This document shows, piece after piece, positions 1 through 64,000 of a stretch of 64,000 nt of DNA (within the stretch, counting starts at the first letter, position 1; every line of letters begins with the position of its first letter). This stretch comes from a virus, in IMG/VR virus record IMGVR_UViG_3300035182_002586, positions 62,001 to 126,000 of that record. One strand, 5' to 3'. The notes beneath the pieces were generated by a model. The model made no database searches. It was not told where the DNA came from and worked only from the letters and a program-made list of their open reading frames with translations. Both the position numbers and the translations under genes were made by a program.

Positions 1-1204
1 ACCCGCGCATACGGTCGGAGAAGCGCGCCCCGTGCTCCACCATGAAGCTGTTCGGGTCCGCGTGGAACCGCTGCCGGTAGTAGCTGATGGGGACCGACGG
101 GTTGATCTCCCACGTCGGCATCTGGAGAGCGAGCATGTTCTCGGACCCCTCTCCCCTCGACATCGCGAGGTTGAAGAGGTCGAAGAACTGTCCCTGCTTG
201 TTCAGGGGGGACGAGATGCAGATGATGCGGCTCTCGACCGGGTAGTCCGTCCCGTCGGGGTGCTTGAGCACCATCCCGTCCGGACCCTTCGGAGAGAAGG
301 TCGCTGCGGAGGGCTGGACCGCCTTGTATATCTCCTCGGCCGAGGACCCACCTTCGTCGATGAAGTGAGCCATCTCGTCGAGGATGATGACGATGTTGCC
401 CATACCACGGAGGCCCTTCGCGATACAGGGGCGGAACGTGACCCTGATCGAGGACTTGCCGTTGTAGCTGACGAACTTCCCGTCGGCGTGGCGGTTGTAC
501 GTGCCGAAGGTGTCGAGGTCGAACGGTGTCTGGAGGTCTACGAACGTCTTGTTGTCGGAGAGCTTGTACGGGTGGAAGTACTCGCACCGCGCCATGTGAT
601 TCGAGACTTCGCGGAAGAGAATCGCCGCCTGCTCCTTATCGGTAGCGACGCTGACGATCTGGATGGTGTTACCGTCCGGGAGACCGTAGTACTCCTGGGG
701 GTTGTACATATTCAAGAGGCGGTAGACCTCGTACGAGGCGAAGATCGACGAGAGCATGGTCTTGCCCCCGCGACGCCCGATGGCGAGCACCAGCTCGCGT
801 CGTTCGTGGTCCTGCTCTCGGATGTTGCAGCGTCCCTCGTCATAGAGGTGCCGCAGGTACTCCACCTCCGTGAAACGCCCTACGAGGTTCTCACGGAACA
901 TGTCCCAGATCTCGATCGTCTTCTCCTTGTCATCGAGAGGGATGTGGTAGTAGAGCTTCACAATGAAGCGCTGGACTGGATAGAGCTTCCGATCCAGACC
1001 CCACTTGGACTCGATGTAGTCGATGACTGAGAAGATCTTGGGCTTCTTCGGCTGCGCCTGTCCTGTTGGGACGGGCATCATGGACGCGAGGTAGTCGTCG
1101 ACCTGAGGATCCTCGGTCCCGGTCCTCTCTGCTTCGACTTTGGCTTCTTGTGCGGCTTGGCGGAATAGCCCCGCCATCCCGCTGCCGCGTTTCGTGGCTG
1201 CCAT
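1..1204 (-). CDS. terL: Phage terminase large subunit, C-terminus beyond the window
   Basis: ATP-driven DNA-packaging motor and headful nuclease of tailed phages. About 401 residues are visible from ATG at 1204. The Walker A motif GRRGGKT is at residues 143-149 and the Walker B run VIILDE near 272-277, followed by M-A-H as in phage terminases. The nuclease domain lies off the left edge. It is the last visible gene of the minus-strand virion block, 11 nt after a candidate small subunit. The family assignment is secure; the closest lineage is unknown. Confidence 0.93.
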   Translation of the reverse strand, partial: MAATKRGSGMAGLFRQAAQEAKVEAERTGTEDPQVDDYLASMMPVPTGQAQPKKPKIFSVIDYIESKWGLDRKLYPVQRFIVKLYYHIPLDDKEKTIEIWDMFRENLVGRFTEVEYLRHLYDEGRCNIREQDHERRELVLAIGRRGGKTMLSSIFASYEVYRLLNMYNPQEYYGLPDGNTIQIVSVATDKEQAAILFREVSNHMARCEYFHPYKLSDNKTFVDLQTPFDLDTFGTYNRHADGKFVSYNGKSSIRVTFRPCIAKGLRGMGNIVIILDEMAHFIDEGGSSAEEIYKAVQPSAATFSPKGPDGMVLKHPDGTDYPVESRIICISSPLNKQGQFFDLFNLAMSRGEGSENMLALQMPTWEINPSVPISYYRQRFHADPNSFMVEHGARFSDRMRG

Positions 1205-1215
1205 TCAGGATCCGA

Positions 1216-1923
1216 TCAGCGCTTCGCGAGTTGCACCGAGGCGCGTTCCTCCCACCCCTCCAGCTTCGTCATGAGACGGTTGGTGAGGAGGTCGAGTTCT
1301 TCGGTCTTGAGGACTTCGCCTGCGACGGCCAGGACTGACTGCACCCACAGCTTGAAGACCGCCTGGAACTTCTCGCTGTGCAGGTCGAGAAGGTCACCAC
1401 CGAGCTTCTTGATCTCCAGCTCGATGTTCGCGATCTTCGTCAGGGCGTCGATGCGGCGCGTCGAGATCTGCGCGGTGTCCTTGCCGAGCTTCTCGTTCTC
1501 GATGCGCTGGAACTGGAGAGCCGCCGACTCCTTGGCGACTTCTGCCTTCACGAGATGCAGGATCTCCGCTGAGTCCGCCTTGCCGAGGGCAGCCCGCAGG
1601 ATCGGGTCGTTCTGAACGAACTTCTGCTTCTCGTTCGACATCTCCGCGTGGTATTCGAGGTCCGATGTCGTCGGCATCCTCTCGACCTTGCGCGGCCGCC
1701 CACGCTGGCGCGTCACCTTGAGGTCGTTCTTCCCCGTTCGCGGCGCTGCGTGCACCGGAAGAAGACGAAGCACGTTGCCCTCACGGTCATCCGAACCGCC
1801 TTCGGCCTCCCCGGACTCGCCGATCGGGTCTGCGTCGTCGACATCTTGCCCCTCGCCTTCATCGGCGGTGGCCTCGTCGATCACTCGCTCCAGCTCGTCG
1901 TCATGTTCCGCAGACATGCTCAT
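1216..1923 (-). CDS. AT-hook protein, candidate terminase small subunit
   Basis: 235 residues. The first 60 are strongly acidic, followed by an AT-hook-like basic patch (RQRGRPRK, about residues 73-80) and then a helical, charged region to the end. Small terminase subunits bind DNA and usually sit just upstream of the large subunit, as here. The position and basic patch are seen; the role is inferred. Its start overlaps the preceding stop (ATGA). Confidence 0.5.
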   Translation of the reverse strand: MSMSAEHDDELERVIDEATADEGEGQDVDDADPIGESGEAEGGSDDREGNVLRLLPVHAAPRTGKNDLKVTRQRGRPRKVERMPTTSDLEYHAEMSNEKQKFVQNDPILRAALGKADSAEILHLVKAEVAKESAALQFQRIENEKLGKDTAQISTRRIDALTKIANIELEIKKLGGDLLDLHSEKFQAVFKLWVQSVLAVAGEVLKTEELDLLTNRLMTKLEGWEERASVQLAKR

Positions 1924-2324
1924 TTCTCCTTGACGCCGACTGCTTTGGCGCCACCCCCACCCTGCGTCTCGATGAGATACTGAGAGAGGTTGCTCACAGC
2001 GTCGTACCCCTTGTCCTTGGGGATCTGCTTGTCCAGCGCGTGTGAGAGGTCCTCGCCCGTTTCGACGAGGTTCCGCACTCCCGTGTGCCGGGGTTTCGCG
2101 AGAAACACGTCCTCAGGCCGGACATCGCGACGAGACGGATCGACCGTCTCGTCGGTGGTCTCCACCTGCTTGCCGTTCTCCTTGATGATGTCCTTCGCGA
2201 TCCCCTTCGCGGGGTTCACGGTCTTGACCTCGCGCTTCACGTCCTTGCGCATGTTGGGCGCACGAGGCTTGGCCGCCTCCACCTGGAAGCGAGCAGCGAC
2301 GCGAAGTGCGAGGCTCGTTACCAC
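1920..2324 (-). CDS. Virion-block protein with N-terminal RVAARF tag
   Basis: 134 residues from GTG at 2324, preceded by GGAAG seven bases away. Residues 5-13 read LALRVAARF, a tag also found at the N-terminus of the proteins at 23097-24029 and 62276-62902. The rest is polar and lysine-rich with no fold I recognise. It lies between the candidate small terminase and other virion-type genes. The function is unknown; a tagged virion component is one possibility. Confidence 0.6.
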   Translation of the reverse strand: MVTSLALRVAARFQVEAAKPRAPNMRKDVKREVKTVNPAKGIAKDIIKENGKQVETTDETVDPSRRDVRPEDVFLAKPRHTGVRNLVETGEDLSHALDKQIPKDKGYDAVSNLSQYLIETQGGGGAKAVGVKEK

Positions 2325-2327
2325 CCG

Positions 2328-2663
2328 TCACTTCCTTTCGAGGGACTGGTGCATTGAGGAGAGGACCCCGAACTTCTTGGCGATGGGACCGAGATCCGTG
2401 ACGACCGCCTTGAGCGCCATCACCGCCACATCGGGCTTGTCTGCCGTGCGGAGGACGTGGTGCAGGTTGCCGATCACCTCAGCGAGGTCGGACGTGATGT
2501 GATGGAGCTGTTCCCGCACACCCTCTTCCGGCGTGTCCGCATAGGCTGTGGGGTGACTCACGTAGTCACTCATCCCGCGAGCGAACTCCGACGACACGTC
2601 GACGGCACCATACGAGGCCGCCACGGTCTTCCAAGCAGGGTCGTTGAGAGCGATCTTGTCCAT
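2328..2663 (-). CDS. Small helical protein of unknown function
   Basis: 111 residues starting at ATG 2663, where AAGGGG stands upstream. The frame is open further upstream, but only as antisense of the neighbouring gene. The sequence is mostly helical (residues 45-105) with no transmembrane segment. It is co-transcribed with virion-type genes and sits 5 nt after the Cys-repeat gene. I do not recognise the family. Confidence 0.6.
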   Translation of the reverse strand: MDKIALNDPAWKTVAASYGAVDVSSEFARGMSDYVSHPTAYADTPEEGVREQLHHITSDLAEVIGNLHHVLRTADKPDVAVMALKAVVTDLGPIAKKFGVLSSMHQSLERK

Positions 2664-2668
2664 GATCG

Positions 2669-4936
2669 TCACCCCTTGACTGCCTGGTTGTCGTCGAAGC
2701 TGACGATGATGGGGTCCTGTTGCTTCGGGGCGTCGACTTCGACGACCATCCCGCCGTTCTGCATCTGGTACTCGGCGAGCATCCCCATGCCGCCCGCCAT
2801 GAGGGACTCGTACGAGACCTCCGTGGCCGAGCCCGAGTTGAGGATCGCCGCCTGCTGCGCGGCCTTGTCCACGTACGGAGGCTCCTCCACGAGGGCCTTG
2901 TGGAGCTTCGAGCAGAAGCCCGGACGCGTCTGGTGGACGCAGCTCCCGCACTTCGACCCGGCCTTCACGTACTGGATGACACGAGCGCGGAAGAGCCTGG
3001 CCGGCTCCTCACAGCCCTTACCGTAGTCGTCGTAGACCGTCGGGTCGACGAAGTAGATGCCCTGGAGGCCCTGTTCTGCGAGCACTTCTCGCAGATCCTC
3101 GTTGGCGGCCACGAGGTCGCGCTCGTCGTAGCTGCGGCGGAGAGCATGTGCGAGGTCGTTGCCGTACAGGCCCTCGTTCATGTACTTCGATGCAGTCTTC
3201 ACGATCTCGCGCTTGACGAGGCCCGCCGTCACGTGCTGCGGCGAGTTGCCACGGAACGCCTGCACGGTCTCCATGCGGATACCCGCCTGAGCCGGCGTCG
3301 GCTGGAGCGACGCCCCACGGTACATCGTCTTGAGAGCGTCCTCCGGGGTGCTCCCCAGAACCGAGGCGTTCCGGAGCGTCTGGTCTGCACGACCTGCGAT
3401 CCGGTGGTCCTGGAGAACCGCGTCGGCGGTCTCCCACGTGACCACTTCGGTGGCCTGCTTCGCGAGGGGCTTGCCGTAGAGGAGGCAGCGGCCGATCTTG
3501 TTGTAGACGCAGCCCGAGCACTTCTCGCCAGCCACGACGGCGCGGATACCAGGGTTGTGCTTCGCGATGAAGTCCGACCCCTCGCGGCAGTCCGCGAAGC
3601 TGTCCTGCGTCGTGTAGATCGAACCGTAGAGCCCGGCCTCACGGAAGATCGGCTCCCAGTGCGGACGGGTCTCGTGGAGGTCGGTGAGCGAGAAGGCATA
3701 CTTGAGCGCCTGCCCGAGTTCGACCTCGCTCCGTCCCTTGAGCATCTCGCGACGGAGCAGAGCCACGACTGGAGCTGCCTTGTGCGCGGACATCGCGTAC
3801 TTGGCCGCTTCGTCACGCTTGCGCGTGAGGCTCTCAGCAGCGATGAGCTGGTTGCTCACCGTCTGCGGCGACACGGGGGCGATCGGGGCCTGCGTGCCCG
3901 CACCCACATACGCGTTGCGCGGCGAAGCCACGGCTGCCGTAACAGCCGCCACGACCTGCGCGAGCACGTCTGCGTCCTGCGTTGCTGCGATCGTGCGGAA
4001 CGCGACCTTTGCGTCCGGAACCGAGAGGCGCCCCGAACGAAGGGCGTCGTCGACGGCAGCGTGTGCGGTCTTCTTCTGGCCCGTGAGGTCCGGCGGGAGG
4101 ACGACGGGGGCCGCAGCCACCGTCGGCTTCATGTACTGCGCCGGGTTCACCACAGGCTTCGGAGTCGAGGCTTCCGATCCGTACGAAGCACCTTCCGCGA
4201 GCAGAGCGAGACGGACGCGTTCCTTCGGAGGTGCGTTCGACGCCTGGACCGCCTTGCCCTTCGAGGACTGGACCCGCTCCACCTCTTCGGCGAGGGCCTC
4301 CGAGTAGGGCACCTCGACGACGAGCTGCTTGTGGAAGACCGCGCAGTTGGTGCCGCCGACCGGCCCCTGGAGGGCGTGGGTGCAACCGTGGCACTCCGGC
4401 TTTGCGACGACGAACCGAGCATCGTTCGCGAACTTCCTGACGAAGTTCACGGCCTGCTTCGGGGAGTTGTGGCAACCCGAGAAGTCCGACGCGTCGATGT
4501 AGAGCTTGCCGAGAAGCCCACGCTCTGCGATGAGCGAGGCCAACACCGGGCGAGCTGCTCGCAGCGAGTCGAGGTCGAACCGCTTGACGAGGGCATCGCG
4601 CAACCGAGCGGGGTCCGGCGACTGCATGAGCGCGAGTCGGGCCGTGCGGATGATGTCCTCGGAGGTCGAGCTGATCGGCCCGTGTGCCTGCGAGAGGTCC
4701 CCCATCGTCGCCGGCCGGTGGTCCTTCGGAAGATAGTCCGTTGCCGGACGATCTTCGTGAGCCCACATCGCTTCGAGGTCGGGCGCGATGTTGAGGTTCT
4801 GCTTCGGCAGCACGTCCTGTGCTCGGTACTCGGCGTCATCGACGGCGAGCCACGACACGTCGTTGACGGAACCCTCCTTGGAGGTCGGGATTGCCCCCTC
4901 CTTGAGGAAGTCGGACAGGTCACCGAGATCAGCCAT
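2669..4936 (-). CDS. Triple Cys4-repeat protein of the virion block
   Basis: 755 residues from ATG 4936; it overlaps the upstream gene by 8 nt. A unit of about 100 residues occurs three times: a helical lead-in, a G-L-x-G-x-(I/L)-Y segment, then four cysteines. The cysteines are C155/C182/C185/C198, C450/C473/C476/C484 and C642/C663/C666/C675, so each unit reads C-x(20-26)-C-x2-C-x(7-12)-C. This would suit zinc or an iron-sulphur cluster. The segments between units are low-complexity, rich in Ala and Pro. The repeats are directly visible; the metal and the structural role are inferred. Confidence 0.7.
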   Translation of the reverse strand: MADLGDLSDFLKEGAIPTSKEGSVNDVSWLAVDDAEYRAQDVLPKQNLNIAPDLEAMWAHEDRPATDYLPKDHRPATMGDLSQAHGPISSTSEDIIRTARLALMQSPDPARLRDALVKRFDLDSLRAARPVLASLIAERGLLGKLYIDASDFSGCHNSPKQAVNFVRKFANDARFVVAKPECHGCTHALQGPVGGTNCAVFHKQLVVEVPYSEALAEEVERVQSSKGKAVQASNAPPKERVRLALLAEGASYGSEASTPKPVVNPAQYMKPTVAAAPVVLPPDLTGQKKTAHAAVDDALRSGRLSVPDAKVAFRTIAATQDADVLAQVVAAVTAAVASPRNAYVGAGTQAPIAPVSPQTVSNQLIAAESLTRKRDEAAKYAMSAHKAAPVVALLRREMLKGRSEVELGQALKYAFSLTDLHETRPHWEPIFREAGLYGSIYTTQDSFADCREGSDFIAKHNPGIRAVVAGEKCSGCVYNKIGRCLLYGKPLAKQATEVVTWETADAVLQDHRIAGRADQTLRNASVLGSTPEDALKTMYRGASLQPTPAQAGIRMETVQAFRGNSPQHVTAGLVKREIVKTASKYMNEGLYGNDLAHALRRSYDERDLVAANEDLREVLAEQGLQGIYFVDPTVYDDYGKGCEEPARLFRARVIQYVKAGSKCGSCVHQTRPGFCSKLHKALVEEPPYVDKAAQQAAILNSGSATEVSYESLMAGGMGMLAEYQMQNGGMVVEVDAPKQQDPIIVSFDDNQAVKG

Positions 4937-6701
4937 CTGAGTTCCTCGCGATCGTGGGACGGGGGCGCCCGTAGGTATTGGGCGTATAGTCGTGGACGTC
5001 TTGCTGCCATCGAACGTACGGGGTGTTCGTGTCCTCGTACGTCTGACCGGGGGCGATGGGGGTGTCGCGACCGATCTGCTTCGGGGCGCTCTCCCCATCC
5101 CCCGGCATCTCACTGCCTGCCTGGAAGGGGGTCGTGAAGAGAGGCATGGGACCGCCCGTGACATCCGGGTGTGGCGTGATCGGCGTCGGCTTCGCCGGAG
5201 GCTGCGTGCCCGGCAGCCCCGACTGTGAGTTCACCAGGTTGCCCTTGTCCCCGGGGAAGTAGTCGCTACGTGCAACTGGAGGCTGCATGTCGTTCGGGAG
5301 GATCGCCGTGGCGTCGTCCAGGAAGGCGACGATCGGCCTCGGGGGCTTCCCGTACGGGAACGTCGCGATGAACTCGAAGCCGGGGTTCTCGGCCGCCATC
5401 ACGATGAAGTCGTGGAAGTCCTTCTTCCCTCCGAGGGACGCTTCCAACTGCTTCGCCAGCTCCGAAACCGAGCGTGCGACGACCATCGTGGCTTCACCCT
5501 GGACCGGCTTCGTGTCTGCAAACACGTTGCGGTCACGGAGCTGGACCTCGATGTCCGAACCGTCCGCGCTGGCCGGATCCTTGGTCGGGCCACCGGGGTC
5601 GTGAGGGAGATCCGACGACGGACCCCACACACCCTTGCCCTTGGGGTCCTTGGGGTCCGCCAGCGTGTGCTGGATGCCGTCACCCTTGGCCCCGTACCCG
5701 ATCCCGAAGTCGTTCGCGTCCGTCGGCGTCGTGTCGGTGTTGGTACCCGGCATCGCCGACTCCGCTACGAGCGAGAGCTGCGTCGCGAGCGCGTTGGCTC
5801 GGAGCATGAGCTGCTGAGCCGTGCGTTCGACGAGTTCGTTCTCGTGGTCGCCCGGGTAGTCGTAGTCCCGGGGGCGGTTGTCGTAGCGATCCTGCGAGGG
5901 GTTCTCCCCGCGGTTCCACGACCCCCACGGACCGGGCTGGTCTCCACGATCGAGGTGCTCGACGCGCGGACCTGGAAGTGTCTCGACGGGCAGGGAGGAG
6001 TTCGCCTGCTTGAAGTCCGCCTGGATGTAGGTGTTGGAGGCCGTCTTCTGCTTGTAGCCGGGGAACAGCTCGGCGTTGTTCCCTGTCGGCTGGTCGTTGT
6101 TGAAGGCCGGGAGGGTCTCAGCGTCACCGCCGCCGGGCAGCTCCGAACGCTCCGGGGACTTGTCCTTGTCCTTTCGGACTGCGACCGCTTCCCAGTTCTT
6201 CGCGCTCGGCTTCCCAGCTCCCTCGATGTCCTCGTCCTCCACCTCGTCGAAAGCCTTTTCGGCCTCGTCGACGAAGCGGCTGACATCCTTCTTCTCCCCG
6301 AACGCGAGCTGCGCAAGCCTTGGCTTCCAGTGGGGGGCGTTGATCTCGTCGTGGAGCGTGTCGCAGAGCGAAGAGAGCGACTCGCATGCCTCGTAGAGCC
6401 GCTGACGCAGCTCCTTGACCGGCATGATGTACCCGCGACCGCCGATGTTGCCGTCGGGGCTCACGGTCGCCGACTTCACCCGGGCGAACTGCCGGCAAGC
6501 AGAGAGAGCGTGACCCAAGGCGATGCTCGACTGCCACAGCGTCGCCGCGAGCGGCTTGAGCGCCATGGGGTCGTACTCGTAGTTCTTCGGAATGCTGCGC
6601 TTTGACGGCATCCCGGGAGGTAGCTCCCCTGCCGTTCGCGACATGCCGTCGTCTCCCGGAAGGGAAGCGAGGATCTCCCGCGTTCTTCGCTTGGCGTCCA
6701 A
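4929..6701 (-). CDS. Large virion-block protein of unknown function
   Basis: 590 residues from TTG 6701, which has GGGAG six bases upstream over the previous stop codon. ATG 6644 (571 residues) also has a GGGAG and could be the true start. The N-terminal 150 residues are helical, the middle is a long Gly/Pro/Asp-rich linker, and residues 400-480 look globular. There is no recognised catalytic motif. The position in the terminase block suggests a structural protein. Confidence 0.65.
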   Translation of the reverse strand: MDAKRRTREILASLPGDDGMSRTAGELPPGMPSKRSIPKNYEYDPMALKPLAATLWQSSIALGHALSACRQFARVKSATVSPDGNIGGRGYIMPVKELRQRLYEACESLSSLCDTLHDEINAPHWKPRLAQLAFGEKKDVSRFVDEAEKAFDEVEDEDIEGAGKPSAKNWEAVAVRKDKDKSPERSELPGGGDAETLPAFNNDQPTGNNAELFPGYKQKTASNTYIQADFKQANSSLPVETLPGPRVEHLDRGDQPGPWGSWNRGENPSQDRYDNRPRDYDYPGDHENELVERTAQQLMLRANALATQLSLVAESAMPGTNTDTTPTDANDFGIGYGAKGDGIQHTLADPKDPKGKGVWGPSSDLPHDPGGPTKDPASADGSDIEVQLRDRNVFADTKPVQGEATMVVARSVSELAKQLEASLGGKKDFHDFIVMAAENPGFEFIATFPYGKPPRPIVAFLDDATAILPNDMQPPVARSDYFPGDKGNLVNSQSGLPGTQPPAKPTPITPHPDVTGGPMPLFTTPFQAGSEMPGDGESAPKQIGRDTPIAPGQTYEDTNTPYVRWQQDVHDYTPNTYGRPRPTIARNSDG

Positions 6702-6712
6702 GGCGTTCTCCC

Positions 6713-7132
6713 TCAGCCCCGAACCGGCTGGCCGTTGTCGTCGAAGAGGCGCTCGATGTAGTAGGTCCCGTCAGCTTCCTTGCCGAGCGACCACAGATCC
6801 CGCTGGCTGCGGTGCACGAGGGTCTCTGCCGACACTCGGTCGAACCCCGCGAGCTGGCGGATGGAGGCGACGCGCGTACGGCCCACCGGAGCCGTAGGGC
6901 GAGCTGACCCCACGACGGGCTTCACGCTGGAGAGCCGGGGGTCCTGTGCGAAGATGGCGTCGATCCCGAGCGTGCTGCCCGACTCCATGGCGCCGAGGTC
7001 GAACCCCTCCGACCCGGAGTCGACACCCTGAAGGATCGGGATACCGACACGTTGACGCGCACCCTTCTCCAGGAAGCCGTCGATGTCCGCCGCCCCGCCA
7101 AGGTCCATGTCTGCGATGTTGAAGTCCGGCAT
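6713..7132 (-). CDS. Small virion-block protein
   Basis: 139 residues from ATG 7132 (GAGG nine bases upstream). The N-terminal 65 residues are Gly/Asp-rich; the C-terminus is a compact mixed alpha/beta segment. It is spaced 11 nt from each neighbour, as expected in one transcript. I do not recognise it. Confidence 0.55.
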   Translation of the reverse strand: MPDFNIADMDLGGAADIDGFLEKGARQRVGIPILQGVDSGSEGFDLGAMESGSTLGIDAIFAQDPRLSSVKPVVGSARPTAPVGRTRVASIRQLAGFDRVSAETLVHRSQRDLWSLGKEADGTYYIERLFDDNGQPVRG

Positions 7133-7143
7133 GTGCTTGTGCC

Positions 7144-8046
7144 TCAGAGGATGGTGAGCTGAACGGTGACGTCGACGTGGTAGTTCAGGGAGTACCCACT
7201 GACGCGAAGGGTCTCTTGGTAGGTCCCAGAGGCCATCCCGTTGATGGGCTCGACGACGACTTGCACGGGCTGTGACCCGCCCGCAGCCACCGTCCCCGAA
7301 GACGGGGTGAACGAGGTCAACCACGAGGAGTAGCTGGTGAGCCTCTGAATGAGGTACTCCAGCACGGACCCACTCGGACCCGAGTTCATGACGAGGAGCT
7401 GCTGGTAGGGGATCGGTGTGAACGACCCGTCCGGCAGCGGCGTCGCAATGAAAGTCAGCGTCACGGGGCTCGTCGCAACGACTGCGCGCGGCCGCACCGT
7501 GATCGCCACCGGAACGACCATGGGACCGTTCGTAGAGTTGGGGTCCTGCACCGTGATCGTCGTCGCGTACGGGCTCTGCACAGCCTGGAGGTTCGTCGAG
7601 TCGACGGAGACCTCCGAGATGCCTGTCTGAGACGTAGCGAGGGGGCCTAGGTTGGCCGGAGCCACGCGCACATACGAATCGTGCGCGGTCAGGGACGGGC
7701 CAAGGATGGAGCCGTATGGCCCGACGTTCGACACCCTCAGGTCGAGGACCGGGGAGAACCCACGGCCTTCGTCGACGCTGAACGAAAGCGACGAGGGAGG
7801 GCCCACAAGGATGGCCGGGGCCAGGGCCGCCTTGATCTCGTCGATCGACGCAGCCATCGCGGACACCACATCGCCTGGGAGAGGGATGCTGTCTCGCAGC
7901 AGCCCGAAGGGCGAAATGATGTCCGTGATCTGATACTGCGGCGTCGCAAGGGTCGTATCGACGCGCGTAGTCCACTTCCAGAGGCCGGCGGGCACCTGGT
8001 ACGAGAACTGGGTCGATTGCGAACGAATGCTTTGGGCGAGGGACAC
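7144..8046 (-). CDS. Protein with two BACON/Ig-like beta domains
   Basis: 300 residues if started at GTG 8046, which has GGTGAGG five bases upstream; GTG 8061 is possible but has no such site. Residues 85-190 and 195-300 each look like a BACON-type beta-sandwich (S-L-x-F, then a W/W-L region, then a P-x-S-G-T-V turn, then G-x-Y at the end; clearest in the second copy). BACON domains occur in carbohydrate- or mucin-binding proteins and in some phage virion proteins. Surface adhesion is inferred. Confidence 0.65.
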   Translation of the reverse strand: MSLAQSIRSQSTQFSYQVPAGLWKWTTRVDTTLATPQYQITDIISPFGLLRDSIPLPGDVVSAMAASIDEIKAALAPAILVGPPSSLSFSVDEGRGFSPVLDLRVSNVGPYGSILGPSLTAHDSYVRVAPANLGPLATSQTGISEVSVDSTNLQAVQSPYATTITVQDPNSTNGPMVVPVAITVRPRAVVATSPVTLTFIATPLPDGSFTPIPYQQLLVMNSGPSGSVLEYLIQRLTSYSSWLTSFTPSSGTVAAGGSQPVQVVVEPINGMASGTYQETLRVSGYSLNYHVDVTVQLTIL

Positions 8047-8121
8047 GGGGACCTCACCCACGCACGAGATAAAAGGAAAGTAGCGGGTGAAATCTCCGCC
8101 TGGGAGGCTAGAGGGTCCCCT

Positions 8122-8436
8122 TCAACCTTCGCGTGAGGCGTCCCACACGTCCCTTGGCACCCAACAGACGGGGGCGCCGTCACCGCGTCGGATGACTACC
8201 ATCCCGTTCTCGTCGTTCTCGTCCACCAGCTCAGCGTAGTCCCCCGCCTTCGACTCAAAGGGAGGCGTGGAGAGTACCTGCGCGACCTGCGCCCAGTCCG
8301 CAGCGGAGACGAAGGCGACCTCCGCTGCATACGTGATGGCTGCACCGCACGTGCAGACCTTCGGCAGGTCCTCGATCGGGGTAGGGTCTACCCCGAACAG
8401 AACGTCGATGTTCTCGTGCTTGAAGTTGCAGCCCAT
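8122..8436 (-). CDS. Small protein with a CxC motif
   Basis: 104 residues from ATG 8436; TTG 8454 would add six. It has a CTC motif near residue 28 and is otherwise mixed alpha/beta and acidic. It lies between the HNH gene and the BACON gene on the same strand. No family is recognised. Confidence 0.5.
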   Translation of the reverse strand: MGCNFKHENIDVLFGVDPTPIEDLPKVCTCGAAITYAAEVAFVSAADWAQVAQVLSTPPFESKAGDYAELVDENDENGMVVIRRGDGAPVCWVPRDVWDASREG

Positions 8437-8454
8437 GAGGGGTCCGTACACCAA

Positions 8455-9606
8455 CTAGGCCCACACCTCACCCCTTCGGATCTTGCCGATCAGGGACCGT
8501 GCCACTCCGAATATTTCCGCCAGAGAAGCGTCATTTTCACCTGCGGCCGAACGCGCTCGGATGGAAGCGACCCTTTCCACGTCGAGCTTCCCCGTACGAC
8601 CGGAGGTGCGCCGCGTTCGGTTCTGCTCAGTCCTGGAACCCCAACGACAGTTCGCAGGCCAACCGCGGACCGTGCACTCTGGGCACTTCCCACACGAGTA
8701 GTGGCCGCTCCGGTCGACGCGCAACAACGTGTGCTGCGGAGATGGCTTCACGCCCACGTCTTCAAGGAAGGCGGAGAATTCACCCCTCCACCGCGAGCAC
8801 ATTGTGATGCCGGCCGCGCCGTACTCAGAGAACTTCTCGTGCTTCTCGTTGAAGCATCGGGTCTTGATGCTTGCCCACGTCTTGTACTCTGGTGTCTTGG
8901 TCCCGCCGTGCGCGTAGTTGCCGTGTGCCTCACCTACAGGCACCGGACGGCGATTTAGACTCTGCTCCGCCTTCGACGCCCACCGGACGTTACCGGGTTC
9001 GTAGTTCCCGTTCGGGTTGGGGTAGCGGTCGAGGGAGTAGTCGGGGCCGGGCCTGTGTCCAACATACATGCAGAACGCGATGAAGTCGTTCACCCACGGC
9101 TCGTGGATACGAACGCCTCTACCACCCCACCCCGCATAGTTGCTACTTTTCGGGTTGAGGCAACGGTCTTTCATCGAAATCCAAGCCACATACTCGGGGG
9201 ACTTGATCATCCCGTGCTTGTAGTTCGTTGCCCGCCCGGAAGGTGGCTTGGGCATGCTCGACTTCGGGCGATGGGGGCGTCGATTGTTGTTCTGCTCTTC
9301 GCTGGTAGCCCAACGCAGATTCCCAGGCTCATACCCCCGATCGTTCTCGATTCGATCAAGAGAGTGGCGCAGCGAAGGGCGTGTTCCAACGTGCTCGAAG
9401 AAGGCGGTGAAGTTATTCACCCATCCTTCATAAATCCCGATTCCGCGTCCACCGTAGTCTGAGTACGCTTTATGGCTCGGGTTTAGACACCGAGCCTTGA
9501 TCTGCTGCCAGTAGCGATAAACTTCAGGTGCACTTATCGCCGCCTCTACCAGCCCACTGCGGGAGGCGGACCTCTCTAAGGATGTTGAATTTTTTGCCGC
9601 CGCCAA
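8455..9606 (-). CDS. HNH/homing-endonuclease-like protein with three tandem units
   Basis: 383 residues. Three units of about 90 residues (25-112, 134-219, 235-333) each repeat the pattern Y-x-x-W-x-x-(I/M)-x-x-R-C, G-G-R-G, F-x-x-x-V-G-x-(R/K)-P, L-D-R, Y-x-P-G-N-x-R-W, typical of phage HNH-like proteins. The third unit has lost some key residues (L-L-R for L-D-R, A-A-G for G-R-G) and gained a CxxC insertion. A NUMOD-like helix-turn-helix closes the protein. The proposed TTG start lies inside the sigma gene and overlaps it by 83 nt; there is no ATG near the first unit. It is probably a selfish insertion. Confidence 0.75.
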   Translation of the reverse strand: MAAAKNSTSLERSASRSGLVEAAISAPEVYRYWQQIKARCLNPSHKAYSDYGGRGIGIYEGWVNNFTAFFEHVGTRPSLRHSLDRIENDRGYEPGNLRWATSEEQNNNRRPHRPKSSMPKPPSGRATNYKHGMIKSPEYVAWISMKDRCLNPKSSNYAGWGGRGVRIHEPWVNDFIAFCMYVGHRPGPDYSLDRYPNPNGNYEPGNVRWASKAEQSLNRRPVPVGEAHGNYAHGGTKTPEYKTWASIKTRCFNEKHEKFSEYGAAGITMCSRWRGEFSAFLEDVGVKPSPQHTLLRVDRSGHYSCGKCPECTVRGWPANCRWGSRTEQNRTRRTSGRTGKLDVERVASIRARSAAGENDASLAEIFGVARSLIGKIRRGEVWA

Positions 9607-10171
9607 TGGCCTCGAAGATCTTCTGGTAGGGGCGATAGACCTCGTTGTCGTCGGCGAGCTTCGTGAGGGCCTTCACCGCATTGAAGAACCGGTGTCGGAC
9701 CTTGCCTTGTGTGAGGTTCAGTAGCTCAGCCACCTCGGACTGGCAGGTCGTCTGCCACATGCCCACGAGGATGTTCACGTCGGTCTCGTCGAACGCCCCC
9801 GTCAGGTCCCGGCGCATGTCCTCTTCGGTCACGTGGGGGATCGACAGCAGGAACTTGATGCGCTGGATGCCGCGTTCCAGTCTGTAACTGATCGCCGCTT
9901 GGGTGACCTCGAAGATCTCGGCGATGTCCGCCTGCCTCTTGCGCGCGATGAAGTAGAGGTAGATGAGATCCGCTTCCCGCTGGGGGATACGGTCGAGGAG
10001 AGGGGCGATCCGGCTCTCGAAGTCCACGTCCGACAGGAAGGACGAGAACCCCTCGTCGTCCGCCACGGACTCGATCTCGTCGAGTAGGTCGTCCTCTTCG
10101 GAGCCCTCCTCGCCGGAAAAACGGTTCGCGAGTTGTGACGGATCGACGGGAATTACATAGCCAGATGACAT
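9524..10171 (-). CDS. Sigma-70 region-4-like transcription factor
   Basis: 215 residues from ATG 10171 with GAGGGG upstream. Residues 57-108 match sigma region 4: I-P-x-R-E-x-D-L-I followed by a helix-turn-helix (A-D-I-A-E-I-F-E-V-T-Q-A-A-I-S-Y-R). A second helix-turn-helix-like stretch follows at about 130-170. The N-terminus is acidic and no region 2 is seen. It could direct host RNA polymerase to phage promoters such as the GGTGTA sites. It is embedded in the replication part of the minus-strand block. Confidence 0.75.
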   Translation of the reverse strand: MSSGYVIPVDPSQLANRFSGEEGSEEDDLLDEIESVADDEGFSSFLSDVDFESRIAPLLDRIPQREADLIYLYFIARKRQADIAEIFEVTQAAISYRLERGIQRIKFLLSIPHVTEEDMRRDLTGAFDETDVNILVGMWQTTCQSEVAELLNLTQGKVRHRFFNAVKALTKLADDNEVYRPYQKIFEAIGGGKKFNILREVRLPQWAGRGGDKCT

Positions 10172-10192
10172 GTGGGTGGACCCCTCGCCTGC

Positions 10193-12214
10193 TCAAGTTG
10201 TCTTGGCGAAGCCAGCTACCCGTTCCGGATGAAACGTGGGCAGGATGGTATCGCAATCCACATCTTGCAGCCGCGCTAGAGCGGCCTTCCGATCCGGTTT
10301 GGGGTCGATCGTCGTGATCGGCAGGTCGATGCGGAGCGTCATCAGCTCCGCGTTGAGTCTGACCTGTTTCTCCGACGAGCGCATCTTGGCATACTGCGAC
10401 TTCGTGAGTCCCGCCAGGTTTGACGCGAAAATCTTGTCGATCGTACCGTACGCTCGGACAAGCCCGAGAAGAACCTTGCGATCGAACCCTACCCCGGGGA
10501 GCTTGTCCGAAGTATCCCCGTACAGCGCACGCAGAGCCACGATCTGGTCCGGGCCTACCCCCCAGGCTTCCTGGATGGTGTCCGGGTCATGAAAGGTTTC
10601 CTTCGCCTTCCCCACCGCAGGGGTCAGCAAGACATCCGTACGGCTGACCACCTGGAGAAGATCTCGGTCGGTGGAGAAGATAAGGTTCCGCTTCCCCGCC
10701 AAGGGGCCGCGTACGAGGGCCGCGATCACGTCGTCGGCCTCTTCCTCCGGATGGTAGGATTGAGACACACCTAGGAGGGGGAGCGTCTCCTTGATCCACG
10801 TGAGCTGCTCGGGGGTGATGGGGAGCTGCTTGCGGTCGGCTTTGTAGCCCGCGTACGCTGCCTTCCGTCGCCCCGAGGAGCCGTCCCACACAACGTGGAT
10901 GAGGGCGCCGGAGTAGCGCTTGACGAAGCTCCCGAGGCTCCTCAGGAACCCCGTGTAGATGCCGGAGGGTCTACCCTTCGAGTCCCTCAGCTCCGAGAGG
11001 CCGGGGGCGTACGCACACCTTGCTGCGAGGTTCAGGCCGTCCACCACTACATGGTCGATCGTCCCGTGAGGGGCCGTCGCAGGGTCCGGCTCTGGAAACG
11101 ACGGATTGTGGTCCATGTCGATCTCCAGGACGGCGCTCATGCTTTCCTCGATCAAACGGACCTCCTCCCCGATCGCTTCCAGGCGACCCACTGCATCCTT
11201 GAGCCAGAGCCACTCCATAGCGCGCTCGTCGACACGAGCACGGGATGGTGGAGTGTAGAACACGTTCACGAATGAATACAAGGGGGTCCAGCGAGACTCC
11301 CATGAGGCCAGACGCCCCAACGTCTTGGTGCGTTCACTCAGATCTACCAGAGAGGCTGCACTGACTTGCCGCGTCACCCTGGAAACAACAGGCTCGGTGG
11401 CCTGCCACTTGGACAGCCAGGACGCCACCCTCTTGAGGACGACGGCCTTCATGGAGAGGGGCTTGGGGTCGAACTTCGTGTAACCGAGGGCCTGGACGAA
11501 CCCGTAGAGGGCCTGCCACTTGGGCACCCACACCGACAAGCGCCGGTGGGCTTCAGCCGGACGGAGCAGTTTGGCCCCGTTGTTTCTCCACAAGAGGACG
11601 GGGCGCATGGACCTGAGCCAAGCGAGAGCTTCCGCCATGCGGCGCTCCACGGCGGGCTTCGGAGCCTTGGTGACGAGCTGGAGGAAGTTGCGGGGGAGGG
11701 TGACGATCGCTTCCTTGGAGCGGAGCTTCACGAGCACCTGCACCTGCGAAAGCTCTTGGATGTCCTCGTGGACAATGGCCTGAATCTGTCGGTAGGGCCC
11801 CGACATGATCAGTACAGTGTCACCCACAGAAATGCCTTGTTCACTCTCTTGGCTGACTTGCGCCTTCATTCGACGCACTTGCGCGTCGGTGGCCAAGGCC
11901 AGCTTGCCGTTACGCTGTAGAACGGCCGCTACATACCGAGTGTTCGCAAGACGTACGTAGACCTGATCCGGGTGCGTCTTCTTGACGAACGCGTACCCAT
12001 CGAATGCGTACCGAACTACCTTGTCCTGCCCTACGGTCGTCACCGCCGCAGGGACGAACACTTCGGCATCCCGGATAGAGCCTCGAATGGACCGGCGGAT
12101 GAGATCGGGATCCTCGCCTTCCGCCTTTGGGCCTAGTTCGAGGATCACCCACTGGTCAGCCACCGCCACCACCGGCCCCCGGCCAGGTACGTTCAAACTC
12201 CCTACGCCAGGCAT
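10193..12214 (-). CDS. NusG-like (NGN+KOW) domain fused to a FEN-type 5'-nuclease
   Basis: 673 residues in one open frame from ATG 12214, which overlaps dnaX by 59 nt; GTG codons about 13 triplets later are alternatives. Residues 20-105 resemble the NusG N-terminal domain (W-V-I-L, E-V-F-V-P, F-D-G-Y-A-F-V). Residues 128-182 resemble a KOW domain (G-D-T-V-L-I-x-S-G-P-Y). Residues 185-390 are a helical linker with a repeated W-x-x-(K/R)-W-x-x-L-Y motif. Residues 393-673 match the Pol I/T4 RNase H 5'-nuclease family (V-D-G-L-N-L-A-A-R, E-A-D-D-V-I, S-T-D-R-D-L-L, G-D-T-S-D-K-L-P-G-V-G). A transcription-elongation-type domain joined to an Okazaki-fragment nuclease would be unusual. Confidence 0.85.
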   Translation of the reverse strand: MPGVGSLNVPGRGPVVAVADQWVILELGPKAEGEDPDLIRRSIRGSIRDAEVFVPAAVTTVGQDKVVRYAFDGYAFVKKTHPDQVYVRLANTRYVAAVLQRNGKLALATDAQVRRMKAQVSQESEQGISVGDTVLIMSGPYRQIQAIVHEDIQELSQVQVLVKLRSKEAIVTLPRNFLQLVTKAPKPAVERRMAEALAWLRSMRPVLLWRNNGAKLLRPAEAHRRLSVWVPKWQALYGFVQALGYTKFDPKPLSMKAVVLKRVASWLSKWQATEPVVSRVTRQVSAASLVDLSERTKTLGRLASWESRWTPLYSFVNVFYTPPSRARVDERAMEWLWLKDAVGRLEAIGEEVRLIEESMSAVLEIDMDHNPSFPEPDPATAPHGTIDHVVVDGLNLAARCAYAPGLSELRDSKGRPSGIYTGFLRSLGSFVKRYSGALIHVVWDGSSGRRKAAYAGYKADRKQLPITPEQLTWIKETLPLLGVSQSYHPEEEADDVIAALVRGPLAGKRNLIFSTDRDLLQVVSRTDVLLTPAVGKAKETFHDPDTIQEAWGVGPDQIVALRALYGDTSDKLPGVGFDRKVLLGLVRAYGTIDKIFASNLAGLTKSQYAKMRSSEKQVRLNAELMTLRIDLPITTIDPKPDRKAALARLQDVDCDTILPTFHPERVAGFAKTT

Positions 12215-13685
12215 CTGCCTGCATAGGTAGCAGCTCGTCGTCCTTCGTGGGGGCGAACTTCAAGGGCACCCTCGGAGACTTCTTGGACTCGTCGTGTCCG
12301 CGAGGGAAGTCTAGGGGCACCCCTCCGATGTGGTCCACCTCCGTCAGAGCCCTTTGATCCGAAGAACCAAGGGATCCAACTCCATCAAAGCGGAGAAGGG
12401 GGTCCCTCGGTGTAGCCGGGGGCGGCGGGGGAGCAGGGGCCGGGGGCGGCGGGGGAGCAGGGGCCACCTCGGCAGGAGGGGTAGCTGCTTCGACGGGGCC
12501 GTCTCCCGGGTTCTCCGGAATGTAGGCAGGGGTGGGGGTGGGGGCCGCGACCGGAGGGGTGGGGGCCGGAGCGGACACGGGGGCTGGACCCCCGTAGGAC
12601 TGCGCCACGAAGACGATGGGGGGCTGCGGCCCCATCGGGGGGAGGTTCCCTTGTGCCTGCGACAGCAGGAGGACGTCCGAAAGGAGGCCGGCTTGCGTCA
12701 GAGCACGCCCACGAAGGAAGTACTCTGAGAGGCGCAGCGCGTGTACGCCGTACCGCTTGTAGACCTCTCCCGCGAGGTTTCTGTCGACGTAGATCAGGTC
12801 TGTGTGCATGCCGTTCGCGAGTCGGTATGCGTTCATTGCTGCCTCGGAGATACCACTCACGGTCTCATCCGGCGACGATCTTTCGCACGCCTGCTCGACG
12901 AGGGCCACCGCTTTCCGAGGGTCGTGCAGAGCGAGGAGGATCTCGTAGTAGGTCGAGACAACCCCGAGGTTCAGGTACTCCCGCACCGTCTCGGCGCTGA
13001 CCCTCCCCATCTGCGAGACCATCTCCAGGCGGTTGAGCACGTCACGAACGTGCCCGCCGGAAAAGTCGATGACCATCAACACGGCTTCATCGTCGAAGTC
13101 GACCCCCTCTGCCCGGAGGACCGTCTGCATACGCGCGAGAATCTCTTCCCGCGTGACCTTGCGGATCGTGTACTCCTCACAACGGGATCGGATGGTGCCC
13201 CGGATCTTGTCGGGTTCGGTCGTGCAGAACATGCCGATCATGCGCTTGTCTTCGATCGGCTTGAGGAAGACGTCCTGCGCATCACGGGACATGCGGTGTG
13301 CTTCGTCGAAGAGATAGACCCTCTTCGGGGCTCCGAAGACCGCGAAGGGGAGTTCGTCAACGATGGCACGCGCGTGGTCGATGGTGCCGTTCGAGGCGGC
13401 GTCCTTCTCTACGAAGGCGCGACCCTCTTCACGCAACACGTCCATGCAGTTGTCACACGTGTTACACGGCTCGGGGTCCCCCTTCGGGTCGACGAGCTGC
13501 TCGCAAAGCATCGCTCGGGCGTGGATACGCGCGAGCGTGGTCTTCCCTTGGCCGTGCCCCCCGGAGAAGATGTACGACGTGTCGAGGGCAGAGCCGTTCC
13601 GTAGCCTCGCTCGGAGGATCTGGACGTTGCCCTCTTGCCCCAGCACGTCCGCGTACTTGAGCGGACGATAGCGCGTATCCCACAT
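12156..13685 (-). CDS. dnaX: DNA polymerase III gamma/tau-like clamp loader
   Basis: 509 residues from ATG 13685 with GGAGGAG upstream. This AAA+ clamp-loader ATPase has Walker A G-G-H-G-Q-G-K-T-T (residues 42-50), a zinc site C61/C74/C77/C80 as in bacterial DnaX, a DEAH Walker B, and the S-R-C arginine-finger motif. The AAA+ and collar parts end near residue 350. A Pro/Ala-rich linker and a short tail follow instead of tau domains IV-V. It loads a sliding clamp at the phage fork. A GGTGTA element stands 17 nt before the start. Confidence 0.93.
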   Translation of the reverse strand: MWDTRYRPLKYADVLGQEGNVQILRARLRNGSALDTSYIFSGGHGQGKTTLARIHARAMLCEQLVDPKGDPEPCNTCDNCMDVLREEGRAFVEKDAASNGTIDHARAIVDELPFAVFGAPKRVYLFDEAHRMSRDAQDVFLKPIEDKRMIGMFCTTEPDKIRGTIRSRCEEYTIRKVTREEILARMQTVLRAEGVDFDDEAVLMVIDFSGGHVRDVLNRLEMVSQMGRVSAETVREYLNLGVVSTYYEILLALHDPRKAVALVEQACERSSPDETVSGISEAAMNAYRLANGMHTDLIYVDRNLAGEVYKRYGVHALRLSEYFLRGRALTQAGLLSDVLLLSQAQGNLPPMGPQPPIVFVAQSYGGPAPVSAPAPTPPVAAPTPTPAYIPENPGDGPVEAATPPAEVAPAPPPPPAPAPPPPPATPRDPLLRFDGVGSLGSSDQRALTEVDHIGGVPLDFPRGHDESKKSPRVPLKFAPTKDDELLPMQADAWRREFERTWPGAGGGGG

Positions 13686-13702
13686 GATCGGTTCTCCTCC
13701 GC

Positions 13703-13708
13703 TACACC
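13703..13708 (-). promoter_or_regulatory. GGTGTA promoter-like element of dnaX
   Basis: Hexamer on the minus strand with CCC before it, 17 nt upstream of the dnaX ATG. The gap holds a full GGAGGAG ribosome site, so this is one of the cases with a normal short leader. Confidence 0.55.
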
Positions 13709-13725
13709 GGGTAGACAGGGGCCCT

Positions 13726-13748
13726 CGGGCAGAGTGGTACTCTGCCCG
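13726..13748. repeat. Perfect 10-bp hairpin between two operon genes
   Basis: CGGGCAGAGT pairs exactly with ACTCTGCCCG around a 3-nt loop. It lies between the metallopeptidase-like gene and the dnaX promoter element. There is no T-run after it on either strand, so it may be a processing or weak termination site. Confidence 0.6.
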
Positions 13749-13772
13749 TACCGAGCCGTCTGCCGATCGGAT

Positions 13773-14279
13773 CTACGCCTGACCGATCGCGTCGCGAGCC
13801 ATTGCATCGACATCGATGCCCTTGCTCTCGACCCCGACGAACGACTTGAGGTCGTCATTCCACGCGCCGTAGCGCTTGAGGATGGACGTGAACTCCTCCA
13901 CGTCCGGCGTGCGGAGCTTCCACTTCATCGGCGCCCCGGCGTCCTCTTCGTCCTCTTCGCCGGTGCAGCGCTCCAGCAGGTGGTCGACGAGGGCCATGCG
14001 GGAGTGCGCATCCGCCGAGTTCCAGAGGTCGAGGGCGATCTCGATCGCGAAGTCGTTCTCGATGCGGTGCTCGACGTAACCCGAGAGCTTTCTGACCTTC
14101 CCTCGGACCGGGCGACCGTTCTTCATCGATGCCTCGGAGATGAACACGTAGTCGATGCGCGCCGTCGCCAGCTCCGGGTGGTACTGCGGGATCAACTTCT
14201 TCGCCATCTTGGCGACGGGCTCGGCGTCGAGGTATTCCTTCTTCGCCTTCTTCGCTGCCTTTTCCTTACCTTCTGCCAT
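13773..14279 (-). CDS. Phage metallopeptidase-family protein with degenerate active site
   Basis: 168 residues from ATG 14279 with GAGGAG upstream. The layout matches the putative phage metallopeptidase family: R-I-D-Y-V-F, a basic loop, W-x-x-x-x-x-x-x-R-M-A-L-V-D-H, then a W-K-L-R-T-P-D-V-E-E-F segment. The zinc motif normally reads HExxH; here it is H-L-L-E-R-C, so the catalytic Glu and second His are missing. It is probably a catalytically dead homologue retained for binding. It lies between primase and dnaX. Confidence 0.65.
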   Translation of the reverse strand: MAEGKEKAAKKAKKEYLDAEPVAKMAKKLIPQYHPELATARIDYVFISEASMKNGRPVRGKVRKLSGYVEHRIENDFAIEIALDLWNSADAHSRMALVDHLLERCTGEEDEEDAGAPMKWKLRTPDVEEFTSILKRYGAWNDDLKSFVGVESKGIDVDAMARDAIGQA

Positions 14280-14307
14280 GTGCCTATCTCCTCAGGGTGT
14301 GACGGGA

Positions 14308-15009
14308 TCAGCCCGCATCAATCGTCGCTCGCACAAATACACCCACTCGATCGTCTCCCCACGTCTCCCACAGATCGCCGGGGTCCTTCACCTTTTTGCC
14401 GCTCGGGGTTAGGGGCTGAGGGTACGACACCTGATGCACCTTGAACACTTCCCCGTGAGAACGAGCGAAGCTCTTGTTGCTCCGCTGCCCCCGTTCGTCC
14501 ATGTCGTACCCCATCCACACATCCGTCACGGTTCGCCGCATGACGGAGATCAGAGGGTCTACCACACGAGCCGTGAGGGTCGCGACGACGCCCGGGAAGT
14601 GCTTCTGGATGGGGAAGAGGTCGAACCCGCCCTCCACCAACCAGATGGAGCCGGTCTCCCAAACGTGCGGCATCGCCTCCCCAAGACCGAAGAGAACGGC
14701 TTCGGCCTTGTCCACAATGTAGTCCATATAGCCCGACCGATCACGGTCGACATGTCGAAACTGCAACCCCCGGACGGCGCCAAGGGTCGTGGTGAGGGGG
14801 AGCACGAACACGTCATCGAGCCGGCGCCCGTAGTGGGACCACTCGATGAAGTCCTTCGGCAGGTCGAGGTTGTCCGGGAGCCCGTAGAGCTGCCCGAGCC
14901 GGAAGCGGGACACCTGCGTCTCGGATACCCCCCGGGCCGCTAGTTCATCGAGAACCCGCTCGTCCACCCTTGCGTGGGCGCAGTTCACGATGTCGTCGAG
15001 CCAGGTCAT
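14308..15009 (-). CDS. DnaG-like primase with TOPRIM core, no zinc domain
   Basis: 233 residues from ATG 15009, 11 nt after a GGTGTA element; an ATG 12 nt earlier overlaps that element and is less likely. After a helical N-terminus, residues 60-190 form a TOPRIM-like core: conserved Glu in L-V-E-G-G-F-D and D-x-D in Y-D-M-D-E-R-G. The CHC2 zinc finger of DnaG is absent. Its likely role is making RNA primers, with the helicase encoded elsewhere. It is the first gene of the long minus-strand block. Confidence 0.8.
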   Translation of the reverse strand: MTWLDDIVNCAHARVDERVLDELAARGVSETQVSRFRLGQLYGLPDNLDLPKDFIEWSHYGRRLDDVFVLPLTTTLGAVRGLQFRHVDRDRSGYMDYIVDKAEAVLFGLGEAMPHVWETGSIWLVEGGFDLFPIQKHFPGVVATLTARVVDPLISVMRRTVTDVWMGYDMDERGQRSNKSFARSHGEVFKVHQVSYPQPLTPSGKKVKDPGDLWETWGDDRVGVFVRATIDAG

Positions 15010-15020
15010 GGCCACCCCCA

Positions 15021-15050
15021 TACACCAGGTCGGAACGTTCCGGCGGTGTA
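15021..15050. promoter_or_regulatory. Divergent GGTGTA pair flanking a GGAACGTTCC palindrome
   Basis: TACACC (15021-15026, serving primase) and GGTGTA (15045-15050, serving the ATP-grasp gene) face apart. Each is 11 nt from its start codon. The 18-nt spacer contains the perfect palindrome GGAACGTTCC, which could be an operator for both directions. Confidence 0.6.
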
Positions 15051-15061
15051 GAACGACCGAG

Positions 15062-15789
15062 ATGCCTACCCTGGTCCTCCCTCCCCGCTACACCAGCGAC
15101 TCGCAGCGCCTCTGGAGGGCCGCCATCGACGCCGGGTGGGACGTTCAACGCCTCTCGACTTCCTCGTCCAGGTCTCCGAGAGGGCTCCTCGTGGGGCGCC
15201 CCGTCTTCACGCGATCCTTGGAGGAGGCGTGGGGCTCGTGGGGCCTGCCTTCGTGAAGCCGGCCGAGGAGAAGGGCTTTCAGGCGAAGGTGTACGAGAAC
15301 GGGCGGACGCTGCGGAAGGCGACGGAAGCGTTCGATCCGAACCTACTGGTCCTCGTGAGCGAGCCCGTGTCCTTCGACGTGGAGTACCGCTTCTTCGTCA
15401 TTGGAGGGTCGGACCTCATCCCCATGGGCAAGCGTGTCGTGGCCGGTTCGATCTACATCCGGAACGGGGACATCGCCGAAGTAGACGGCGAGTGGCCGTG
15501 CGATGCAGGGGAGCTGGCGGCGGCACGAGCCTTCGCGGAGTCCGCGCTCTACAGCATCGGGCCGGGGTGGACCACCTACACGCACGGGCTCAGCGGCTTG
15601 AGCGCCCCGTCGTTGCTGCCGGCCGGTCTCGTTCTCGACGTGGGGCGCTTCAACGCCGGGGCCCGCAAGGATCAGTGGGGGATCGTCGAAGCCAACCCGG
15701 CGTGGGGTGCCGGTCTGTGCGGATGTGACACAGCTCCCGTGCTGGAAGTTCTACGGCGAACGACGGTGCCAGCAGTGCCGCAGCCCTAA
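15062..15789 (+). pseudogene. Frameshifted R2K-type ATP-grasp ligase
   Basis: Frame 1 (ATG 15062 to TGA 15256) begins T-L-V-L-P-P-R-Y-T-S-D-S, the usual start of R2K-clade ATP-grasp proteins. The continuation is in the -1 frame, ending at TAA 15789: P-A-F-V-K-P-A-E-E-K, S-E-P-V-x-F-D-V-E-Y-R-F-F-V, E-A-N-P-A-W-G-A-G-L-C-G-C-D. The frames overlap around 15200-15256. About 40 residues usual between the two parts also seem absent, so deletion plus frameshift is likely. The family forms amide bonds on peptides or small acids. A GGTGTA element precedes the start. Confidence 0.7.
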
Positions 15790-15880
15790 GCCTCTTATCG
15801 CGTGCTCCCGGTGTGAAGTACGCGAAAATCCAGGACACTGGAAGGGTCGACTGGATCCGCGCCCATGCGGAGGGTTGCTG

Positions 15881-17026
15881 ATGGCCGCCAGTCCTGTGGT
15901 TCAGGTGAAGGACGGTGCGGGCGCCTACGGCTCGACCGACAACGGGGTCGACACCACCCCGGGCAACACCATCTCGATCAAGCTCTTCGACACGCTCGAC
16001 GTGACCACCTGGTACCTGGAGGTCATCGGGACGGATGAGCTATCGAGTGCACCGACGTTGGTGGGCGTGAACGTCCTCACCCACGAGGTCGCGTCCCCCG
16101 CCACTGTCGTGACCTTCTCGAACCAGATCAGCCTCGGGCGCGCACTGCTCTTCCGCTCGACTGTCGTGGGTCCGTTGGGGAGCGTTGCGACGACGTTCGC
16201 CCTCTTCAACCTCACCGCGGGTCTTCGACGTGTCGGCCCCACGGGGATGACGCGAGAAGGTGACCTGACGTACGGGTGGACGTCGATCGTCAACCCCCTC
16301 ATTCGCAACCCTGCGGCACTCCCTCCGGGCACGTCGACCAGCGACGTTCTCACGTGGGACGGTGGAGCCTACAACCCGCGCCGCCTCACGGAAGATGACA
16401 TCCTCCCAGGGTTCCTCGTCACCTCGTTCGCAGGCGGCACATCAATCGAACTCGGGGCCACGGTGACGACGCCCGCGATGACCGCGAGCTACTCTTCGGC
16501 CCCGGATGTGACCGCAAATTCTGTGGTCCTGACTGACACCGAGGCCACTCCGTCGAAGGACGTGACGCTGACCCCCACTGCGTTCACGAGCGATGGAACG
16601 TACACGAAGGCTGTCTACGGGCAGTCCGTCACGCTGACCCTCACCGCCAACAAGGGCGCCGTGACGAAGGTGGCCACCTCCACTTTCACGTGGATCCAGA
16701 ACGTCTACTGGGGCAAGTCCTCTTCTGCCGGCCCGTACAACGCGGCCTTCATCACGGGCCTCGCCCACAACGCCCTGGCCTCCTCACGCGCTACGACGCT
16801 CAACATGGCGGGCGGTGATGCTCCCGGAGTGGGTGAGAAGATCTATTACGCGTTCCGCTCTGCGTACGGAACGCCAACGTTCTACATCGGTGGCTTCGAG
16901 GGCGGCTTCGAGCTGATCGCAGCCGCCGTGGCTGTCACCAACGGCCACGGAGTGACCGAAAACTACGACCTGTGGCGTTCGGTCCAAGCGAATCTTGGTG
17001 ACCCTACCATCGTGACGGTGACCTGA
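15881..17026 (+). CDS. Tail-fibre/receptor-binding-type structural protein
   Basis: 381 residues from ATG 15881 (GGAGGG eight bases upstream). It is beta-rich and Ser/Thr/Gly-rich throughout, starting with S-P-V-V-Q-V-K-D-G-A-G-A-Y-G. There is an Ig-like middle (about residues 180-265) and a C-terminal aromatic domain (Y-Y-A-F-R-S-A-Y-G, N-Y-D-L-W-R-S) typical of phage tail proteins. It ends 1 nt before the giant fibre gene, so the two are probably co-expressed and co-assembled. Confidence 0.75.
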   Translation: MAASPVVQVKDGAGAYGSTDNGVDTTPGNTISIKLFDTLDVTTWYLEVIGTDELSSAPTLVGVNVLTHEVASPATVVTFSNQISLGRALLFRSTVVGPLGSVATTFALFNLTAGLRRVGPTGMTREGDLTYGWTSIVNPLIRNPAALPPGTSTSDVLTWDGGAYNPRRLTEDDILPGFLVTSFAGGTSIELGATVTTPAMTASYSSAPDVTANSVVLTDTEATPSKDVTLTPTAFTSDGTYTKAVYGQSVTLTLTANKGAVTKVATSTFTWIQNVYWGKSSSAGPYNAAFITGLAHNALASSRATTLNMAGGDAPGVGEKIYYAFRSAYGTPTFYIGGFEGGFELIAAAVAVTNGHGVTENYDLWRSVQANLGDPTIVTVT

Positions 17027-17027
17027 C

Positions 17028-20000
17028 ATGGCCGTTCGAGTCCAAGACACGATCCTCCCGAAGAACGACGCCGACTTCCCCGTCGTCGACTCATCCTCCA
17101 TCAAGGGTGGGCACCAGGAAGTCGCCAACGCCACGGCCCGGGATGCGATCACAGCCTCGCACCGCTCCATCGGCATGTTCGTCACCACGCAGGACGACGG
17201 CAAGGTGTGGAAGCTCGGCAACGACCTCCTCACCTGGACTGAGTTCACCGGTGGTGGAGGCGGCGGGTTCACCGCAGGTGGAGATCTCACCGGTACGAGC
17301 ACGAACCAGACGGTGGCCGCCATCCAGGGCATCCCCTCGATGGATCCGGTCTTCAAGGCCGATCGAGATCTCGTCGAGATCAAGAGCACGACGACGACCT
17401 CTGGCATCACCCTCAACCTGGCTTCCCCTCGCGACATTGTAAGCGACGGCACGCACATCTACGTCGCTCAGAACGGCCAGAACGCGCCTATCGCAGGGTC
17501 ACAGAACGTCTGGAAGCTCACGATGTCCGGCGGGACCGTAACCGCCGCCGTTGCGTGCGACCTCACGGCAGGCCCCTTGGGTCTCGTCACCGTGGTGCGT
17601 TGCCGAGGCATCGAGCAAGATGCCACCTACCTCTACGTCGCCACGTGGAACGCGCAGAACATCGCCATCATCGACAAGGCGACGATGACGCTCGTGGGGT
17701 GGGGCTACACAGGCGGCACCAGCGCGATGAGCGTGTGCGCCGACGGTGCAGGTAACTTCTACGCCTGCAATGACTTCAGTGAGATCTGGAAGTTTTCCAC
17801 TGCCGCGTGCATCGGTGCAGCTCCGAATACGGTGACTCCCGTACTCACGCTCCTCCCCAACGGAGGGACGTCTTTCGCAAGGTGGATCACCTACGGTGGG
17901 GGGTTCATTTGGGCTGCAAGTCCCGGTGGATACCTTGCCAAGATCGACCCCACGACGCTGACCGAAGTAACGGTCGTCACCGACGTGAACGGCGACACTG
18001 CCCTGATGGTGGCGAGGTACGCCTTCGGTGCACTGTGGGTCGCGAGCAACAACTCCACAGGTATCATCTACAAGGTCGATCCTACGACCCTCACGTGGAT
18101 CACCACCATCAGTGGGTTTGCACACCCATCCACGCCGATGTTTGGGACCATCCCGAACATCATCGAGGGTCCAGACGACCTCGGTAACCCCAATGCTTGG
18201 TTGTGGGTCTGCTCCATGGAGCAGAAGTTCGGTGGCCCCTACGTCGCAGCCGTCGATCCCGTCGGCCTTGTGCTCGCCTCCTCCACATACCAGCCGAGTG
18301 CGAACAACAGAGACGCCTACGAGGGTCTCTGTGTCGTCGGGAACTACGTGTACGCGGGAGGGTTCGATTCAAGCTGGGGACCGAGCACACCGCACATCGG
18401 CTACGTGAATGCCGTCACGAGTGCTTCGGGCAAGGTCACCGGAAGCTCCACGACGACAACTACTTGGGCCCTGGGGTACAAGCCGATCGACGGAGATCTT
18501 TCTGGTCCGATCGACAAGAACTCCGTCCACTACCTGCGTGGTGTGGCTGTACCTGATCCGGCCGGAGTCGTCACGGGGTACGTCCCCACCCTCGCCCAAT
18601 CGACCTTCCCACTGCTCAATGCGATCGCGTGGGACTCTAGCCACCAGAAGATGTGGGTGGGTCTTGCAGGAGACACTGCCGGCGCAGTCTTCTCCTACGA
18701 CCCTACAACCACCATCGGGGCCTATCACACCCCCAGTGACCCGGGCTACGCAGTAATCAGCCAATACCTGGCAGTCGCAGTCGACGCCAACTATGTGTTC
18801 GTAGCAGGAAGGAGCACTTTCGCGGGGCTCAGTGCCAACATCTTCGCTCTCGATAAGCTGACGGGAGCTGTAGTTGGTGTTGCAGCCTTCTACCGTGCTT
18901 CCAGTCTCTACTCTGACGGGACGTACTTGTGGGCAGTGACAAACCAAGGTTTCAGTGCAGGTCTAGCCAAGATCTCCATCGCGGCTATGATCGCAGCCGG
19001 ACCTACGGGTAGCCCGCCAGCCGCAACTGCATCCCTCCTGATGACCGGCCTACAAGGGGTCACAGGCGATGGTACGTGGGTCTACGTCTCCAACAACAAC
19101 ACCAGCAACATCCACCGCATCGACCCGGCTACTGCACTGGTCAGCGCGTCCTATGCAGACCCCGCAGTCAGCGGTGTCTATGGCCTGGTCATGGCTGGCG
19201 GTCATGTGTGGTGTGCAGCCTATGACCACGTACTGGAGGTAGACCCTGCGGGTATGACCCTCGTGAGTACTACCCCGCTAGGCACTTTCAACATCACGTC
19301 CATCGCATATGACGGGACCCGGGTGTGGGCGGGGTCTCTCTCTACGCGGGATATCTTCGGACTCACGGTGCCTGGGGGTGGACTCGCATACACGATCACT
19401 CCAACGGACATCTCCGATAACCACAAGAGTCTAGCCTATGACGGAACGTATCTGTGGGGGGTAGGTAACACCAGCACCACAGACGCTATCACCCGCTTCA
19501 CAGATCCGGCGGGTGTGGAGAACCTCCGTTACTTCGGCCCGTGGCGTCTCGACTACGCTGCTGCTGGTGGGACGCTTGCAGGCGATGTCACTGGTGCTCC
19601 GGGCGCCAACACGGTCACCCGTCTTCAAGGCTTTACGGTCAACAGTGCAGTCCCAACGGTAGGTGCTGCTCTAGTCTGGCAGTTCCCTGCGGGATGGACG
19701 CCGACCACGCCGGGAGGCGACCTCTCAGGTAGTTCGTTCGCAACGCCAACGGTGGCTAGGATCAACGGCTACACCGTCAGCGCAACGCCTACGCTCTCTG
19801 GGCAAGTTCTCACGTGGAACGGTTCGGCGTGGGTCGCTCAGGCTGTCGGAGGGTCCAACCCCGGCACGCCGCAGACGGGCAACAACTACGCCCCCGTCAA
19901 GGTCAACGTCTCGGGTGCGGCCATCCAATCGTGGATCAACCTGAACGGCGGCACGGGCTACCGCTCGGATCTCGTGGACGGTGACGTAGACGGGATGCTC

Positions 20001-22463
20001 CAAGCATCACAGGTCTCCGGCGCCGCCGGAGCGCCCATGAAGGCTGCCCGGTCCACCGTGGACGATATGACCCAGCAGATGGCCCCTCCCCTGGTGAGCG
20101 GCGGCACGGGTCAGGGTCCGAAGGCCGACGGATACACGCTCCAGATCGTCTCTGGGACGAACCCCCAAGGAATCGCCAACGACGCGAGCACTGGAGTCGT
20201 TGCGATCACTCGATCGGGCTGCGACGATACCTACTTCATGTCCGGGTCCTCCACGGGAGCGACGCGGGCACCTCGTGTCATCAGCCTGGAGACCGACCTT
20301 ACGGACGAGACGGCACAGGGGGTCCGACCGGCGATCACCGGCAAGACCGTGTTCCGGAACGGGCTTGCATACGCTGTCAAGGAGTATGCAGGCAGCCGTC
20401 AATACGTGGTCGAAGTTGACTACGCACGCGGGACTGCACGCAAGGTCGTTACGAACATCACCTCGTCCTTGCGCGAGATGTTCCTGGACTCTGCTTGGAA
20501 GACCTCCAGCCAGTCGGGGGACAGCGATGTCTACGCCTGCTGGTACAAGGGCTTCGGCAACGACTACTGGCTCCAGGGGGTCTCGTACAGCACTGCAACG
20601 GCTGCTTCCGTTACGGTGGCTGGAGGTGTCACCATCACAGCCATGTGCGTCGCCCAACCGGTGGGTGGTTACGCCTCCCCGGGGGGACGCATCTATCTCG
20701 GCCAGAGCGACGGCACCATCCAGGAGTGGGACGGGACGGTCAACCCTCCCGTGTTCGTACGCACCCTCAGTGACGCCTCCATCAGCGGCTCACCCATCGT
20801 GGCGATGCGGCCGATCTTCTTCAACGCGAGCAATCAGTGGCTTCACGCCATCAACGCAGCCGGTGTTCTGGCTCGATTTCACATCGTCACGAACGTGTTC
20901 CAGGCGTCCTTGAGCACTGGGCTCACCAACGCCGTGGACATCACAATCGCACCGAACCGCATCTGCCTCGTCATCGCCAACGCGACGAGCCTCCGGTCCA
21001 TCACCTCCCCGACGGGAGCGATGGCTCTGAGTACGCTGCTCACCCCCGTCAAGTTCGGGACGATCAGCAGCTTCAACTTCAAGGCTCTCGCTCAATCCAC
21101 GACCGGTGGCGGCTCCTACAACCTGTGGGTCGCCGACCAGACCAATGGTCTCTGGAAAGCGAACATCAACTCGGGTTCCGGCGTCCTAACCTGGGACGGC
21201 CTGTACAACGGGTTCTACGACATCTCCGGGCTCTCCCGTTGGGCGAAACCCAACATCAATTTCGACGACCCCGAGCACTACACGGGCAGCCTCCCTGTCC
21301 GCAACATGATGGGTGGGAATCGCCTCGGGGGCGCCTACTGTCTGACCCCGGCGTACAAGCTCACCGTTGGAAAGACGCTCAAGGTCGTGTCGGGCACAGG
21401 ACCGACGGAGATCTTCCCCGGGTACGTCAGTCGACCGGGATCGAAGGACATCATCCAGCTCTATATGGCCCCCGGGGCCGGGACCTACAGTGGTGCTGTC
21501 ATTCCTCTCACGGGCGCTTGGGCCGATGCCTATGGCCTAGGAAACCCTCCCGACGAGATTACCGCCAATGGTCTGTGGGCACTCAACAGCTCCTACTCAT
21601 CCGTCTTCACAATGGACCAGTACGGGCGTCTGTTCTCGTTCTCCGTGGACGGCACGACGGGGCGGGGGTCGTCGTTCGCAGCTCGACTGCTCTTCACGGG
21701 GCTCAACCCGATCGGCGGTGGGCCAGGCGGAGTCATGGACACGGACGCCTCGAACGGCGGCCGCTTCTTCCTCCTCGCAGGACGAACGGTCTCGCTGATC
21801 GACGCGACCTACAACTCGTACCGGCGCGAAACGCTCGTGTGGTCGGTGAACATTCACCTCAACCTAACGGGCGGGGAGCTGCCCACGTCCATCTGCTCGC
21901 TGAGCACCTACGTCTACGTCTCCACGGATCAGGGGCATGTCCTCCAGTTCAACGCTTCCGACGGCAGCTACGTCCGAACGGTGAACGCCTCGGAGACGGG
22001 TGCAGGTGCCTCGATCGTGAAGATCGTCTCTGACACCTCTGCCGGGAAGATCTACTGGATCACGGGCGGCGCTCTCAAGCAGTTCAACCGCCTCACTGGC
22101 AACACAGCGGCCATCGACGGAACCGGAACCCTCACGCTTGGCGTCACGGCTCGCGACCTCTCTCACAACAACGGATCGGTCGGCAGCGGGTTCGAGCGCC
22201 TCGCCATCCTCACGGCCACGGGCATTGTTTGGCTCAACGGGTTCCAGACGGGCACGCCCCCGACAGTGTACACGCCGACCCCGGACAACACGACCACCAT
22301 CGTGGGGGCTATCTCCCTGGGTCACATCACATATAACGGCCTCGGCACGTGGTGGGCGACGGACACAGGCGGGGACGTCCTGTGGGAAATCGGCATGAAC
22401 ACGTTCACCAACGTGGCGACACTCACGTCGTACGCCATCAGTGGACTTGTGGATTACGTCTGA
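17028..22463 (+). CDS. Giant tail fibre with beta-propeller repeats
   Basis: 1811 residues. The N-terminus (residues 1-75, including T-Q-D-D-G-K-V-W-K-L) is a typical virion-attachment head. Residues 125-830 hold many propeller blades of the form D-G-T-x-(L/V)-W-(V/A)-x-x, each followed by a Y-K-V-D-P-T-like strand, consistent with two propellers. Three linker motifs G-D-(L/V)-(T/S)-G ... T-V-x-x-(L/I)-x-G occur near residues 85, 845 and 900. A second blade-rich half runs to the end. This is probably the main host-recognition fibre. A hairpin terminator follows the stop codon. Confidence 0.85.
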   Translation: MAVRVQDTILPKNDADFPVVDSSSIKGGHQEVANATARDAITASHRSIGMFVTTQDDGKVWKLGNDLLTWTEFTGGGGGGFTAGGDLTGTSTNQTVAAIQGIPSMDPVFKADRDLVEIKSTTTTSGITLNLASPRDIVSDGTHIYVAQNGQNAPIAGSQNVWKLTMSGGTVTAAVACDLTAGPLGLVTVVRCRGIEQDATYLYVATWNAQNIAIIDKATMTLVGWGYTGGTSAMSVCADGAGNFYACNDFSEIWKFSTAACIGAAPNTVTPVLTLLPNGGTSFARWITYGGGFIWAASPGGYLAKIDPTTLTEVTVVTDVNGDTALMVARYAFGALWVASNNSTGIIYKVDPTTLTWITTISGFAHPSTPMFGTIPNIIEGPDDLGNPNAWLWVCSMEQKFGGPYVAAVDPVGLVLASSTYQPSANNRDAYEGLCVVGNYVYAGGFDSSWGPSTPHIGYVNAVTSASGKVTGSSTTTTTWALGYKPIDGDLSGPIDKNSVHYLRGVAVPDPAGVVTGYVPTLAQSTFPLLNAIAWDSSHQKMWVGLAGDTAGAVFSYDPTTTIGAYHTPSDPGYAVISQYLAVAVDANYVFVAGRSTFAGLSANIFALDKLTGAVVGVAAFYRASSLYSDGTYLWAVTNQGFSAGLAKISIAAMIAAGPTGSPPAATASLLMTGLQGVTGDGTWVYVSNNNTSNIHRIDPATALVSASYADPAVSGVYGLVMAGGHVWCAAYDHVLEVDPAGMTLVSTTPLGTFNITSIAYDGTRVWAGSLSTRDIFGLTVPGGGLAYTITPTDISDNHKSLAYDGTYLWGVGNTSTTDAITRFTDPAGVENLRYFGPWRLDYAAAGGTLAGDVTGAPGANTVTRLQGFTVNSAVPTVGAALVWQFPAGWTPTTPGGDLSGSSFATPTVARINGYTVSATPTLSGQVLTWNGSAWVAQAVGGSNPGTPQTGNNYAPVKVNVSGAAIQSWINLNGGTGYRSDLVDGDVDGMLQASQVSGAAGAPMKAARSTVDDMTQQMAPPLVSGGTGQGPKADGYTLQIVSGTNPQGIANDASTGVVAITRSGCDDTYFMSGSSTGATRAPRVISLETDLTDETAQGVRPAITGKTVFRNGLAYAVKEYAGSRQYVVEVDYARGTARKVVTNITSSLREMFLDSAWKTSSQSGDSDVYACWYKGFGNDYWLQGVSYSTATAASVTVAGGVTITAMCVAQPVGGYASPGGRIYLGQSDGTIQEWDGTVNPPVFVRTLSDASISGSPIVAMRPIFFNASNQWLHAINAAGVLARFHIVTNVFQASLSTGLTNAVDITIAPNRICLVIANATSLRSITSPTGAMALSTLLTPVKFGTISSFNFKALAQSTTGGGSYNLWVADQTNGLWKANINSGSGVLTWDGLYNGFYDISGLSRWAKPNINFDDPEHYTGSLPVRNMMGGNRLGGAYCLTPAYKLTVGKTLKVVSGTGPTEIFPGYVSRPGSKDIIQLYMAPGAGTYSGAVIPLTGAWADAYGLGNPPDEITANGLWALNSSYSSVFTMDQYGRLFSFSVDGTTGRGSSFAARLLFTGLNPIGGGPGGVMDTDASNGGRFFLLAGRTVSLIDATYNSYRRETLVWSVNIHLNLTGGELPTSICSLSTYVYVSTDQGHVLQFNASDGSYVRTVNASETGAGASIVKIVSDTSAGKIYWITGGALKQFNRLTGNTAAIDGTGTLTLGVTARDLSHNNGSVGSGFERLAILTATGIVWLNGFQTGTPPTVYTPTPDNTTTIVGAISLGHITYNGLGTWWATDTGGDVLWEIGMNTFTNVATLTSYAISGLVDYV

Positions 22464-22484
22464 CGGCTACTTCCCGTAGCCGTC
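22462..22484 (+). terminator. Hairpin terminator after the tail fibre
   Basis: GACGGCTAC and GTAGCCGTC form a perfect 9-bp stem with loop TTCCC, followed by TTTCGC. It starts in the fibre stop codon and overlaps the 3' end of the convergent zinc-ribbon gene. Confidence 0.65.
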
Positions 22485-22652
22485 TTTCGCCCAACCATCC
22501 CCGCTCAACACGAAGGGAGGCGCCCCGGAGATCAACCGGCGCGCCTTCTCTTCATTGCAGGCCGGGCACTTCGTGGCCGGGGGGTCCGTGATCCTCTGGT
22601 CCTCTTGCCACTGCTTGCCGCAACCCTTGCAGTCGTAGTCGTACGTGGGCAT
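22467..22652 (-). CDS. FmdB-type zinc-ribbon protein
   Basis: 61 residues. The first 50 follow the FmdB family closely: M-P-T-Y-D-Y-x-C-x-x-C-G, D-P-P-A-T-K-C-P-A-C, R-R-L-I-S-G. The two CxxC pairs (C8/C11 and about C29/C32) bind zinc. FmdB proteins are putative regulators of unknown mechanism. It starts 12 nt after a GGTGTA element shared back to back with the HAD gene. Confidence 0.85.
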   Translation of the reverse strand: MPTYDYDCKGCGKQWQEDQRITDPPATKCPACNEEKARRLISGAPPFVLSGDGWAKDGYGK

Positions 22653-22664
22653 CGATCGTCAGTG

Positions 22665-22679
22665 TACACCAGCGGTGTA
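22665..22679. promoter_or_regulatory. Back-to-back GGTGTA elements, 3-nt spacer
   Basis: TACACC-AGC-GGTGTA. The left copy is 12 nt before the zinc-ribbon start and the right copy 10 nt before the HAD start. Two promoters this close cannot each have a -35 box. Confidence 0.6.
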
Positions 22680-22689
22680 AGAAGAGGGT

Positions 22690-23094
22690 ATGCCCACCCC
22701 GCTCCGCGTCTCGTTCGACATTGGCGGGGTGCTCTCCAAGTACCCCGACGTCTTTCGGCCCCTGGTGGACGCGCTCCAGAAGGGGGGCGTCGAGGTCTTC
22801 GTCCTCACGGACATGTCCGACCATGAGCTGAGCACGAGGTTCGTCCGTGATAACGGGTTCGACGTCCCCCCTGAGCGCATCCTCAACGCCGACTACCGCG
22901 AGCACGGGGAGAACTGCAAGGCGCAGCTCATCGAAGCGCACGGCATCCAGCTCCACATCGACGACTTCCCGGGCTACTGCGCCCACACGAAGGCCGTCAG
23001 CCTCTTTGTCTGGCCGAACCCGGACCTTCCGTACTACCACGACGACTTCGTGACCCACGGGGCCGAGGGTAGCTTCGGACGCCGGAAGAAGTAA
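22690..23094 (+). CDS. HAD-like phosphatase
   Basis: 134 residues. Motif I is F-D-I-G-G-V-L-S (nucleophile D10, with Gly where the second Asp usually stands), motif II is L-T-D-M-S, and motif IV is H-I-D-D-F-P-G-Y. This suits a small capless HAD hydrolase. Phage members often act on nucleotides or DNA ends, but the substrate is not evident. The changed acid/base position may lower activity. It is one of only three intact genes I saw ending in TAA. Confidence 0.75.
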   Translation: MPTPLRVSFDIGGVLSKYPDVFRPLVDALQKGGVEVFVLTDMSDHELSTRFVRDNGFDVPPERILNADYREHGENCKAQLIEAHGIQLHIDDFPGYCAHTKAVSLFVWPNPDLPYYHDDFVTHGAEGSFGRRKK

Positions 23095-23096
23095 CC

Positions 23097-24029
23097 CTAG
23101 AGGACCGAAACACCCCGGAACTTCTTCAAGTGCTCCGGGATCTCGGGCTTCAGCTCCGGAGGCGCCCCCGACATCACCGCCTCGAAGTTCTCCAACACTC
23201 CGGGCTTGGCCATCGAGGTCATCCCGAAGTTGGAAAGGGCGAACAGCTCGGCGAACGATTCCCCGTCGTTGATGCTGTACTTCGTCGTGTGCCACTCGGC
23301 CCGGTCGAAGTCCACCTTGAGGTGGTGTTTCGCCTCGTATCTATGACCAAGCTCGTGGGTCACCACGTAGCTGAAGCCACCGTAGCCCGACCCGGCCCGC
23401 TCGATGCGCCCGCCAACCGTCGCGCGGATCCAGAGGATGTCCCCCTCCCGCCCGTACTTCCCGCTCGCCGTCCCACGGAAGTCCTTGGGCCCCGCCAGGT
23501 GGACTTTGATCCCACCGGAGAGCGCTCCTCGGTGCCACCCCTTCAAGCCGGCGAAGATGCCCTCCATCTCCGCGATCATGGCGTCCAGCTTCTCATCGTT
23601 GACGCCGACCATGTTGACGTAGGTGTTACCCCCGACCTTCTTCTCTCGGGTGAGAGCCTTCGCACCCCCCTCCACCGAAGAGAACGCCGACACCCAGGCG
23701 GGGACCAACGCCTTCATTCGCTGGTCTTCCCACAGCGAGCGAATCGAGTTTGTCAGGGCGCCAGGAAGGTAGTGCTCGTAGTACTCTACGTCCCTCTCGA
23801 TGGAACGATAGAACCGGTCCAGCTCTTCCTTCTCCCGCTTCATCCCCTTGGGCGTGTAGCGCGTCTGGAAGTGGAAGTTGTGCACGATCCACTTTGCGAA
23901 CTCCTGAAGCTCGTGCTTCGGAGGCTTCTCCGGGTCGTAGGACAGCAACTTGTCGACCTTCGACACGAAGTCGTGTTCGAGAGACGCTGCCTGGAAGCGC
24001 CGCGCCACCTTGATCGCGAGAGGGTCCAT
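23097..24029 (-). CDS. HExxH metalloprotease-like protein with RVAxRF-type N-terminal tag
   Basis: 310 residues from ATG 24029. Residues 5-13 (A-I-K-V-A-R-R-F-Q) match the tag seen in two other proteins. A helical middle is followed by V-V-T-H-E-L-G-H (H225, E226, H229) and a downstream G-E-S-F-A-E-L-F-A-L, which could supply the third zinc ligand, as in gluzincin-type proteases. It may be a virion maturation or ejected protease; this is inference. No ribosome site is evident. Confidence 0.75.
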   Translation of the reverse strand: MDPLAIKVARRFQAASLEHDFVSKVDKLLSYDPEKPPKHELQEFAKWIVHNFHFQTRYTPKGMKREKEELDRFYRSIERDVEYYEHYLPGALTNSIRSLWEDQRMKALVPAWVSAFSSVEGGAKALTREKKVGGNTYVNMVGVNDEKLDAMIAEMEGIFAGLKGWHRGALSGGIKVHLAGPKDFRGTASGKYGREGDILWIRATVGGRIERAGSGYGGFSYVVTHELGHRYEAKHHLKVDFDRAEWHTTKYSINDGESFAELFALSNFGMTSMAKPGVLENFEAVMSGAPPELKPEIPEHLKKFRGVSVL

Positions 24030-24077
24030 CACACGTGTAGGTAGATAAGCAGAACCATCGACAAGAGCCCGGTGGCC

Positions 24078-24083
24078 GGTGTA
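24078..24083 (+). promoter_or_regulatory. GGTGTA element of dcd
   Basis: Preceded by GGCC and 9 nt upstream of the ATG at 24093. It also decides against the earlier in-frame start. Confidence 0.55.
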
Positions 24084-24092
24084 TTTCGGGGT

Positions 24093-24800
24093 ATGACCGA
24101 AGCAGGCATCCTCACCGGGCACGAGATTGTCGAGCAACACAAGGCCGGGCGCATCCGCATCTACCCCTTCGTACCGGAGCGCGTGAACCCCGGCTCCTAC
24201 GATCTCACCCTCGGCTCGAAGGTTGCCGTCTACAAGAACCTGGTGGTCCCCGACTTCGAACCCATGGAGAAGGACGGCATCCCGGGGGAGTGCATCCGCG
24301 TCCAGCATGACGTGGACCCTCACATCCCGTTCCGCGCCAGACCCGGTATCAACTGCCTCGACGCTGCGATGGCGAACGAGATCGCCGTCTACGAGATGGA
24401 CAACCGTGGATTTCTCCTGCGACCCGGCATCGGTTACCTGATGCACACGGCGGAGCGCGTGCAGTCGGATTCGTTCGTCCCTGTGATCGACGGTAAGTCG
24501 AGCATCGGCCGCCTCTTCATCCTGGTCCACTTCACGGCCGGGTACGGAGAGATCGGTTTCGACGGGCAGTACACGCTGGAGGTCATGGCGACCCACCCTG
24601 TCATCATCTACCCCGGAGAGCCGATCGCACAGATCCGCTTCCACACGACGCGGGGCAAGGTCGAGTCGTACCAGGGGAACTACCAAGGACAGGACGCCAT
24701 GGGACCGGTCGCGTCGAAGTCTCACAAGCAGATCGAAGCCTGCGGTCTCCGAGTCGGGCATCACTCGCAGCCGATGGATCGATCCCGCGACGACGTGTAG
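24093..24800 (+). CDS. dcd: dCTP deaminase
   Basis: 235 residues. Deaminates dCTP to dUTP, feeding dTMP synthesis. Family motifs: N-P-G-S-Y-D-L-T-L-G, D-G-K-S-S-I-G-R, and H-F-T-A-G-Y-G-E-I-G-F-D-G-x-Y-T-L-E with the catalytic Glu, then Y-P-G-E-P-I-A-Q-I-R-F. The length is slightly above the usual 190 residues because of a C-terminal extension. A bifunctional dUTPase activity cannot be excluded. It heads a plus-strand operon running to 26699. Confidence 0.88.
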   Translation: MTEAGILTGHEIVEQHKAGRIRIYPFVPERVNPGSYDLTLGSKVAVYKNLVVPDFEPMEKDGIPGECIRVQHDVDPHIPFRARPGINCLDAAMANEIAVYEMDNRGFLLRPGIGYLMHTAERVQSDSFVPVIDGKSSIGRLFILVHFTAGYGEIGFDGQYTLEVMATHPVIIYPGEPIAQIRFHTTRGKVESYQGNYQGQDAMGPVASKSHKQIEACGLRVGHHSQPMDRSRDDV

Positions 24801-24816
24801 TACGATCGTCGTCGCG
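24786..24816. repeat. 10-bp perfect inverted repeat at the dcd 3' end
   Basis: CGCGACGACG pairs with CGTCGTCGCG around an 11-nt loop that contains the dcd stop codon (ACGTGTAG context). The next start codon is at 24823. It could be a processing hairpin or an operator for a GTGTAG element. Confidence 0.5.
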
Positions 24817-24822
24817 TACGCG

Positions 24823-24993
24823 ATGTGGTTGGCTGCCCATCTTACCCTCCCCATCGTCCGAGCGTTCATCCGAGAGGAGAAGGAAATCAAGCGGAAGTGG
24901 TCCTACACTATACCTGAGGTCCCGGTGTACCGTACGATCAACTACCGCACGGTTGCCCTCGTCGAACGCCAAGTACAGAACGGGAAGAAGTGA
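24823..24993 (+). CDS. Small protein, possible membrane-proximal helix
   Basis: 56 residues from ATG 24823. A hydrophobic start (M-W-L-A-A-H-L-T-L-P-I-V) is followed by a charged helix and a Tyr-rich tail. The stop and next start overlap as TGATG, so it is translated in the operon. I do not recognise it. Confidence 0.5.
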   Translation: MWLAAHLTLPIVRAFIREEKEIKRKWSYTIPEVPVYRTINYRTVALVERQVQNGKK

Positions 24994-25373
24994 TGCGGAC
25001 CCGAGTGCTCATCATCGGCCCCGAAGAGCGGAACGCGGCCGCGAAGCTCACAGCCTTCGCGCTGACGAGCCCCTTCACCCCTGGACCGGGCGTGAAGGCC
25101 CCCGGAGACGACCCCCGACACTCCATGCAGCTCGGGGACTTCCGCTGCGTCTTCTCGTTCACTCGCATCGACGGCAAGCTCTACCGCCACCTGTCCGTGG
25201 GCATGCTCGACCAGAAGGCCCCCCTCCCTAACCCGCTAGCTGTCCAGGAGATCGCCCACCTGATGGGGTTCGAGGGGTTCCTCTCGGAGTGGCGTGTGGG
25301 CGTCATGCGTACTCACATTTCGATCCTCCAGCCGATGGATCAGGAGCCGGCACCCACTGTAATCGAGGCATGA
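24993..25373 (+). CDS. Unknown operon protein
   Basis: 126 residues from ATG 24993. Alpha/beta, beginning R-T-R-V-L-I-I-G-P, with no catalytic motif I can name. It overlaps the next gene by ATGA. Context: nucleotide and DNA metabolism. Confidence 0.6.
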   Translation: MRTRVLIIGPEERNAAAKLTAFALTSPFTPGPGVKAPGDDPRHSMQLGDFRCVFSFTRIDGKLYRHLSVGMLDQKAPLPNPLAVQEIAHLMGFEGFLSEWRVGVMRTHISILQPMDQEPAPTVIEA

Positions 25374-25987
25374 GCCGCTTCCCGCATATGGTCGAGATCG
25401 TCCCGGAGGGATCTTCGGGCAACGTCAAGGTTGAGCACTTCGAGGTGCCGCAGGTCTCGCTTCGCATGCTGTTCCGCCCCTCGGAGTACGTGACGCCTGG
25501 TAAGTACGCGAGGCTCGTCATCAACGGTCAGATCATGATGACCGACACCGACATGGAGCGGACGTCGAACCGTACGGTCCTCCTCTGCGCGCACGGTCAC
25601 GTGCTGGTCGCAGGGCTCGGGCTCGGGATGATCCTCCACCCCATCCTCGCGAAGTCCTCCGTCGAGACGGTCACGGTCCTGGAGAAGAACCCCGACGTGA
25701 TCAAGCTCATCGAGCCGACCGTCCGGCACCCGAAGCTCACTGTCGTCCAGGCAGACGTGTTCGACTGGACCCCTCCCCCGGCGCCGAAGTTCAACACCGT
25801 GTACTTCGACATTTGGGCGGAAATCTGCGGCAACAACCTCAAGGACATGGCATTCTTGCATCGTCGGTACGGCCGCTGGACGGACACGAGCGATCCGGGG
25901 CGATTCGTCGATAGCTGGCAGCGGGACTTCCTCAAGCGCCAGCAGGTGAAGTCCCGCCGCAACTCTTGGACACGTAGCTCGTTCTGA
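25370..25987 (+). CDS. Spermidine-synthase-like SAM methyltransferase
   Basis: 205 residues from ATG 25370. The Rossmann core resembles the spermidine synthase family: V-L-V-A-G-L-G-L-G-M-I-L, V-T-V-L-E-K-N-P-D-V, V-V-Q-A-D-V-F-D-W, V-Y-F-D-I-W. The aminopropyl-donor motif is not clear, so a small-molecule or macromolecule methyltransferase is as likely. Its start overlaps the previous stop. Confidence 0.7.
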   Translation: MSRFPHMVEIVPEGSSGNVKVEHFEVPQVSLRMLFRPSEYVTPGKYARLVINGQIMMTDTDMERTSNRTVLLCAHGHVLVAGLGLGMILHPILAKSSVETVTVLEKNPDVIKLIEPTVRHPKLTVVQADVFDWTPPPAPKFNTVYFDIWAEICGNNLKDMAFLHRRYGRWTDTSDPGRFVDSWQRDFLKRQQVKSRRNSWTRSSF

Positions 25988-25994
25988 GACCCGC

Positions 25995-26699
25995 ATGAAA
26001 CTCCGCCTCTCCCACGTGTCTGACACCCACGGCCACCTCCCCTTTCTCAAGGGGAGGACGGACATCGTGGTCCACAGTGGAGACTTCATGCCGAACCGGT
26101 TCGACGACGCCGAGCCGGATCCCGTCACGAAGCAGAGTCTTCGAGGCGTCCCTTACGAGGAAGAGGCGTTCCAGACAGAGTGGATCGACCAGCACGCTAC
26201 GGCCATCAAGCAGTGGCTTGGGGGCCGCGCGTTCTTCTTCTGCGCCGGCAACCACGACTTTGTAGATCCCACCCCGCGCCTGCGTGCTGAGGGTATCAAG
26301 GCGGTGAACCTCACGAGCCGCGTCCACACGTACGACGGGCTCTCGTTCATCGGCTTCCCGTGGTGCCCGTACGACGTGCGCCCCTGGAACTACGCGATCC
26401 CCATCCGAGACATGCAGCGGGAGGTCGACCGCCTCAAGCAGATGATCTCCGAGGGTGGGCCCGAAGTGATCCTCGTCGCGCACTGCCCTCCGGCAGGGCT
26501 CTTTGATGTGTCGAGGGGGACAAGCTACGGCAATACTGCGCTCGCGAACCTGCTCTCGTACGGCACGCACGACCCGTTGCTCGCGCTCCTGTGCGGGCAC
26601 ATCCACACGGACCACGGTGTGGCCTACGAAGACGGCATGCTCGTCTCGCAGGCCGCGACGACCGTGCATAACCTGATGCTGAGGGTGAGCGACGAGTAG
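25995..26699 (+). CDS. Calcineurin-like metallophosphoesterase
   Basis: 234 residues with all metal motifs: S-D-T-H-G (D10, H12), S-G-D-F, A-G-N-H-D-F, A-H-C-P-P-A-G and C-G-H-I-H-T. The length suits a cytosolic phosphodiesterase. The substrate is unknown; RNA end repair or cyclic nucleotide cleavage are options. It is the last large gene of the dcd operon. Confidence 0.88.
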   Translation: MKLRLSHVSDTHGHLPFLKGRTDIVVHSGDFMPNRFDDAEPDPVTKQSLRGVPYEEEAFQTEWIDQHATAIKQWLGGRAFFFCAGNHDFVDPTPRLRAEGIKAVNLTSRVHTYDGLSFIGFPWCPYDVRPWNYAIPIRDMQREVDRLKQMISEGGPEVILVAHCPPAGLFDVSRGTSYGNTALANLLSYGTHDPLLALLCGHIHTDHGVAYEDGMLVSQAATTVHNLMLRVSDE

Positions 26700-26707
26700 G
26701 AGTGCCG

Positions 26708-26843
26708 ATGACCGAAAAACTCCACGAGACCCTAGGAAAGTATCTCTCCCCGCATCTACCGCTTTGAGTGGGCGATGCAGATCCTTCGTGACTACGGAGA
26801 GGCTGCACTAGCTGCCACCCTTTCCGCAGGGATCTCGGGCTAG
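26708..26843 (+). pseudogene. Small broken open frame after the phosphoesterase
   Basis: ATG 26708 opens a 19-codon frame ending in TGA. A second frame (I-S-P-R-I-Y-R-F-E-W-A-M-Q-I-L-R-D-Y-G) runs from 26736 to TAG 26843 without an upstream start. One indel would join them into about 44 residues. The final TAG shares CTAG with the convergent gene's stop, an arrangement also seen at real gene ends here. Confidence 0.3.
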
Positions 26844-27034
26844 TCGTCGACGCTCACGCCGAGGGTCCCCCGGCCCCCAAGACCAACAAGGACGACCTCT
26901 TCCCCGTTGTCGAGCTTGAGGGCCTTGATCCCATCGTTGTCGAAGAGGGCCTCCTGGATGGTGCGACCCAAGAGGACCTCGTTCCAGAACGCGGGGTTGA
27001 TCTCGTGATCGGCCTGCGTGTTCTGATACTTCAT
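26840..27034 (-). CDS. Small conserved-looking protein
   Basis: 64 residues from ATG 27034, which is 11 nt after a GGTGTA element; that fixes the start. Helical N-terminus, then a compact beta segment (E-E-V-V-L-V-G-L-G-G-R-G). Acidic. No family recognised. Confidence 0.65.
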   Translation of the reverse strand: MKYQNTQADHEINPAFWNEVLLGRTIQEALFDNDGIKALKLDNGEEVVLVGLGGRGTLGVSVDD

Positions 27035-27045
27035 GCGCCCGCAGG

Positions 27046-27051
27046 TACACC
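27046..27051 (-). promoter_or_regulatory. GGTGTA element, 11 nt before the gene at 27034
   Basis: Minus-strand copy preceded by GCC. It lies just 3' of the stop codon of the upstream gene, so it restarts transcription between two co-directional genes. Confidence 0.55.
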
Positions 27052-27053
27052 GG

Positions 27054-27233
27054 CTAGGCCGGGTAGCCCGAGCACACGCGCGGCGTCGAGTCGTCCCCGT
27101 GCCGGAGCATGTCCTTGCAGAGACGGCGGAAAGCCCGGTGGGCCTGGCGCTTGTGCCAACCCTTCACGCTGCTAGGGACCTTCGAGCACTGGCGACAGTG
27201 GCAGGAGTAGTAGACGGTACGCTTCGTGGACAA
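27054..27233 (-). CDS. Small basic Cys-rich protein
   Basis: 59 residues from TTG 27233, with GGAGG close upstream; no ATG is available before an in-frame stop. Cysteines in C-H-C-R-Q-C (residues 11-16) plus C39 and C54 suggest a zinc-binding fold, followed by a strongly basic helix (K-R-Q-A-H-R-A-F-R-R). Nucleic-acid binding is plausible. Confidence 0.5.
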   Translation of the reverse strand: MSTKRTVYYSCHCRQCSKVPSSVKGWHKRQAHRAFRRLCKDMLRHGDDSTPRVCSGYPA

Positions 27234-27304
27234 GAGCCTCCACGCGACATCTCCGAAGGGGAGGGCGCGTCACAAGGCGTCGAGTCGTCGTCCGGCTGCC
27301 GGAG

Positions 27305-27775
27305 TCACTTCTTCAAGCCTGCGATCGCGGTGTGGAAGAGCTGGATGGCGAGCGTCCCGTGGCCCTTCATGTGGGGCGTCTCCCAGTTCTTCGGGTCGGG
27401 GAGCTTCATCGCGTCGGTGATGAGGGCGATGGTCGCCCCAAGGTCGTTCGCGAGGCGGTGGTGGTCGACCTGACGGCCTTCGAGCCAGAGGTTGAACGGG
27501 CCGCGCCAGCTCTTGCTCTGCTGGTCGATCTTGCGGGCGAGCTTGAAGAGTTGCCGGCCCATCTTCTCCAGCTTGGGATCGACGGGATCTTCCTGAAGGT
27601 CGGCCATCGTCGAGCCGACGTTCTCCGCCGTCTTGACGAACTCCTCCATCGCGTCCCACCCGTTCGAGAGGGCTTCCTTCACGGGGTCGCCGTGCGCGGA
27701 AGGACGTGAGAGAGCCGTACGCTGGTCGTACGAATAGCGCGCGGTCGAGGGGCGGTGGTCGTAGGAGTAGGACAT
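27305..27775 (-). CDS. Helical protein with repeated SYD(H/Q)R N-terminus
   Basis: 156 residues from ATG 27775, with GAGGGAG six bases upstream. The N-terminus carries Y-S-Y-D-H-R and, ten residues on, Y-S-Y-D-Q-R. The same Y-S-Y-D-H-R opens the protein at 63262. The remainder is helical, with no motif I can assign. Confidence 0.6.
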   Translation of the reverse strand: MSYSYDHRPSTARYSYDQRTALSRPSAHGDPVKEALSNGWDAMEEFVKTAENVGSTMADLQEDPVDPKLEKMGRQLFKLARKIDQQSKSWRGPFNLWLEGRQVDHHRLANDLGATIALITDAMKLPDPKNWETPHMKGHGTLAIQLFHTAIAGLKK

Positions 27776-27803
27776 CCTGTACTCCCTCGACACAAGAGGA
27801 AAG

Positions 27804-28061
27804 TCAGGGGCCCTTGGAGAGCCAGAGTCGGTACTGCTTCTCCCTCTCCAACCAGAACTCCGACGAGGCCCCGGTCAGCTTGGCCAGCCCGGCGGCCTCT
27901 GCCGGCCCAATGGCAGCCTCGCCCCGGAGGAGGGCCGAGAGGGTCACCGGGTGCATCCCGGCGCGCGTCGCAGCTTCCCGGAGGTCGAGGCGGCGCTCTT
28001 TGAGGATGTCGGCGATCGTGTCTCCGGGCGGGGAGCCCCAGTCGGGCTTGAACTCGGTCAT
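27804..28061 (-). CDS. HigA-type helix-turn-helix protein
   Basis: 85 residues. It matches HigA/VapI antitoxin-like regulators: S-P-P-G-D-T-I-A-D-I-L, then A-A-T-R-A-G-M-H-P-V-T-L-S-A-L-L-R-G-E (XRE helix-turn-helix) and F-W-L-E-R-E-K-Q-Y. No HigB-type toxin stands next to it, so it is more likely a solitary regulator. A GGTGTA element 10 nt before ATG lies in the end of the endonuclease V gene. Confidence 0.78.
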   Translation of the reverse strand: MTEFKPDWGSPPGDTIADILKERRLDLREAATRAGMHPVTLSALLRGEAAIGPAEAAGLAKLTGASSEFWLEREKQYRLWLSKGP

Positions 28062-28552
28062 GCCGCCCCTCTACACCGCCCGTCCACCTCTTTCAGGAGA
28101 GTCGGGAGGCGGAAGTCCCCGTGCATCCCCCGAACGAGGTCTGCGGCGGCTTCTGCGGCCATCCCAGCGGCCGTCACGTACAGGGGGCGGGTGCTAGTCC
28201 CCCGCAGGACCTCGATGGCCCCCTTCGATTCGTGGAAGTGCGTCTTGGCCACGCCTACGACGGGGACGGTCTCCCCGAGCGCCTCGTAGAGTCGGGCGCC
28301 AAGGCCAGGTTTCTCCCCGAGCCAGGCGTACCCGTCGACCACGACCGCACTCAGAGGGTCACGGAGATGCCCGAGAACCTTGAGCAAGCACGGAAGCTCG
28401 CGCCGGTAGAATTCTCCCGGCTGGTAGTCCTCGACCGGGCTGACGTGCTCGATGATCACGCGCTGAGGCTTCGCGTCCATCCAGCCGTTGGCGATGACAC
28501 CCGCAGCTACGGCGAGTGTGCCTCGATAGTCGACGTCCAGGATCGCAATCAC
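28058..28552 (-). CDS. nfi: Endonuclease V-like DNA repair enzyme
   Basis: 164 residues from GTG 28552, 11 nt after a GGTGTA element. Endonuclease V cuts DNA next to deaminated adenine (inosine). Family features: A-I-L-D-V-D-Y (D6), Y-Q-P-G-E-F-Y-R-R-E-L-P (E52), V-V-V-D-G-Y-A-W (D73), and V-G-V-A-K. It is shorter than cellular enzymes (about 220). It overlaps the next gene by ATGA. Confidence 0.8.
   Translation of the reverse strand: MIAILDVDYRGTLAVAAGVIANGWMDAKPQRVIIEHVSPVEDYQPGEFYRRELPCLLKVLGHLRDPLSAVVVDGYAWLGEKPGLGARLYEALGETVPVVGVAKTHFHESKGAIEVLRGTSTRPLYVTAAGMAAEAAADLVRGMHGDFRLPTLLKEVDGRCRGAA
28072..28077 (-). promoter_or_regulatory. GGTGTA element inside the endonuclease V 3' end
   Basis: 10 nt before the HTH gene ATG, within the last codons of the upstream gene. 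It gives the regulator its own promoter. Confidence 0.5.
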
Positions 28553-28563
28553 AGGACGGGCAG

Positions 28564-28569
28564 TACACC
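28564..28569 (-). promoter_or_regulatory. GGTGTA element of endonuclease V
   Basis: 11 nt before GTG 28552, in the 21-nt gap after the preceding gene. It supports the GTG start. Confidence 0.55.
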
Positions 28570-28573
28570 AGGC

Positions 28574-28879
28574 TCAGACGAGCGGGACCTCGCGGCCGAT
28601 CCCCGTGTCGAGCAAGGCGTAGACGAAGAGGCTCGCGAGCAGCTCCTCCTCGCACCCGTCTGGGAAGGCCAGGAGGACGCCCCACCGTCGCGCGAGGCCC
28701 ACGATGAGCGCCTGGATGGCTTCGGTGACCGAGAGGTCGTCAGGCACCATCTCCGAGGCCATCGCCTGAACGATTTCGAGAGGTGTCCCGCGATAGACGG
28801 CGACCGGGGCGCTTCCCGTGATGCTGATCGTGCGCGGAAGTGTACGGAGAGTTTCGGTTGGTACGGATGAGCGATTCAC
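28574..28879 (-). CDS. Unknown acidic protein
   Basis: 101 residues from GTG 28879, overlapping the previous stop (GTGA). Beta N-terminus, then helices rich in Leu/Ala. No signal peptide or motif. Same strand and spacing as its neighbours. Confidence 0.55.
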   Translation of the reverse strand: MNRSSVPTETLRTLPRTISITGSAPVAVYRGTPLEIVQAMASEMVPDDLSVTEAIQALIVGLARRWGVLLAFPDGCEEELLASLFVYALLDTGIGREVPLV

Positions 28880-29205
28880 GCAACGACCGTCCTAGGGTTT
28901 CGGGCGGGAGCAAGACGTCGCTCCCACGCAAGCTGTTTCTTCACGGCCTTCCATGCGGGCACCTTCGGGCTCGCACTTTCCACCTGGAGGATCTGACGGG
29001 GGAGAGGCCCTGTTGCGTCGAGGGTCATCGAGGTCACCCTCCACTCCCCTGATGCGTCGAGCTGCTCAGCGCGACCGCCGTTCATCCGCCGGAGTTTGAA
29101 GGCCAGCTTCATGCGGTCCCCGATCCGAAGAGGACCGGGGAGTACGAGCTGCACGTTCGGTGCCCCCGGCACGTCGCTCAAGGTGATCACCGTGGGGAGG
29201 TGCAT
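28876..29205 (-). CDS. Unknown beta-rich protein
   Basis: 109 residues from ATG 29205. Strand-rich to residue 75 (Q-L-V-L-P, G-E-W-R-V-T-S), then a basic helical tail (W-K-A-V-K-K, W-E-R-R). No ribosome site is obvious. First gene of a five-gene minus-strand group (this gene to 27305); the structured non-coding region lies upstream. Confidence 0.55.
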   Translation of the reverse strand: MHLPTVITLSDVPGAPNVQLVLPGPLRIGDRMKLAFKLRRMNGGRAEQLDASGEWRVTSMTLDATGPLPRQILQVESASPKVPAWKAVKKQLAWERRLAPARNPRTVVA

Positions 29206-30000
29206 GGGGCCTGTACGTGCATTTTCATAGGTAAATCCTCGATCCGATCGTTTTGTTAGCCGATCCCCGCGAGCTGGTGTACGAGGGTCGAACCCCCGAG
29301 GTTTAGGGGTCGGTCATCTCGTCCCGCAAAGACGCTATGGCCGGGCTCGTTGGCGAACCGGCTTCCTCACGGAAGCTCCCCTCACGGGGTGCCACGAGAT
29401 GCTCTCGTGGTCACGAGAACCGCCCCCTTCTCGAAGAGGACGGTGACCACGGGTAGGCCGATCGAGGACTCGGAGGTCCAGACGTCGGTGAACGCGAAGT
29501 AGCAACCGAGGGATCGCCTCCGAAGTTCACGTGGAACTCCCCGATCCCCCTCCCGGAGCATTGAGCGATCGTTCCTGACGGAGCGGTCCCCTCACCGGGA
29601 AGAGCGAGCGAAACCCGGCATCCTCTTCTCTCTCGTGACGTTCCCCTAGGATCAGATCAGAGAGATCCTGATCAAGTAGGTCAGGATCTTAGAGAAACAG
29701 CAGCAAGTACGAGTGATCCAGCAACAGCAACGAGTACGGATGTAGCAGTAGCAGCAGTAGACGACGACGCACCAGCAGTGACGGCAGCAGCAAGTGGTGA
29801 CGGTGACGAGGGACAACGGAGTGCGGGGTGGGAGAGCCACCCCAAGAGACCGACGGACATAGATTGTCCGTCAGGTGCGGAGTCGAACGAAAAGGTGTTG
29901 ACCGTTCGACCCAAAGGCGTATCGTCGCGGGCGTAGCTCGATAGGTCACCCATCCCGATCCTCGGGCCGGGCCACCTCAGAGCGGATCGGGTTGGTACGA
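29206..30000 (+). ncRNA. Hairpin-rich non-coding region, candidate large structured RNA
   Basis: About 800 bases with no convincing gene. A GGTGTA element at 29276-29281 points into it. Perfect stems: 29361-29376 (6 bp), 29378-29389 (4 bp), 29392-29410 (8 bp), 29663-29689 (9 bp), 29825-29843 (7 bp), 29852-29872 (8 bp), 29882-29910 (8 bp), 29954-29991 (8 bp). The first two stems share a TCAC loop. Positions 29697-29815 are rich in CAGCA and GTA-type triplets. Large ornate RNAs such as GOLLD and ROOL are known from phages; kinship is not shown. Confidence 0.45.
29276..29281 (+). promoter_or_regulatory. Orphan GGTGTA element upstream of the non-coding region
   Basis: No start codon within 20 nt downstream, unlike most copies. 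It could drive the structured RNA. Confidence 0.35.
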
Positions 30001-30438
30001 ATGCTCAAGACTGCACGAGAGATCGTCGCCCTCGGCGACGAGAGACTTGTCGTCGACTACGCCGTCGAGGCGGATCGACAGATCAAGGCGACCAAGGCGG
30101 AATTCGAAACCGCCAAGGACTTCTTGCGTCTTCGAGCTGCGGACATCGTGGCCCACACGAACGAACCGACGGCACAACTTAAGGGGAGCAGCGGCTCCGT
30201 GGTTGTGTCTTTCCAGAAGCCGCAGGCTGCGGTACGCAAGGGTGTCGATCCGCTCGCCTTCGAGCAGACGATGGACCCTAGCCTCTGGAGCACCTTCTTT
30301 CGCAAGAGGGTCGTCGTGGAGGTCGCCGACGATGCGGAGGCAAAGCTCGCCACGCTCACGCCTGCACAGCGGGCAGCGATGCTGAACCTCATCGAGATCC
30401 GAACGGACGTTCCGCGCGTGACGGTCAAGCAAGGCTGA
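30001..30438 (+). CDS. Unknown helical protein
   Basis: 145 residues from ATG 30001; a TTG three codons earlier is possible. Two long helices (5-60 and 100-140) flank a short beta hairpin (S-S-G-S-V-V-V-S-F). It starts 9 nt after the last hairpin of the non-coding region. No family recognised. Confidence 0.6.
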   Translation: MLKTAREIVALGDERLVVDYAVEADRQIKATKAEFETAKDFLRLRAADIVAHTNEPTAQLKGSSGSVVVSFQKPQAAVRKGVDPLAFEQTMDPSLWSTFFRKRVVVEVADDAEAKLATLTPAQRAAMLNLIEIRTDVPRVTVKQG

Positions 30439-30519
30439 CCAGACCAAGGGGTAGCCGTGGTGGCTCGTGGTGACCACAAGCTCGATGTGGGGGGGATCGT
30501 CGCCGGACGTGCGCCCGCT

Positions 30520-31032
30520 CTACCCTCGTCGGAAGCTCGCTGCGTACGTCCAGGCGATCACGCTGGATGTCTCGGTGCCGAAGTTGGCTCCGAAGTCCAC
30601 GGCTCGCAGCCAGAGGCGGCGTGCGTCTTCCACATCTCCCTCTGCGAGGCGCTCGATGGCCTCGGCCCAGAAGTGCAGGGCCATGGTCTCGATCTCCGCA
30701 CCAGGGATTCGCAGCGTGGTGGTGACATCACCAGCAAGTTCAATGGCTTGCTTCGTGTGACCGGCCGCAAGGGCGAGCCAGGCGGAGCACACAGGAGCGG
30801 CCGCGTGTTCCTCGTCGAGGGCCACACCGGTCAGCGGGCTTCCAGCCACGAGGCGCATAGCCTCTTCGAGAGTCGTTTCGATCGCGTCACCAGACGCGAT
30901 CGGCCGTCGGGCCGCGAGGACTTCACGAGTGAGATCGCGAGCTTTGCCTCGCACATCCTCGTGCCCGTCCGCTGCGGCTACCGCGGCGTTCATAGCCCGG
31001 ACCTCTGCGATCACGCTGACGGTCGGGTTCAC
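30520..31032 (-). CDS. Helical repeat-like protein
   Basis: About 170 residues from GTG 31032, with GGGGG upstream. Ala-rich amphipathic helices (A-W-L-A-L-A-A-G-H, A-I-E-R-L-A-E-G-D-V-E-D-A-R-R-L-W-L) resemble TPR-type repeats. The opposite strand is also open here, but this frame has the better amino-acid pattern. A 13-bp inverted repeat lies in its leader. Confidence 0.5.
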   Translation of the reverse strand: MNPTVSVIAEVRAMNAAVAAADGHEDVRGKARDLTREVLAARRPIASGDAIETTLEEAMRLVAGSPLTGVALDEEHAAAPVCSAWLALAAGHTKQAIELAGDVTTTLRIPGAEIETMALHFWAEAIERLAEGDVEDARRLWLRAVDFGANFGTETSSVIAWTYAASFRRG

Positions 31033-31052
31033 CACAACCCCCGGAAGTCGAC

Positions 31053-31098
31053 GAACAACCGCCCTCGCGCGGGATGGCTGCGACAAGGGCGGTTGTTC
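31053..31098. repeat. 13-bp perfect inverted repeat upstream of the gene at 31032
   Basis: GAACAACCGCCCT and AGGGCGGTTGTTC, 20-nt loop, ending 21 nt before the GTG. On the minus strand it would fold in the leader just before the ribosome site; an attenuator or operator is possible. Confidence 0.55.
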
Positions 31099-31298
31099 TG
31101 TACGCCCATCGGCATACGGGCGAACGCAGACGTACAACGCGACGAGTCACGGGTCAAGAGGGCCTTCTCTACACGTACGGTTTCGCAGGGGTTTTTCGGT
31201 AGGGTCGTGGGCGTCGGCATGCGTCCGGGATCTTTTTTCAGGGTCGACGATGGATCGGCGTCGTCGTCGCTCTGTACTTACACCGAGCGAGGGATGGC

Positions 31299-32480
31299 AT
31301 GAGCGAAACGCAGTCTGAACTGGTCGTAGTCGGCAAGGGTTCGATCACCGCTGCATCGGCGGAAGAGGAGTGGTCCGAGACGGACCTCGACACGGACGTG
31401 ACGGCAGAGGTGGGCGAGGACGACAACGACAACGACACGGCTGCGCTTGCGCTCGTGACGCCGCCCCCGGCGACGCGCCCGCGTGGTGCGTCGCTCGACA
31501 CGAACGAGGGCCGTCCGTGGCCGGCGGGCGTGCCGCGCAACTACGACGAGATGTACCAGACGTGGGGGAAGTACGTCTCGAACCTCATCGGCCGGTACAA
31601 CAAGGTCGATCGCAACTTCGAGGAGCTGGTCCAGTGGATCTGGGAGAAGCTCCTCCAGTCGAACCTCCTGGAGAAGTACGTCGACCGTCTCTACGACTCG
31701 CAGGAGACCGTCTCGAACTTCGAGGCGTGCCAGTTCGTCGGCCTCGCCTGGAGCGTCGAGCGCATCGGCCCGGACGGCAAGAAGCGCATGGATCGCGGCC
31801 CGTGGTACAAGCGCATGTGGCGCTGCTACTGCGGCGAGCCGATGGGTCGCAAGGGGAACATCCCGCTCGGCCCCGACGGTCAGCGGCTCCGGAAGAAGTC
31901 CGGCTGGATGCCGAAGATCGTCAAGGGGACGTGGGCCTCGAAGGAAGCTCTCCTCCTCCGCAGCGACGTCATCAAGTTCAAGGAACAGCTCGACGAGGAG
32001 CGCATGGAGGCGGCCCTGGAGGGCAAGGTCCTGCGCATCTGGCAGAGCATCGGGGAGTCGAAGATCCCGATCCCGGCGTCGACGGACGCGAACTTCGCGG
32101 GCTACTTGCGCCGCGCCGTCCGCAACCACTTCTGCAACTTCGTCCGCCACAAGGAGCGCAAGGAAAAGGAGCGGCTGCACGACCACTTCTTCACCTTCAC
32201 GAACCGTCTGGCGCAGAACGAGGGCGCGCAGTGGGAAGACCTGCTCGTCGACGAGCGGAGCGGCGGGGCCGCCGAGGCGTCCGCCGAGCTGAACGCGGCG
32301 CTCGCCAAGATGCTGCCGCACATCCCGGAGAAGTTCCAGAAGTCGCTCTTCGACCTCCTCATGGAGGGCGTGACCCTGGAACACTCGATCAACCGTCTGG
32401 ACGCGACGCCTGAGGAGAAGCGCACGATGTCGCGCGCCGTCTCCGCGGTGCGGCCGATCAGACGGCAGGCGGGCTACTGA
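31299..32480 (+). CDS. RNA polymerase sigma-factor-like protein
   Basis: 393 residues from ATG 31299, GAGGG six bases upstream. The acidic N-terminus (1-80) is followed by a sigma region-2-like helix set (Y-V-S-N-L-I-G-R-Y-N-K-V-D-R-N-F-E-E-L-V-Q) and an insert of about 120 residues. Next comes Y-L-R-R-A-V-R-N-H-F-C-N-F-V-R-H, like regions 2.3-2.4, and a region-4-like end (I-P-E-K-F-Q-K-S-L-F-D-L-L-M-E-G). With the region-4 protein at 9524, this is a second candidate for reading phage promoters. It overlaps coaE tail to tail by 23 nt. Confidence 0.7.
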   Translation: MSETQSELVVVGKGSITAASAEEEWSETDLDTDVTAEVGEDDNDNDTAALALVTPPPATRPRGASLDTNEGRPWPAGVPRNYDEMYQTWGKYVSNLIGRYNKVDRNFEELVQWIWEKLLQSNLLEKYVDRLYDSQETVSNFEACQFVGLAWSVERIGPDGKKRMDRGPWYKRMWRCYCGEPMGRKGNIPLGPDGQRLRKKSGWMPKIVKGTWASKEALLLRSDVIKFKEQLDEERMEAALEGKVLRIWQSIGESKIPIPASTDANFAGYLRRAVRNHFCNFVRHKERKEKERLHDHFFTFTNRLAQNEGAQWEDLLVDERSGGAAEASAELNAALAKMLPHIPEKFQKSLFDLLMEGVTLEHSINRLDATPEEKRTMSRAVSAVRPIRRQAGY

Positions 32481-33063
32481 TCGCCGCGAGGACTTCCAGG
32501 GCGCGAGCCTCCAGCTCCGCCCTGGTCCCTTCGTTCACGATGACGTGATCGGCGACACTCACCTTCTCCATGAGCGGGAGCTGTGAAGCAATACGAGCCC
32601 GAGCAGCTTCTTCGGATAGTTCGTCACGCGCCATGATGCGCTGAATCTGCACCGCAGGGGACACGGCGACGACGACCAGGGGTCGGTAGTGCCTGTGAAG
32701 CCCCTTCTCGATCAAGAGGGCTGCATCGACACACACGATGCAGCCCTTCTTGCGTTCTGTCTCGACACGAGCCGCGATGGCCTCGAAGAGGATGGGGCCC
32801 AGGGTGGTGTCGAGACGGTTCAGCTCCGACACCGAACCGAACACGTGCGCCCCGAGCGCCTTCCGATCCAGCGTCCCGTCCGCTGTCAGGAACTTCGCCC
32901 CGAACGTCTTCACGATGACATCCAAGCCCGGCTCCCCGGGGCGCACGATGTCCCTGGATACGAGGTCCCCGTCGACCACAGAGACACCCGCAGCCGCGAA
33001 GACCGTGGACACGGTGCTCTTCCCCGACGCTATCCCACCCGTCAGCCCGAACACGATGGCCAT
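32458..33063 (-). CDS. coaE: Dephospho-CoA kinase
   Basis: 201 residues, the usual length. Phosphorylates dephospho-CoA, the last step of CoA synthesis. P-loop G-L-T-G-G-I-A-S-G-K-S-T (residues 6-17), V-V-D-G-D-L-V-S-R, the L-D-R-K-A-L-G segment and V-C-V-D-A-A-L-L-I-E are all family-typical. A GGTGTA element stands 10 nt before ATG. The preceding enzyme, coaD, is 27 kb away in this window, so the phage carries both final steps. Confidence 0.92.
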   Translation of the reverse strand: MAIVFGLTGGIASGKSTVSTVFAAAGVSVVDGDLVSRDIVRPGEPGLDVIVKTFGAKFLTADGTLDRKALGAHVFGSVSELNRLDTTLGPILFEAIAARVETERKKGCIVCVDAALLIEKGLHRHYRPLVVVAVSPAVQIQRIMARDELSEEAARARIASQLPLMEKVSVADHVIVNEGTRAELEARALEVLAAISSPPAV

Positions 33064-33073
33064 GTTGCTGGAC

Positions 33074-33090
33074 TACACCGACGTGGTGTA
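33074..33090. promoter_or_regulatory. Back-to-back GGTGTA elements, 5-nt spacer
   Basis: TACACC-GACGT-GGTGTA. The left copy is 10 nt before coaE and the right copy 12 nt before the methyltransferase ATG. Confidence 0.65.
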
Positions 33091-33102
33091 GGGACCACCT
33101 CG

Positions 33103-34017
33103 ATGACCACCACCTCGATGACCACCCCCTCGAACGCCATCCTCCACGGGGACTGCCTCGACCGGCTGCGTACGTTCTCATCCGAGTCCGTCGATGCAGT
33201 CGTGACCGACCCCCCGTACGGGCTCGGCACCAAGGAACCCACAGGGGAGGAGATCGATCACTACCTCGCCGGAGGTGCGCTCGACACGGGCGGCGACTTC
33301 ATGGGCAAAGAGTGGGAGATCCCGCCGGTCGCCGTCTGGCTAGAGTGTCTTCGTGTGCTTCGGCCCGGAGGCCACCTCCTCGCGTTCGCGGGCACCCGTA
33401 CGTGGGACATCATGGCAGCAGGCATCGCAGCGGCCGGGTTCACAGACGAGGACACCCTCGCGAGCGAATTCGCTACCCCTGTTCTCGGGTGGGTCCACGG
33501 ACAAGGCTTCCCGAAGAGCCTCGACGTGTCCAAGGCGCTCGCCAAGATGCCGGGCGTCAGCCCCGAAGAGGTCGAGAAGTGGAAGGGCTTCGGCACGGCC
33601 CTCAAGCCTTCGTGGGAGCCTGTTCTCGTCTACCGCAAGCCTGGGAGCGGTCCCTATGACGGGCCCCGGCCGGAGATCCCGTTCTTCTACTGCGCCAAGG
33701 TGTCGCAGGCGGAGGCCACGAAGAAGGGGAAGGTCGAGAACACGCACCCGACCCGCAAGCCGATCGCCCTCATGCAGTGGTTGGTCGAGATGTCGACCAC
33801 GGGGGGACAGCTCGTGCTCGACCCCTACTGCGGCTCGGGCTCCACGTGCGTCGCCACGCTGCTGTCCGGACGGCGCTACCTCGGCATCGAGCGCGAGGCC
33901 ACCTACCACGCGATCGCAGAGGCACGCATCGCCCTCTACGCCGTCGACAAGAATGACGACGACGCCCTCAGGAGCGGGTTCGACTACATGGACGACCTGC
34001 CCCAAGAGGGGGACTGA
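33103..34017 (+). CDS. DNA methyltransferase, N6-adenine/N4-cytosine type
   Basis: 304 residues from ATG 33103 (a second ATG five codons on is possible). D-P-P-Y at residues 36-39 precedes the SAM site D-P-Y-C-G-S-G-S-T near 240, giving the beta-class motif order. No restriction enzyme is adjacent, so it is probably an orphan enzyme protecting phage DNA or marking promoters. The recognition sequence cannot be read from the protein. Confidence 0.9.
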   Translation: MTTTSMTTPSNAILHGDCLDRLRTFSSESVDAVVTDPPYGLGTKEPTGEEIDHYLAGGALDTGGDFMGKEWEIPPVAVWLECLRVLRPGGHLLAFAGTRTWDIMAAGIAAAGFTDEDTLASEFATPVLGWVHGQGFPKSLDVSKALAKMPGVSPEEVEKWKGFGTALKPSWEPVLVYRKPGSGPYDGPRPEIPFFYCAKVSQAEATKKGKVENTHPTRKPIALMQWLVEMSTTGGQLVLDPYCGSGSTCVATLLSGRRYLGIEREATYHAIAEARIALYAVDKNDDDALRSGFDYMDDLPQEGD

Positions 34018-34019
34018 CT

Positions 34020-34670
34020 GTGCGCGTGCCGGACGACGACGTGTACATCGTGACCGGCTACCTGCACGCCAAGCGTCGCATCATCGAGGCCGGGTTCGCC
34101 AACGACATCGATTGGGCGGAGGGTCTCGCCAAAGTAGTCCCGGACGCCCACTACGTCATGCGCGAGACCGCGTGGGTCATCATCAACAGCGGTTTCCGAG
34201 CCAAGGTGGCGCAGAAGCTCTGGCCGCGCCTCCGGTTCGCCTTCAACGAGTTCGTCCCGCAACTCATCGACGAGACGAACTTCAAGGCTGCGATGGCGAT
34301 CCTCGCGCATGAGGGCAAGATGAAGGCGATCGTGAAGGTCGCCGAGATCATCACCCGAGACGGGATCGGCCAGATCTTGGAGGATGCCAAGGACCCTCCG
34401 AGGCTCACGCGGTTGCCGTTCATCGGTAAGATCACGTGCTACCACCTGGCGAAGGTGCTTGGGGTCGATGTCGTCAAGCCCGACGTGCACCTGACACGCG
34501 CGGCGGTGGCGGCGAAGAAGCCGTCCCCCCTCGCTCTGTGTGAAGCGATCCGGAATGCGATCGGGGACACGCTCACGGTCGTCGACTCTGTACTGTGGCG
34601 CTACGGGGAGCAGCAAGAAGCACGCAAGTGGCCGACGTGGGACATGTTGTTCGAGGTGTCGACGGTGTAG
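34020..34670 (+). CDS. HhH-GPD DNA glycosylase-like protein
   Basis: 216 residues from GTG 34020. L-P-F-I-G-K-I-T-C-Y-H-L (132-143) is the helix-hairpin-helix, with a lysine where bifunctional glycosylases have the catalytic one. D155 in V-K-P-D-V-H-L-T-R is the GPD aspartate. It removes damaged bases; the substrate is unknown. It ends with GTG-TAG, which forms a GGTGTA element for the next gene. Confidence 0.8.
   Translation: MRVPDDDVYIVTGYLHAKRRIIEAGFANDIDWAEGLAKVVPDAHYVMRETAWVIINSGFRAKVAQKLWPRLRFAFNEFVPQLIDETNFKAAMAILAHEGKMKAIVKVAEIITRDGIGQILEDAKDPPRLTRLPFIGKITCYHLAKVLGVDVVKPDVHLTRAAVAAKKPSPLALCEAIRNAIGDTLTVVDSVLWRYGEQQEARKWPTWDMLFEVSTV
34664..34669 (+). promoter_or_regulatory. GGTGTA element overlapping the glycosylase stop codon
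   Basis: 10 nt before ATG 34680; the TA of the motif begins the TAG stop. The same overlap occurs at 41417. Confidence 0.5.
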
Positions 34671-34679
34671 AAGACGAAC

Positions 34680-34967
34680 ATGACTCCCGGCATTCTCGTC
34701 CTCACCTTGGGGTCAACCGTCTACTGCGGGATGTCCTTCCGGGAGTTCATCCTCCTCAAGCGCACCCTCGACCAGATCGAGCGGAAGGTCATCGAGGGGG
34801 ACATCGACGCCAAGAGGGCGTACATCCTCGTGGATCGAGTTCAGGGGACGCTCTCGATGCAGGGGCTCTACATCGCCTTCGCACTGCTCTCCCTCTTCTG
34901 GCCCGTCCTCTGGTGGCAGTCGTGGCGAAACAAGCGCCGGAAGGCGATGGCCGCGAAAAGCCTATGA
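34680..34967 (+). CDS. Small two-helix membrane protein
   Basis: 95 residues. A hydrophobic N-terminal stretch (4-20) and a clear membrane segment at about 62-82 (G-L-Y-I-A-F-A-L-L-S-L-F-W-P-V) are joined by a charged helix; the tail is Arg/Lys-rich, so positive-inside. It could be a lysis accessory or superinfection protein; no evidence decides this. Confidence 0.65.
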   Translation: MTPGILVLTLGSTVYCGMSFREFILLKRTLDQIERKVIEGDIDAKRAYILVDRVQGTLSMQGLYIAFALLSLFWPVLWWQSWRNKRRKAMAAKSL

Positions 34968-34998
34968 ATCCTCTTGTGCCGTGGGGTTTTTGGACCCT

Positions 34999-35535
34999 AT
35001 GGCACAAGATCCGCTGGAGACGATCCGCAACCTGATCGCTCGCGCGGGCTCGGACAACGAGCACGAGGCGCGAACGTCGGCGGTTCTCGCGCTCAAGCTG
35101 ATGAAGAAACATGGGGTCGTCCTCACCCTCCCGGGTGAGATACCTCCGCCCGTGAGCCCCTCCGCTGTGGTGTCGGACCCGGTGCCCGACGAACCGTTCT
35201 TCGTCCCAACCAAGAAGCCCCTTCGACGCGTCCGCGACCTGCACGGGTCCGAGTGGTCTTTCTACGAGACGGGGCCCGGTGGGGGTCGTTGCATCATGTG
35301 CGACATCCCCATCATCCGCGGGGTGGCGTTCTACATGGGTGACCCCGGCCTGGTCCACCTTGGGTGTTGGAGTCAGCGTCAGGCTGGAGCCACACGCTCT
35401 GCCCGGGCCACGGCCACGGGGCGCCCTCACGTGACCCCCGCGACTCCAGGTCCCCCACCCGCACCACCCCCACCGGTGGACGAAGCTAGCGCGGTCGATT
35501 CCGTGTGGGAGTTCGTGTCGAAGATCCCACGTTGA
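34999..35535 (+). CDS. DUF2786-domain protein with zinc-binding segment
   Basis: 178 residues from ATG 34999. The first 45 match DUF2786 (I-R-N-L-I-A-R-A-G-S-D-N-E-H-E-A-R-T, L-K-L-M-K-K-H-G). Residues 100-130 hold C-x2-C and H-x2-C, a possible treble-clef-like zinc site. A Pro/Ala-rich linker and a short end follow. The function of DUF2786 proteins is unknown. Confidence 0.7.
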   Translation: MAQDPLETIRNLIARAGSDNEHEARTSAVLALKLMKKHGVVLTLPGEIPPPVSPSAVVSDPVPDEPFFVPTKKPLRRVRDLHGSEWSFYETGPGGGRCIMCDIPIIRGVAFYMGDPGLVHLGCWSQRQAGATRSARATATGRPHVTPATPGPPPAPPPPVDEASAVDSVWEFVSKIPR

Positions 35536-35573
35536 CCGTGTACTTATCGTGACGTGTAGGGGAGAGGTGCCTG

Positions 35574-36230
35574 ATGGCTTTCCCCGTTTTCCCCGAAGGT
35601 CCCCGAGTCCTCAGCCCCACGGGCCTGGTGGTCTACCCGGAAGACCCTAGCACCGGCTACCCCGCCAACGCGTCGAACGCCGTCCCCGGTCAGGTGTTGT
35701 GCGTCCGTGGGCCCGAGTCCTACCCGGTCACGTCGAGTGACCCCCTCTACGGTCGTCGGGGCTACCTCGACATGCAGGTGTACCTCGGGATCCCCCCGAC
35801 GAGCCCGTCCGTGTACCGCCCCATCGGCCGGCGTCGTCGTCCCCGTCCGTGGCCCCCCGCACCGCACTCCCCTCCGCAGTCCCTCTTCGCGATCGTGGGG
35901 GCGGACGGTGCCTACTTCGCGGTGTCCATCGACCCCACGGGCAACAACATCCAGTTCGGGATGTCCGATGGTCAGGCTGTAACCGTCGCACAGACGAACG
36001 CCGCGTCCTTCGGCGACAACATGGTCGTGCGGCTGGTCGTATCCTTCGACGCAGTTCGGGGCGTTGCCTCCGCGTCCTTCGACGGTACCCCGGCAACGTG
36101 GACAGTCGAACCGAGCGGGCCGTGGTTGCCGTTTCGGCCTACCCGCATCGACATCGGCACCGAGACGCCAGAGCTGGGCTTGGACGGCTTCGACGGTGCG
36201 CTCTACCTGGCGCAGTACGGCGAGCCCTAG
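35574..36230 (+). CDS. Beta-rich protein, possible lectin-like domain
   Basis: 218 residues. Pro-rich first half with an R-R-R-R-P-R-P patch (about 85-92), then a strand-rich domain (V-V-R-L-V-V-S-F-D, A-S-A-S-F-D-G-T-P-A-T-W) that resembles concanavalin-like sandwiches. It shares the bases CTAG with the stop of the convergent gene. A CGTGTA variant lies upstream. Confidence 0.5.
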   Translation: MAFPVFPEGPRVLSPTGLVVYPEDPSTGYPANASNAVPGQVLCVRGPESYPVTSSDPLYGRRGYLDMQVYLGIPPTSPSVYRPIGRRRRPRPWPPAPHSPPQSLFAIVGADGAYFAVSIDPTGNNIQFGMSDGQAVTVAQTNAASFGDNMVVRLVVSFDAVRGVASASFDGTPATWTVEPSGPWLPFRPTRIDIGTETPELGLDGFDGALYLAQYGEP

Positions 36231-38797
36231 AGCACGTCGTCGTCATCGAGAAGGCGCGTCCACAGCTCACGCCCCGGGGCGTCCTGGATGGTACGCGCCT
36301 TCTGCGTAGAGCCTCGCGTGAGCCCACGGAAGTCTCGTAGTAGGTCGGCGATGGGCACCGTCTCTTCAACGCCCCCCGTCCACCGAACACGGGCAGTGCG
36401 CCGCACTTCGTCGAACTCGACGACGTTGCATCGACGGTGGGTCTTGGTGTTGACCCACTCGTCCCCGAAAGGCGGCGGGGTGTCTTCCGTGGTGGTCAAT
36501 GTACCGCCGACGAGGAAGGCCGACGTCAACGCGTCGTAGCGCACGGGCTGCTCTCGCGTGAAGTCGTCGAGAGGGCCGACCCAAGCGATGCGCGCGTCCT
36601 CCCCGAGCCTTCGGATCGACAGAAGTGTCCCACGGGAGGAGATGATCTGGCCTGCACGGAAGCTCGTGGTGCTGGTGATGGGGGTCGCCATCTGCGCGTG
36701 CACGAGCCCGTCCGCAACGACGACAGCAGCGCACAGGAGAACCGTAGACCCGTCCTTCGTCGGCACCGGGACCTCGAACACCTCGCCGACGTTCACCGTC
36801 TCTTCGTCCGGGAGCAGAAGATGCAGCGTGGAGGTGTTGGCGTGCATCACCGACGCCGGGTGGAGACGCCGAACTTCCGTGGAGGGTTGTGCGGCGGGTC
36901 GGGGTCGAGAAGGGGTCGCTTGGCTCGTCAGGTCGGGGACTCCGAGTGCCGATCGAATGGCCCGTGCGGTGTGCTCGGTCTCCCCCGACAGGTCGAGGAG
37001 ATCTGCGGTCCCCCACGTTGCATCGTCGAGGATGGTCGCGAACTCCGTACGGCCGCGAATGCGACGGGGTGCGGTCGGGAACCCAAGCGTCGTCGGGGGT
37101 TCCTGGTGAATCGGGGTGGCAGTCACGTAGTCCCGGCCGTCGTTTTGGCTTACGTCCTCTGCCGAGAGGAACATGAGTAGCCCGTTCGCCACGGACTCCA
37201 CAGCGACCCTCGGGATCATGTCGAGAACCTGCCCCGCTCGCAGGTCTGGGGAGTAGGCCGACGTGCTGTTCCGGTAGACCAACTCAGACGTGTTCGACCA
37301 GAAGTCGTTGAGCGGGAGCCTCTCCACGTTACCAGACGGCAGGATCTCCACATCCACGTGGTGGGAGGCATGGTCGAGGACTCGAAGCAGTGCCGCCGGT
37401 CCTCGCAACCATAACCACAGCGACCCGACGTTGAGCGAAGGGGCTACGGGCTCCTCGGGGGATACGCGATCCCTCAAGGACAGGAGCACCAACTCCGCCG
37501 GGTAGGGTCCTTGGAACGGAGCAGCAGTCAACGTCATGGGGTGGAGATCCGACACATCCATGCTGGATACGAGGCGGATCTCGTGTGGCGAAGGCATGCT
37601 CTCCACGAAGCACATACGGCCGTCTGCGAGCCGAAGGTGGGAACCGACCCGGAAGTTCCCGAGCAACCCTCCTAGGGGGTTGACCGAGATCTCGTGCTCC
37701 GCTTGTCGACCGTGCGCGGCGAGCTGTTGCGCGGGGATGTAGGCCAGGTGGTTGCTCCCCGGGAAGACCACCCGAAGACGGGCCCCAAGGTCGTCGAACA
37801 CTCGAACGAGAGTCGGTCCGACCGTGGACTGGAGCACCCACAGGGTCCCTTCCAACGAGGACCTAGACAGAGGGCGTGGCATCTCCTCCGGACGCGTGAC
37901 GGGGTTACTACCCGGCCTCAGCGGGACCCACTCTCTCACGAGGTCGTCCATCCACACGCGTGGCGACGAGCCGTTCAAGACCACGTACGGTCTGCGGTAG
38001 GAACCCGACACATCCTGGATGCGTGCAACCTCAAGCGTGGTGAGGTTGTGCACCAGAACCCCGGGCGATGCCCATGCGGGGGTGTCCACGGAATCCGTGC
38101 AAAGCTGGCGGCGACCACCGAAGGAAGAGATCCTCTCGACGGAACGCACGCGGTTGTAGTTCGCGGCGAAGTCCTGGAACGGGATGACGACGAGAGGCGT
38201 GCCGGCAGGCTGCCCCTCATCACGCACGTGAATCTCCGTCGTGATCCCTCGGACTTCCACCACCCTCTGGACCGTGACCGTGGCGCCGGGTTCGACCCAC
38301 TGTGCCCACGACTCCCCCACGGCGGGGGTGGGGAACGGGACGAACCCCAAGAGGTCCCGGAACCTGATCTGCTCGTTCGCCGCTTCGTGCGGGCGAGCGG
38401 GATCGATGTACGTGACGTGAAGGGTGCTCGCGCGCAGATCCACGCGATCGATGATGTGCGTGACCCCCCTGCACACGAGGTGCAGGTCCGGCTCGATCCA
38501 GAAGGGCGGGATGTCCTCGTCTTCTCTGGCCTCCCACGCTTCTTCTTCCTCGTCGCGGTACGTGACCCGTGCACGGAACGGGGGCGTCATCGGTGCCACC
38601 CGTTGAATCCAACGGTGGGGGCGCCACATGGTCACGGTATCCCCGAGCGATGGACGGTATAGAACCGCAGGGTCGTTGAGGTGGCGGATGAGAACGTGCG
38701 GGGACACGTCCCGCGTGATCTCCTCGACGATGCCCTGCGCATCGTTCGCGACGGTCTGGACCACAGACCCGGGGGTGAGCCAACGAGGGGACGGCAT
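36227..38797 (-). CDS. Very large protein of SH3/KOW-like segments
   Basis: 856 residues from ATG 38797, 2 nt after the previous stop. Repeated segments of 60-90 residues share a pattern of G-x-(L/V)-W or P-G-x-V, a V-x-x-(V/I) strand pair, then an L-x-x-F-x-x-x-W/Y end, as in short phage SH3-like proteins. I count at least six. The last ends R-R-T-A-R-V-R-W-T-G-G before a C-terminal L-W-T-R-L-L-D-D-D-D-V-L. No enzyme motif. It may be a scaffold binding several partners. Confidence 0.6.
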   Translation of the reverse strand: MPSPRWLTPGSVVQTVANDAQGIVEEITRDVSPHVLIRHLNDPAVLYRPSLGDTVTMWRPHRWIQRVAPMTPPFRARVTYRDEEEEAWEAREDEDIPPFWIEPDLHLVCRGVTHIIDRVDLRASTLHVTYIDPARPHEAANEQIRFRDLLGFVPFPTPAVGESWAQWVEPGATVTVQRVVEVRGITTEIHVRDEGQPAGTPLVVIPFQDFAANYNRVRSVERISSFGGRRQLCTDSVDTPAWASPGVLVHNLTTLEVARIQDVSGSYRRPYVVLNGSSPRVWMDDLVREWVPLRPGSNPVTRPEEMPRPLSRSSLEGTLWVLQSTVGPTLVRVFDDLGARLRVVFPGSNHLAYIPAQQLAAHGRQAEHEISVNPLGGLLGNFRVGSHLRLADGRMCFVESMPSPHEIRLVSSMDVSDLHPMTLTAAPFQGPYPAELVLLSLRDRVSPEEPVAPSLNVGSLWLWLRGPAALLRVLDHASHHVDVEILPSGNVERLPLNDFWSNTSELVYRNSTSAYSPDLRAGQVLDMIPRVAVESVANGLLMFLSAEDVSQNDGRDYVTATPIHQEPPTTLGFPTAPRRIRGRTEFATILDDATWGTADLLDLSGETEHTARAIRSALGVPDLTSQATPSRPRPAAQPSTEVRRLHPASVMHANTSTLHLLLPDEETVNVGEVFEVPVPTKDGSTVLLCAAVVVADGLVHAQMATPITSTTSFRAGQIISSRGTLLSIRRLGEDARIAWVGPLDDFTREQPVRYDALTSAFLVGGTLTTTEDTPPPFGDEWVNTKTHRRCNVVEFDEVRRTARVRWTGGVEETVPIADLLRDFRGLTRGSTQKARTIQDAPGRELWTRLLDDDDVL

Positions 38798-38799
38798 GG

Positions 38800-40305
38800 T
38801 CAGAGGTCCTCGTCGCCAATGAGGCGGTCGTAGACGCTGGCTCGCACGAAGGGCTTCCACTCGACAGCGAAGGCAGACAGGGGGACTACCTGCGACCCCG
38901 TGCGTACTCCGTCCTTGTCGAGGGTGATGATGTTGCGGCGGCTGTCGATCTGTATGACCTTCGCGACCTGACCCGTTCGAGTCTCTTCCCACTCCTCTCC
39001 GCAAGCGACCTTGATCGGCAACGGGGGGTCAGGGGTCTCGGCAGGCTTGGCGTTCAGCGTCGCGTCGTACTTGTCGAGGAACTCGCGGAAGGTGACGACG
39101 ATCTCCGATCCCGTCGTGGTGATCAGGTGGACTTGATCCCCTTCGGTACGGGCGACCGTGGCTTCTTGCGTCCCGGCCTTCTCTTTCCACGGGGCTCCGG
39201 GAGCGAGAAGGGTGCTCACCATCCTCGGGAGGTTGGCCCGGAGCTGTGCCCTGGTCCGTCCAGCGGCCGAGATCATGGGCTCCACCGTAGTCAGGAAGAG
39301 GCGGATGGACTCAATGGAGAGACCGCTGGTGCGGGCAGCCTCTACCAGCACGGGGTCCTCACGCTCGACGGGAGGCGGAGCTGGAGTCGGGGTCGGAAGA
39401 GTCTCCGCCAAGGACGAGAAGAACGTGCGGAACCACTCCGGTATCCCGGCTGCCTGGTTCCGATGACGCTCGAACTCGCGGCGGTCTGCCTCGGTGATCG
39501 TCACCGCTTCCGTAGTGGGGCGATCTGGACGCCCACCCAACCGGGAGACGGGCATCGGCGGTCTCGGCCTGGAAGGACGTTCGTTCTCCCGTAGAACGAT
39601 GTGGACGGCCGTGGGCTCGATCGAAAGCGACAGCCTCGGTGGCAGGGAGAGGGTGCGGTCTAGCAAGTCCGTCGATCGACTGTCCCCCAAGGCCGCAGGA
39701 CCCATCTCGACGCGATCCACCGTGAGACTGCTACTGTGGATGTGTCTCAGAGCGCTCTGAACGACCGTCTCGTACCAACGCCCCCTCGACGCGATGTCGA
39801 TTAGGTCCGCAGCGGGGGACGGGATGGCCGCCCACACGCGGCCACAGAGCTGACACGACCACCAGGACCACGCAGCGCCCGCAGGACGAACCGAGAGGAG
39901 ATCCTCTGCCGTCGCCGTGCTTGCGCACGACGGGCAGGTCATCGACGGCTGATCTCGCGCAGGGGTACGAGGATCGACGCTCGGCGAGTGCGTGAGCAGC
40001 TCGGCTTGGATGGAGATGGGTAGGTGTCTCGGGCAGACGTACTCGGTCGTACCATCCCGCTCGTACTTGAAGAACGCGCTGATGGGACAGCCTCGTCGGC
40101 CGCAGGTCATGTGTGTGCGCGGTGCAGGGGCTACGAACGTCCAGTTCAGCTCCAGCATGCGTGGAGCCACGCGGAAACGATGACCCGTGGACGAGACGAG
40201 CGTGATGATGGTGTCCGTCGCGTCTGCGACCACACCTCGCACTTCGAGGCCCTGCGCATCGCGCATCGCCCAACTCTCACCGATCTGTGGATTTCCGACG
40301 GGCAT
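38800..40305 (-). CDS. Zinc-ribbon and SH3-like multidomain protein
   Basis: 501 residues from ATG 40305. An SH3-like N-terminus (1-55) is followed by two zinc ribbons (C-G-R-R-G-C ... C-P-R-H and C-P-S-C ... C-Q-L-C), a long Pro-rich linker, a helical part and two SH3-like segments. The C-terminus D-R-L-I-G-D-E-D-L resembles that of its downstream neighbour. A GGTGTA element 51 nt upstream and a GAGGAAG site give it a normal leader. Confidence 0.6.
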   Translation of the reverse strand: MPVGNPQIGESWAMRDAQGLEVRGVVADATDTIITLVSSTGHRFRVAPRMLELNWTFVAPAPRTHMTCGRRGCPISAFFKYERDGTTEYVCPRHLPISIQAELLTHSPSVDPRTPARDQPSMTCPSCASTATAEDLLSVRPAGAAWSWWSCQLCGRVWAAIPSPAADLIDIASRGRWYETVVQSALRHIHSSSLTVDRVEMGPAALGDSRSTDLLDRTLSLPPRLSLSIEPTAVHIVLRENERPSRPRPPMPVSRLGGRPDRPTTEAVTITEADRREFERHRNQAAGIPEWFRTFFSSLAETLPTPTPAPPPVEREDPVLVEAARTSGLSIESIRLFLTTVEPMISAAGRTRAQLRANLPRMVSTLLAPGAPWKEKAGTQEATVARTEGDQVHLITTTGSEIVVTFREFLDKYDATLNAKPAETPDPPLPIKVACGEEWEETRTGQVAKVIQIDSRRNIITLDKDGVRTGSQVVPLSAFAVEWKPFVRASVYDRLIGDEDL

Positions 40306-40356
40306 TCTTCCTCGCGAGGTCCGTGCAGGAACCTCCTATCGCGCCGTTCCTAGTGC

Positions 40357-40362
40357 TACACC
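40357..40362 (-). promoter_or_regulatory. GGTGTA element of the 40305/38797 gene pair
   Basis: 51 nt before ATG 40305, the leader containing a good ribosome site. It lies only 17 nt before the divergent J-domain gene. Confidence 0.5.
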
Positions 40363-40378
40363 GCCGCCGGGAGAACGT

Positions 40379-40822
40379 GTGTCGTCCATCGACCCAGCCA
40401 AGGCTTTTCAGGCGTTTGCCGACCTCGGCGTTTACCCGAACGACGTGCGAGCACTGGAACGCCTGCCCTTTCCTGAGGCTCAGGTGGCTCTACTTGAGCT
40501 GAAAGAAAGGGCCCGGAGGAACTTCCGGCGTCTATCCCTGGAGCTACACCCTGACCGCAACGGCGGGAACGAGGCGCTGACAGAGCGTTTCAAGGTGATG
40601 TCTGCGGTCCGCGACGAGCTGGAGAAGATCGAGGTGCACCCCGCCCCGGCACCCCCGCGTCCGGTCCCTGCGCACCCTCGTGCTGTGAACCCCTTCCCTC
40701 AGCACAGGCACCCCTTCCCCTTTGGCGGGGGTGTCACGGTGATCAACTTCGCGTCGAGCACTTCGGCGACGGGGGCGGTAGGCGGGTGGGTAAGCCGGCC
40801 GATCCGCATCATCATCCGGTGA
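40379..40822 (+). CDS. J-domain (DnaJ-like) protein
   Basis: 147 residues from GTG 40379 with GGGAG five bases upstream. The J-domain is shifted from the N-terminus; helices II-III carry R-R-L-S-L-E-L-H-P-D-R-N-G-G with the essential HPD. A Pro-rich linker and a short Gly/Val tail follow. It probably recruits host DnaK for replication or assembly. Confidence 0.82.
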   Translation: MSSIDPAKAFQAFADLGVYPNDVRALERLPFPEAQVALLELKERARRNFRRLSLELHPDRNGGNEALTERFKVMSAVRDELEKIEVHPAPAPPRPVPAHPRAVNPFPQHRHPFPFGGGVTVINFASSTSATGAVGGWVSRPIRIIIR

Positions 40823-40836
40823 AAAAGACCACGGCC

Positions 40837-40842
40837 GGTGTA
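40837..40842 (+). promoter_or_regulatory. GGTGTA element upstream of 40865
   Basis: 22 nt before the chosen ATG, with GGGAG between. Nine nt downstream an ATG opens an 8-codon peptide overlapping the gene start; whether it is translated is unclear. Confidence 0.5.
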
Positions 40843-40864
40843 GATTAACCCATGGGAGCTGACC

Positions 40865-41191
40865 ATGGCAGAAGATGACCCCAAGAAGCCGCCCGTCTGT
40901 CCCGGTGAGGACCAGCTCGTGATTGGGGGTGCTCCCGACGAGAGCGGGCACGTCCCCTACGTCCGTCACACGGCCGATCACGAGATCGAGGCTGGTGTCA
41001 TGCGCCCGGTGCAGGAAGGGGAAGCGATCGACGAGAACTCGTTCCGTCTGGAACACCGCTCCGGCCCCATCTACGCCGTCAAGCCCGTCTCCGAAGGGGA
41101 TCGCAAGGGCCCCGCGAAGGTCGCGAGCGACGCCTTCCGCTCCGGGTGGGACAACATCTTCGGCAAGCGTCAGCCCGTAGGCCAAGCCTGA
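40865..41191 (+). CDS. Unknown phage protein ending K-G-P-A-K-V ... G-W-D-x-I-F-G
   Basis: 108 residues. Beta-rich N-terminal two thirds and a helical end (A-S-D-A-F-R-S-G-W-D-N-I-F-G-K). I do not recognise an activity. Head of a plus-strand operon of small proteins. Confidence 0.6.
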   Translation: MAEDDPKKPPVCPGEDQLVIGGAPDESGHVPYVRHTADHEIEAGVMRPVQEGEAIDENSFRLEHRSGPIYAVKPVSEGDRKGPAKVASDAFRSGWDNIFGKRQPVGQA

Positions 41192-41192
41192 T

Positions 41193-41423
41193 ATGCCCGT
41201 CTTCCAACCGAAGCGCACGAACGGAAGCCGGTTCGATGCCTGGACGGCTCCCTGCCCCGTCTGCTCGAAGAAAGCAGACGAAGACTGCATCCACGTGCTC
41301 GTGCGTGACACGCAGGAAGACACGTTGAAGCCTCGGGTCCCCGTCGCTTCTGGGGGTGTACCCGCGCCCGATGTACCGAAAGGAATCTGGGAACGCATCC
41401 TCGATGACGAAGACGTGGTGTAG
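41193..41423 (+). CDS. Small CxxC protein with acidic C-terminal tag
   Basis: 76 residues. C-P-V-C near 21-24 and a later Cys suggest zinc binding. The C-terminus W-E-R-I-L-D-D-E-D-V-V parallels those of the proteins at 36227 and 38800. Its GTG-TAG end forms the next gene's GGTGTA element. Confidence 0.6.
   Translation: MPVFQPKRTNGSRFDAWTAPCPVCSKKADEDCIHVLVRDTQEDTLKPRVPVASGGVPAPDVPKGIWERILDDEDVV
41417..41422 (+). promoter_or_regulatory. GGTGTA element overlapping a stop codon
   Basis: 9 nt before ATG 41432. Confidence 0.5.
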
Positions 41424-41431
41424 ATCGAGAC

Positions 41432-42304
41432 ATGCCCTCTGACCGCACGACGGCGATGGTCCGCAACTTCGGTATCCTCTACGGGATGAGCAAGACGGGC
41501 GCTCTCCCTCCGAACTACGAGAAGCTCGACATCGCGGAGATGCAGCACGTCTGGAACCACGGCCGGGAGCGAGACCCTCGTGTGGGTCAGGTACTCGACG
41601 CACTATCGAGCACCCGGGCACCCCTCGGCCCCTACGCCGCCATCCAGGCGGGGATCCCGTGTCCGGTCTGCCCGTCCGGTGCCTGCGTGCACGGTGCAGG
41701 CACCCCTCTGGAGCCGCCGCTTGTCAGAGTCGGCGGGACCACTAGGTCCGACGTACCGGAGTTCCAACGGAACTACCTGAGCTACGCCCCCGTGACCGTA
41801 CCCGAGATGCCGCCCCCGCCCCCATCGCCCGCCCCTGTGGTGACGCCGGAGCTGCTGCGGAAGGCGCTCGAACGGTTCGATAAGGTCTACAAAGACCAGT
41901 GGCAGCGCATCCTGGAAGATGACGGGAACGACGACGCGATCTTCGTTGAGATCGAGAGAATCATCGGGGCCGCACGCAAGAAGCTGATCCACCCCAACGC
42001 TTGGTGGCGCGGCCGCGAGCCTGCCGTGGGTCCGGATGGCCCGGTTGGAGGTAGCGACCCCCGGGCCGTGAAGTGGTCGATCTCCGGGGCGTTGTACGCA
42101 GAGATGTCGGATGACCCTCAGGTTTCCGCCGCTGTGCGCGCCGCTGTGACCCTCGTTGCGACGGTTGTGTCCGGGACCCTCCAGACGGACTGGTTCGCTG
42201 CGGACATGAGGCTGACGCGGTGGAACGCAGACCCGAAGAGGCTCTACACGGACGTACTCCACGTCCTGGCTCAGGTGCACCTGGCCGTGAAGCAGCGGGC
42301 TTGA
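41432..42304 (+). CDS. Unknown protein with Pro-rich hinge
   Basis: 290 residues. Helical N-terminus, a C-P-V-C-x4-C cluster near 78, a Pro-rich hinge near 130-140, then a helical C-terminal domain containing W-Q-R-I-L-E-D-D, similar to the acidic C-terminal tag of its neighbour. No catalytic motif. Confidence 0.55.
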   Translation: MPSDRTTAMVRNFGILYGMSKTGALPPNYEKLDIAEMQHVWNHGRERDPRVGQVLDALSSTRAPLGPYAAIQAGIPCPVCPSGACVHGAGTPLEPPLVRVGGTTRSDVPEFQRNYLSYAPVTVPEMPPPPPSPAPVVTPELLRKALERFDKVYKDQWQRILEDDGNDDAIFVEIERIIGAARKKLIHPNAWWRGREPAVGPDGPVGGSDPRAVKWSISGALYAEMSDDPQVSAAVRAAVTLVATVVSGTLQTDWFAADMRLTRWNADPKRLYTDVLHVLAQVHLAVKQRA

Positions 42305-42330
42305 GGATCAAGTTTTCCGCCCCCTCCATT

Positions 42331-42585
42331 ATGCCCAAGCAGATCGGCGGCAAAACCGTGCAGATCACGGTGCGCGTGGGCGAAGACGTTCCCGATCGGG
42401 CGGCCCGTCTCGCACGCACCATGGCTCCGGAGGGGATGCGCCTCGCACGCGCTGACGTGCTCCGTGCAGCTCTCCTGCGAGGTCTCCTCGGGATGGAGGC
42501 GGAGATTGCTCCAACCCTCCCTCCTCCGCCCCCCGAGGACCTCGGTGTAGAACCCTCCGTGGACCCGCCGGTAGAGACGGGGTAG
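42331..42585 (+). CDS. Ribbon-helix-helix DNA-binding protein
   Basis: 84 residues from ATG 42331. V-Q-I-T-V-R-V-G-E-D-V is the ribbon; R-A-D-V-L-R-A-A-L-L-R-G-L-L is helix B, as in CopG/Arc-type repressors. The Pro-rich tail is dispensable-looking. It is a candidate repressor in this phage. Confidence 0.7.
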   Translation: MPKQIGGKTVQITVRVGEDVPDRAARLARTMAPEGMRLARADVLRAALLRGLLGMEAEIAPTLPPPPPEDLGVEPSVDPPVETG

Positions 42586-42594
42586 GGTGGTCAC

Positions 42595-43209
42595 ATGCTC
42601 TCGTCCCTGACGTTCGCGAAGGATTTCCGCTGCTTCAAGGCGTCGGAGAGGATCGACTTCCACGCAGGGGTCAACCTGCTCGTAGGGGACCAGGGGGCCG
42701 GGAAGTCGAGCCTGTTGTCCATCCTCCGTGGGTTCGGTGGCGACGCCATGGCTCTCGGGCCGATGTCGGTGGCGGAAGCTCGGCAGACGGTGAAGGTCGC
42801 GGCCACGGGGGAGCGCTTCAAGTCCTTCGGGTTCGACTTCGAGAAAGAGAACCCCCGCACTCTGCCAGGCATCGCCGAGAAGGGGGCCGGCGGGATGTTC
42901 TTCCAGGTCGGGAGCTTCTTCCGGTCCCACGGGGAGACCGTGAAGTCGATCATCGCCTCCCTCGAACAAGAGGCGGTCAAGGGACCCTACCTCATCCTGT
43001 TCGACGAGCCTGACGCCGGACTGTCCCCGCGCAGCGCGGTGGAGCTGCTTCGAGTCCTACGGGTCGTCACGGAGCACGGGGGGCAGGTCATCGCCTCGGT
43101 CCACAGCCCCATCCTGATGCTCGGGGTTCCCGAGGTGCTTTCCCTGGAGCACCGCCGGTGGATGCCGGGACGGGAATTCCTCGCAACGCACGGCGTCAGC
43201 GGGTTCTAG
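42595..43209 (+). CDS. AAA/ABC-type ATPase (RecF/OLD-like, short)
   Basis: 204 residues. Walker A G-D-Q-G-A-G-K-S-S (31-39), signature-like region, Walker B Y-L-I-L-F-D-E-P-D-A-G-L-S-P (about 131-144), and an H-loop in A-S-V-H-S-P. No coiled coil or nuclease domain, so it is a minimal ATPase. A DNA-management role is inferred; the partner is unknown. Confidence 0.8.
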   Translation: MLSSLTFAKDFRCFKASERIDFHAGVNLLVGDQGAGKSSLLSILRGFGGDAMALGPMSVAEARQTVKVAATGERFKSFGFDFEKENPRTLPGIAEKGAGGMFFQVGSFFRSHGETVKSIIASLEQEAVKGPYLILFDEPDAGLSPRSAVELLRVLRVVTEHGGQVIASVHSPILMLGVPEVLSLEHRRWMPGREFLATHGVSGF

Positions 43210-43264
43210 TCTACGATCCTAACTTCCCGGATGGATCGGGTTGGGGTCGCATTGTACTAGAGAC

Positions 43265-43507
43265 ATGCCGACCACCAAGTTCAATTGCAAGACCCCGGGC
43301 GACGCAACCAAGCTGATCGAGACCGTGAAGAGCCACATGGCTCGTGGCGCGGCGATCTCAAGCTACAGCTTCCCGGGCGGCTTCGAGAACACGAGCGCGC
43401 CGGTCCTCGTCACCGTCACCGGCATGACCGCCGTGGTGTGGGACGTGGCCCGCAAGAGCGGCGCCGAGCTGCTCCCCAACCTCAAGCCGTGGGAGAAGCA
43501 GTCGTGA
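43265..43507 (+). CDS. Small unknown protein
   Basis: 80 residues from ATG 43265. Beta/alpha with a V-L-V-T-V-T-G-M-T-A-V-V-W strand pair. No GGTGTA upstream; a TTGTAC stretch lies 10 nt before the start. Followed by overlapping genes to 44105. Confidence 0.55.
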   Translation: MPTTKFNCKTPGDATKLIETVKSHMARGAAISSYSFPGGFENTSAPVLVTVTGMTAVVWDVARKSGAELLPNLKPWEKQS

Positions 43508-43764
43508 GCCGCTGCGACTGGTGTGACACCCGAACGACGGGCTGCACGGGCCTCTGCCGAACCTGTAAGTCCAAGCGCTTCCACGCAGTGAGGCGCATCA
43601 AGGAGGAGAAGCTCCTCGTCGACACTGCCGGAGGATCCTGGTGGGTGTGGGACGCGAAGGGCACCGTTCTCGTGATCGGCAAGACCTCCAAGTACATGGC
43701 CCTCAAGGCACTCGCCTTGGGTGACGGAGATCAGGATCAGGAAGGGAGCGAGGCACGGACATGA
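43504..43764 (+). CDS. Small zinc-ribbon protein
   Basis: 86 residues from GTG 43504, overlapping the previous stop (GTGA). C-D-W-C ... C-x4-C-x2-C in the first 21 residues suggests zinc binding; then a basic helix and a beta segment. The role is unknown. Confidence 0.6.
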   Translation: MSRCDWCDTRTTGCTGLCRTCKSKRFHAVRRIKEEKLLVDTAGGSWWVWDAKGTVLVIGKTSKYMALKALALGDGDQDQEGSEART

Positions 43765-44105
43765 GCGAGAAGAAGACCAAGGAACCCGGCGAAGACATCC
43801 AGAACCGTGGCGTCAGCACGTGGCGCTACAAGCGGGAACCCGAGGAGCTGCGCTTCGCCAAGGCATGGGATCACCAGTGCACTGTGGGCCGAACCCTCGA
43901 CCACCTGCTCGATCAGCGGGAGGTCCGGACCGGGCACCCGCCGTACGCCAACGACCGCGACGTCACCGTTGCCGCCACTGTCATCCAGTGGCTCGGTTCG
44001 AACGTCGGTCAGAGCTTCCTCGCCGACCTCGGGTACGTCCGGCCCGGCTCCTGCGAGTGGGAAGAGATCCTCCTCCAGCGTGGCTACGTGAAGAAGGATT
44101 GGTAG
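43761..44105 (+). CDS. Small unknown protein
   Basis: 114 residues, ATGA overlap with the previous gene. Charged N-terminus, helical core. Ends 12 nt before the 32-bp inverted repeat, which may terminate this operon. Confidence 0.55.
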   Translation: MSEKKTKEPGEDIQNRGVSTWRYKREPEELRFAKAWDHQCTVGRTLDHLLDQREVRTGHPPYANDRDVTVAATVIQWLGSNVGQSFLADLGYVRPGSCEWEEILLQRGYVKKDW

Positions 44106-44117
44106 GTCCTCCACCCC

Positions 44118-44183
44118 ATAGCTCAGCGGTCCGAATCATGGTCAAGATTCAAATCTTGACCATGATTCGGACCGCTGAGCTAT
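44118..44183. repeat. Perfect 32-bp inverted repeat with 2-nt loop
   Basis: Arms 44118-44149 and 44152-44183 are exact reverse complements, separated by CA. The outer ends read ATAGCTCAGCGGT, which resembles a tRNA D-arm. There is no T-run. It could be a strong terminator, a processing signal or a product of template switching. Confidence 0.9.
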
Positions 44184-44200
44184 TGCCATCGGCTCGTTGT

Positions 44201-44206
44201 GGTGTA
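44201..44206 (+). promoter_or_regulatory. GGTGTA element with long leader before the first vWA gene
   Basis: 182 nt before ATG 44389. The 284-nt intergenic stretch also holds three GGGTTTGG copies (44246, 44281, 44319), spaced 35 and 38 nt; I see no gene in it. Confidence 0.45.
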
Positions 44207-44388
44207 TAGGAAGGGGGACACTACACGTGGACCGCGCTCCCTCGGGGGTTTGGGTCCTCGTGACGGCTGGCCGCACCTTCGGGTTTGGGTTGGCCGCGGA
44301 CGATCGCTAAGGCGCCGTGGGTTTGGAAGCCAGTCCGGGCTTCGCACCAGCGGTAGGACCGACCCGAAACGTTTCACGGAGGACCCCC

Positions 44389-46107
44389 ATGAAGGTCGAA
44401 GCACGTCTCACGTATGGACAGATCCGTCACGACCAGCCCAAGGACGCCCACCTCGTCCTCTCCCTGACCGCGCCCCCGCTCGCCGAAGAGACCAAGCGCC
44501 CGCCGATCTGCGTGGTCGCAGCCATCGACGTGTCGCCCTCGATGGAGGGCCCGAAGCTCGCCTACGCGAAGCAGTCGGCCATCAAGATGGTCGACCACCT
44601 CCAGCCCGGGGACTACTTCGGGCTCGTGGACTTCGCGCAGAGCGCGAGGCTCGTGATCAAGCCGCAGAAGGTGACGACCGCGTACAAGGACGAAGCGAAG
44701 CGGCAGATCGGCGGGCTCAAGGTCCGGGGCGCCACGAACATCGCGGACGCTCTTCTCGTCTCCCTCGACGCGGCGAACCGAATGGACCTCGGGGCCGAGG
44801 TCATCACCCGCTGCATCCTCTTCACCGACGGGGACGCCAACACCGGGGTCGCCATCACGCCGAAGGCCATCATCGAGCTGCTCTCGAAGAACCTCGGGAT
44901 CGCGACCGTCAGCGCCTTCGGGTACGGCGAAGACGTGAAACAGGAGCTTCTCGCGGACATCGCGAAGGTGGGCAAGGCGAACTACGCCTTCGTCAAGAAC
45001 CCGGACGACGCCCTCAGCGCCTTCGGTAAGGAACTCGGCGGACTGGTCTCCACGTGGGCGACGGGCATCACGGTCGAACTCGCGCCCTCGGCGGACGAGC
45101 ACAGCTTCCGGGCCATCGTCTCCGACGTGGAGGCCGAGGAGGACGTGGCCGGGCACATGACGATCAAGATCCCGGACCTCCTGGCGGAGGAGACGCGGCA
45201 CATCGTCCTCGGGGTGAACCTCGCCCCGCAGAAGGCCGTGGGCCCGCGTGCCGTCAACGTCTTCGAGGCGAAGATCGCCTACGACGTGATCGGAACGGAC
45301 GGGCGCAAGGAGCGCAAGACCATCGAAGCCAAGGCGAAGGTCCAGTTCGTCAAGGCGGGGGACGAGCAGAAGACCCCCACGAAGACGGTCGACGAGATCG
45401 TCGCGCAGGCGCAGATCGTCCGTGCACAGATCGAGGCCGAGCAGGCGGCACAGCAGGGCGACTTCAAGACGGCCGGGGCGGTCTTCCAGAAGACGTCCAA
45501 GAGCCTCCAGGACCGCGGGCACGCGGACCTCGGGAGCGTCGTCAGTCACCTCCACGGGATGTACGCCGACTCGAACTCGTACCGCACCACGTCCGGCAAC
45601 CGCGTCGGCATGCGCACCGCGATGACTCGCGCCGTGGGGGCGTCCGGGCTCGACAGGGACGACGAGGCCCTGCTCAGCTCGGCGCGCTACAACATGTCGA
45701 ACTCGTCGCAGACCTCGATGGTCTCCAGCTTCACCGGGGACACGCCCCCGCCTCCGGCAATCCACGGCGGGACCGCCCTGGCTCCCGTGGCGACCCTCAT
45801 CGCCGCTCCCTCGTGGGTCGGGGGTGTGGCTCCTGCGCAGCCCTCCGCCGGGTGGGTCCAGCCTGCGGGCGGGGTCAGCATCCAGGACCTCCAGAACGCG
45901 ATGGGCGTCGTTCCGTTCAACGGGATGCCGCCGCACCGTCCCGGGTACACGGTCCCCCGCTCCGCCGACGCGCAGCAGCTCCAGGAAGCCGCAGCCGAGG
46001 CGCTGCGGAGGATCGACGCCGACAAGAAAGCCAAGGAAGAGAAGCCGGCCCCGTCGTCGAAGGGTCGCAAGCCCCTCAAGCAGACGAAGAGCCCGACTCG
46101 CTGGTAA
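44389..46107 (+). CDS. von Willebrand A domain protein
   Basis: 572 residues from ATG 44389 (GGAGGA six bases upstream). MIDAS metal site: D47-V-S-P-S51, Thr in R-G-A-T-N, and Asp in F-T-D-G-D. A beta domain (about 225-320), a helical part and a Pro/Ala-rich disordered end with basic tail follow. vWA domains bind protein partners through a metal ion. A second vWA gene lies at 50661. Ends in TAA, rare here. Confidence 0.85.
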   Translation: MKVEARLTYGQIRHDQPKDAHLVLSLTAPPLAEETKRPPICVVAAIDVSPSMEGPKLAYAKQSAIKMVDHLQPGDYFGLVDFAQSARLVIKPQKVTTAYKDEAKRQIGGLKVRGATNIADALLVSLDAANRMDLGAEVITRCILFTDGDANTGVAITPKAIIELLSKNLGIATVSAFGYGEDVKQELLADIAKVGKANYAFVKNPDDALSAFGKELGGLVSTWATGITVELAPSADEHSFRAIVSDVEAEEDVAGHMTIKIPDLLAEETRHIVLGVNLAPQKAVGPRAVNVFEAKIAYDVIGTDGRKERKTIEAKAKVQFVKAGDEQKTPTKTVDEIVAQAQIVRAQIEAEQAAQQGDFKTAGAVFQKTSKSLQDRGHADLGSVVSHLHGMYADSNSYRTTSGNRVGMRTAMTRAVGASGLDRDDEALLSSARYNMSNSSQTSMVSSFTGDTPPPPAIHGGTALAPVATLIAAPSWVGGVAPAQPSAGWVQPAGGVSIQDLQNAMGVVPFNGMPPHRPGYTVPRSADAQQLQEAAAEALRRIDADKKAKEEKPAPSSKGRKPLKQTKSPTRW

Positions 46108-46124
46108 CACCTGCACCCACCTCT

Positions 46125-46155
46125 GGCCCGTGCTCTCCGGTGTAGAGCACGGGCC
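46125..46155 (+). promoter_or_regulatory. GGTGTA element in the loop of a 12-bp inverted repeat
   Basis: GGCCCGTGCTCT and AGAGCACGGGCC pair perfectly around CCGGTGT; the hexamer is at 46139-46144. The right arm ends directly before ATG 46156. It looks like an operator enclosing the promoter. Confidence 0.6.
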
Positions 46156-46770
46156 ATGGGATACCCTCTCGAAGACGTAGGCGAACGACGCATCCGGGGC
46201 TTGCAGGTCGAGCACGAGATCGCGCTGCGGTTCCGCATGAAGGACTTCGGCGTGATCCTCCCGCCGACGCATCTCCGAGCCAAGACGGAGAGCCGCGAGC
46301 CCTTCGAGTTCGAGATCGACCTGGAGGTCTACCTCGATGGTGTGAACGGGCTCACGGACCCGTCAAAGCGTCGTGTCATCGAGGTGAAGGGGAAGTCAGG
46401 CGCGAAGGACGTGTTCACGACCGTGGACACGTGGCCCCACGAGAATGTGGCGCTCTACAACGTCAACAAGAAGACGCCCCCCTACGCGGTCGTCCTGTAC
46501 AGCACCCACACGAAGCACGCGCTCGTCGTCGTCGCGGGGGATTCCCCCTGGTCGAAGCACTCGATCCACGACAAGAAGCGCAACGCCACCTACGACGTGT
46601 GGACGGCGGAGAACTCCGCCCTGATGACGTTCGACTACTTCCTGGATCGGCTGCGGCGCGAGCTGGCGGATCAGATCCCGCCGCAGAGGATCATCGAGGC
46701 CCCGCCCGTCAGCCGCTACGTGCCGCAGGAACTCTCGCCGGAAGACGAAGAGGCGCTGCTGACGATCTGA
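46156..46770 (+). CDS. PD-(D/E)xK-type nuclease-like protein
   Basis: 204 residues. D55 in F-E-I-D-L-E-V and E76-V-K78 in R-R-V-I-E-V-K-G-K fit the PD-(D/E)xK core; the beta strands continue as A-V-V-L-Y-S. Similar phage proteins process DNA or act as resolvases, but no subfamily is clear. Confidence 0.6.
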   Translation: MGYPLEDVGERRIRGLQVEHEIALRFRMKDFGVILPPTHLRAKTESREPFEFEIDLEVYLDGVNGLTDPSKRRVIEVKGKSGAKDVFTTVDTWPHENVALYNVNKKTPPYAVVLYSTHTKHALVVVAGDSPWSKHSIHDKKRNATYDVWTAENSALMTFDYFLDRLRRELADQIPPQRIIEAPPVSRYVPQELSPEDEEALLTI

Positions 46771-46788
46771 TCGGAGAGGGCTTCCACC

Positions 46789-47385
46789 ATGACCGAGATC
46801 TACATCAGCACGGACATCGAGAGCGACGGTCCCATCCCGGGCCCCTACTCCATGCTCTCATTCGGCTCAGCCGCCTTCCTGGAAGACGGCACCCGGGTCG
46901 GCACCTTCACGCGCAACCTGGAGTTACTTCCAGGTGCATCCCAACACCCAGACACGATGGCGTGGTGGTCAGAGCCCAAGCAGCACCAGGCGTGGGAAAA
47001 CGCACGTCGAACCCCGGTCGATCCAAAGGTCGCCATGGAGGACTATGTGCGGTGGATCGAGGGGCTCCCCGGCATCGAGAAGTCCAAGAACGGAAGTGTG
47101 AAGAACGTGGTTTTCGTAGGCTATCCGGCAGGGTTCGACTTCATGTTTGTCTACTACTACCTCGTATACTTTACGGGAGGTAGCCCATTCTCATTCTCAG
47201 CGCTCGACATGAAGTCGTTTGCCATGGCTGTCCTGGGGACTACGTACCGAGGCACATCCAAGAAGACGATGCCGAAGAAGTGGTTCCCCCCGAACCGACC
47301 CCACACTCATGTAGCTTTGGACGACGCTATTGAGCAGGGGGAACTGTTCATCAACATCCTCAAAGAGGCTTCACAAAGAAGGTAG
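46789..47385 (+). CDS. DEDDh 3'-5' exonuclease
   Basis: 198 residues. S-T-D-I-E (D9, E11), Asp in G-Y-P-A-G-F-D-F, and H-V-A-L-D-D near the end give the DEDDh set of DnaQ-like exonucleases. It may proofread or trim RNA; stand-alone phage versions exist. The codon use becomes less GC-rich from here through the GIY-YIG gene. Confidence 0.8.
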
Positions 47386-47387
47386 GG

Positions 47388-47966
47388 ATGTCCCGGCATA
47401 CACGTCAGCCCACCTACTTTGAGGGGTTCGAACATGGGCTTGCTCAGTGTGGTGGTGTGTATGTGATCGAAAACACCGTCTCAGGTGCGATCTACATCGG
47501 GAGTACACACAACTTACGTAAACGGTGGCAGCTCCACAGATGTCGCTTGCGGGCCGGGAATCACCACTCCCCGCATCTTCAACGGGCATGGGACAAGTAC
47601 GGTGCGGAAGCCTTTCGCTTCATAACCCTAATTGCCTCAAACGATGAGGGGACACGTCTTCGCTTGGAGCAACACTTCATCACTACACTCACCCCCGCAT
47701 ATAATGTGTCACCTACGGCCGTCTCGACCCTTGGTGTCAAACGTAGTGTAGAAACTCGGGCAAGGATTCAAGCGGCTGTAACGCAACCTGGTCGTCTAGC
47801 GAAGTTCATACAGATGGCTGAATGTCCAAAATCGGCTGAACATAGAGCACGTAGTGCGGCGGCGCATGTAGGCATGAGACCTAGCGAAGAGACGAGAGAA
47901 AAGTTGCGAGCTGCAAGTGCTAAGCGGTGGGCAGAACACCGTCGTAAGAAGCAGCTTGAGGGATGA
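47388..47966 (+). CDS. GIY-YIG homing endonuclease with NUMOD3 repeats
   Basis: 192 residues, intact. G-V-Y-V-I and Y-I-G-S mark the GIY-YIG core. Three S-x-E-T/H-R-x-R/K motifs (near 121, 150 and 167) are NUMOD3 DNA-binding repeats. It is clearly more AT-rich than its neighbours, as expected for a recent mobile insertion. It sits between two ordinary genes rather than inside one. Confidence 0.88.
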   Translation: MSRHTRQPTYFEGFEHGLAQCGGVYVIENTVSGAIYIGSTHNLRKRWQLHRCRLRAGNHHSPHLQRAWDKYGAEAFRFITLIASNDEGTRLRLEQHFITTLTPAYNVSPTAVSTLGVKRSVETRARIQAAVTQPGRLAKFIQMAECPKSAEHRARSAAAHVGMRPSEETREKLRAASAKRWAEHRRKKQLEG

Positions 47967-48133
47967 AGCCTGTACGCTTGCCGAACCCGATGCCCTGCAA
48001 GTACTGCAAGAGCGTCATGAGGCACGTGTTGCGAGACGTCTCCCCCACACAGGTGGAGCTTTACTGCCCCCTCTGTGGGGTGCAGATCGGAAAGAAGGCC
48101 CGGACCAACCCTCCGGTCCCCACACGGACTTAG
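47963..48133 (+). CDS. Small zinc-ribbon protein
   Basis: 56 residues from ATG 47963, overlapping the endonuclease stop. C-K-Y-C and C-P-L-C are spaced for a four-Cys zinc ribbon. Base composition is back to the genome norm. Confidence 0.6.
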   Translation: MKPVRLPNPMPCKYCKSVMRHVLRDVSPTQVELYCPLCGVQIGKKARTNPPVPTRT

Positions 48134-48142
48134 GAGACCGTC

Positions 48143-48820
48143 ATGCTGGTACAGGCCACGACCCCCAGGCCCCTCTTCAACCTCGCCGAGTACCCGGAGT
48201 ACGTGCGCATCCACGCGCTTCGGAAGGCAGGGGTGTCAAAGGGCTCCGTCTTCTTCTCGGTGGCGACGGACGTGGAGCACGGCAACAAGATGACGGTCCC
48301 GCTCGATCCCCTCGTCGTCTACGACGTGGACGGGGAGACCGGGTTCTCGTTGATGGAGTACGTCATCCCGTTCGACAAGATCTACGCGACGGTGGGCAGG
48401 GATATCACCATGGCTCTGCTCGGGGCCGGTGGTTACCACGTCACCGTGCACTCGGCTTTCCGGGCCGACTCACGGATGTACAGCGAGCGGGTCCTCTCGT
48501 TCCAACTTCTCCTCCCCGTCACGGGAGGGGGGATCATTCGCCTCGGGGGTGATTCGGTCGACATCACGAACCCGACGCTCAACCCTCGGGCCCCAACGCC
48601 AAGCGCCTCTCGGAACCTGGAACTGGCGGACGCGCTGAACCGCACTCACGGGGTGCCGAAGAACGCCTCGGACATCGAGAAGCGGCGGGCAGCCCGTCTG
48701 GCGGCCGCCAAGGCGTCAGAGGACCGCGTGCGGGCCGAGGAAGGGCAAGATCGAGCGCTTCCTCAGACCACGGGCGAGATCCCGGCGCTCCCGGAGTCCA
48801 CGGAGAGGGAGCCCGAGTGA
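48143..48820 (+). CDS. Unknown two-part protein
   Basis: 225 residues from ATG 48143 (GGAGA upstream). Beta-rich domain to residue 150, then a charged helical tail with Pro/Glu-rich end. No known motif. Confidence 0.6.
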   Translation: MLVQATTPRPLFNLAEYPEYVRIHALRKAGVSKGSVFFSVATDVEHGNKMTVPLDPLVVYDVDGETGFSLMEYVIPFDKIYATVGRDITMALLGAGGYHVTVHSAFRADSRMYSERVLSFQLLLPVTGGGIIRLGGDSVDITNPTLNPRAPTPSASRNLELADALNRTHGVPKNASDIEKRRAARLAAAKASEDRVRAEEGQDRALPQTTGEIPALPESTEREPE

Positions 48821-49095
48821 CAAGGGAAGAGCTAGACGCTCTCCTCGACCCCCTCTTCCAGGAGATCGGCGAGATCAACACGCGGAACGGCTTCCGTGTT
48901 ACGGGCCGTTCCCCTGAGGACATGGCTCGGTTCGATGAGGTCTTCGCGGAGATTGACCGTCTTCAAGACGAGTTCGACGTGGAGCACCCGGTGCCCCCGT
49001 GCCCGGGGTGCGGGACCGCTCGTTCGGCTATCCTCGGAGCGGAGACCTGCTTGAACATCGGGCAGTGCCGGCTCGCCCCCTTCCCCGGGGGTTGA
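48817..49095 (+). CDS. Small protein with C-P-G-C-G ribbon
   Basis: 92 residues from GTG 48817, overlapping the previous stop. Helical N-terminus, then C-P-G-C and two more cysteines. Its TGA and the convergent gene's stop form TGATCA. Confidence 0.55.
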   Translation: MTREELDALLDPLFQEIGEINTRNGFRVTGRSPEDMARFDEVFAEIDRLQDEFDVEHPVPPCPGCGTARSAILGAETCLNIGQCRLAPFPGG

Positions 49096-50529
49096 TCACT
49101 CCGGGAGCTTGAACGCCGAGCCCAAACCCACGTCTTCGAGCTTCACCCCGAGGTCGATCCCACGCTCGTCGAGCATGGCGAGGATGCGGTGGGCCAGCTC
49201 CGGGTGCTGGACCATGACTTCTTTGAGCATCCGTTTCTTCGCGGCCTTGCCCGGCTGGCTCGTGATCTCCAGCACGAGACCCTTCGGGGTGCGGTAGTCG
49301 GTGGGCTTCGGGGCGAGCCTCTGCATGCGGTCCAGCATCGGCATCAGCTCGCTCGCGACGACGCGCATGTCCTCGTCGCGGATGGCGCGGATCATCTGCC
49401 AGATCCCCGCCGTGTACTTGAAGTCGAGGAAGCGCGGGTACCAGGTGCGCACCCCCGGCGGGAAGTGCTCCATCATGGCGCCGTGGCTGTGCTCCAGGTT
49501 GTTGGCCCGGTCCACCGCGTGGATGGCCGCTTTGCCGCTGGCCGACTGGAGGTTGTGGTAGGAGCTGATGGCTTCCATCCAGCCATCTCGGTCCGAGTCA
49601 CTGCCATAGCGGCTCTCCAGCTCGCGGATGGCATCGGGGATCGAGTGGATGTCGCGCTGGAAGTTGACCGTCACCTCAGTGCCGTGCACCTGGAACTTGA
49701 ACGAGTAGGGGACCTTCTCGGCTTTCCCATACTCGTTGAACGCCTTGGTGAAGCGGTCGATGTTACCAGGGAGCCACTCCTTGAAGAACCAGTCCTTGGG
49801 CTCCTCCGCGGGCCTCATCGGCTTCGCTGCGGGCGGTGTGTGTACGAGCTGAGCTGCCTGCGGGAGCTGTTGGAGAACGCGTGTGTCGAGGATCTTCGTG
49901 AACCAGACGGTCCCGTCGAACTCGAACCCCAGGTCGCGCAGCTTGGTGCGGTTCGTGTAGGTCAGGTTCGACTTGGGGATCTCATAGACGTGGCGGGACG
50001 AGTTGAAGGTGATGGGCATCTGCTCCATCTCCGACATCGCCGTCTTCGTGTGGTTCTTGACCCAATCCTGCCAGACGACGCGGACGACCTTCTGGCCGAG
50101 GGCGTCGATGCGGTCGAGCTTGAGGAACTTGGTGGCTTCGGCCGGCACGAACTCGGACGGTGGCTTCGGCTTGCTCGTCAGCATGGACGGAATGGCCTCC
50201 ACCCAGTCCCCGAGGGCCTCTTGCAGGGCCTTCATGGCCTTCGACTGCTGCGTGAGGTTCGCGCGGTTCAGGAAGACGTAGCCGAGCCACTCGGCGAACC
50301 GGCGCGCATACTCCGTCGCCAACGAGGAGGCGAACATCTTGACTCGGCTGTCGTTCGTGTCCGACGCGAGGTAGTCGAACACGTAGGTCGCGTGGCAGAT
50401 GTCGTAGGATGAGAACGTCCCCATGCTCGACGCGAGGGCGGGAAGCATGGGGGCCACGTCCTCGGTCGGATCGATGCCCCCGGCCTGACGGAGCTTCCAA
50501 AGGGCGGAGGAGGGGGAGATCGGCGCCAT
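49096..50529 (-). CDS. Large unknown protein of phage type
   Basis: 477 residues from ATG 50529 (AGGGA seven bases upstream); an in-frame ATG 50580 has no good site. Two domains: 1-215 helical with a R-D-L-G-F-E-F-D-G-T-V-W-F hairpin after it, and 255-420 with A-V-D-R-A-N-N-L-E-H-S-H-G. No transmembrane segment. No function recognised. Confidence 0.6.
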   Translation of the reverse strand: MAPISPSSALWKLRQAGGIDPTEDVAPMLPALASSMGTFSSYDICHATYVFDYLASDTNDSRVKMFASSLATEYARRFAEWLGYVFLNRANLTQQSKAMKALQEALGDWVEAIPSMLTSKPKPPSEFVPAEATKFLKLDRIDALGQKVVRVVWQDWVKNHTKTAMSEMEQMPITFNSSRHVYEIPKSNLTYTNRTKLRDLGFEFDGTVWFTKILDTRVLQQLPQAAQLVHTPPAAKPMRPAEEPKDWFFKEWLPGNIDRFTKAFNEYGKAEKVPYSFKFQVHGTEVTVNFQRDIHSIPDAIRELESRYGSDSDRDGWMEAISSYHNLQSASGKAAIHAVDRANNLEHSHGAMMEHFPPGVRTWYPRFLDFKYTAGIWQMIRAIRDEDMRVVASELMPMLDRMQRLAPKPTDYRTPKGLVLEITSQPGKAAKKRMLKEVMVQHPELAHRILAMLDERGIDLGVKLEDVGLGSAFKLPE

Positions 50530-50626
50530 CTTGCTGTCCCTGTCGTACAACAAGAAGCGCAGAGGGGGTGGACCGGACATACCCTGTCCGACCCCCGCGT
50601 TTCAGGTCGTTCGGGAGCCTACCGCC

Positions 50627-50632
50627 GGTGTA
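50627..50632 (+). promoter_or_regulatory. GGTGTA element of the second vWA gene
   Basis: 28 nt before ATG 50661, with AAGGAGG in the leader. Confidence 0.55.
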
Positions 50633-50660
50633 AGGGACGGGCCAAGGAGGCAAACACCGA

Positions 50661-51530
50661 ATGTCGAACGCAACCAGCTACAAGGTGGCCGAGTCACTGT
50701 ACCTCGTCCGCCAGGAAGTCGCGAAGGGGAACCAGGTCGCGAAGCCGGTCGAGATCCCGACCAACCACATCCTGGAGATCGACTGCTCAGGGAGCATGTC
50801 ATGGGATCTCCCCAAGATCCGCGAGCAGGTCAAGAAGAAGCTGGTGAAGCTGCTCAAGGAGGGGGACACCCTCTCCATCGTCTGGTTCAGCGGGCGTGGA
50901 CAGTGCGGGGTTCTCCTGGAAGGTGAGCCGGTCGCGACGCTGGCGGACCTCAACAACGTGAACGCTGCGGTCGATCGCTGGCTCAAGCCGGTCGGCATGA
51001 CGGGCTTCAAGGAGCCGCTGGAGCTGCTCCCGGGCCTGATCGAGCGTCTCGCGAAGAAGTACCCCAAGAACGTCAACTCGCTGATGTTCCTCTCGGACGG
51101 CTGCGACAACCAGTGGTCGCGCCCCGACGTGCTCAAGGCGATGGAGAAGGCGGCCGGCGGGCTCTCAGCCACCACGGTCGTCGAGTACGGCTACTACGCG
51201 GATCGTCCACTGCTCACGGCGATGGCCGAGCGCGCGGGTGGGAGCCTCATCCACGCGGCGGGGTTCGACAAGTTCGAGCCCATCCTCGAAGCCTCGCTCA
51301 AGAAACAGGTCGTCGGCGGCAAGCGCGTCGAGATCGACGTGAAGGGTGACGTCATCGGCGGCTTCGTCTGGATGGAGGACAACGGCGACCTCGTGACCTA
51401 CGGGATCGCGGACGGCAAGGCGCACGTCGCCGAGCAGACGCAGGCGGTGTGGTACCTCTCGCCGACTCCTATGGGGAAGGTGGAGGGGAACCTGAGCCAG
51501 TTGGCGGAACAGGCGTCGAAGGCGGCTTGA
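50661..51530 (+). CDS. von Willebrand A domain protein
   Basis: 289 residues. MIDAS D41-C-S43-G-S45, Thr in G-M-T-G-F, Asp in F-L-S-D-G-C-D. After the vWA fold, a beta domain of about 80 residues. It is shorter than the vWA protein at 44389 and shares no tail with it. Partner unknown; in other systems vWA proteins pair with AAA ATPases, and a small ATPase lies at 42595. Confidence 0.83.
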   Translation: MSNATSYKVAESLYLVRQEVAKGNQVAKPVEIPTNHILEIDCSGSMSWDLPKIREQVKKKLVKLLKEGDTLSIVWFSGRGQCGVLLEGEPVATLADLNNVNAAVDRWLKPVGMTGFKEPLELLPGLIERLAKKYPKNVNSLMFLSDGCDNQWSRPDVLKAMEKAAGGLSATTVVEYGYYADRPLLTAMAERAGGSLIHAAGFDKFEPILEASLKKQVVGGKRVEIDVKGDVIGGFVWMEDNGDLVTYGIADGKAHVAEQTQAVWYLSPTPMGKVEGNLSQLAEQASKAA

Positions 51531-52065
51531 GCCGCTCTTCCCGTCTACGCCACGTCCGAATGTGATGGCAGTTCGCGCAGACAAGCTCGCACTTCGCGAC
51601 TTCGGCCTGGAGGACTGCCATCGAGTACGCACGGTTCTTCATGCGAGCGATGTCCATCACCTTCCCGGACTTCACATGATCGAACTGCATCGCAGCGTGG
51701 TGGAACGTACCCCCACAGTCTGTGCAGGGCTTTGATTTCAACTCGCGGATGAACGCTCGTTGCTCATCTCGAACGCGGGAAGCTCGTTTCTTCGAGCGTT
51801 CCATCTGCTCTCCCTTGTGACGGGCGTACCAGGCTCGCCGGTAGGGACGAAGGCAGATCGTACAGGTTCGCTGGTACTTCCCCTTGGCCTTGTTGGCGAC
51901 AGGAAAATCCCCCAAGGGCTTCCATTCCTTGCATCGCCAGCATCGTCGCAAGCCAGGGTTCGCGGTGCTTTGGGTAGAACACGTCGGCCGTTTGTGCCCT
52001 GCCTGCCCGCACAACCCGCACTTCTGGTGGGGCCCAGGCTCTAAGGTCTTCGTTTGATAGTTCAC
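51469..52065 (-). CDS. HNH endonuclease with zinc knuckle
   Basis: About 198 residues, GTG 52065 chosen because longer frames run into the divergent gene. C-G-L-C-x4-H-x4-C is a CCHC knuckle, followed by C-W-R-C ... C-x2-C. The HNH part is C-T-D-C ... F-D-H-V ... C-E-L-V-C-A-N-C-H-H. The end overlaps the vWA gene tail to tail. Probably a selfish insertion. Confidence 0.8.
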   Translation of the reverse strand: MNYQTKTLEPGPHQKCGLCGQAGHKRPTCSTQSTANPGLRRCWRCKEWKPLGDFPVANKAKGKYQRTCTICLRPYRRAWYARHKGEQMERSKKRASRVRDEQRAFIRELKSKPCTDCGGTFHHAAMQFDHVKSGKVMDIARMKNRAYSMAVLQAEVAKCELVCANCHHIRTWRRREERLKPPSTPVPPTGSGSPPPSP

Positions 52066-52074
52066 ACCGAACAC

Positions 52075-52080
52075 GGTGTA
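52075..52080 (+). promoter_or_regulatory. GGTGTA element of 52109
   Basis: 28 nt before ATG 52109, followed by TAAGAG. Confidence 0.5.
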
Positions 52081-52108
52081 TAAGAGATTTAGGAAAGCAA
52101 AGGTTCCC

Positions 52109-53596
52109 ATGCCCTCGAACGACCCCGTTTCCGCTGCTTACGCTGCTGTCTCGCTTTTCAGCGTTCGTGCGAAGCCCGAAGTGGTTCTCCCTCTGCTTGG
52201 TGCGTTGGGGGATAAGGCTCTCCTGGAGCGTTTCGGAGGGCTTTTCGGCAAGCAGAAGTACTCGGATTTCATGGCGGAGACGAAAGCCGCGTCGTTCGAC
52301 CCGAAGCTCCGTCTCATCAAGGGGTACGATCCGAACGCCCTGCCTCGGGACGACGCGTTCACCGTCCTCGACATGCTCCGCCTGCTCGCGTCCGACGAGG
52401 ACAACAAGGTCCTCCTCGACCACGAAGCGTTCAAGTACAGCCGCATCTCACGCGGGCGCGTCGACGCGTTCACCGTCCTCACGGCGGACGAGCAGGCGGA
52501 GGTCGAGCGCCTCACCGAGGAGCTGACCAAGGCCAAGAAGGATGCCAAGAAGGTCGCCGAGCTGAGCGCGAAGATCGCGGCCATCTCCAACAAGCCTGCG
52601 CCGCTCAAGTTCGAGGCGGACCCGGCGCCCGACGGCTACTCGGTCTCCAACCTCACGTACAACGAGGAGCACCCGAACGTCAGCCTGCTCGTCCGCAAGA
52701 CCGGTACGGTCGACATCTCAGGCCGTCTCCCGGCGGAGATCACCGGCGTCCCGGCCAAGTTCCCGACGTTCATCTTCCGCAACTACGCAGTGGTGAAGGA
52801 TGGGCTCGTCAACGTCGAGGTCCTCCCGACCAAGCTCTCAGCGGCGACGCTCGCGAAGCTCTTCGAGCTGCACAAGGCGGGGAAGTTCTCCGACGAGGTG
52901 GTGAAGTCGGACGGCAACGTCGTCCTCCTCAACTTCAAGTCGCTGCCGGTCATCAACCGCACGATGGTGAAGGCGACGTCGGCGAAGGCCCTCTTCGAGA
53001 ATGAGTGGGCGCTCACGCGCATCCAGGCCGAGCAGAAGGTCTACAAGTCGTTCGCCAAGGAGAAGTTCGGGACCAAGAAGTCCGCGGGCTTCGAGGAGAC
53101 GTACGGTAAGGCGGCGGCCGACTGGCTCAAGGAGCAGGGCTTCACCGACTACTCGGGCTTCTCGCCGAAGAGTGTCCAGGCCGAGTCGACCGACGTGTAC
53201 GTCGCCAAGGAGCTGTCGATCGTGATCAAGGGCTTCTCAGCGATCCCGAGCCTCAACGACTTCAAGAAGCAGGCGGCGAAGGGGAAGTTCACCCCGTCGG
53301 CGCAGCTCATGAAGGACGCGGCCGATGCCGTCGAGAAGTTCCTCGCTTCCGACGACTACAAGAACGGCGGCGACCCGGCGTTCGAGAAGTGGCTCAAGGA
53401 CAAGGACAAGGCGCTCGACAAGACGCGCCGCGCCCTCATCGCCAACAAGGCGCAGCAGATCTTCTGCGTGGTAGTAGGTCAGACGTGGCCGGTGGAGTTC
53501 GCGTCAATCGACGAAACGCAGTTGAAGATCACCACTCCGGAGGGTAACGTCCTGGAGTGCGAAGTGAAGATGCGAGATCGCGAGATCAAGATCTAA
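52109..53596 (+). CDS. Large Lys-rich protein of unknown function
   Basis: 495 residues from ATG 52109. Helical N-terminus, a short coiled coil (about 128-160), then a mixed alpha/beta body ending in a small beta domain (V-G-Q-T-W-P-V-E-F ... L-K-I-T-T-P-E-G). Very regular GC-rich codon use suggests good expression. No motif or family recognised. Ends in TAA. Confidence 0.65.
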   Translation: MPSNDPVSAAYAAVSLFSVRAKPEVVLPLLGALGDKALLERFGGLFGKQKYSDFMAETKAASFDPKLRLIKGYDPNALPRDDAFTVLDMLRLLASDEDNKVLLDHEAFKYSRISRGRVDAFTVLTADEQAEVERLTEELTKAKKDAKKVAELSAKIAAISNKPAPLKFEADPAPDGYSVSNLTYNEEHPNVSLLVRKTGTVDISGRLPAEITGVPAKFPTFIFRNYAVVKDGLVNVEVLPTKLSAATLAKLFELHKAGKFSDEVVKSDGNVVLLNFKSLPVINRTMVKATSAKALFENEWALTRIQAEQKVYKSFAKEKFGTKKSAGFEETYGKAAADWLKEQGFTDYSGFSPKSVQAESTDVYVAKELSIVIKGFSAIPSLNDFKKQAAKGKFTPSAQLMKDAADAVEKFLASDDYKNGGDPAFEKWLKDKDKALDKTRRALIANKAQQIFCVVVGQTWPVEFASIDETQLKITTPEGNVLECEVKMRDREIKI

Positions 53597-54010
53597 GACC
53601 TTGGGTGGTCTACACCCTGACAGACCCAAGGGAACCTGAGGTCGTCCGTTACGTGGGCTGGGCGAGCAGCCCAGCCCACGTAATCGTCTTCGTACCCACA
53701 TCAATCAAGCGCGAAGTGGTAAAGACACCACACGCTGCGGGAATTGGAAAAGGTCCCTGCTGCAAGACGGCGTGGAGCCCTGCCTCACGGTTATTGAAGC
53801 AGGAGTGGGTAGGGAGTGGGCGACAGCGGAGATGCGGTGGGTAGCATACTATCGCGCCCTGTCCGGCTCCCGCCTCACTAATCTCACCGACGGCGGGGAC
53901 GGGGCTAGAGGTTGCACACGTTCAGCAGAGACGCGTGCCAAGATGAGTGCTGCAAGTCGGGGCCGCACTCACTCCGAAGAGACCAAAGCAAAGCTGCGAG
54001 CTGACCGCTT
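53557..54010 (+). pseudogene. GIY-YIG homing endonuclease broken by a 5-nt duplication
   Basis: Frame 1 gives V-V-Y-T-L-T-D-P ... V-V-R-Y-V-G-W-A-S-S-P. The rest (R-N-R-L-R-T-H-I-N-Q-A-R-S-G, N-W-K-R-S-L-L, NUMOD3-type S-x-E-T motifs) is in another frame. Removing one copy of the tandem GCCCA near 53669-53679 joins them exactly. The duplication also completes a perfect hairpin at the same place. Confidence 0.75.
53649..53683. repeat. Perfect 15-bp hairpin at the frameshift
   Basis: TTACGTGGGCTGGGC and GCCCAGCCCACGTAA around GAGCA. Without the extra 5 nt the arms would be imperfect, which suggests quasipalindrome correction. Confidence 0.85.
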
Positions 54011-54325
54011 GGGAGTACCCCGGACGCCTACAAGTCGGCGTGCTCGGTCAACCACGGGTCGGGCCGGACGATGGCGCGTGGCAAGGCGAAGCGGCAGCTC
54101 GAACACAAGCAGGACCGCATCGACGCCGAGATGGCGGAGGTGAAGCGGACGTTCGCGGGTGTTTCCGTCGAAGGGGTGATGATCAACCACCGACACGTGC
54201 CCCTCGACGAATGTGAGCACGTCTACAAGGATCTCGACGAGGTGCTCCGCGTCCTGGAGACCGAGAACATCGCGAGGGTCGCGAACCGCCTGTTCCCCGT
54301 GGCCAACTTGAAGGGGGCTGACTGA
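54011..54325 (+). pseudogene. rtcB: 3' remnant of an rtcB RNA ligase gene
   Basis: From 54011 the frame reads G-S-T-P-D-A-Y-K-S-A-C-S-V-N-H-G-S-G-R-T-M-A-R-G-K-A. This matches the RtcB S-x-x-H-G-x-G-R region, and the frame continues to the usual end Y-K-D-L-D-E-V-L ... V-A-N-L-K-G. An in-frame TGA lies just upstream and no RtcB N-terminal part exists in the window. ATG 54071 could still start an 84-residue peptide. The 5' part was probably lost with the adjoining endonuclease insertion. Confidence 0.65.
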
Positions 54326-54330
54326 TCTAC

Positions 54331-54807
54331 TTGTTGCACCCGGAGGGCGCTCCGGTCGTGCTGATCTACGCCCACCTGGCTGAAGCTCTCGTGGGGCCAG
54401 GGGGGAAGCTCCACACCAGGCAGGCGATCGGCACCGTCGGGACCTTCAAGGTCAACGGCGGGTGGTTTCCGCACGTCCACGTGCAGGCCATCGACCTCGC
54501 CTACTACACATCGCTCCAGGGGGACCTCGCCGAGATCGACGGGTACGGGCCCTTGCAGGAGCGCGAGCTGCTGGCTCACCGGTTCCCGGACCCGACGCCC
54601 TGGTTCTCCATCCCATTACCCCCAGCGCGCCGGTGTACCCAAGACCATGCACAACCTGAGCATGGTCCAAGCTCTCGCTCTCTGGTCGGAGCTGGAGTCG
54701 GCCTTCCACGGGGACAACTCGTACAGCGGCGACACGGCCGAGATCTACGCCTACCGGCTGATGCCACACGACCCGTTGGGTCTGTCGTATATCGACCGGA
54801 GCCGTAA
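54331..54807 (+). pseudogene. Truncated M23-type peptidase
   Basis: L-I-Y-A-H-L, I-G-T-V-G-T-F and N-G-G-W-F-P-H-V-H-V-Q match the C-terminal half of M23 (LytM-like) metallopeptidases. The first zinc-ligand half is missing. The frame has lost its natural stop after P-D-P-T-P and runs on into the next gene to 54807. Only TTG starts are available. Confidence 0.55.
54632..54637 (+). promoter_or_regulatory. GGTGTA element of 54647
   Basis: 9 nt before the ATG, preceded by CGCC. Confidence 0.55.
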
Positions 54808-55042
54808 CGCGGTAGGGCGGGAGATCTTCGAGGGGTTGGCGGGGGAGAGCGCGAGGGACTTGCTGCGCAACGCGGCGCAGTCCCTTCGGGCCCTCATCCT
54901 CCACTTCGAGGCGACGCACTCCCGTACGCGCGTCCTCGTGAACGCGGGCGATGCGGGCATGATCCCTGCGGCCGAGTGGCTCGCGACGAACTTCTTCACC
55001 CACCGGATCCACGTCCAGGTGGTTCAGGAGGCGACCGGATGA
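54647..55042 (+). CDS. Unknown helical protein
   Basis: 131 residues. Mixed helices with R-V-L-V-N-A-G-D-A-G near the end. Starts a plus-strand operon of overlapping genes to 56058. No family recognised. Confidence 0.6.
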   Translation: MHNLSMVQALALWSELESAFHGDNSYSGDTAEIYAYRLMPHDPLGLSYIDRSRNAVGREIFEGLAGESARDLLRNAAQSLRALILHFEATHSRTRVLVNAGDAGMIPAAEWLATNFFTHRIHVQVVQEATG

Positions 55043-55239
55043 CTCTACCCTGGAACTCCGGCGTCCTCGCCTCGTGGTCGATCGTGGGGATGAACCACTA
55101 CCACCTCGGGGGCGTCCGCCGCCTCTTCGTCGCCATGGTGAAGGACGGCCGGTGCATCAAGGCCGAAGGGGCGGACGAGGCCGGCGTCTTCGAGGAGCTG
55201 ACCAAGCTGGCGATGGATCCCCCACGTCCAGTACTGTAG
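55039..55239 (+). CDS. Small unknown protein
   Basis: 66 residues, ATGA overlap. Aromatic/His-rich N-terminus (S-W-S-I-V-G-M-N-H-Y-H-L-G-G) then a strand-helix unit. No motif. Confidence 0.55.
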   Translation: MTLPWNSGVLASWSIVGMNHYHLGGVRRLFVAMVKDGRCIKAEGADEAGVFEELTKLAMDPPRPVL

Positions 55240-55247
55240 TCCCAACC

Positions 55248-55487
55248 GTGAGACCTCTGAGCCTCTTGTCGTTCGCCCTGACTCTGGCCGTGCTCTGTCC
55301 TCAGCAAGAGCCGGAACCGGAACCGGAACCGGAACCGGAACCGGAACCTCCTCCCCCGCCTCCGCGATACAAGCGAGGCTACTACACGTCTGACCCCAAC
55401 CCCAACCCCGTCTACGGCTGCCGGTACTGCCACCGCAACGACGGTGCCCACAACTCGCGCTGCCCCGAGAGAGACCGCCATGGCTGA
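55248..55487 (+). CDS. Secreted-looking protein with (EP)n repeat and CCHC knuckle
   Basis: 79 residues from GTG 55248. Residues 2-17 are hydrophobic as in a signal peptide, with Cys at 17 but no proper lipobox. Then Glu-Pro seven times, encoded by a ccggaa tandem repeat (about 55310-55348). C-R-Y-C-x6-H-x3-C near the end is a zinc-knuckle-like cluster. It overlaps the RNA methyltransferase by 8 nt. Confidence 0.5.
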   Translation: MRPLSLLSFALTLAVLCPQQEPEPEPEPEPEPEPPPPPPRYKRGYYTSDPNPNPVYGCRYCHRNDGAHNSRCPERDRHG

Positions 55488-56058
55488 CATCTACGGCAAG
55501 AACGCGAAGAAGGTGGGCCAAGCCCCGGCTGTCGCGCTGTGCAACCCACGCTTCCCCCACAACGTCGGCGCGGCCGTCCGCGCGGCGAGCTGCTTCGGCG
55601 TCCGTCAGGTCTGGTGGACCGGAGAGCGGATCTCGTTCGCGCTCCAGGTCAAGAAGCGCCTCCCGCGTGAGGAGAGGATGAAGGGCTACCGAGACGTGGA
55701 GCTGCGCCAGTACGACTCGTTCATCGACCAGTTCGAGGACGTGACGCCCGTGGCCGTGGAGCTGCGCCCGAACTCCGAGTCGCTGCCCCTCTTCGAGCAC
55801 CCGAAGAACCCCCTCTACATCTTCGGCCCGGAAGACGGGAGCATCCCCGGGAACATCCTCCGGCACTGCCACCGCTTCGTGGTCATCCCCACGCGTCACT
55901 GCGTGAACCTCGCGGCGGCCGTCTACCTCGTGCTCTACGACCGTCAGGTCAAGATGGCCCCCGACATGACGATCGCGGACGCGCTCGCGGAACGCCGGTT
56001 CGATTTTCCCGAGAACTCCGAGCTGGCCGACGAGCTGGGTCTGGAGAACTCGGGCTGA
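55480..56058 (+). CDS. SpoU/TrmH-type RNA 2'-O-methyltransferase
   Basis: 192 residues from ATG 55480. N-P-R-F-P-H-N-V-G-A-A-V-R-A is motif 1, I-F-G-P-E-D-G-S-I-P motif 2, and V-I-P-T-R-H-C-V-N-L-A-A-A-V motif 3 of the trefoil-knot fold. The substrate could be a tRNA or rRNA; position not predictable. The usual S-L-N in motif 3 is V-N-L here. Confidence 0.85.
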   Translation: MADIYGKNAKKVGQAPAVALCNPRFPHNVGAAVRAASCFGVRQVWWTGERISFALQVKKRLPREERMKGYRDVELRQYDSFIDQFEDVTPVAVELRPNSESLPLFEHPKNPLYIFGPEDGSIPGNILRHCHRFVVIPTRHCVNLAAAVYLVLYDRQVKMAPDMTIADALAERRFDFPENSELADELGLENSG

Positions 56059-56068
56059 CGAGGGTTCC

Positions 56069-56074
56069 GGTGTA
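56069..56074 (+). promoter_or_regulatory. GGTGTA element of 56086
   Basis: 11 nt before the ATG. Confidence 0.55.
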
Positions 56075-56085
56075 GTCACTGGCCC

Positions 56086-56823
56086 ATGAGGATCCTGCTC
56101 GTACGCCACGGAGAGAGCGAAGCCAACGTCGATCGGAGTGTGCACACGCGGCTGCCCGACCATGCGATCCCGCTGTCGGATCGGGGGCGCGCACAGGCAG
56201 ACGCGGCGGGAGTGTTCCTCGCCAAGTGGCTCGCCTACGGTGGTGCTGGGTACACGTACCAGTTCGGGGACGTCAGCCGCAATCTCTCCCCCGGCCTTCA
56301 CGTAGGATCGGGCAAGCTCCCGTTCCGACTCTGGCAGAGCCCCTACCTACGCGCGCGGCAGACGGCGGAGATCATCCTCGCGGCGGTCAAGCGTGAAACC
56401 GGAGCGGTCCCCGAGTTCGGTGTCCGCGAGCACGTGAACCTGGCCGAGCAACAGTTCGGGCTGTTCGATGGGCTCTCGGACGAAGACCGCAAGGAGCGCT
56501 ACCCCGCGGAGCAGGGACACTTCCAGAAGTGTGAAGACTTCGAGGGGGAGTTCTGGGCTCGGATGCCTCTCGGGGAGAGCCGCTTCGACGTGGCACTGAG
56601 AGTGCACCAGGCGTTCGGAACCTTCCACCGGGACGCAGAGAAGCACCGGATCGATACGATCGTGGTCGTGGCCCACGGGACGACCAATCGGGCGTTCCTC
56701 ATGCAGTGGCTCCACCTCCCCTTCGAGTGGTTCGAGCAGGAGCGCAACCCCAAGAACTGCTCGATCCGCTACATCGCCGACAGGGAAGATGTCGGTTACA
56801 TCTATCCGGGTGAAGGTGCATGA
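56086..56823 (+). CDS. Histidine phosphatase (phosphoglycerate-mutase-like)
   Basis: 245 residues. L-V-R-H-G-E-S carries the phosphorylated His, with R-A-R-Q-T-A and V-V-V-A-H-G downstream. An insert of about 30 residues (52-85) is not usual. The substrate may be a nucleotide or sugar phosphate. Confidence 0.85.
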   Translation: MRILLVRHGESEANVDRSVHTRLPDHAIPLSDRGRAQADAAGVFLAKWLAYGGAGYTYQFGDVSRNLSPGLHVGSGKLPFRLWQSPYLRARQTAEIILAAVKRETGAVPEFGVREHVNLAEQQFGLFDGLSDEDRKERYPAEQGHFQKCEDFEGEFWARMPLGESRFDVALRVHQAFGTFHRDAEKHRIDTIVVVAHGTTNRAFLMQWLHLPFEWFEQERNPKNCSIRYIADREDVGYIYPGEGA

Positions 56824-57275
56824 GCGCTCCGGTCTGCCTTACCGTCACGTTCCGCTGTGACGAGAACGACCCTCTAGCAGAAGTCGCTCGGGACTACGCA
56901 CCCCGATTCGGGGACGACCACGACTCGATGCCCGACGGCAAGCGTGAGGCCCGCTACTTCCTCGACGACATCTCTGGCCGCACCGGGCCCAACCCGGGCC
57001 GAAACGGCGGCCTGTGTGTCTGGGGGACGATCGGCAACTTCACCCCGCCGGAGGTCTTCGTCGAGGCCCTCATGCCGTTCTTCCTTCGCCTGTGGATCGC
57101 AGGGGTCATCCCCCTCGACGAGCACGTCTTGATCCTGAGTCAGCGCAAGGGTGGGGAGGCCACGCACTTCTGCCTCAGGGTGAACGCCGAAGCCCTGGAG
57201 CAACGCCGGGCCCCGAACCTCACCGATGTCCTGGTTGCGACCGAGGTGTCCGCCCTCGGGTGGTACGACCGTTGA
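56820..57275 (+). CDS. Unknown protein
   Basis: 151 residues, ATGA overlap with the phosphatase. Beta/alpha with C-V-W-G-T-I-G-N-F-T-P-P. No motif. Probably functions with the phosphatase gene before it. Confidence 0.6.
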   Translation: MSAPVCLTVTFRCDENDPLAEVARDYAPRFGDDHDSMPDGKREARYFLDDISGRTGPNPGRNGGLCVWGTIGNFTPPEVFVEALMPFFLRLWIAGVIPLDEHVLILSQRKGGEATHFCLRVNAEALEQRRAPNLTDVLVATEVSALGWYDR

Positions 57276-57320
57276 CACGCCGCTAGCGGTCCTTACCCAT
57301 AGGCTCGTCGGAGGAACACT

Positions 57321-57722
57321 ATGAGCGACGCTTGGTTGAAAAAGGTGTGGGAGCACATGGATCGTGCATTCGACAGCGTGTGGTGCGCGTTCGACGAGAC
57401 GTTCGTGCCGGGGGAGAGAGCCGAAGAGTCGTCCGTCGGTCGCAACTACCACGTCGTGTCGAACGACGAGACGGCGATCGTCATCACCCTCGACGTCCCC
57501 GGTGTGAAGCGGGCGGACATCGACGTCGAACTCATCGAAGAGAACCGTCTCCGCATCGCGGGCAAGCGTGAAGGACGCGGGAGCTTCGGGTTGAAGCTCC
57601 GTCTCACCGACATCATCGATCCCGACGGGATCTCGGCGACGCTCGCCGATGGTGTCCTCACCATCACCGCGAAGAAGCTCGTACCCAAGGCTCCGGCGGG
57701 CCGGAAGATCCCGATCGGCTAG
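57321..57722 (+). CDS. Hsp20/alpha-crystallin small heat-shock protein
   Basis: 133 residues, GGAGGA before ATG. The crystallin core runs from about residue 42: I-V-I-T-L-D-V-P-G-V, L-R-I-A-G-K-R, A-D-G-V-L-T-I. The C-terminal I-x-I anchor appears as I-P-I. A holdase chaperone; phage copies may aid assembly. Shares CTAG with the convergent stop. Confidence 0.88.
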   Translation: MSDAWLKKVWEHMDRAFDSVWCAFDETFVPGERAEESSVGRNYHVVSNDETAIVITLDVPGVKRADIDVELIEENRLRIAGKREGRGSFGLKLRLTDIIDPDGISATLADGVLTITAKKLVPKAPAGRKIPIG

Positions 57723-57982
57723 GCTAGGCCGACCGTCCCGACAGAGAGCAAGAGGGTGCGGATCGCATCCGCTTGGCTGAGCAACCGATCGGCCCGTTGA
57801 AGGACCGCCTCGACTTCCTTCGAGAGCGCCTCCATCGCGGGCCGAGCGCTTTCTGGGGTGCACGGGTCGTCCAGCAGAAGACGGATATCCTTGAGCCGCA
57901 GAGCTGCGTCACTGCGCACAACGAGCAGCTCTGCGATGTCCGTCTCGTGGTGTTCGAGAATGGATTGACGCGTCCCCTTCAT
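57719..57982 (-). CDS. Small coiled-coil protein
   Basis: 87 residues from ATG 57982 (GGAGG upstream). Mostly one amphipathic helix (L-S-K-E-V-E-A-V-L-Q-R-A-D-R-L-L). No other feature. Confidence 0.6.
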   Translation of the reverse strand: MKGTRQSILEHHETDIAELLVVRSDAALRLKDIRLLLDDPCTPESARPAMEALSKEVEAVLQRADRLLSQADAIRTLLLSVGTVGLA

Positions 57983-58017
57983 CCCCTAGATCCTCCACCA
58001 AAGGATCCGACAGCCCA

Positions 58018-58317
58018 CTATTCCGTGAGGAAACCCGTGGCGCGCCAACGTGGGGGTTCGTTCCCTACCTGTGTGAATGCCAGAGGGACGACAACACTCT
58101 CGGCTCTACCTTGGAGTCCACTCGGTAGTGCGTTCTCCACAGTCAGACGGAGATACCCGCCCGTCATCCACGAGACGTAGACGACATCCCCCACCGAGAT
58201 CCCTCCCTCTTCGAGCACGGGGTCCGGGAGCTTGGAGCCCTCTCGTTCGAGGGACTTGTGCACCTCCGGGCGCAGGTAGCTCCGGACCGTCTTGGTGACT
58301 CGCAGGTCTTCACGCAT
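58018..58317 (-). CDS. Small SH3-like protein
   Basis: 99 residues. Basic N-terminus, then G-I-S-V-G-D-V-V-Y-V-S-W and following strands as in SH3/KOW-like barrels. A GGTGTA element 11 nt before ATG fixes the start. Confidence 0.6.
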   Translation of the reverse strand: MREDLRVTKTVRSYLRPEVHKSLEREGSKLPDPVLEEGGISVGDVVYVSWMTGGYLRLTVENALPSGLQGRAESVVVPLAFTQVGNEPPRWRATGFLTE

Positions 58318-58328
58318 GACGGGGAGCC

Positions 58329-58345
58329 TACACCGCGCCGGTGTA
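58329..58345. promoter_or_regulatory. Back-to-back GGTGTA elements, 5-nt spacer
   Basis: TACACC-GCGCC-GGTGTA. Left copy 11 nt before 58317, right copy 10 nt before 58356. Confidence 0.65.
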
Positions 58346-58355
58346 CAAGGCTCGC

Positions 58356-58763
58356 ATGTCCGACCCTACCGATCCCGCCGCCGTTCAGCCCGCCGTGTCC
58401 GCTGCGAAAGCCGCCTTCGAGGCGGACAAGACGGCCCCCGTCCTCGACTACGAGACCTTCCAGAAGGTCGACCTCCGCGTGGGCTACGTCCTGGAGGCCG
58501 AGCGCGTGCCGAAGAGTGACAAGCTCCTCAAGCTCCAGGTCAACGTCGGTGAGCCGCAACGCCGCCAGATCGTCGCGGGTATCGGCAAGTCGTTCACGCC
58601 GGAAGACATGATCGGCAAGCAGATCGTGATCGTCGCGAACCTCGCCCCGTGCAAGATCATGGGCGTCATGTCCTACGGGATGGTCCTCGCGGCCGGAACG
58701 CCCGAAGACCTCGCCATGCTCACGCCCTCGTGCAGGCGCGAGCCCGGCACCAAGGTGAAGTGA
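58356..58763 (+). CDS. tRNA-binding (EMAPII/CsaA-like) domain protein
   Basis: 135 residues. Residues 30-135 form the OB-fold tRNA-binding domain: V-D-L-R-V-G-Y-V, K-S-D-K-L-L-K-L-Q-V, I-V-A-G-I-G, I-V-I-V-A-N-L-A-P, G-V-M-S-Y-G-M. In cells it belongs to MetG, PheT or CsaA. It may help use of tRNAs; a phage tRNA lies 2.5 kb away. Confidence 0.87.
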   Translation: MSDPTDPAAVQPAVSAAKAAFEADKTAPVLDYETFQKVDLRVGYVLEAERVPKSDKLLKLQVNVGEPQRRQIVAGIGKSFTPEDMIGKQIVIVANLAPCKIMGVMSYGMVLAAGTPEDLAMLTPSCRREPGTKVK

Positions 58764-59830
58764 TGAAGATCGCGCTGATCGGCGGGGTGTTCGACGACGC
58801 GGGTGGTCGCAAGTCCGGGTACGTCACCCGGCTCCAGGCGGAGGTCGTGGGACAGCTCGGGGGTGACTCGCTGGACCTGTACGTCAACGGCGGCCCCGCC
58901 AGCGAGCTGGAGAGCCTCGTAGAGCGCCTCCAGGGCATCGACGTGGCCCTCTGGTTCGCCGACGTGCCGAACCACCTACCGAAGCTCGTCGGGAGCCTCA
59001 AGGCCCGCTGGCCGAAGATGCTCCTGGTCACCTCGAAGCGGAATCTGGACGGGGCCTACCCCATCTCCGAGCTTCTCGGGCGAGCGCTCAAGACCAAATC
59101 GAACCTCCTCGTCGAGATGACGGGTGGCCGGACGAAGGTGGAGTCGACCGTCCTCGACCCTCTCGGCTCGTCGTACTGCACCAAGGAGACGGACATCGGG
59201 AAGGTGGCCGGAACGCTTCTCGGCCGGCTGCGCCGTCTTCGTGGGTTCGGACGGGTCGGCTCCGAGCAGGTCGGAGAGAAGATCGCGGCCCCGGACGACC
59301 CGGAGTTCTTCGCGCTCGTCCGCGAGCAGGCGGAGCAGTTCCACGCGATCATCCACGGGGTCGGTCACGAGCGGATGATGGGGAACGCCTCGTTCCGCTG
59401 CGCCAAGGGGTTCCCCTCGGTCCGGTCCGGCAACCTCATCTTCGTGTCCCGCCGGGACATCGACAAGCGGTTCATCGCCCCCGAGAATTTCGTGGCCGTG
59501 GACGCCGACTCGAACAACCCGGTGCGTTACTACGGCGCGGAGAAGCCCTCGGTCGACACGCCCATCCAGGTGCGGCTCTACCAGTACTACCCCCGCGTCC
59601 GGTACATGCTGCACTCGCACACGTACATCGATGGAGCGCCCACGACTTCCGAGCCCGTCCCCTGCGGCGCCGTCGAGGAAGCTGACCAGGTGTTCGCGCT
59701 CTTCCCGGATGCGGGGCTGGTGGACTTCTGCCTCAACCTGCGCGGCCACGGGAGCATCGTGCTCGCCTCCAGCGTCACGGGTCTGCGGGGCTGGCCGTGG
59801 GGCCCGAGGCCGGTGCCGGAACCCGTCTGA
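58763..59830 (+). CDS. Class II aldolase/adducin-like domain fused to an unknown N-terminal domain
   Basis: 355 residues from ATG 58763 (TGATG overlap). Residues 1-165 look like a Rossmann-type domain (I-A-L-I-G-G-V-F ... V-A-L-W-F-A-D-V). Residues 180-340 match the class II aldolase fold: G-N-A-S-F-R, V-S-R-R-D, P-S-V-D-T, L-H-S-H-T-Y with metal-ligand histidines. A carbohydrate or cofactor reaction is likely; the substrate is unknown. Confidence 0.65.
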   Translation: MKIALIGGVFDDAGGRKSGYVTRLQAEVVGQLGGDSLDLYVNGGPASELESLVERLQGIDVALWFADVPNHLPKLVGSLKARWPKMLLVTSKRNLDGAYPISELLGRALKTKSNLLVEMTGGRTKVESTVLDPLGSSYCTKETDIGKVAGTLLGRLRRLRGFGRVGSEQVGEKIAAPDDPEFFALVREQAEQFHAIIHGVGHERMMGNASFRCAKGFPSVRSGNLIFVSRRDIDKRFIAPENFVAVDADSNNPVRYYGAEKPSVDTPIQVRLYQYYPRVRYMLHSHTYIDGAPTTSEPVPCGAVEEADQVFALFPDAGLVDFCLNLRGHGSIVLASSVTGLRGWPWGPRPVPEPV

Positions 59831-60036
59831 TGTTCGACCACAACGAGGTCGCGGGGGCCGGCGAGGTCTTCGTGTGCGCGTGCTGTGGGCGCCGGTCGAA
59901 GGACCGGGCAGGAAGAATGCGGATCAGCTCTCATTGGGACGAGAGCTGCGTCTTCCACGCTGTCCGGGTCTACGAGGCCAGTGTCGTGCTCGAAAACGGG
60001 CTCGTCATCGCTGCGGACGCCGTGAGACCGAACTAG
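59830..60036 (+). CDS. Small zinc-binding protein
   Basis: 68 residues, TGATG overlap. C-A-C-C-G-R-R near 19-25 and D-E-S-C-x2-H at 43-49 could bind zinc. Shares CTAG with the convergent frame's stop. Confidence 0.55.
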   Translation: MFDHNEVAGAGEVFVCACCGRRSKDRAGRMRISSHWDESCVFHAVRVYEASVVLENGLVIAADAVRPN

Positions 60037-60239
60037 TACACGTAGTCACCGTTGGCGATGACCTTGACGAGGAGCTTCGCAAGAGCGTCGTCCCCGAAGA
60101 CGTTCTCGACGGCGCCCTTCATGATGGCGCGTTCGAGGTCCTGGATCGCAGCGGCCGTCAGGACTTCCCGGAGGTCTTCTCGGTGAACACCACAGACCGT
60201 CGTGGTGCCGTTCTTGTTCCTGCGGGCTCAGTAGGACAT
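60033..60239 (-). pseudogene. Small gene with an in-frame TGA at codon 4
   Basis: AGGAGGGTC precedes ATG 60239, then codons S, Y and TGA; the same frame continues 65 codons to TAG (R-R-N-K-N-G-T-T-T-V ... A-N-G-D-Y-V-Y). TGG to TGA would be one change. Either a nonsense mutation or a recoded site. Confidence 0.45.
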
Positions 60240-60279
60240 GACCCTCCTACAACGGGAGGCGGGCGGTGATCCATCCGTC

Positions 60280-60285
60280 GGTGTA
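60280..60285 (+). promoter_or_regulatory. GGTGTA element of 60296
   Basis: 10 nt before ATG. The upstream GATCCATCCG is shared with the coaD promoter at 60725. Confidence 0.55.
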
Positions 60286-60295
60286 CGATCGCAGC

Positions 60296-60391
60296 ATGTC
60301 CGTGCGAGCTTCCACTGCCGTCGCGGTCGCCATCGGCGCCCTGCTCGTGATCGTCCTGTTCCCGCAACTGGTGCGGCTCCGGATCAGTTGA
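60296..60391 (+). CDS. 31-residue single-pass membrane peptide
   Basis: Residues 6-25 (T-A-V-A-V-A-I-G-A-L-L-V-I-V-L-F) form one membrane helix followed by an Arg-containing tail. It has its own GGTGTA element at the standard distance. Role unknown; possibly membrane-modifying. Confidence 0.55.
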   Translation: MSVRASTAVAVAIGALLVIVLFPQLVRLRIS

Positions 60392-60392
60392 G

Positions 60393-60501
60393 TGGTGGAC
60401 ACGGCCGGGTTCGAACCGGCATCGAGGGCTTTCGGCCCTCCGTTTTACCTGCCCTGGCTACCGGCGGCGCCACCTGCCAGGACTATGAAACGTACGTGCC
60501 C
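60393..60501 (-). ncRNA. tRNA-like element with good 3' half
   Basis: On the minus strand: T-arm GCCGG-TTCGAAC-CCGGC, acceptor strand CGTGTCC, then ACCA. A matching 5' strand GGGCACG lies 109 nt from the end, which is too long for a normal tRNA. A GAGGG/CCCTC hairpin lies between, but its loop lacks U33. A degenerate tRNA, a tRNA with insert or an attachment-type tRNA 3' end are all possible. Confidence 0.4.
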
Positions 60502-60508
60502 GTAAGAG

Positions 60509-60682
60509 CTACTTCGACGGGTTCAGGTTCGGACAGTAGGGGTTGCTGTGCGTGCGGAGCGGGTGCCCGAAGCAGTGACACGTGGCCTCGACGGAGGTGC
60601 CGCCGCCCTCGAAGTGGGCGACCTTCACCTTGACCCCGTTCTTCACGGTCATCTCGACCCTCACGAGATTGCTCTGTCCCAT
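60509..60682 (-). CDS. Small protein with C-H-C-F-G-H motif
   Basis: 57 residues from ATG 60682 (GGGAGG directly upstream). Beta N-terminus (V-R-V-E-M-T-V-K-N-G), then C-H-C ... H ... C residues suitable for zinc. Unknown role. Confidence 0.5.
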   Translation of the reverse strand: MGQSNLVRVEMTVKNGVKVKVAHFEGGGTSVEATCHCFGHPLRTHSNPYCPNLNPSK

Positions 60683-60724
60683 GCCTCCCTGTACCACGTG
60701 ATGTGAGGGGCGATCCATCCGGCC

Positions 60725-60730
60725 GGTGTA
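60725..60730 (+). promoter_or_regulatory. GGTGTA element of coaD
   Basis: 10 nt before ATG; the gap itself holds AAGGGGG, so ribosome site and promoter nearly touch. Confidence 0.6.
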
Positions 60731-60740
60731 GAAAGGGGGC

Positions 60741-61229
60741 ATGGGCAATCACGGGCTCGTCGCCGTCTACGCTGGCACGTTCGACCCCCCGACCATCGGG
60801 CACGAGGACCTCATCAAGCGGGCGCTCGGCTTCTGCGAGAAGCTGATCATCGGCATCGGGGTCAACTCGACCAAGACGCCGATCTTCACCGTCGAAGAGC
60901 GCGTCGAGATGCTCCAGAAGCTCGCGGACAACCCCCGGGTCGAGGTCGTGGCCTTCCAGGGGCTCCTCGTCGACTTCGTGCGCAAGAGCGGCGGGAGCAT
61001 GATCATCCGCGGCTTGCGTGCCGTGATGGACTTCGAGTACGAGATGGGCATCGCGCACGCGAACGCCGACCAGGCGCCGACGGTCGAGACCGTCTTCCTC
61101 GCGACCAAGCCGCAGTACTCGTTCATCTCCTCGTCTGTCGTCCGTGAGGTCGCCAAGTACGGCGGCTCCGTGCGACACTACGTCTCCCCGCTCGTCGAAG
61201 AGGCCCTCAGGGCCAAGTTCAGGAAGTAG
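60741..61229 (+). CDS. coaD: Phosphopantetheine adenylyltransferase
   Basis: 162 residues, the family length. Makes dephospho-CoA from 4'-phosphopantetheine and ATP. Y-A-G-T-F-D-P-P-T-I-G-H (T/H-x-G-H site), I-I-R-G-L-R-A-V-M-D-F-E-Y-E, and Y-S-F-I-S-S-S-V-V-R-E are diagnostic. coaE at 32458 performs the next step. The gene ends in four consecutive TAG codons (61227-61238). The suppressor-type tRNA follows 24 nt after the first stop. Confidence 0.93.
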   Translation: MGNHGLVAVYAGTFDPPTIGHEDLIKRALGFCEKLIIGIGVNSTKTPIFTVEERVEMLQKLADNPRVEVVAFQGLLVDFVRKSGGSMIIRGLRAVMDFEYEMGIAHANADQAPTVETVFLATKPQYSFISSSVVREVAKYGGSVRHYVSPLVEEALRAKFRK

Positions 61230-61253
61230 TAGTAGTAGGCGTTCTGGTGTCTT

Positions 61254-61327
61254 GCTCCCGTGGCCGAGTGGTTCAGGCGGGCGACTTTAAATCGCCGTCA
61301 ACGTGGGTTCGAGTCCCACCGGGGGCG
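61254..61327 (+). tRNA. tRNA with anticodon TTA (ochre-suppressor type), Tyr-like
   Basis: 74 nt without encoded CCA. Acceptor GCTCCCG/CGGGGGC (one G-T pair), TG, D-arm GCC/GGC with GAGTGG loop, anticodon stem GGCGA/TCGCC with loop CTTTAAA, short variable loop, T-arm GTGGG/CCCAC with TTCGAGT. U33 is followed by TTA, which reads UAA and by wobble possibly UAG. The loop equals the bacterial tRNA-Tyr loop with G34 changed to T. The amino acid is inferred, not known. Confidence 0.85.
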
Positions 61328-61830
61328 CTCCTCTTCAAGTGGTTGCGGACAGATGATTCGGCTACCCCAAGCTGTCTGACTACTTCACTCTTTGAGGTCT
61401 TTGCAATCAAGTCCAGAAGCTCCTCCATCGGAGGCCATGCGGCACGCTTAGCTCTAGGCTTTCGGTGCCCACACGAACGACACTGCACACTGGACTTGGC
61501 GATCGTAGTCCCGCACCGACAGGTCTTGTGTGTGGCCTTCGCGATGCTCCGCCCACAGAACGTTGCGGTCTGTGAGTCGCAGTTAGGACACAGAAACCTC
61601 AAGTTTTCTAGTCTGTGATCACGATTCACACCGTTGATATGGTCCAGCCGAAGCACGAGAGGTTTTCCTCCCCACTCGGGCCCAAGCTGACAGCCAACAC
61701 AGTGGGATGTGTCCAGGGCCAGGCGCGCGATAGCGTTGCGCACGTAGGCTGCCCCTCCACCAGAAGCAGAGGGTCGACCTAGAGCACGAAGAATTGCAGT
61801 GACACTAGCGTGCTCTCGCACAAGCACCAC
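61273..61830 (-). CDS. HNH endonuclease running antisense into the tRNA
   Basis: 185 residues from GTG 61830 (weak start). C-V-G-C, R-L-D-H-I-N-G and N-L-R-F-L-C-P-N-C form the HNH core, followed by C-R-C ... C-R-S-C and a helix-turn-helix (V-V-R-Q-L-G-V-A-E-S-S-V-R-N-H-L). The last 18 residues are the antisense of the tRNA, so the natural end was probably replaced on insertion next to the tRNA. Confidence 0.78.
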   Translation of the reverse strand: MVLVREHASVTAILRALGRPSASGGGAAYVRNAIARLALDTSHCVGCQLGPEWGGKPLVLRLDHINGVNRDHRLENLRFLCPNCDSQTATFCGRSIAKATHKTCRCGTTIAKSSVQCRSCGHRKPRAKRAAWPPMEELLDLIAKTSKSEVVRQLGVAESSVRNHLKRSAPGGTRTHVDGDLKSPA

Positions 61831-61857
61831 CAGGGTGTCGTCAGAGATGGGTTACAT

Positions 61858-61894
61858 CGAGTTTAGTGGCGGTATAAATGACCTACTAAACTCG
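61858..61894. promoter_or_regulatory. 10-bp inverted repeat around a TATAAAT box
   Basis: CGAGTTTAGT and ACTAAACTCG flank 17 nt containing TATAAAT, markedly AT-rich for this genome. Probably a sigma-70-like promoter with operator, between the HNH gene and 61924. Confidence 0.5.
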
Positions 61895-61907
61895 ACCCTC
61901 TCGATCA

Positions 61908-61913
61908 GGTGTA
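61908..61913 (+). promoter_or_regulatory. GGTGTA element of 61924
   Basis: 10 nt before the ATG. Confidence 0.55.
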
Positions 61914-61923
61914 CCATCCCCCC

Positions 61924-62274
61924 ATGCAGGATCGAAGCTACCTCGCCGATCTCACCGAGGCACAGCTCAAGGGTGTCGCAGGTGCACTGGAGGCGCGGAT
62001 CAGGGACTCCAAGAAGAAGGCCACGCAGGCCCTCTCCAAAGACCCCGAGCTGATGAAGAGCTGGATCGCCACAATGTCGGCGGTCCCCGCTACGACCTCA
62101 GAGGAAGAAGACGCGAAGGAACTGGTCCGCAAGGCCCGCGAGGACCGTCGACTAGCCTTCGAGAAAGCCCTCGTCGAGCACCCGGAGGCGTACGTCCTCT
62201 ACCACATGGCGAACTACCTCGTCGGTCTTAGCGAGGCCGTCCGCAAGGAGCGGAGCGAGAGGGCTCGCAAGTGA
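61924..62274 (+). CDS. Charged helical protein
   Basis: 116 residues, almost wholly helical with Lys/Glu/Arg-rich heptads. No motif. Its TGA is 1 nt from the convergent stop. Confidence 0.6.
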   Translation: MQDRSYLADLTEAQLKGVAGALEARIRDSKKKATQALSKDPELMKSWIATMSAVPATTSEEEDAKELVRKAREDRRLAFEKALVEHPEAYVLYHMANYLVGLSEAVRKERSERARK

Positions 62275-62275
62275 C

Positions 62276-62902
62276 TCAGTGGTAGTCGTAGCGAAGACCG
62301 AGCTGATCCCACTCGTGCGTCAGCTCTTGCATCGTCATGTTCGCGGCCTTGGAGATGTTGTCCTTGAGCCAGCCGTAGAACAGGATGCCGTCCTTCTTGC
62401 TCACGGGTGAGTAGAGGGTGTCCTGACGGTAGCCGTGGGCCGCCTTGCCGGGCGCCTCGATGACGGTGCTGTTGGTCACGTGGAAGTCGTGCGGGCTCGC
62501 CTGGATGCGGACGATGGTGCCGTCCGGGAACTTCTTCTCCAGCTTGATGGTGGTCCCCGGCGGCTCGACGTCGATCCCACGGAGTTCCCGCTCGTGGGTC
62601 TCCATCAGCTCCGGGTGGTCCGCCTTGATCTTCTCCAGGTGTGACTTCGCCTGGTCGTAGTTCATGTGCAGGATGGAGGTGACCGCCTGCTTGAGGATCC
62701 GGTCCGCCATCTCGTCGTTGAGCGTGTGCGGCATCACCGTCAGCTCACGGACCTTCTTGCCCCGCTTGCCGGCATTCGTCATGTCGGTGATCCGAACGCT
62801 CCCGTGGAAGCGGTGGATCTTGAGGTGCTCGGTGAAGGCGTGTTGCCCCACGTCCAGGCTGGCGGCAAGGAACTTGGCAGCGACTCGGCGGGCGAGGTCC
62901 AT
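62276..62902 (-). CDS. Unknown protein with N-terminal LARRVAAKF tag
   Basis: 208 residues from ATG 62902. Residues 3-11 are the tag shared with 1920-2324 and 23097-24029. Beyond it, an alpha/beta body with no motif I know (P-D-G-T-I-V-R-I-Q-A-S-P-H-D-F). A GGTGTG variant lies just before the start. Confidence 0.6.
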   Translation of the reverse strand: MDLARRVAAKFLAASLDVGQHAFTEHLKIHRFHGSVRITDMTNAGKRGKKVRELTVMPHTLNDEMADRILKQAVTSILHMNYDQAKSHLEKIKADHPELMETHERELRGIDVEPPGTTIKLEKKFPDGTIVRIQASPHDFHVTNSTVIEAPGKAAHGYRQDTLYSPVSKKDGILFYGWLKDNISKAANMTMQELTHEWDQLGLRYDYH

Positions 62903-62925
62903 GCCCACACCCCGTGATAAGACCT

Positions 62926-63222
62926 CTATCGCCCTACGCTGACCAGGGCGTCGTCGATCTGGTCCGGGTCCAAGCGGAAAGGACCCGGACCCCCTGCCCC
63001 GGGAGCCCAACCGGCCAGGACCCCTCGCCGGACCAGGGCCTCCACCTCGGTCGTTCCGATGGCGTCACATCGACGTACATCCACCGTGGCCACGAGGCAG
63101 CGCCCCGGGAACGCCTCCACCTCGATCGTCACGTTGAGACAGGGGGCCGCCCTCTTGGTGACCAGGAAGCGGTAGGAGGTGGTGTCGACGGTCAACCGCC
63201 GGCTGTGGTTAGGCAGGGTCAT
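62926..63222 (-). CDS. Small unknown protein
   Basis: 98 residues, GGTGTA 11 nt before ATG. Beta-rich to residue 60, then Pro/Gly-rich. No family recognised. Confidence 0.6.
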   Translation of the reverse strand: MTLPNHSRRLTVDTTSYRFLVTKRAAPCLNVTIEVEAFPGRCLVATVDVRRCDAIGTTEVEALVRRGVLAGWAPGAGGPGPFRLDPDQIDDALVSVGR

Positions 63223-63233
63223 GCCCTAGCTAC

Positions 63234-63239
63234 TACACC
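63234..63239 (-). promoter_or_regulatory. GGTGTA element of 63222
   Basis: 11 nt before the ATG and preceded by AAAA instead of the usual C/G. Confidence 0.5.
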
Positions 63240-63261
63240 TTTTATCGCCCCCGCAGGGGTG

Positions 63262-63600
63262 ATGGCCTACTCCTACGACCACCGGACCCGCACCGCTGCC
63301 TTCAACATCTCGAAGGTGGTCATGGACATCGACGTTGACCTCTACCCCGAGAAGCTCTCCTGGACCTCAAGTGGGAAGGTCCTCATGACGGGGGTGGCCG
63401 AGTTCGTTCTCCCCAACCGCAAGCACAAGAGCAAGCCCTACGAGCTGGAGACCTCCGAAGACGGTACGGTCCAGCAGTGCAAGTGCGAAGACCCTATGCA
63501 TCGACAGATGATCTGGATCGCCGCAGACAAGCGCAAGCGCGAGCTGGCCGAGCTGATCGAGGACCAGAAGCAGCGGGGCGGGCTCCGTCGCAAGCCCTGA
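63262..63600 (+). CDS. Unknown protein beginning AYSYDHR
   Basis: 112 residues from ATG 63262. The N-terminus repeats the Y-S-Y-D-H-R of the protein at 27305. Beta-rich middle, C-K-C near 76 and a charged C-terminal helix. Stops of this and the next gene form TGATCA. Confidence 0.6.
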   Translation: MAYSYDHRTRTAAFNISKVVMDIDVDLYPEKLSWTSSGKVLMTGVAEFVLPNRKHKSKPYELETSEDGTVQQCKCEDPMHRQMIWIAADKRKRELAELIEDQKQRGGLRRKP

Positions 63601-64000
63601 TCAAACCCGGTTGATGTAGCGGCTGACGACTCTGTGGGCGATCGTGGCGTTTTTCGGGCGCGTGCTGGCCTTGCCGAGCGCCTCTATCGCCTGCTGGAAG
63701 TCGTCCGGTACCTTCCACGCGTTCTCGTTGGGGAACCCGTGACCAACCCCGTACTGGTCTAGCAGGGCCCGGACTGTCTTCACGGAACGGTCGATCTGTG
63801 CGACTGCCTCCGCTTCGACTTTGCCCTTGAAGGGGGTGTAGAAGTCTTTGAACGAGATCACCTGCTGGTGGGCGTCGCTGTACTGCTCCGCGATGTCGAA
63901 GGGGATGGCCATCCCCTCGTTCGTGTAGAGGAGCGTCATGAGCTTCGCCGACTCGGCGTACAGCTTGATGAACATCGCCGTGTAGTCGTGGGCGGCTACG
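63601..64000 (-). CDS. Helical protein with C-terminal HRVVSRY tag, N-terminus beyond the window
   Basis: About 133 residues visible, frame open at the right edge; ATG 63975 is a possible internal start. Helical with aromatic loops. It ends I-A-H-R-V-V-S-R-Y-I-N-R-V, similar to the N-terminal tag of three other proteins but at the C-terminus. Confidence 0.6.
   Translation of the reverse strand, partial: VAAHDYTAMFIKLYAESAKLMTLLYTNEGMAIPFDIAEQYSDAHQQVISFKDFYTPFKGKVEAEAVAQIDRSVKTVRALLDQYGVGHGFPNENAWKVPDDFQQAIEALGKASTRPKNATIAHRVVSRYINRV

Follow-up and report, generated by a model that had tools for sequence, protein, structure and literature searches.

Exchangeable short peptides on unrelated proteins of a giant-phage clade: candidate capsid-targeting labels

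Short peptides that load unrelated cargo into a protein shell are known as the cargo-loading peptides of encapsulins and the encapsulation peptides of microcompartments, which are terminal and may stand at either end of the cargo. Among phages, the T4 prohead protease cuts at sites of the form [LI]xE. The internal proteins of T-even phages are diverse and only their CTS is conserved (PMC3012670). As described in the accounts cited, the T4 CTS is a short N-terminal peptide on diverse prohead-core proteins (IPI-III and Alt), some of them injected ADP-ribosyltransferases (PMC3012670, PMC5694885). Alt, an ADP-ribosyltransferase, is given as packaged and injected (PMC5512222) and as cleaved at both ends, at the sites ITE and LTE (PMC5694885). 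The propeptides on inner-head and ejection proteins of phiKZ-like giant phages (SPN3US gp45, gp47, gp53 and gp54) are likewise N-terminal, are cut by the prohead protease and are thought to target proteins to the head; in these accounts most are 111-254 residues long, two are 20 and 24, and they are not reported as one common peptide on unrelated bodies (PMC5694885, PMC10052503). Polyvalent proteins of phages and conjugative elements carry metallopeptidase and ADP-ribosyltransferase domains and are predicted, in the account cited, to be packaged and injected, with many domains fused in one protein (PMC5512222).

The peptides described here, termed labels 1, 2 and 3, recur on proteins of giant phages. 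As with the T4 CTS, a short N-terminal peptide is common to otherwise unrelated proteins, and it occurs in records with a prohead protease homolog (four of four), a major head protein match and a scaffold that is likely by its place and composition. Unlike the T4 CTS, the labels come in at least three exchangeable kinds of different sequence, are found also at C-termini and between domains, and are carried by many more cargo families. They lack the [LI]xE end, Ala being the commonest residue at position +8 (40 of 86 copies) and Glu occurring in 5 of 86. By analogy the labels may work like the T4 CTS, but, being of another sequence and having no [LI]xE end, they are not classed with it. At about 12-25 residues they are unlike most phiKZ-like propeptides, and a propeptide mostly longer than 100 residues and cut after a Glu-ending site (PMC10052503 and general background) was not seen. 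In contrast to polyvalent proteins, the effectors here are mostly separate proteins with a common label. Compared with the encapsulin and microcompartment peptides, the shell here would be the phage prohead. Searches of open-access papers for the label strings gave no phage paper printing these peptides, the lone match being an antibody paper. A search on capsid targeting and N-terminal motifs returned T4, SPN3US, P1 and other phage head papers, together with an evolution study, T4 vector papers and a Klebsiella phage paper.

Label 1 in the window, its record and its relatives

The window is a stretch of 64,000 nucleotides, bases 62001-126000 of the 528,957-base (529-kb) virus record IMGVR_UViG_3300035182_002586 (G+C 64%). 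Its large terminase subunit was used as query for finding relatives, and is 60% identical to that of G001 and G002 (IMG/VR records of 407 and 363 kb), 43% to that of LR745208.1 (W02, 485 kb) and 33% to that of Tunturiibacter phage Tunturi_5 (W01, 308.7 kb). For the capsid protein, identity is 83% with LR745208, 49% with Tunturi_5 and 39% with Bacillus phage G. An IMG/VR scan with the capsid protein alignment gave at least 558 confirmed relatives, the best 80 of which were taken as loci. The record is thus that of a phage with a capsid protein like those of Tunturi_5 and Bacillus phage G.

A first-pass annotation of the window had listed one recurring peptide at three N-termini and one C-terminus of unrelated proteins. 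All four copies were found in place: LALRVAARF, LAIKVARRF (listed as AIKVARRF) and LARRVAAKF at N-termini, and IAHRVVSRY near a C-terminus (Table 1). A scan for this motif, label 1, in every stop-to-stop frame of 50 codons or more, on either strand of the window, returned exactly these four places. In the 79 called genes of the window three copies are N-terminal, one is C-terminal and none is interior (Fisher p = 8e-4, terminal versus interior). Shuffling of the N-termini gave an expectation of 0.02 copies against the 3 observed, and none of 2000 shuffles reached 3; in this test the start of the gene at 23097 was placed by hand at 24029, which differs from the gene caller's.

Table 1. Features of the window, with positions counted from its first base
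Feature	Position	Strand	Label and terminus	Details
Terminase large subunit	1..1177	-	untagged	clipped by window edge; phrog_17415, 2.5e-13
134-aa protein	1920..2324	-	label 1, N-terminal (SLALRVAARFQVEA)	RVAARF codons 2286-2303; two genes upstream of terminase
HExxH metallopeptidase-like protein	23097..24029	-	label 1, N-terminal (PLAIKVARRFQAAS)	KVARRF codons 23994-24011
156-aa protein	27305..27775	-	label 2 twice, N-terminal (MSYSYDHRPSTARYSYDQRTA)	codons ~27753-27769 and ~27720-27736
Ortholog of a label-2 protein	49096..50580	-	worn N-terminus only (MSGPPPLRFLLYDRDSKMA)	49% over 451 aa to L216 in G005
208-aa protein	62276..62902	-	label 1, N-terminal (DLARRVAAKFLAAS)	RVAAKF codons 62870-62887
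112-aa protein	63262..63600	+	label 2, N-terminal (MAYSYDHRTRTAA)	codons ~63268-63284
Protein continuing past window end	63601..63999	-	label 1, C-terminal (IAHRVVSRYINRV)	RVVSRY codons 63616-63633

A degenerate DNA pattern for label 1 gave 19 matches in the whole record versus 9 for the reversed control. Twelve of them sit 3-9 codons past a start, in 11 genes, as N-terminal labels; one of these genes (L014/L015) has label 1 in tandem. Another match lies in the interior of the 1403-aa large head-module gene, and the remaining six are doubtful or accidental-looking (L013, L016 and L019 are isolated and chance-like). The annotation had proposed a genome-wide scan for the motif near protein ends and had taken a frequency equal to background as evidence against it; the scan and the controls bear the motif out. 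The bodies are indeed unrelated, one being an HExxH protein (L007), and two more tagged HExxH proteins (L009, L017) were found in the record. At record bases 52959-52976 on the minus strand (L003), RVAAKFLQ lies within a 347-aa frame with the usual start codon absent nearby, which is either a missed start or a fusion.

In the family of the 134-aa protein the strict motif is present in 38 of 47 members of the fetched loci, in a scan where one of two seed peptides contained label 1. The other nine have mostly worn forms such as RVAARHQ and RRVVQAY. A search of the named-phage collection gave no relative of this protein, and its sole structure model, from AlphaFold, is unusable (pLDDT 50). Pfam and PHROG searches with the 208-aa protein gave zero matches.

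The common form of label 1 in relatives is [LIV][AS]x[RK]V[AV]x[RK][FY]xxA. It is mostly N-terminal and at times C-terminal, and occurs also at fixed places inside the large head-module protein. With the degenerate pattern, matches versus control were 21 versus 15 in G001, 21 versus 8 in G002, 18 versus 11 in W02 and 8 versus 9 in Tunturi_5, from which label 1 seems to be missing; two shorter records gave 0 versus 3 and 3 versus 1. In the part of the 71 matches that was read, many in G001 and G002 and several in W02 are N-terminal labels. A stricter pattern gave 43 matches versus 7 for the reversed control in 11 further records of 231-513 kb. Thirty loci fetched from these records comprise 24 N-terminal and 2 C-terminal copies (L183, L187), 2 in the large head-module gene (L189, L206) and 2 accidental-looking short frames. 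Across 86 N-terminal copies, where the letters at 0, 1, 2, 4 and 5 were preset by the search pattern, the other positions show [LIV] at -3 (65), [AS] at -2 (53), A at 3 (44) and A at 8 (40). Conservation ends after +8, about 9 residues past the R.

Two further labels and exchange of labels on the same bodies

Another peptide that recurs at N-termini, YSYD[RH]R (label 2), is present in the window and in relatives, and a third, LRSKLIRLAHxNPxLRPxLLPLLKEA (label 3), was spotted on a body that bears label 1 or 2 elsewhere; both are additions to the first-pass annotation. The label-2 pattern gave 41 matches in 12 records versus 3 for the control, and label 2 is also found at C-termini (L209, L213, L229). 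In a blind motif discovery on the first 25 residues of 1146 genes in 250 body clusters, labels 1 and 2 topped all spaced four-residue patterns, with 12 clusters against 1 and 9 against 0 for N-terminal versus mid-protein stretches. Label 3 was counted 11 times in W02, 15, 12, 7 and 15 times in G016-G019 and once in G001, and was not found in the window's own record or in three other tested records. Reading of 37 distinct copies placed 31 at N-termini, 2 at C-termini and 4 internally. In record G016, frames of up to 1243 aa (L418, L292) string together bodies that are separate tagged proteins elsewhere, with label 3 before each, an arrangement resembling a cargo polyprotein.

Removal of the label from 115 tagged proteins (90 with label 1 and 25 with label 2) left 72 body clusters. 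This set was gathered mostly by label search, is uninformative on frequency, and takes in fragments of the large head-module protein as well as a few likely chance frames (e.g. L019, L020). In six families orthologous bodies bear different labels. L178 (YSYDHRKTA-YRPRVVMPRDFYLP) and L156 (RVAERYVAA-YRGRITLPRSSYLP) are 56% identical; L134 and L105 are 62% identical over 365 residues, and L214 and L128 42%. A weak sixth family pairs L110 with L174 (38% over 77 residues). Several of these families have Ala at the junction of label and body, L066 has Thr there, and the labels align only loosely to each other.

The end that bears the label is exchanged as well. Topoisomerase IB (PF01028, best 1e-28) bears label 1 N-terminally in L186, L200 and L205 and C-terminally in relatives from G001 and G002 (L058, L062). 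In this genome (L002/L028) both of its ends carry the label. The relation of L058 was judged by reading the common C-terminal region.

Of 323 homologs of the phrog_37844 body 80 were kept, and these carry label 1 in 6 cases, label 2 in 1 and, on reading, label 3 in 2; some of the others have worn label-1 forms and most are without a label. The automated classing knew labels 1 and 2 only, so that L292 and L300, scored 'none', were found to carry label 3 on reading. The metallopeptidase family was often unclassifiable, the match starting far inside, and several members scored 'tag1' or 'tag2' are loose matches. In some families close to half of the relatives of tagged bodies are without a recognisable label.

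Presence of the phrog_37844 extension was compared with that of the capsid gene. In 24 phrog_37844 records tested, a capsid protein of this type was found in 9 and was absent from 15. Among the capsid-less records, 10 of 15 have a placeable upstream ATG, the farthest lying within 10 residues of the body anchor, and five have no upstream ATG by ungapped anchor. In 15 records with this capsid protein the farthest upstream ATG is at least 13 residues from the anchor (four anchors are uncertain). A nearest-ATG test on 11 versus 6 records gave p = 0.008. The body appears to be almost without N-terminal extension where this capsid is absent, a correlation in which absence of the capsid gene from a fragment weighs little. 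The capsid gene was found in six of six tested records bearing label-3 or metallopeptidase bodies. L290, L293 and L302 come from records with this capsid type; their phrog_37844 bodies are preceded by N-terminal extensions that differ from labels 1-3 (e.g. MRRFAKIVDRVVVGSS) and are perhaps a further label.

The head gene module and the putative labelled cargo

With the head maturation protease of Tunturi_5 as query, one homolog was found in each of four records, with a PHROG head maturation protease match; the capsid gene of the module has a PHROG major head protein match. This phage, G001 and G002 share one gene order, which runs from a large protein through three or four small ones to the protease, and on to a Q/A-rich protein, a 206-209-aa protein and the capsid protein. 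The Q/A-rich protein is a likely scaffold, named from its place and composition, with no family match.

In many phages the large head-module protein (about 860-1400 aa) bears label 1 near residue 70 and a second time near residues 630-1100. In 750 distinct genes, 18 of 21 interior label-1 copies lie in proteins of at least 850 aa. A label-3-like sequence is at or near its C-terminus in 13 loci, many members ending otherwise, and a search of G001 with the label-3 peptide had this protein as sole match (E = 3.7e-4). Its role rests on gene order because it has no family or PDB match (the PDB profile search gave nothing useful).

The motif [KR]xA[ASN] lies upstream of 10 of the 17 label-1 copies that are C-terminal or internal, versus 89 of 2252 background stretches; a p-value for this is untrustworthy because the motif was picked with these sequences already in view and several of the copies are homologous. 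The same motif precedes the label-3-like end in 13 of 13 large head-module proteins. Several head proteins start M..KFA. Record G021 (497 kb) has a full capsid gene and, in addition, three capsid-like matches that are partial, one of which contains a TGA in frame.

Pfam searches with 88 tagged proteins gave Peptidase_Mx (4), topoisomerase IB (2), one each of ART-PolyVal, DRAT and DUF3990, and DnaJ and others; the majority match nothing. DUF3990 is ADP-ribosyltransferase-like. Tagged HExxH proteins occur in this genome, G001, G002, W02 and others. The AlphaFold model of the metallopeptidase (pLDDT 61) gave weak zinc peptidase matches in Foldseek against PDB (best E = 0.022, TM about 0.2), and its profile gave nothing useful against PDB sequences. 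A search of the genome for the Mu-F family gave no result.

The window has other features of note. ARAGORN places a tRNA at 61254-61328 (+); its anticodon, UUA, would pair with the stop codon UAA, and it is a possible suppressor tRNA. Two nearby genes, at 50661-51530 and 52076-53596, each correspond to one half of phrog_2426, to which a further gene at 44317-46107 has a weak match.

Alternative explanations and proposed function

The first-pass annotation had read label 1 as a sorting signal, for example into the capsid or a phage compartment. That it is a sorting signal is strongly supported by the 72 body clusters, by the swaps between orthologs, by the use of either end and by one body that is almost without N-terminal extension in records lacking this capsid protein. 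The motif is short and a few copies in the record look like chance, but the controls, the enrichment and the absence of detectable similarity between the 72 clusters make chance recurrence or common ancestry of the proteins extremely improbable. An element of gene expression or stability, either a conserved N-terminal coding sequence that aids translation or a degron, would suit the position of most copies 3-10 codons past the start. This is very doubtful given the C-terminal and internal copies, the conservation of the peptides while codons vary, and the occurrence of three peptides on one body.

The destination is a separate matter. Jumbo phages can build intracellular compartments (a phage nucleus or replication body), for which short import or docking peptides would suit. 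Yet the window's sigma factor, exonuclease, clamp loader, primase and methyltransferase are all untagged, and a protein of the head cluster has label 1 inside and a label-3-like sequence at its end. The RNA polymerase family PF00623 was found in none of four records, in a search whose controls were without any nucleus-forming phage. The compartment named by the annotation is disfavoured and appears unlikely, as the identified replication and transcription proteins of the window carry no label. Docking to the tail, the baseplate, an assembly site at the inner membrane, DNA or some such virion or assembly partner, rather than to the capsid core, is about equally improbable. A peptide that is short and basic might attach to DNA or membrane; however, label 2 is not basic-amphipathic like label 1 and swaps with it on the same bodies, and the label is present in a protein encoded amid prohead genes. 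The capsid is the favoured destination, as we infer from the head-module protein that holds label 1 and often a label-3-like end, and from cargo kinds that match those that T4 packages or that are predicted by others to be injected.

Recurrence, position at termini and junctions, modularity, interchange of label and of end, the link with capsid type and presence in the head module are all read from sequence, and they suggest that the peptides are quite probably capsid-targeting (cargo-loading) labels of a giant-phage clade with one common capsid type. In this proposal a short, probably helical peptide would bind the assembling prohead core. Many unrelated proteins have it, mostly at the N-terminus and in fewer cases at the C-terminus or between domains. 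The labelled proteins would thus end up inside the head and be injected, along with the DNA, into the next cell. The three or more peptides (labels 1, as RVAxR[FY], 2, as YSYDxR, and 3) would be interchangeable and serve one purpose. The prohead protease would probably cut off the label at Ala on its body-side edge. Ala at +8, Ala at several swap junctions and [KR]xA[ASN] hint at such cleavage; against it, the site was chosen post hoc and is absent from 7 of the 17 C-terminal or internal copies, and the L066 junction is Thr. Labels at both ends would fit with the cutting of T4 Alt at both ends.

A broader proposal, to which we give somewhat better than even chances, is a general cargo-loading code across the clade. 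Several synonymous, end-independent addresses could put any protein into the head, roughly a dozen or more swappable effectors per genome, to be read by one prohead core and cut by the prohead protease. If the labels do target the capsid, sequence alone would be enough to recognise by them which proteins of these phages are packaged and probably injected, dozens of unannotated families among them, and the same peptides could serve to bring chosen proteins into very large capsids. Bodies whose label differs between phages would amount to a natural experiment on the recruitment of virion cargo, a process detailed so far mainly for T4.

Follow-up and report, generated by a model that had tools for sequence, protein, structure and literature searches.

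The window analysed in this work is a stretch of 64,000 nucleotides corresponding to positions 62001-126000 of a 528,957-nt virus record, about 529 kb of a huge phage. Among its genes is one encoding a VWA-domain protein, which is preceded by a leader region and a promoter-like sequence and, further upstream, by a long palindrome and a small ORF (Table 1). The product of the small ORF matched no Pfam, PHROG or PDB entry, and weak matches to it were found in 2 of 13 relatives. The palindrome starts 12 nt past the stop codon of this ORF, i.e. at a gene end, and its last base is shared with the promoter-like TTGCCA, which thus adjoins the right arm. A consensus promoter scan did not report positions 44183-44210; we read them as a putative promoter because of their likeness to the consensus and because a GGTGTA-like sequence was seen by eye at the corresponding place in several relatives. 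With a second, shorter hairpin directly past its 3' end, the VWA gene of the window has a hairpin on each side where some relatives have tRNA genes. Single-sequence scans of viral contigs with the flanking proteins and a tblastn search of phages with the VWA protein gave no matches, and comparison of the locus or leader DNA with named phages gave nothing beyond short weak matches. Our literature search returned no paper on the palindrome or the neighbouring leader, and we claim no wider absence. Elsewhere in the window, two separate ORFs (50661-51530 and 52076-53596) match residues 16-255 and 261-736, respectively, of phrog_2426, and could be either a split gene or the parts of a gene that is fused elsewhere.

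Table 1. Coordinates (window numbering) of the palindrome and of the genes and signals around it
Feature	Position	Strand	Basis or remark
Upstream ORF, 114 aa	43761-44105	+	GC by codon position 0.65/0.43/0.86
Palindrome, left arm	44118-44149	+	32 nt
Palindrome, loop CA	44150-44151	+	2 nt, asymmetric centre
Palindrome, right arm	44152-44183	+	32 nt
Promoter-like sequence: TTGCCA (44183-44188), 16-nt spacer, TATAGG (44205-44210)	44183-44210	+	sequence
Leader hairpin 1, internal motif CCGCGC/TTTGG	44225-44261	+	read from sequence
Leader hairpin 2, compensatory changes in its outer stem	44264-44296	+	comparative alignment
Possible pseudoknot, GGAC (44298-44301) with GTCC (44333-44336)	44298-44336	+	29/32 cells paired
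Leader hairpin 3, same internal motif with its strands in reverse order	44320-44348	+	7/8 pairs changed on both sides
VWA-domain protein, 572 aa	44389-46107	+	PF00092, E 2.8e-15; orthologues in relatives
Perfect 13-bp hairpin directly 3' of the VWA gene	46124-46156	+	perfect-hairpin scan

An earlier note on this DNA had described the palindrome as a perfect 32-bp inverted repeat with a 2-nt loop, and this description is exact, the arms being 100% complementary. Five 64-kb sequences simulated with a first-order Markov model had longest perfect arms of 10-11 bp, as against 32 bp here. The next-longest perfect hairpin has 15-bp arms in the window (loop of at most 12 nt) and 18-bp arms in the 318 kb of the phage sampled (loops of at most 10 nt). 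The arms have a G+C content of 15/32 in surroundings that are higher (62-63%). When positions 44100-44200 were folded as RNA, the free energy was -65.7 kcal/mol compared to a mean of -26.0 for shuffled sequences (z -11.3; equalled by 0/200 shuffles), so that the stable hairpin of an intrinsic terminator is present. The minimum-free-energy stem consists of 31 Watson-Crick pairs with zero G-U pairs and zero bulges, whereas gene-3'-end stems of at least 10 pairs contain 257 G-U among 1,879 pairs, a comparison that favours a DNA-level process by construction, since the palindrome was picked for its perfection.

The palindrome occurs once in the whole virus record and is therefore no REP or MITE-like repeat, which would be present in several copies per genome. 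Exact copies of its parts were absent from the viral contig and genome contig collections searched, and a plasmid search with these parts gave one 18-nt match within a protein gene (E 4). Models of miRNA precursors do match the palindrome, with E values down to 1.4e-10 yet below the gathering scores, and a miRNA reading was rejected because any long perfect hairpin suits such models. Strong palindrome instability in E. coli starts at roughly 100-150 bp or more, and the idea that a 66-nt palindrome should be unstable in most hosts was overstated.

Length sets the palindrome apart from the other hairpins of the phage; kind and place do not. Our sample was 318 kb of phage sequence, made up of the window and further stretches, in which we called genes from codon-position GC (GC3) and searched for perfect hairpins (minimum arm 10 bp, maximum loop 10 nt); the palindrome itself is included in the counts. 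The zone within 60 nt past a stop codon covers 12,795 of 318,000 bases (4%) and holds 13 of the 42 perfect hairpins, that is 10.2 per 10 kb after stops, the corresponding densities being 0.6 within genes and 2.9 in the remaining gaps, and all four hairpins with arms of at least 15 bp lie in this zone. When arms of at least 9 bp were counted in the first 60 nt of each gap (a cut that takes in only part of the palindrome), they were present at 14/193 gene 3' ends, 4/203 gene 5' ends and 0/396 shuffled sequences. The same trend was seen in 17 related loci, where 6 of 39 hairpins are found after stops in a zone of 12,220 of 336,847 bases. The longest perfect hairpin in those loci is 16 bp, and stretches of other huge phages have perfect arms of at most 20 bp (in LR745208.1) or at most 16 bp (in the rest). 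The palindrome belongs to a class of hairpins at gene ends and exceeds all its other members in length.

T-rich tails are rare in the after-stop hairpins (2/13 with at least 5 T in 8). Downstream of the palindrome stem, 2 of 8 bases are T on the plus strand and 1 of 8 on the minus strand, i.e. a T-tract is missing on both strands, and the palindrome was not among the consensus terminators reported. The suggestion of an operon terminator thus holds if the term is taken broadly, for any hairpin at a gene end, given its position and the class found after stops; a strict intrinsic terminator is unsupported because of the missing T-tract. Of all hairpins sampled, the one closest to a canonical terminator is a separate 18-bp perfect hairpin with a TTTT tail, located 11 nt past a stop codon (L034, 1169-1209).

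Comparison with related phages, which the earlier note had asked for, placed the palindrome in a single lineage. Three of 13 whole records contain an orthologue of the VWA protein (gene start 44389), and a profile scan gave 7 loci (three from the same records, two near-identical to each other); the 17 related loci mentioned above were reached only via a second VWA protein (gene 50661-51530). The palindrome is missing at the same locus in 7/7 relatives, in which the longest perfect arms over the upstream 400 nt measure 5-9 bp, and it is therefore lineage-specific and dispensable for the VWA unit. What is retained is the leader: the 200 nt before the VWA ATG resemble window positions 44189-44388 in all orthologue loci and at one further contig end (L092), and the leader (about 44225-44348, within a conserved stretch at 44189-44391) is common to eight distinct huge phages, ahead of the VWA gene.

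For the leader, a structure of two hairpins and a possible pseudoknot was written down from the sequences and evaluated on the eight distinct leaders (alignment A3). Paired cells amounted to 92.8% versus 81.6% after shuffling, pairs changed on both sides to 11 versus 4.2, and cells with changes on both sides to 22 versus 5.5, with 0/500 shuffles reaching the observed value in each of the three counts. The covariation score was 0.419 versus 0.185 for shuffled alignments (0/500 reach) and at most 0.126 for slid structures, the slid control being somewhat favourable to the leader because the structure came from these very sequences. Hairpin 1 was poorly aligned in alignment A2 and was left out of the covariation count; it carries, as does hairpin 3, the repeated internal motif CCGCG/UUUGG. 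The pseudoknot helix showed no compensatory change in alignment A3, and its departure in one leader (L087) is suspected to be a misalignment. When the seven other leaders were used to build a model with an automatic structure, to which the window was unseen, its top match was at window positions 44259-44348 (43.9 bits, E 2.3e-9). A model of all eight leaders (training set of 9 records) gave 9 strong matches among 24 records, all of them training members or a near-duplicate, and no further copy better than E 0.009 in those records. Energy folding of the leader alone gave no signal (z 0.77), so that the structural support is comparative only. No Rfam family was matched at the window region or on the leaders of seven relatives. 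Judged from the covarying sequences, the leader is a candidate new family of structured RNA, alike to Rfam structured RNAs in its covarying helices and unlike them in matching no family.

We propose that the palindrome, probably brought to perfection by template switching, is a lineage-specific RNA hairpin that closes the upstream message at its gene end and insulates the unit that follows; we hold this explanation to be slightly favoured overall. Transcription of the upstream gene would continue through the palindrome and place it at the 3' end of the message, so that an RNA stem of 31-32 bp would form 12 nt past the stop codon. Such a stem may mark the 3' end of the message and protect it by blocking 3'-5' decay, and may also help transcription to pause or end. 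Transcription and decay of the upstream unit could in this way be kept apart from those of the unit made up of leader RNA and VWA gene, the promoter-like sequence of which abuts the right arm. A barrier at the 3' end (pausing or termination, followed by a stop to trimming) is preferred to a textbook terminator because the class is mostly without T-tracts. A shorter ancestral hairpin may have been lengthened to perfection by template switching, which is suggested by the flawless and G-U-free pairing. Against the proposal stand the absence of the palindrome from relatives, the maximum of 16 bp in the 17 related loci, and a stem that, at 32 bp, exceeds what termination calls for.

Both elements of the proposal have precedents. 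In E. coli, RNA 3' ends can carry hairpins that lack a U-tract, which have been interpreted as REP elements or as the product of Rho-dependent termination followed by trimming up to a stabilising hairpin (PMC13289151). The palindrome is alike in lying shortly past a stop codon without a U-tract and differs in its perfect 32-bp stem and single copy, and here the 3' end itself is a prediction. Perfect pairing free of G-U points to a process acting on DNA, and the known one is template switching at imperfect palindromes, through which quasipalindromes become more perfect (PMC7202029). The arms of the palindrome are likewise completed to full complementarity, although it is known in the perfect form alone, with no imperfect ancestor seen. 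With intrinsic (Rho-independent) terminators it shares the gene-end position and the stable RNA hairpin, and it differs in the missing T-tract on both strands and the far longer stem.

Two alternatives come next, each of which we consider rather unlikely. The palindrome may be a recent accident of template switching, functionless and tolerated in an intergenic gap. The flawless arms devoid of G-U pairs, the single copy, the intergenic location and the absence from relatives are as such an accident would leave them; its location is not, since the palindrome sits where the gene-end hairpins of this phage cluster and where all four of the longest hairpins of the sample lie. With a similarly low probability, the palindrome may be a lineage-specific stand-in for the tRNA genes that punctuate the unit in related huge phages, the undescribed structured RNA of the unit working with, or regulating, the VWA protein.

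The VWA gene of relatives does lie among tRNA genes. In one relative (L086), genes for tRNA-Pro(GGG) and tRNA-Ser(GGA) are directly upstream, the latter ending about 25 nt before the leader; in another (L089), about 0.7 kb separate a tRNA-Pro gene from the leader downstream of it. A tRNA-Ser gene starts less than 50 nt past the VWA stop codon in 3 of 6 relatives (L086, L088 and L089), and L084, L086 and L088 have tmRNA genes that precede the leader by about 1-3 kb. The locus might accordingly once have held a tRNA gene as in the relatives, with fold-back copying at that place giving rise to the palindrome; we regard this as improbable, and it is kept as a rival because of these flanking tRNA genes. 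Two parts of the palindrome arm, TAGCTCAGC and TGGTCAAGA, are both present in the D-arm of the L086 tRNA-Pro, and tRNA-Ser(GGA) is missing among the 54 tRNAs that ARAGORN detected in the phage (the window plus 54 kb at 136-190 kb of the record). Against a remnant, an ARAGORN tRNA is immediately upstream of the VWA unit in only 1/6 relatives, and the arm parts were not found in the genome and viral collections searched. The best local alignment of the palindrome to the tRNAs of the phage itself was equalled by 11/300 shuffled palindromes, and that to the tRNAs of relatives by 167/500 (28 tRNA entries, three loci being counted twice).

The outer arm had been said to look like a tRNA D-arm, and a resemblance is indeed seen. 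The D-arm-like TAGCTCAG-N1-3-GGT occurs in the 318 kb only in the palindrome, once per strand, and is present in 0/54 of the phage tRNAs; as about 0.5 matches are expected by chance (our own arithmetic), the motif alone is weak. The palindrome showed neither an ARAGORN cloverleaf nor an Rfam tRNA up to E 5, in a record that has 44 RF00005 matches over the cut-off. A tRNA gene or remnant was rejected as the main reading on the ARAGORN, Rfam and shuffled-alignment results. The related suggestion of template switching at a tRNA remnant survives in its first half, as switching fits the flawless arms; its second half is supported in position by the tRNA genes that flank the unit in some relatives and is opposed by the weak tRNA alignments and the lack of an Rfam tRNA. 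Some further observations concern the tRNA genes of this phage. In the 54 kb at 136-190 kb of the record (L032-L034) there are 53 tRNA genes; many different anticodons are represented, and tRNA-Ser(GGA) is missing. A tRNA at 61254-61328 of the window (Rfam tRNA, 55 bits) has the anticodon TTA, would read the stop codon UAA and is a possible suppressor tRNA. Three GGTTCGAATC-type T-arm sequences, at 675, 1161 and 1854 (+) of L033, lie within 1.2 kb outside called tRNAs and could be tRNA genes that were missed or have decayed.

That the palindrome is a site of RNase III processing, at which the upstream RNA is separated from the VWA RNA, is doubtful indeed. RNase III substrates are typically roughly 20 bp, and a long perfect duplex such as the 32-bp stem is a good substrate in general, but the other hairpins of the class are, at 10-18 bp, below that typical length. 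The phage record has no match to the RNase III family PF14622, so that a host enzyme would be needed, and with the promoter-like sequence lying downstream of the palindrome, a joint transcript of the upstream and VWA genes is conjectural.

That the palindrome acts as DNA, in telomere resolution, in recombination or as a large operator beside a promoter, is very improbable. In size and symmetry the palindrome is like protelomerase targets, and its right arm adjoins the promoter-like sequence. With the telRL sites of telomere phages it shares a long palindrome in a phage genome and differs in its asymmetric 2-nt centre; it is, in addition, present in a single copy. No match to PF16684 (protelomerase), PF00589 (tyrosine recombinase), Y1 transposase or reverse transcriptase families was found in the record, although divergent enzymes could escape such searches, and no protelomerase, tyrosine recombinase or other resolvase gene was found among the neighbours searched; the resolution site proposed in the earlier note is thus not borne out. 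Least probable of all is an assembly or amplification artefact: the palindrome comes from a single metagenome record, but the inverted repeat does not extend past 32 nt, the sequences flanking it to the left and right are unrelated and the ORFs are intact, and a template-switch chimera of amplification would usually invert long flanks.

Read as a gene-end hairpin, the palindrome is an extreme case of a way in which messages of huge phages may end without U-tracts, and it is a test case for how far hairpin extension by template switching can reach in a phage. The leader RNA is more novel than the palindrome, and the larger gain lies there: shared by eight phages and not in Rfam, it would be a new phage RNA family that is directly testable.

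What the first reader, a model, noticed from the sequence alone, without database searches (positions are those of the whole stretch)
61254..61327. Phage tRNA with anticodon TTA: an ochre suppressor
All arms fold cleanly and the anticodon loop CTTTAAA places TTA after U33, which reads UAA. It differs from a tRNA-Tyr loop by one base. Few phages are known with suppressor tRNAs, mostly for UAG or UGA; UAA would be rarer. TAA ends only about three intact genes in this window, so suppression would spare most phage genes while disturbing host genes that end in TAA.
Basis: partly seen in the sequence, partly recalled or inferred. Interest (0 to 1): 0.88.

Follow-up and report, generated by a model that had tools for sequence, protein, structure and literature searches.

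The report
Phage ochre suppressor tRNA near PTH2
A very large phage carries a well-formed tRNA that should read the stop codon UAA, and comparison with other phages shows that such stop-reading tRNAs usually sit beside a gene for a peptidyl-tRNA hydrolase, a pairing I found described nowhere and that can be tested in cultured phages.

Summary
Window 61254-61327 is a clean tRNA (Rfam 55.4 bits) with anticodon UUA at 61287-61289. It belongs to a 529-kb jumbo phage with 53 tRNAs and a tmRNA, and it lies 15 kb outside the tRNA array. Its body is closest to the phage's own tRNA-Arg(UCU), not tRNA-Tyr.

UAA is not recoded: no conserved gene needs UAA read as sense. TAA ends 5.6% of genes, about what composition predicts, so the claim that suppression is shaped to spare phage genes is weak.

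The larger result comes from relatives. In all six clade genomes found to carry a stop-anticodon tRNA (UUA in two, CUA in four), a PTH2-family peptidyl-tRNA hydrolase gene lies 12 bp to 4.2 kb away; in ours it is 3.4 kb away, outside the window. A PTH2-based scan of IMG/VR found stop-anticodon tRNAs in 55 of 80 loci, usually just downstream on the same strand. Cultured mycobacteriophages (Myrna, Phabba, HyRo) and Lak phages show it too. Six PTH2 genes contain one in-frame stop, always TAG, five of them with a CUA tRNA nearby, in stretches that otherwise look non-recoded. Charging, readthrough and PTH2 activity remain untested.

The parts
61254..61327 (+). tRNA with UUA (ochre) anticodon; discriminator G73, no encoded CCA; closest to tRNA-Arg(UCU)
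   Evidence: ARAGORN; Rfam 55.4 bits; comparison with the phage's own tRNAs
61287..61289 (+). anticodon TTA (positions 34-36), complementary to UAA
60741..61229 (+). phosphopantetheine adenylyltransferase-like gene (coaD-like) just upstream; its stop is followed by three more in-frame TAG codons. Neighbour, not found in the six clade genomes compared
   Evidence: Pfam CTP_transf_like 1e-25, sequence
61273..61830 (-). HNH endonuclease ORF whose 3' end runs antisense into the tRNA; two similar copies lie inside the phage's tRNA array. Probably a mobile neighbour
   Evidence: PHROG HNH 1e-30
63601..64000 (-). part inside the window of a DnaJ-like gene (genome 125601-126632), next to which, outside the window, lies the PTH2 gene at genome 126682-127002 (window-equivalent 64682-65002, minus strand)

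Best explanation
The tRNA is a genuine ochre-type suppressor and the UUA version of a recurrent phage pairing: a stop-anticodon tRNA with a PTH2-family peptidyl-tRNA hydrolase. Most likely mechanism: the tRNA is charged (amino acid unknown; Arg by descent, but A20 and C35 are lost while U35 and G73 would suit GlnRS) and competes with release factors at UAA, perhaps weakly at UAG. Ribosomes that read through pass gene ends, stall or drop peptidyl-tRNA, and PTH2 (with the phage tmRNA) cleans up and recycles the tRNAs. In some other phages PTH2 itself holds an in-frame amber codon, so it would be made only when the suppressor works. Shown: the tRNA, its anticodon, the proximity to PTH2 across phages, the PTH2 fold, the in-frame TAGs, absence of UAA recoding. 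Inferred: charging, decoding, PTH2 activity and the benefit to the phage.
For: tRNA quality and compensatory pairs. PTH2 within 12 bp-4.2 kb of the stop-anticodon tRNA in all six clade genomes that carry one; no PTH2 in G031, which has none; combined chance of such closeness about 1e-8. Of 80 PTH2 loci from IMG/VR, 55 hold a stop-anticodon tRNA (49 CUA, 4 UUA, 2 UCA); counting ours, 56 of 81, with 52 on the same strand as PTH2, 50 downstream, 46 within 1 kb; 54 CTA tRNAs in these loci against 8 for the next commonest anticodon; none in 753 kb of control loci. Same pairing in cultured Myrna, Phabba, HyRo and in Lak-A1/B5. Reverse test: UUA loci found by tRNA pattern alone, L077 and L081, also hold PTH2. 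Six PTH2 genes with one in-frame stop, all TAG, five with a CUA tRNA, in stretches where reading TAG as sense adds little coding sequence. PTH2 model pLDDT 97, top matches all Pth2. TAG avoided in three of four amber carriers.
Against: In this phage PTH2 is 3.4 kb away on the opposite strand, a looser link than in most. No UAA readthrough target was found: the only in-frame TAA crossed by homology is an ordinary gene boundary. TAA avoidance is marginal here and absent in the other UUA carrier, G052, where TAA ends 43% of genes. Phage PTH2 has lost the Lys of the archaeal GK.A.Q motif and has Glu for the Asp of RDAG (alignment). About 30% of PTH2 loci show no stop-anticodon tRNA, and T4-like phages have PTH2 without one.
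Confidence: 0.55

Rival explanations
1. Idle suppressor: a duplicated tRNA-Arg that drifted to a UUA anticodon, unused and neutral, as proposed for 'suppressor pre-emergence' in crAss-like phages.
For: No recoded UAA anywhere; precedent without reassignment in PMC7886860 and PMC12386605; TAA usage near composition.
Against: Five compensatory pairs against its closest sense relative show maintained structure; recurrent link of such tRNAs with PTH2 across unrelated phages.
Confidence: 0.2
2. Non-decoding tRNA: the module needs a tRNA kept out of sense decoding, as PTH2 substrate, decoy or regulator; a stop anticodon is simply a way not to disturb translation.
For: In eight high-GC loci the tRNA-like genes just upstream of PTH2 lack a usable anticodon: extended stem with a tetraloop (L607, L608) or 9-nt loops. 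The anticodon varies (CUA, UUA, UCA) while the PTH2 link stays.
Against: In-frame TAGs in PTH2 genes beside CUA tRNAs imply real decoding there; amber carriers tend to avoid TAG.
Confidence: 0.15
3. Host sabotage: readthrough at host UAA stops cripples host proteins while the phage, with few TAA stops, is spared.
For: TAA ends few phage genes; the idea is published for suppressors in crAss-like phages.
Against: TAA rarity matches base composition; the host is unknown and high-GC hosts also use few TAA; G052 carries a UUA tRNA although TAA ends 43% of its genes.
Confidence: 0.1
4. UAA is reassigned to sense in this phage.
For: Anticodon only.
Against: No conserved gene crosses an in-frame TAA; the one candidate is two genes in seven relatives; TAA is a normal stop in 39 genes.
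Confidence: 0.01

Closest known systems
TTA-Sup tRNA of an alpha crAss-like phage (OKSC01000115, PMC7886860)
   Same: UUA anticodon in a phage that does not reassign TAA
   Different: Arose from tRNA-Gln by one base change; ours is nearest to tRNA-Arg, lies outside the array and is in a high-GC jumbo phage; no PTH2 link was reported in the passages read
Amber and opal suppressor tRNAs of jumbo phages XacN1 (PMC5852040) and Atu_ph07 (PMC6102473)
   Same: Suppressor tRNA in a tRNA-rich jumbo phage without known targets; both phages also encode a peptidyl-tRNA hydrolase
   Different: CUA and UCA, not UUA; adjacency to the hydrolase was neither reported nor tested here
Phage PTH2 (Iyer et al. 2021, PMC7824862; cluster C mycobacteriophage arrays, PMC5966550)
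   Same: Same PTH2 family in jumbo phages and mycobacteriophages, proposed for ribosome rescue
   Different: Passages read make no link to suppressor tRNAs
Code-15 phages (TAG to Gln) with CUA suppressors (PMC9523058, PMC11210395)
   Same: Phage-encoded suppressor
   Different: Those reassign a stop genome-wide; here no reassignment

Membership tests
Ochre suppressor tRNA | Canonical tRNA fold with UUA at positions 34-36 | tested here: met
Ochre suppressor tRNA | Aminoacylated in the infected cell | not testable with these tools
   needs tRNA sequencing; identity elements ambiguous (U20, U35, G73)
Ochre suppressor tRNA | Causes UAA readthrough | not testable with these tools
   needs reporter or proteomics
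Alternative genetic code (TAA to sense) | Conserved genes interrupted by in-frame TAA | tested here: not met
Stop-anticodon tRNA and PTH2 phage module (proposed here) | PTH2-family gene near the stop-anticodon tRNA | tested here: met
   3.36 kb in a 529-kb genome, chance about 1.3% alone
Stop-anticodon tRNA and PTH2 phage module (proposed here) | Within about 1 kb, same strand, tRNA downstream, as in most members | tested here: not met
   opposite strand, 3.36 kb
PTH2 peptidyl-tRNA hydrolase | Pth2 fold | tested here: met
   Pfam PTH2 5e-6 for this phage's protein; a related phage PTH2 modelled at pLDDT 97, Foldseek top 14 all Pth2-type
PTH2 peptidyl-tRNA hydrolase | Conserved catalytic residues of cellular Pth2 | tested here: inconclusive
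   Thr kept; Lys replaced by Gln, Asp by Glu in the alignment with 2zv3

The most novel reading that the evidence does not exclude
Many phages carry a two-part translation-control circuit: a stop-anticodon tRNA (amber, ochre or opal) and a peptidyl-tRNA hydrolase. In some, the hydrolase gene contains an in-frame amber codon, so the enzyme that cleans up after stop-codon readthrough is made only when readthrough works. The window's tRNA is an ochre version of this circuit; in one branch the partner tRNA has even lost its anticodon.
Probability: 0.4. Interest if true: 0.87.

Novelty: new variant of a known kind. Interest (0 to 1): 0.74.

Why it matters
Suppressor tRNAs in phages that do not recode stops have been a puzzle (PMC7886860, PMC12386605, PMC5852040). 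A conserved partner gene gives that puzzle a handle: it suggests that the cost or the purpose of suppression lies in peptidyl-tRNA. The in-frame amber codons in PTH2 are the kind of specific target that XacN1's authors looked for in that phage and did not find. Because the pair occurs in cultured mycobacteriophages of a standard laboratory host, the question becomes directly testable.

Tried and rejected
UAA recoding: one in-frame TAA candidate (genome 416655-417467 and 412731-416636) is one ORF in G004 but separate ORFs in seven relatives, so an ordinary boundary. Charging by the phage-encoded ArgRS (genome 133556-135298): attractive, since the tRNA is Arg-like, but ArgRS occurs only in this one of the seven genomes compared, and the tRNA lacks A20 and C35. 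Direct descent from G002's CUA tRNA: alignment score no better than between many unrelated isotypes. Release factor in the phage: none found. A third conserved gene in the module: none convincing. PTH2's own terminal stop matching the suppressor: no clear correlation. Host from ArgRS: too diverged. Theta ribozymes or other Rfam RNAs near the tRNA: none in the window at gathering scores. Correction: the 60 of 80 printed also counts tRNAs with unreadable anticodons; the right figure is 55 of 80, and the Fisher p that used 60 is not quoted.

Full report
The thing itself. ARAGORN and Rfam agree on a full-length tRNA at 61254-61327 with anticodon UUA. The window is G000:C1:62001-126000 of a 528,957-bp IMG/VR virus record, GC 64%. 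ARAGORN finds 52 further tRNAs for all 20 amino acids, at 138.8-176.4 kb, and a tmRNA. The UUA tRNA stands alone 15 kb from that array, between a coaD-like gene and an HNH endonuclease ORF. Its nearest sense tRNA is the phage's own tRNA-Arg(tct): 57 of 74 bases, ungapped, score 40, above the 99.9th percentile (33.6) of pairs of different isotype within a genome; second is the Arg(tct) of a relative. Five pairs differ on both sides and stay paired. All five Arg tRNAs of the phage have A20 and the suppressor has U20; from E. coli knowledge A20 and C35 mark Arg, so its amino acid is open.

No recoding. A simple codon-pair gene caller gave 697 genes ending TGA 420, TAG 238, TAA 39 (685 genes in an earlier run). 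TAA is 5.6% of stops against 5.7% of stop trinucleotides. Homologous alignments from six relatives crossed one in-frame TAA, which proved to be a normal gene boundary. Pfam finds no release factor. An ArgRS is encoded.

Relatives. Two conserved proteins led to a jumbo-phage clade in IMG/VR. Of 52 records searched by tRNA patterns, and seven read nearly whole or whole, stop-anticodon tRNAs are: UUA in G000 and G052; CUA in G002 (two), G004, G048 and G051 (two); none in G031. The patterns miss some tRNAs, so 'none' is secure only for the genomes read. TAG is under-used as a stop in G048, G004 and G002 but not in G051.

The partner. A gene 3.36 kb from the UUA tRNA matches Pfam PTH2. Its homologues lie 12 bp (G002), about 370 bp (G004), 520 bp (G051), 1.7 kb (G048) and 4.2 kb (G052) from the stop-anticodon tRNAs; G031 has none. 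A scan of IMG/VR with the PTH2 alignment gave 80 loci, 55 with a stop-anticodon tRNA: 49 CUA, 4 UUA, 2 UCA. With ours added (56), 52 are on the PTH2 strand, 50 downstream, 37 within 500 bp and 46 within 1 kb. Some loci are near-identical copies, so these are not all independent. Clade control loci, 753 kb, have none. In the other direction, loci gathered by a UUA-tRNA pattern without regard to PTH2 include L077 and L081, which hold PTH2.

Cultured phages. Myrna and Phabba have a CUA tRNA 150 bp, and HyRo one 290 bp, from PTH2; Phabba's is annotated tRNA-Arg(tct) and HyRo's is unannotated. Lak-A1 and Lak-B5, metagenome-assembled phages whose stretches open up when TAG is read as sense, have a UUA tRNA within 700 bp. 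LR756500 and pT24 have CUA tRNAs at 0.8 and 2.5 kb. Three Aeromonas phages, a Vibrio phage and Stenotrophomonas phage CM1 have PTH2 without one in the stretch read.

Amber codons inside PTH2. Six of the 80 PTH2 genes (L565, L571, L580, L611, L616, L618) contain one in-frame stop upstream of the conserved EPD...LTA region, and all six are TAG. Five have a CUA tRNA in the locus; L618 is cut short. In these stretches ORF coverage hardly changes when TAG is read as sense (for example 0.88 and 0.88, 0.76 and 0.78), unlike Lak (0.43 and 0.85). The stops sit at about four positions, so there are at least about four independent events. Sequencing error is not excluded for single cases but would not favour TAG alone.

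PTH2 identity. Profile matches reach Pth2 structures (2zv3, E 5e-7). A model of a related phage PTH2 has pLDDT 97 and Foldseek places it on archaeal and human Pth2, TM about 0.8. The Lys of the GK.A.Q motif is Gln here and the Asp of RDAG is Glu, so hydrolase activity must be assayed.

Literature. Ochre-type phage tRNA: PMC7886860. Jumbo suppressors: PMC5852040, PMC6102473. No jumbo phage of 10,754 recodes TAA: PMC13037316. Phage PTH2: PMC7824862, PMC5966550. A search for papers holding peptidyl-tRNA hydrolase, suppressor tRNA and phage gave six; I read the relevant passages of the two phage papers among them and neither links the two. The library lacks most subscription journals, so novelty of the pairing is provisional.

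Verdict. The finding is real and, alone, a rare member of a known kind. Its setting points to a conserved tRNA and PTH2 pairing of which this is a loosely spaced UUA case. Function is inferred.

Noticed in passing
L607 5824-5899, L608 5846-5920; also L588, L591, L593, L595, L603, L615 just upstream of PTH2: tRNA-like genes with no usable anticodon: anticodon stem extended and capped by a GCAA or UUCG tetraloop, or 9-nt loops with UAAUGA.
   Followed up: partly
L643 (Myrna) about 4330-4510 and L653 (Phabba) about 5330-5500: Between PTH2 and the CUA tRNA lie two hairpins with the same loop GGUCAAAG ending in GCACCA, resembling tRNA acceptor minihelices.
   Followed up: no
NC_054714 32921-32991; NC_028869 about 92250-92320: Amber-anticodon tRNAs in mycobacteriophages annotated as tRNA-Arg(tct) (Phabba) or not at all (HyRo); a C-C mismatch closes the anticodon loop.
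   Followed up: partly
window 61227-61238: coaD-like gene ends in four tandem TAG codons; only three other runs of three or more TAG (either strand) occur in the 529-kb genome.
   Followed up: partly
genome 133556-135298 (L037:13556-15298): Phage-encoded arginyl-tRNA synthetase, about 34% identical to bacterial ones; absent from the six other clade genomes compared.
   Followed up: partly
genome 142777-143031: tRNA-Leu genes with short variable arms (anticodons CAG, GAG, CAA), unlike canonical class II tRNA-Leu.
   Followed up: no
G002 239885-241182, G051 257557-257714, L597, L626, L637: Twin CUA tRNAs occur close together in several PTH2 loci.
   Followed up: no
G048 (437 kb): TAG ends only 5.8% of genes against 16.7% of stop trinucleotides in a phage with one CUA tRNA and no visible recoding.
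   Followed up: yes
L524:9400-14019: A methyltransferase/helicase-like gene fused to its upstream neighbour only in G004, separate in seven relatives.
   Followed up: yes
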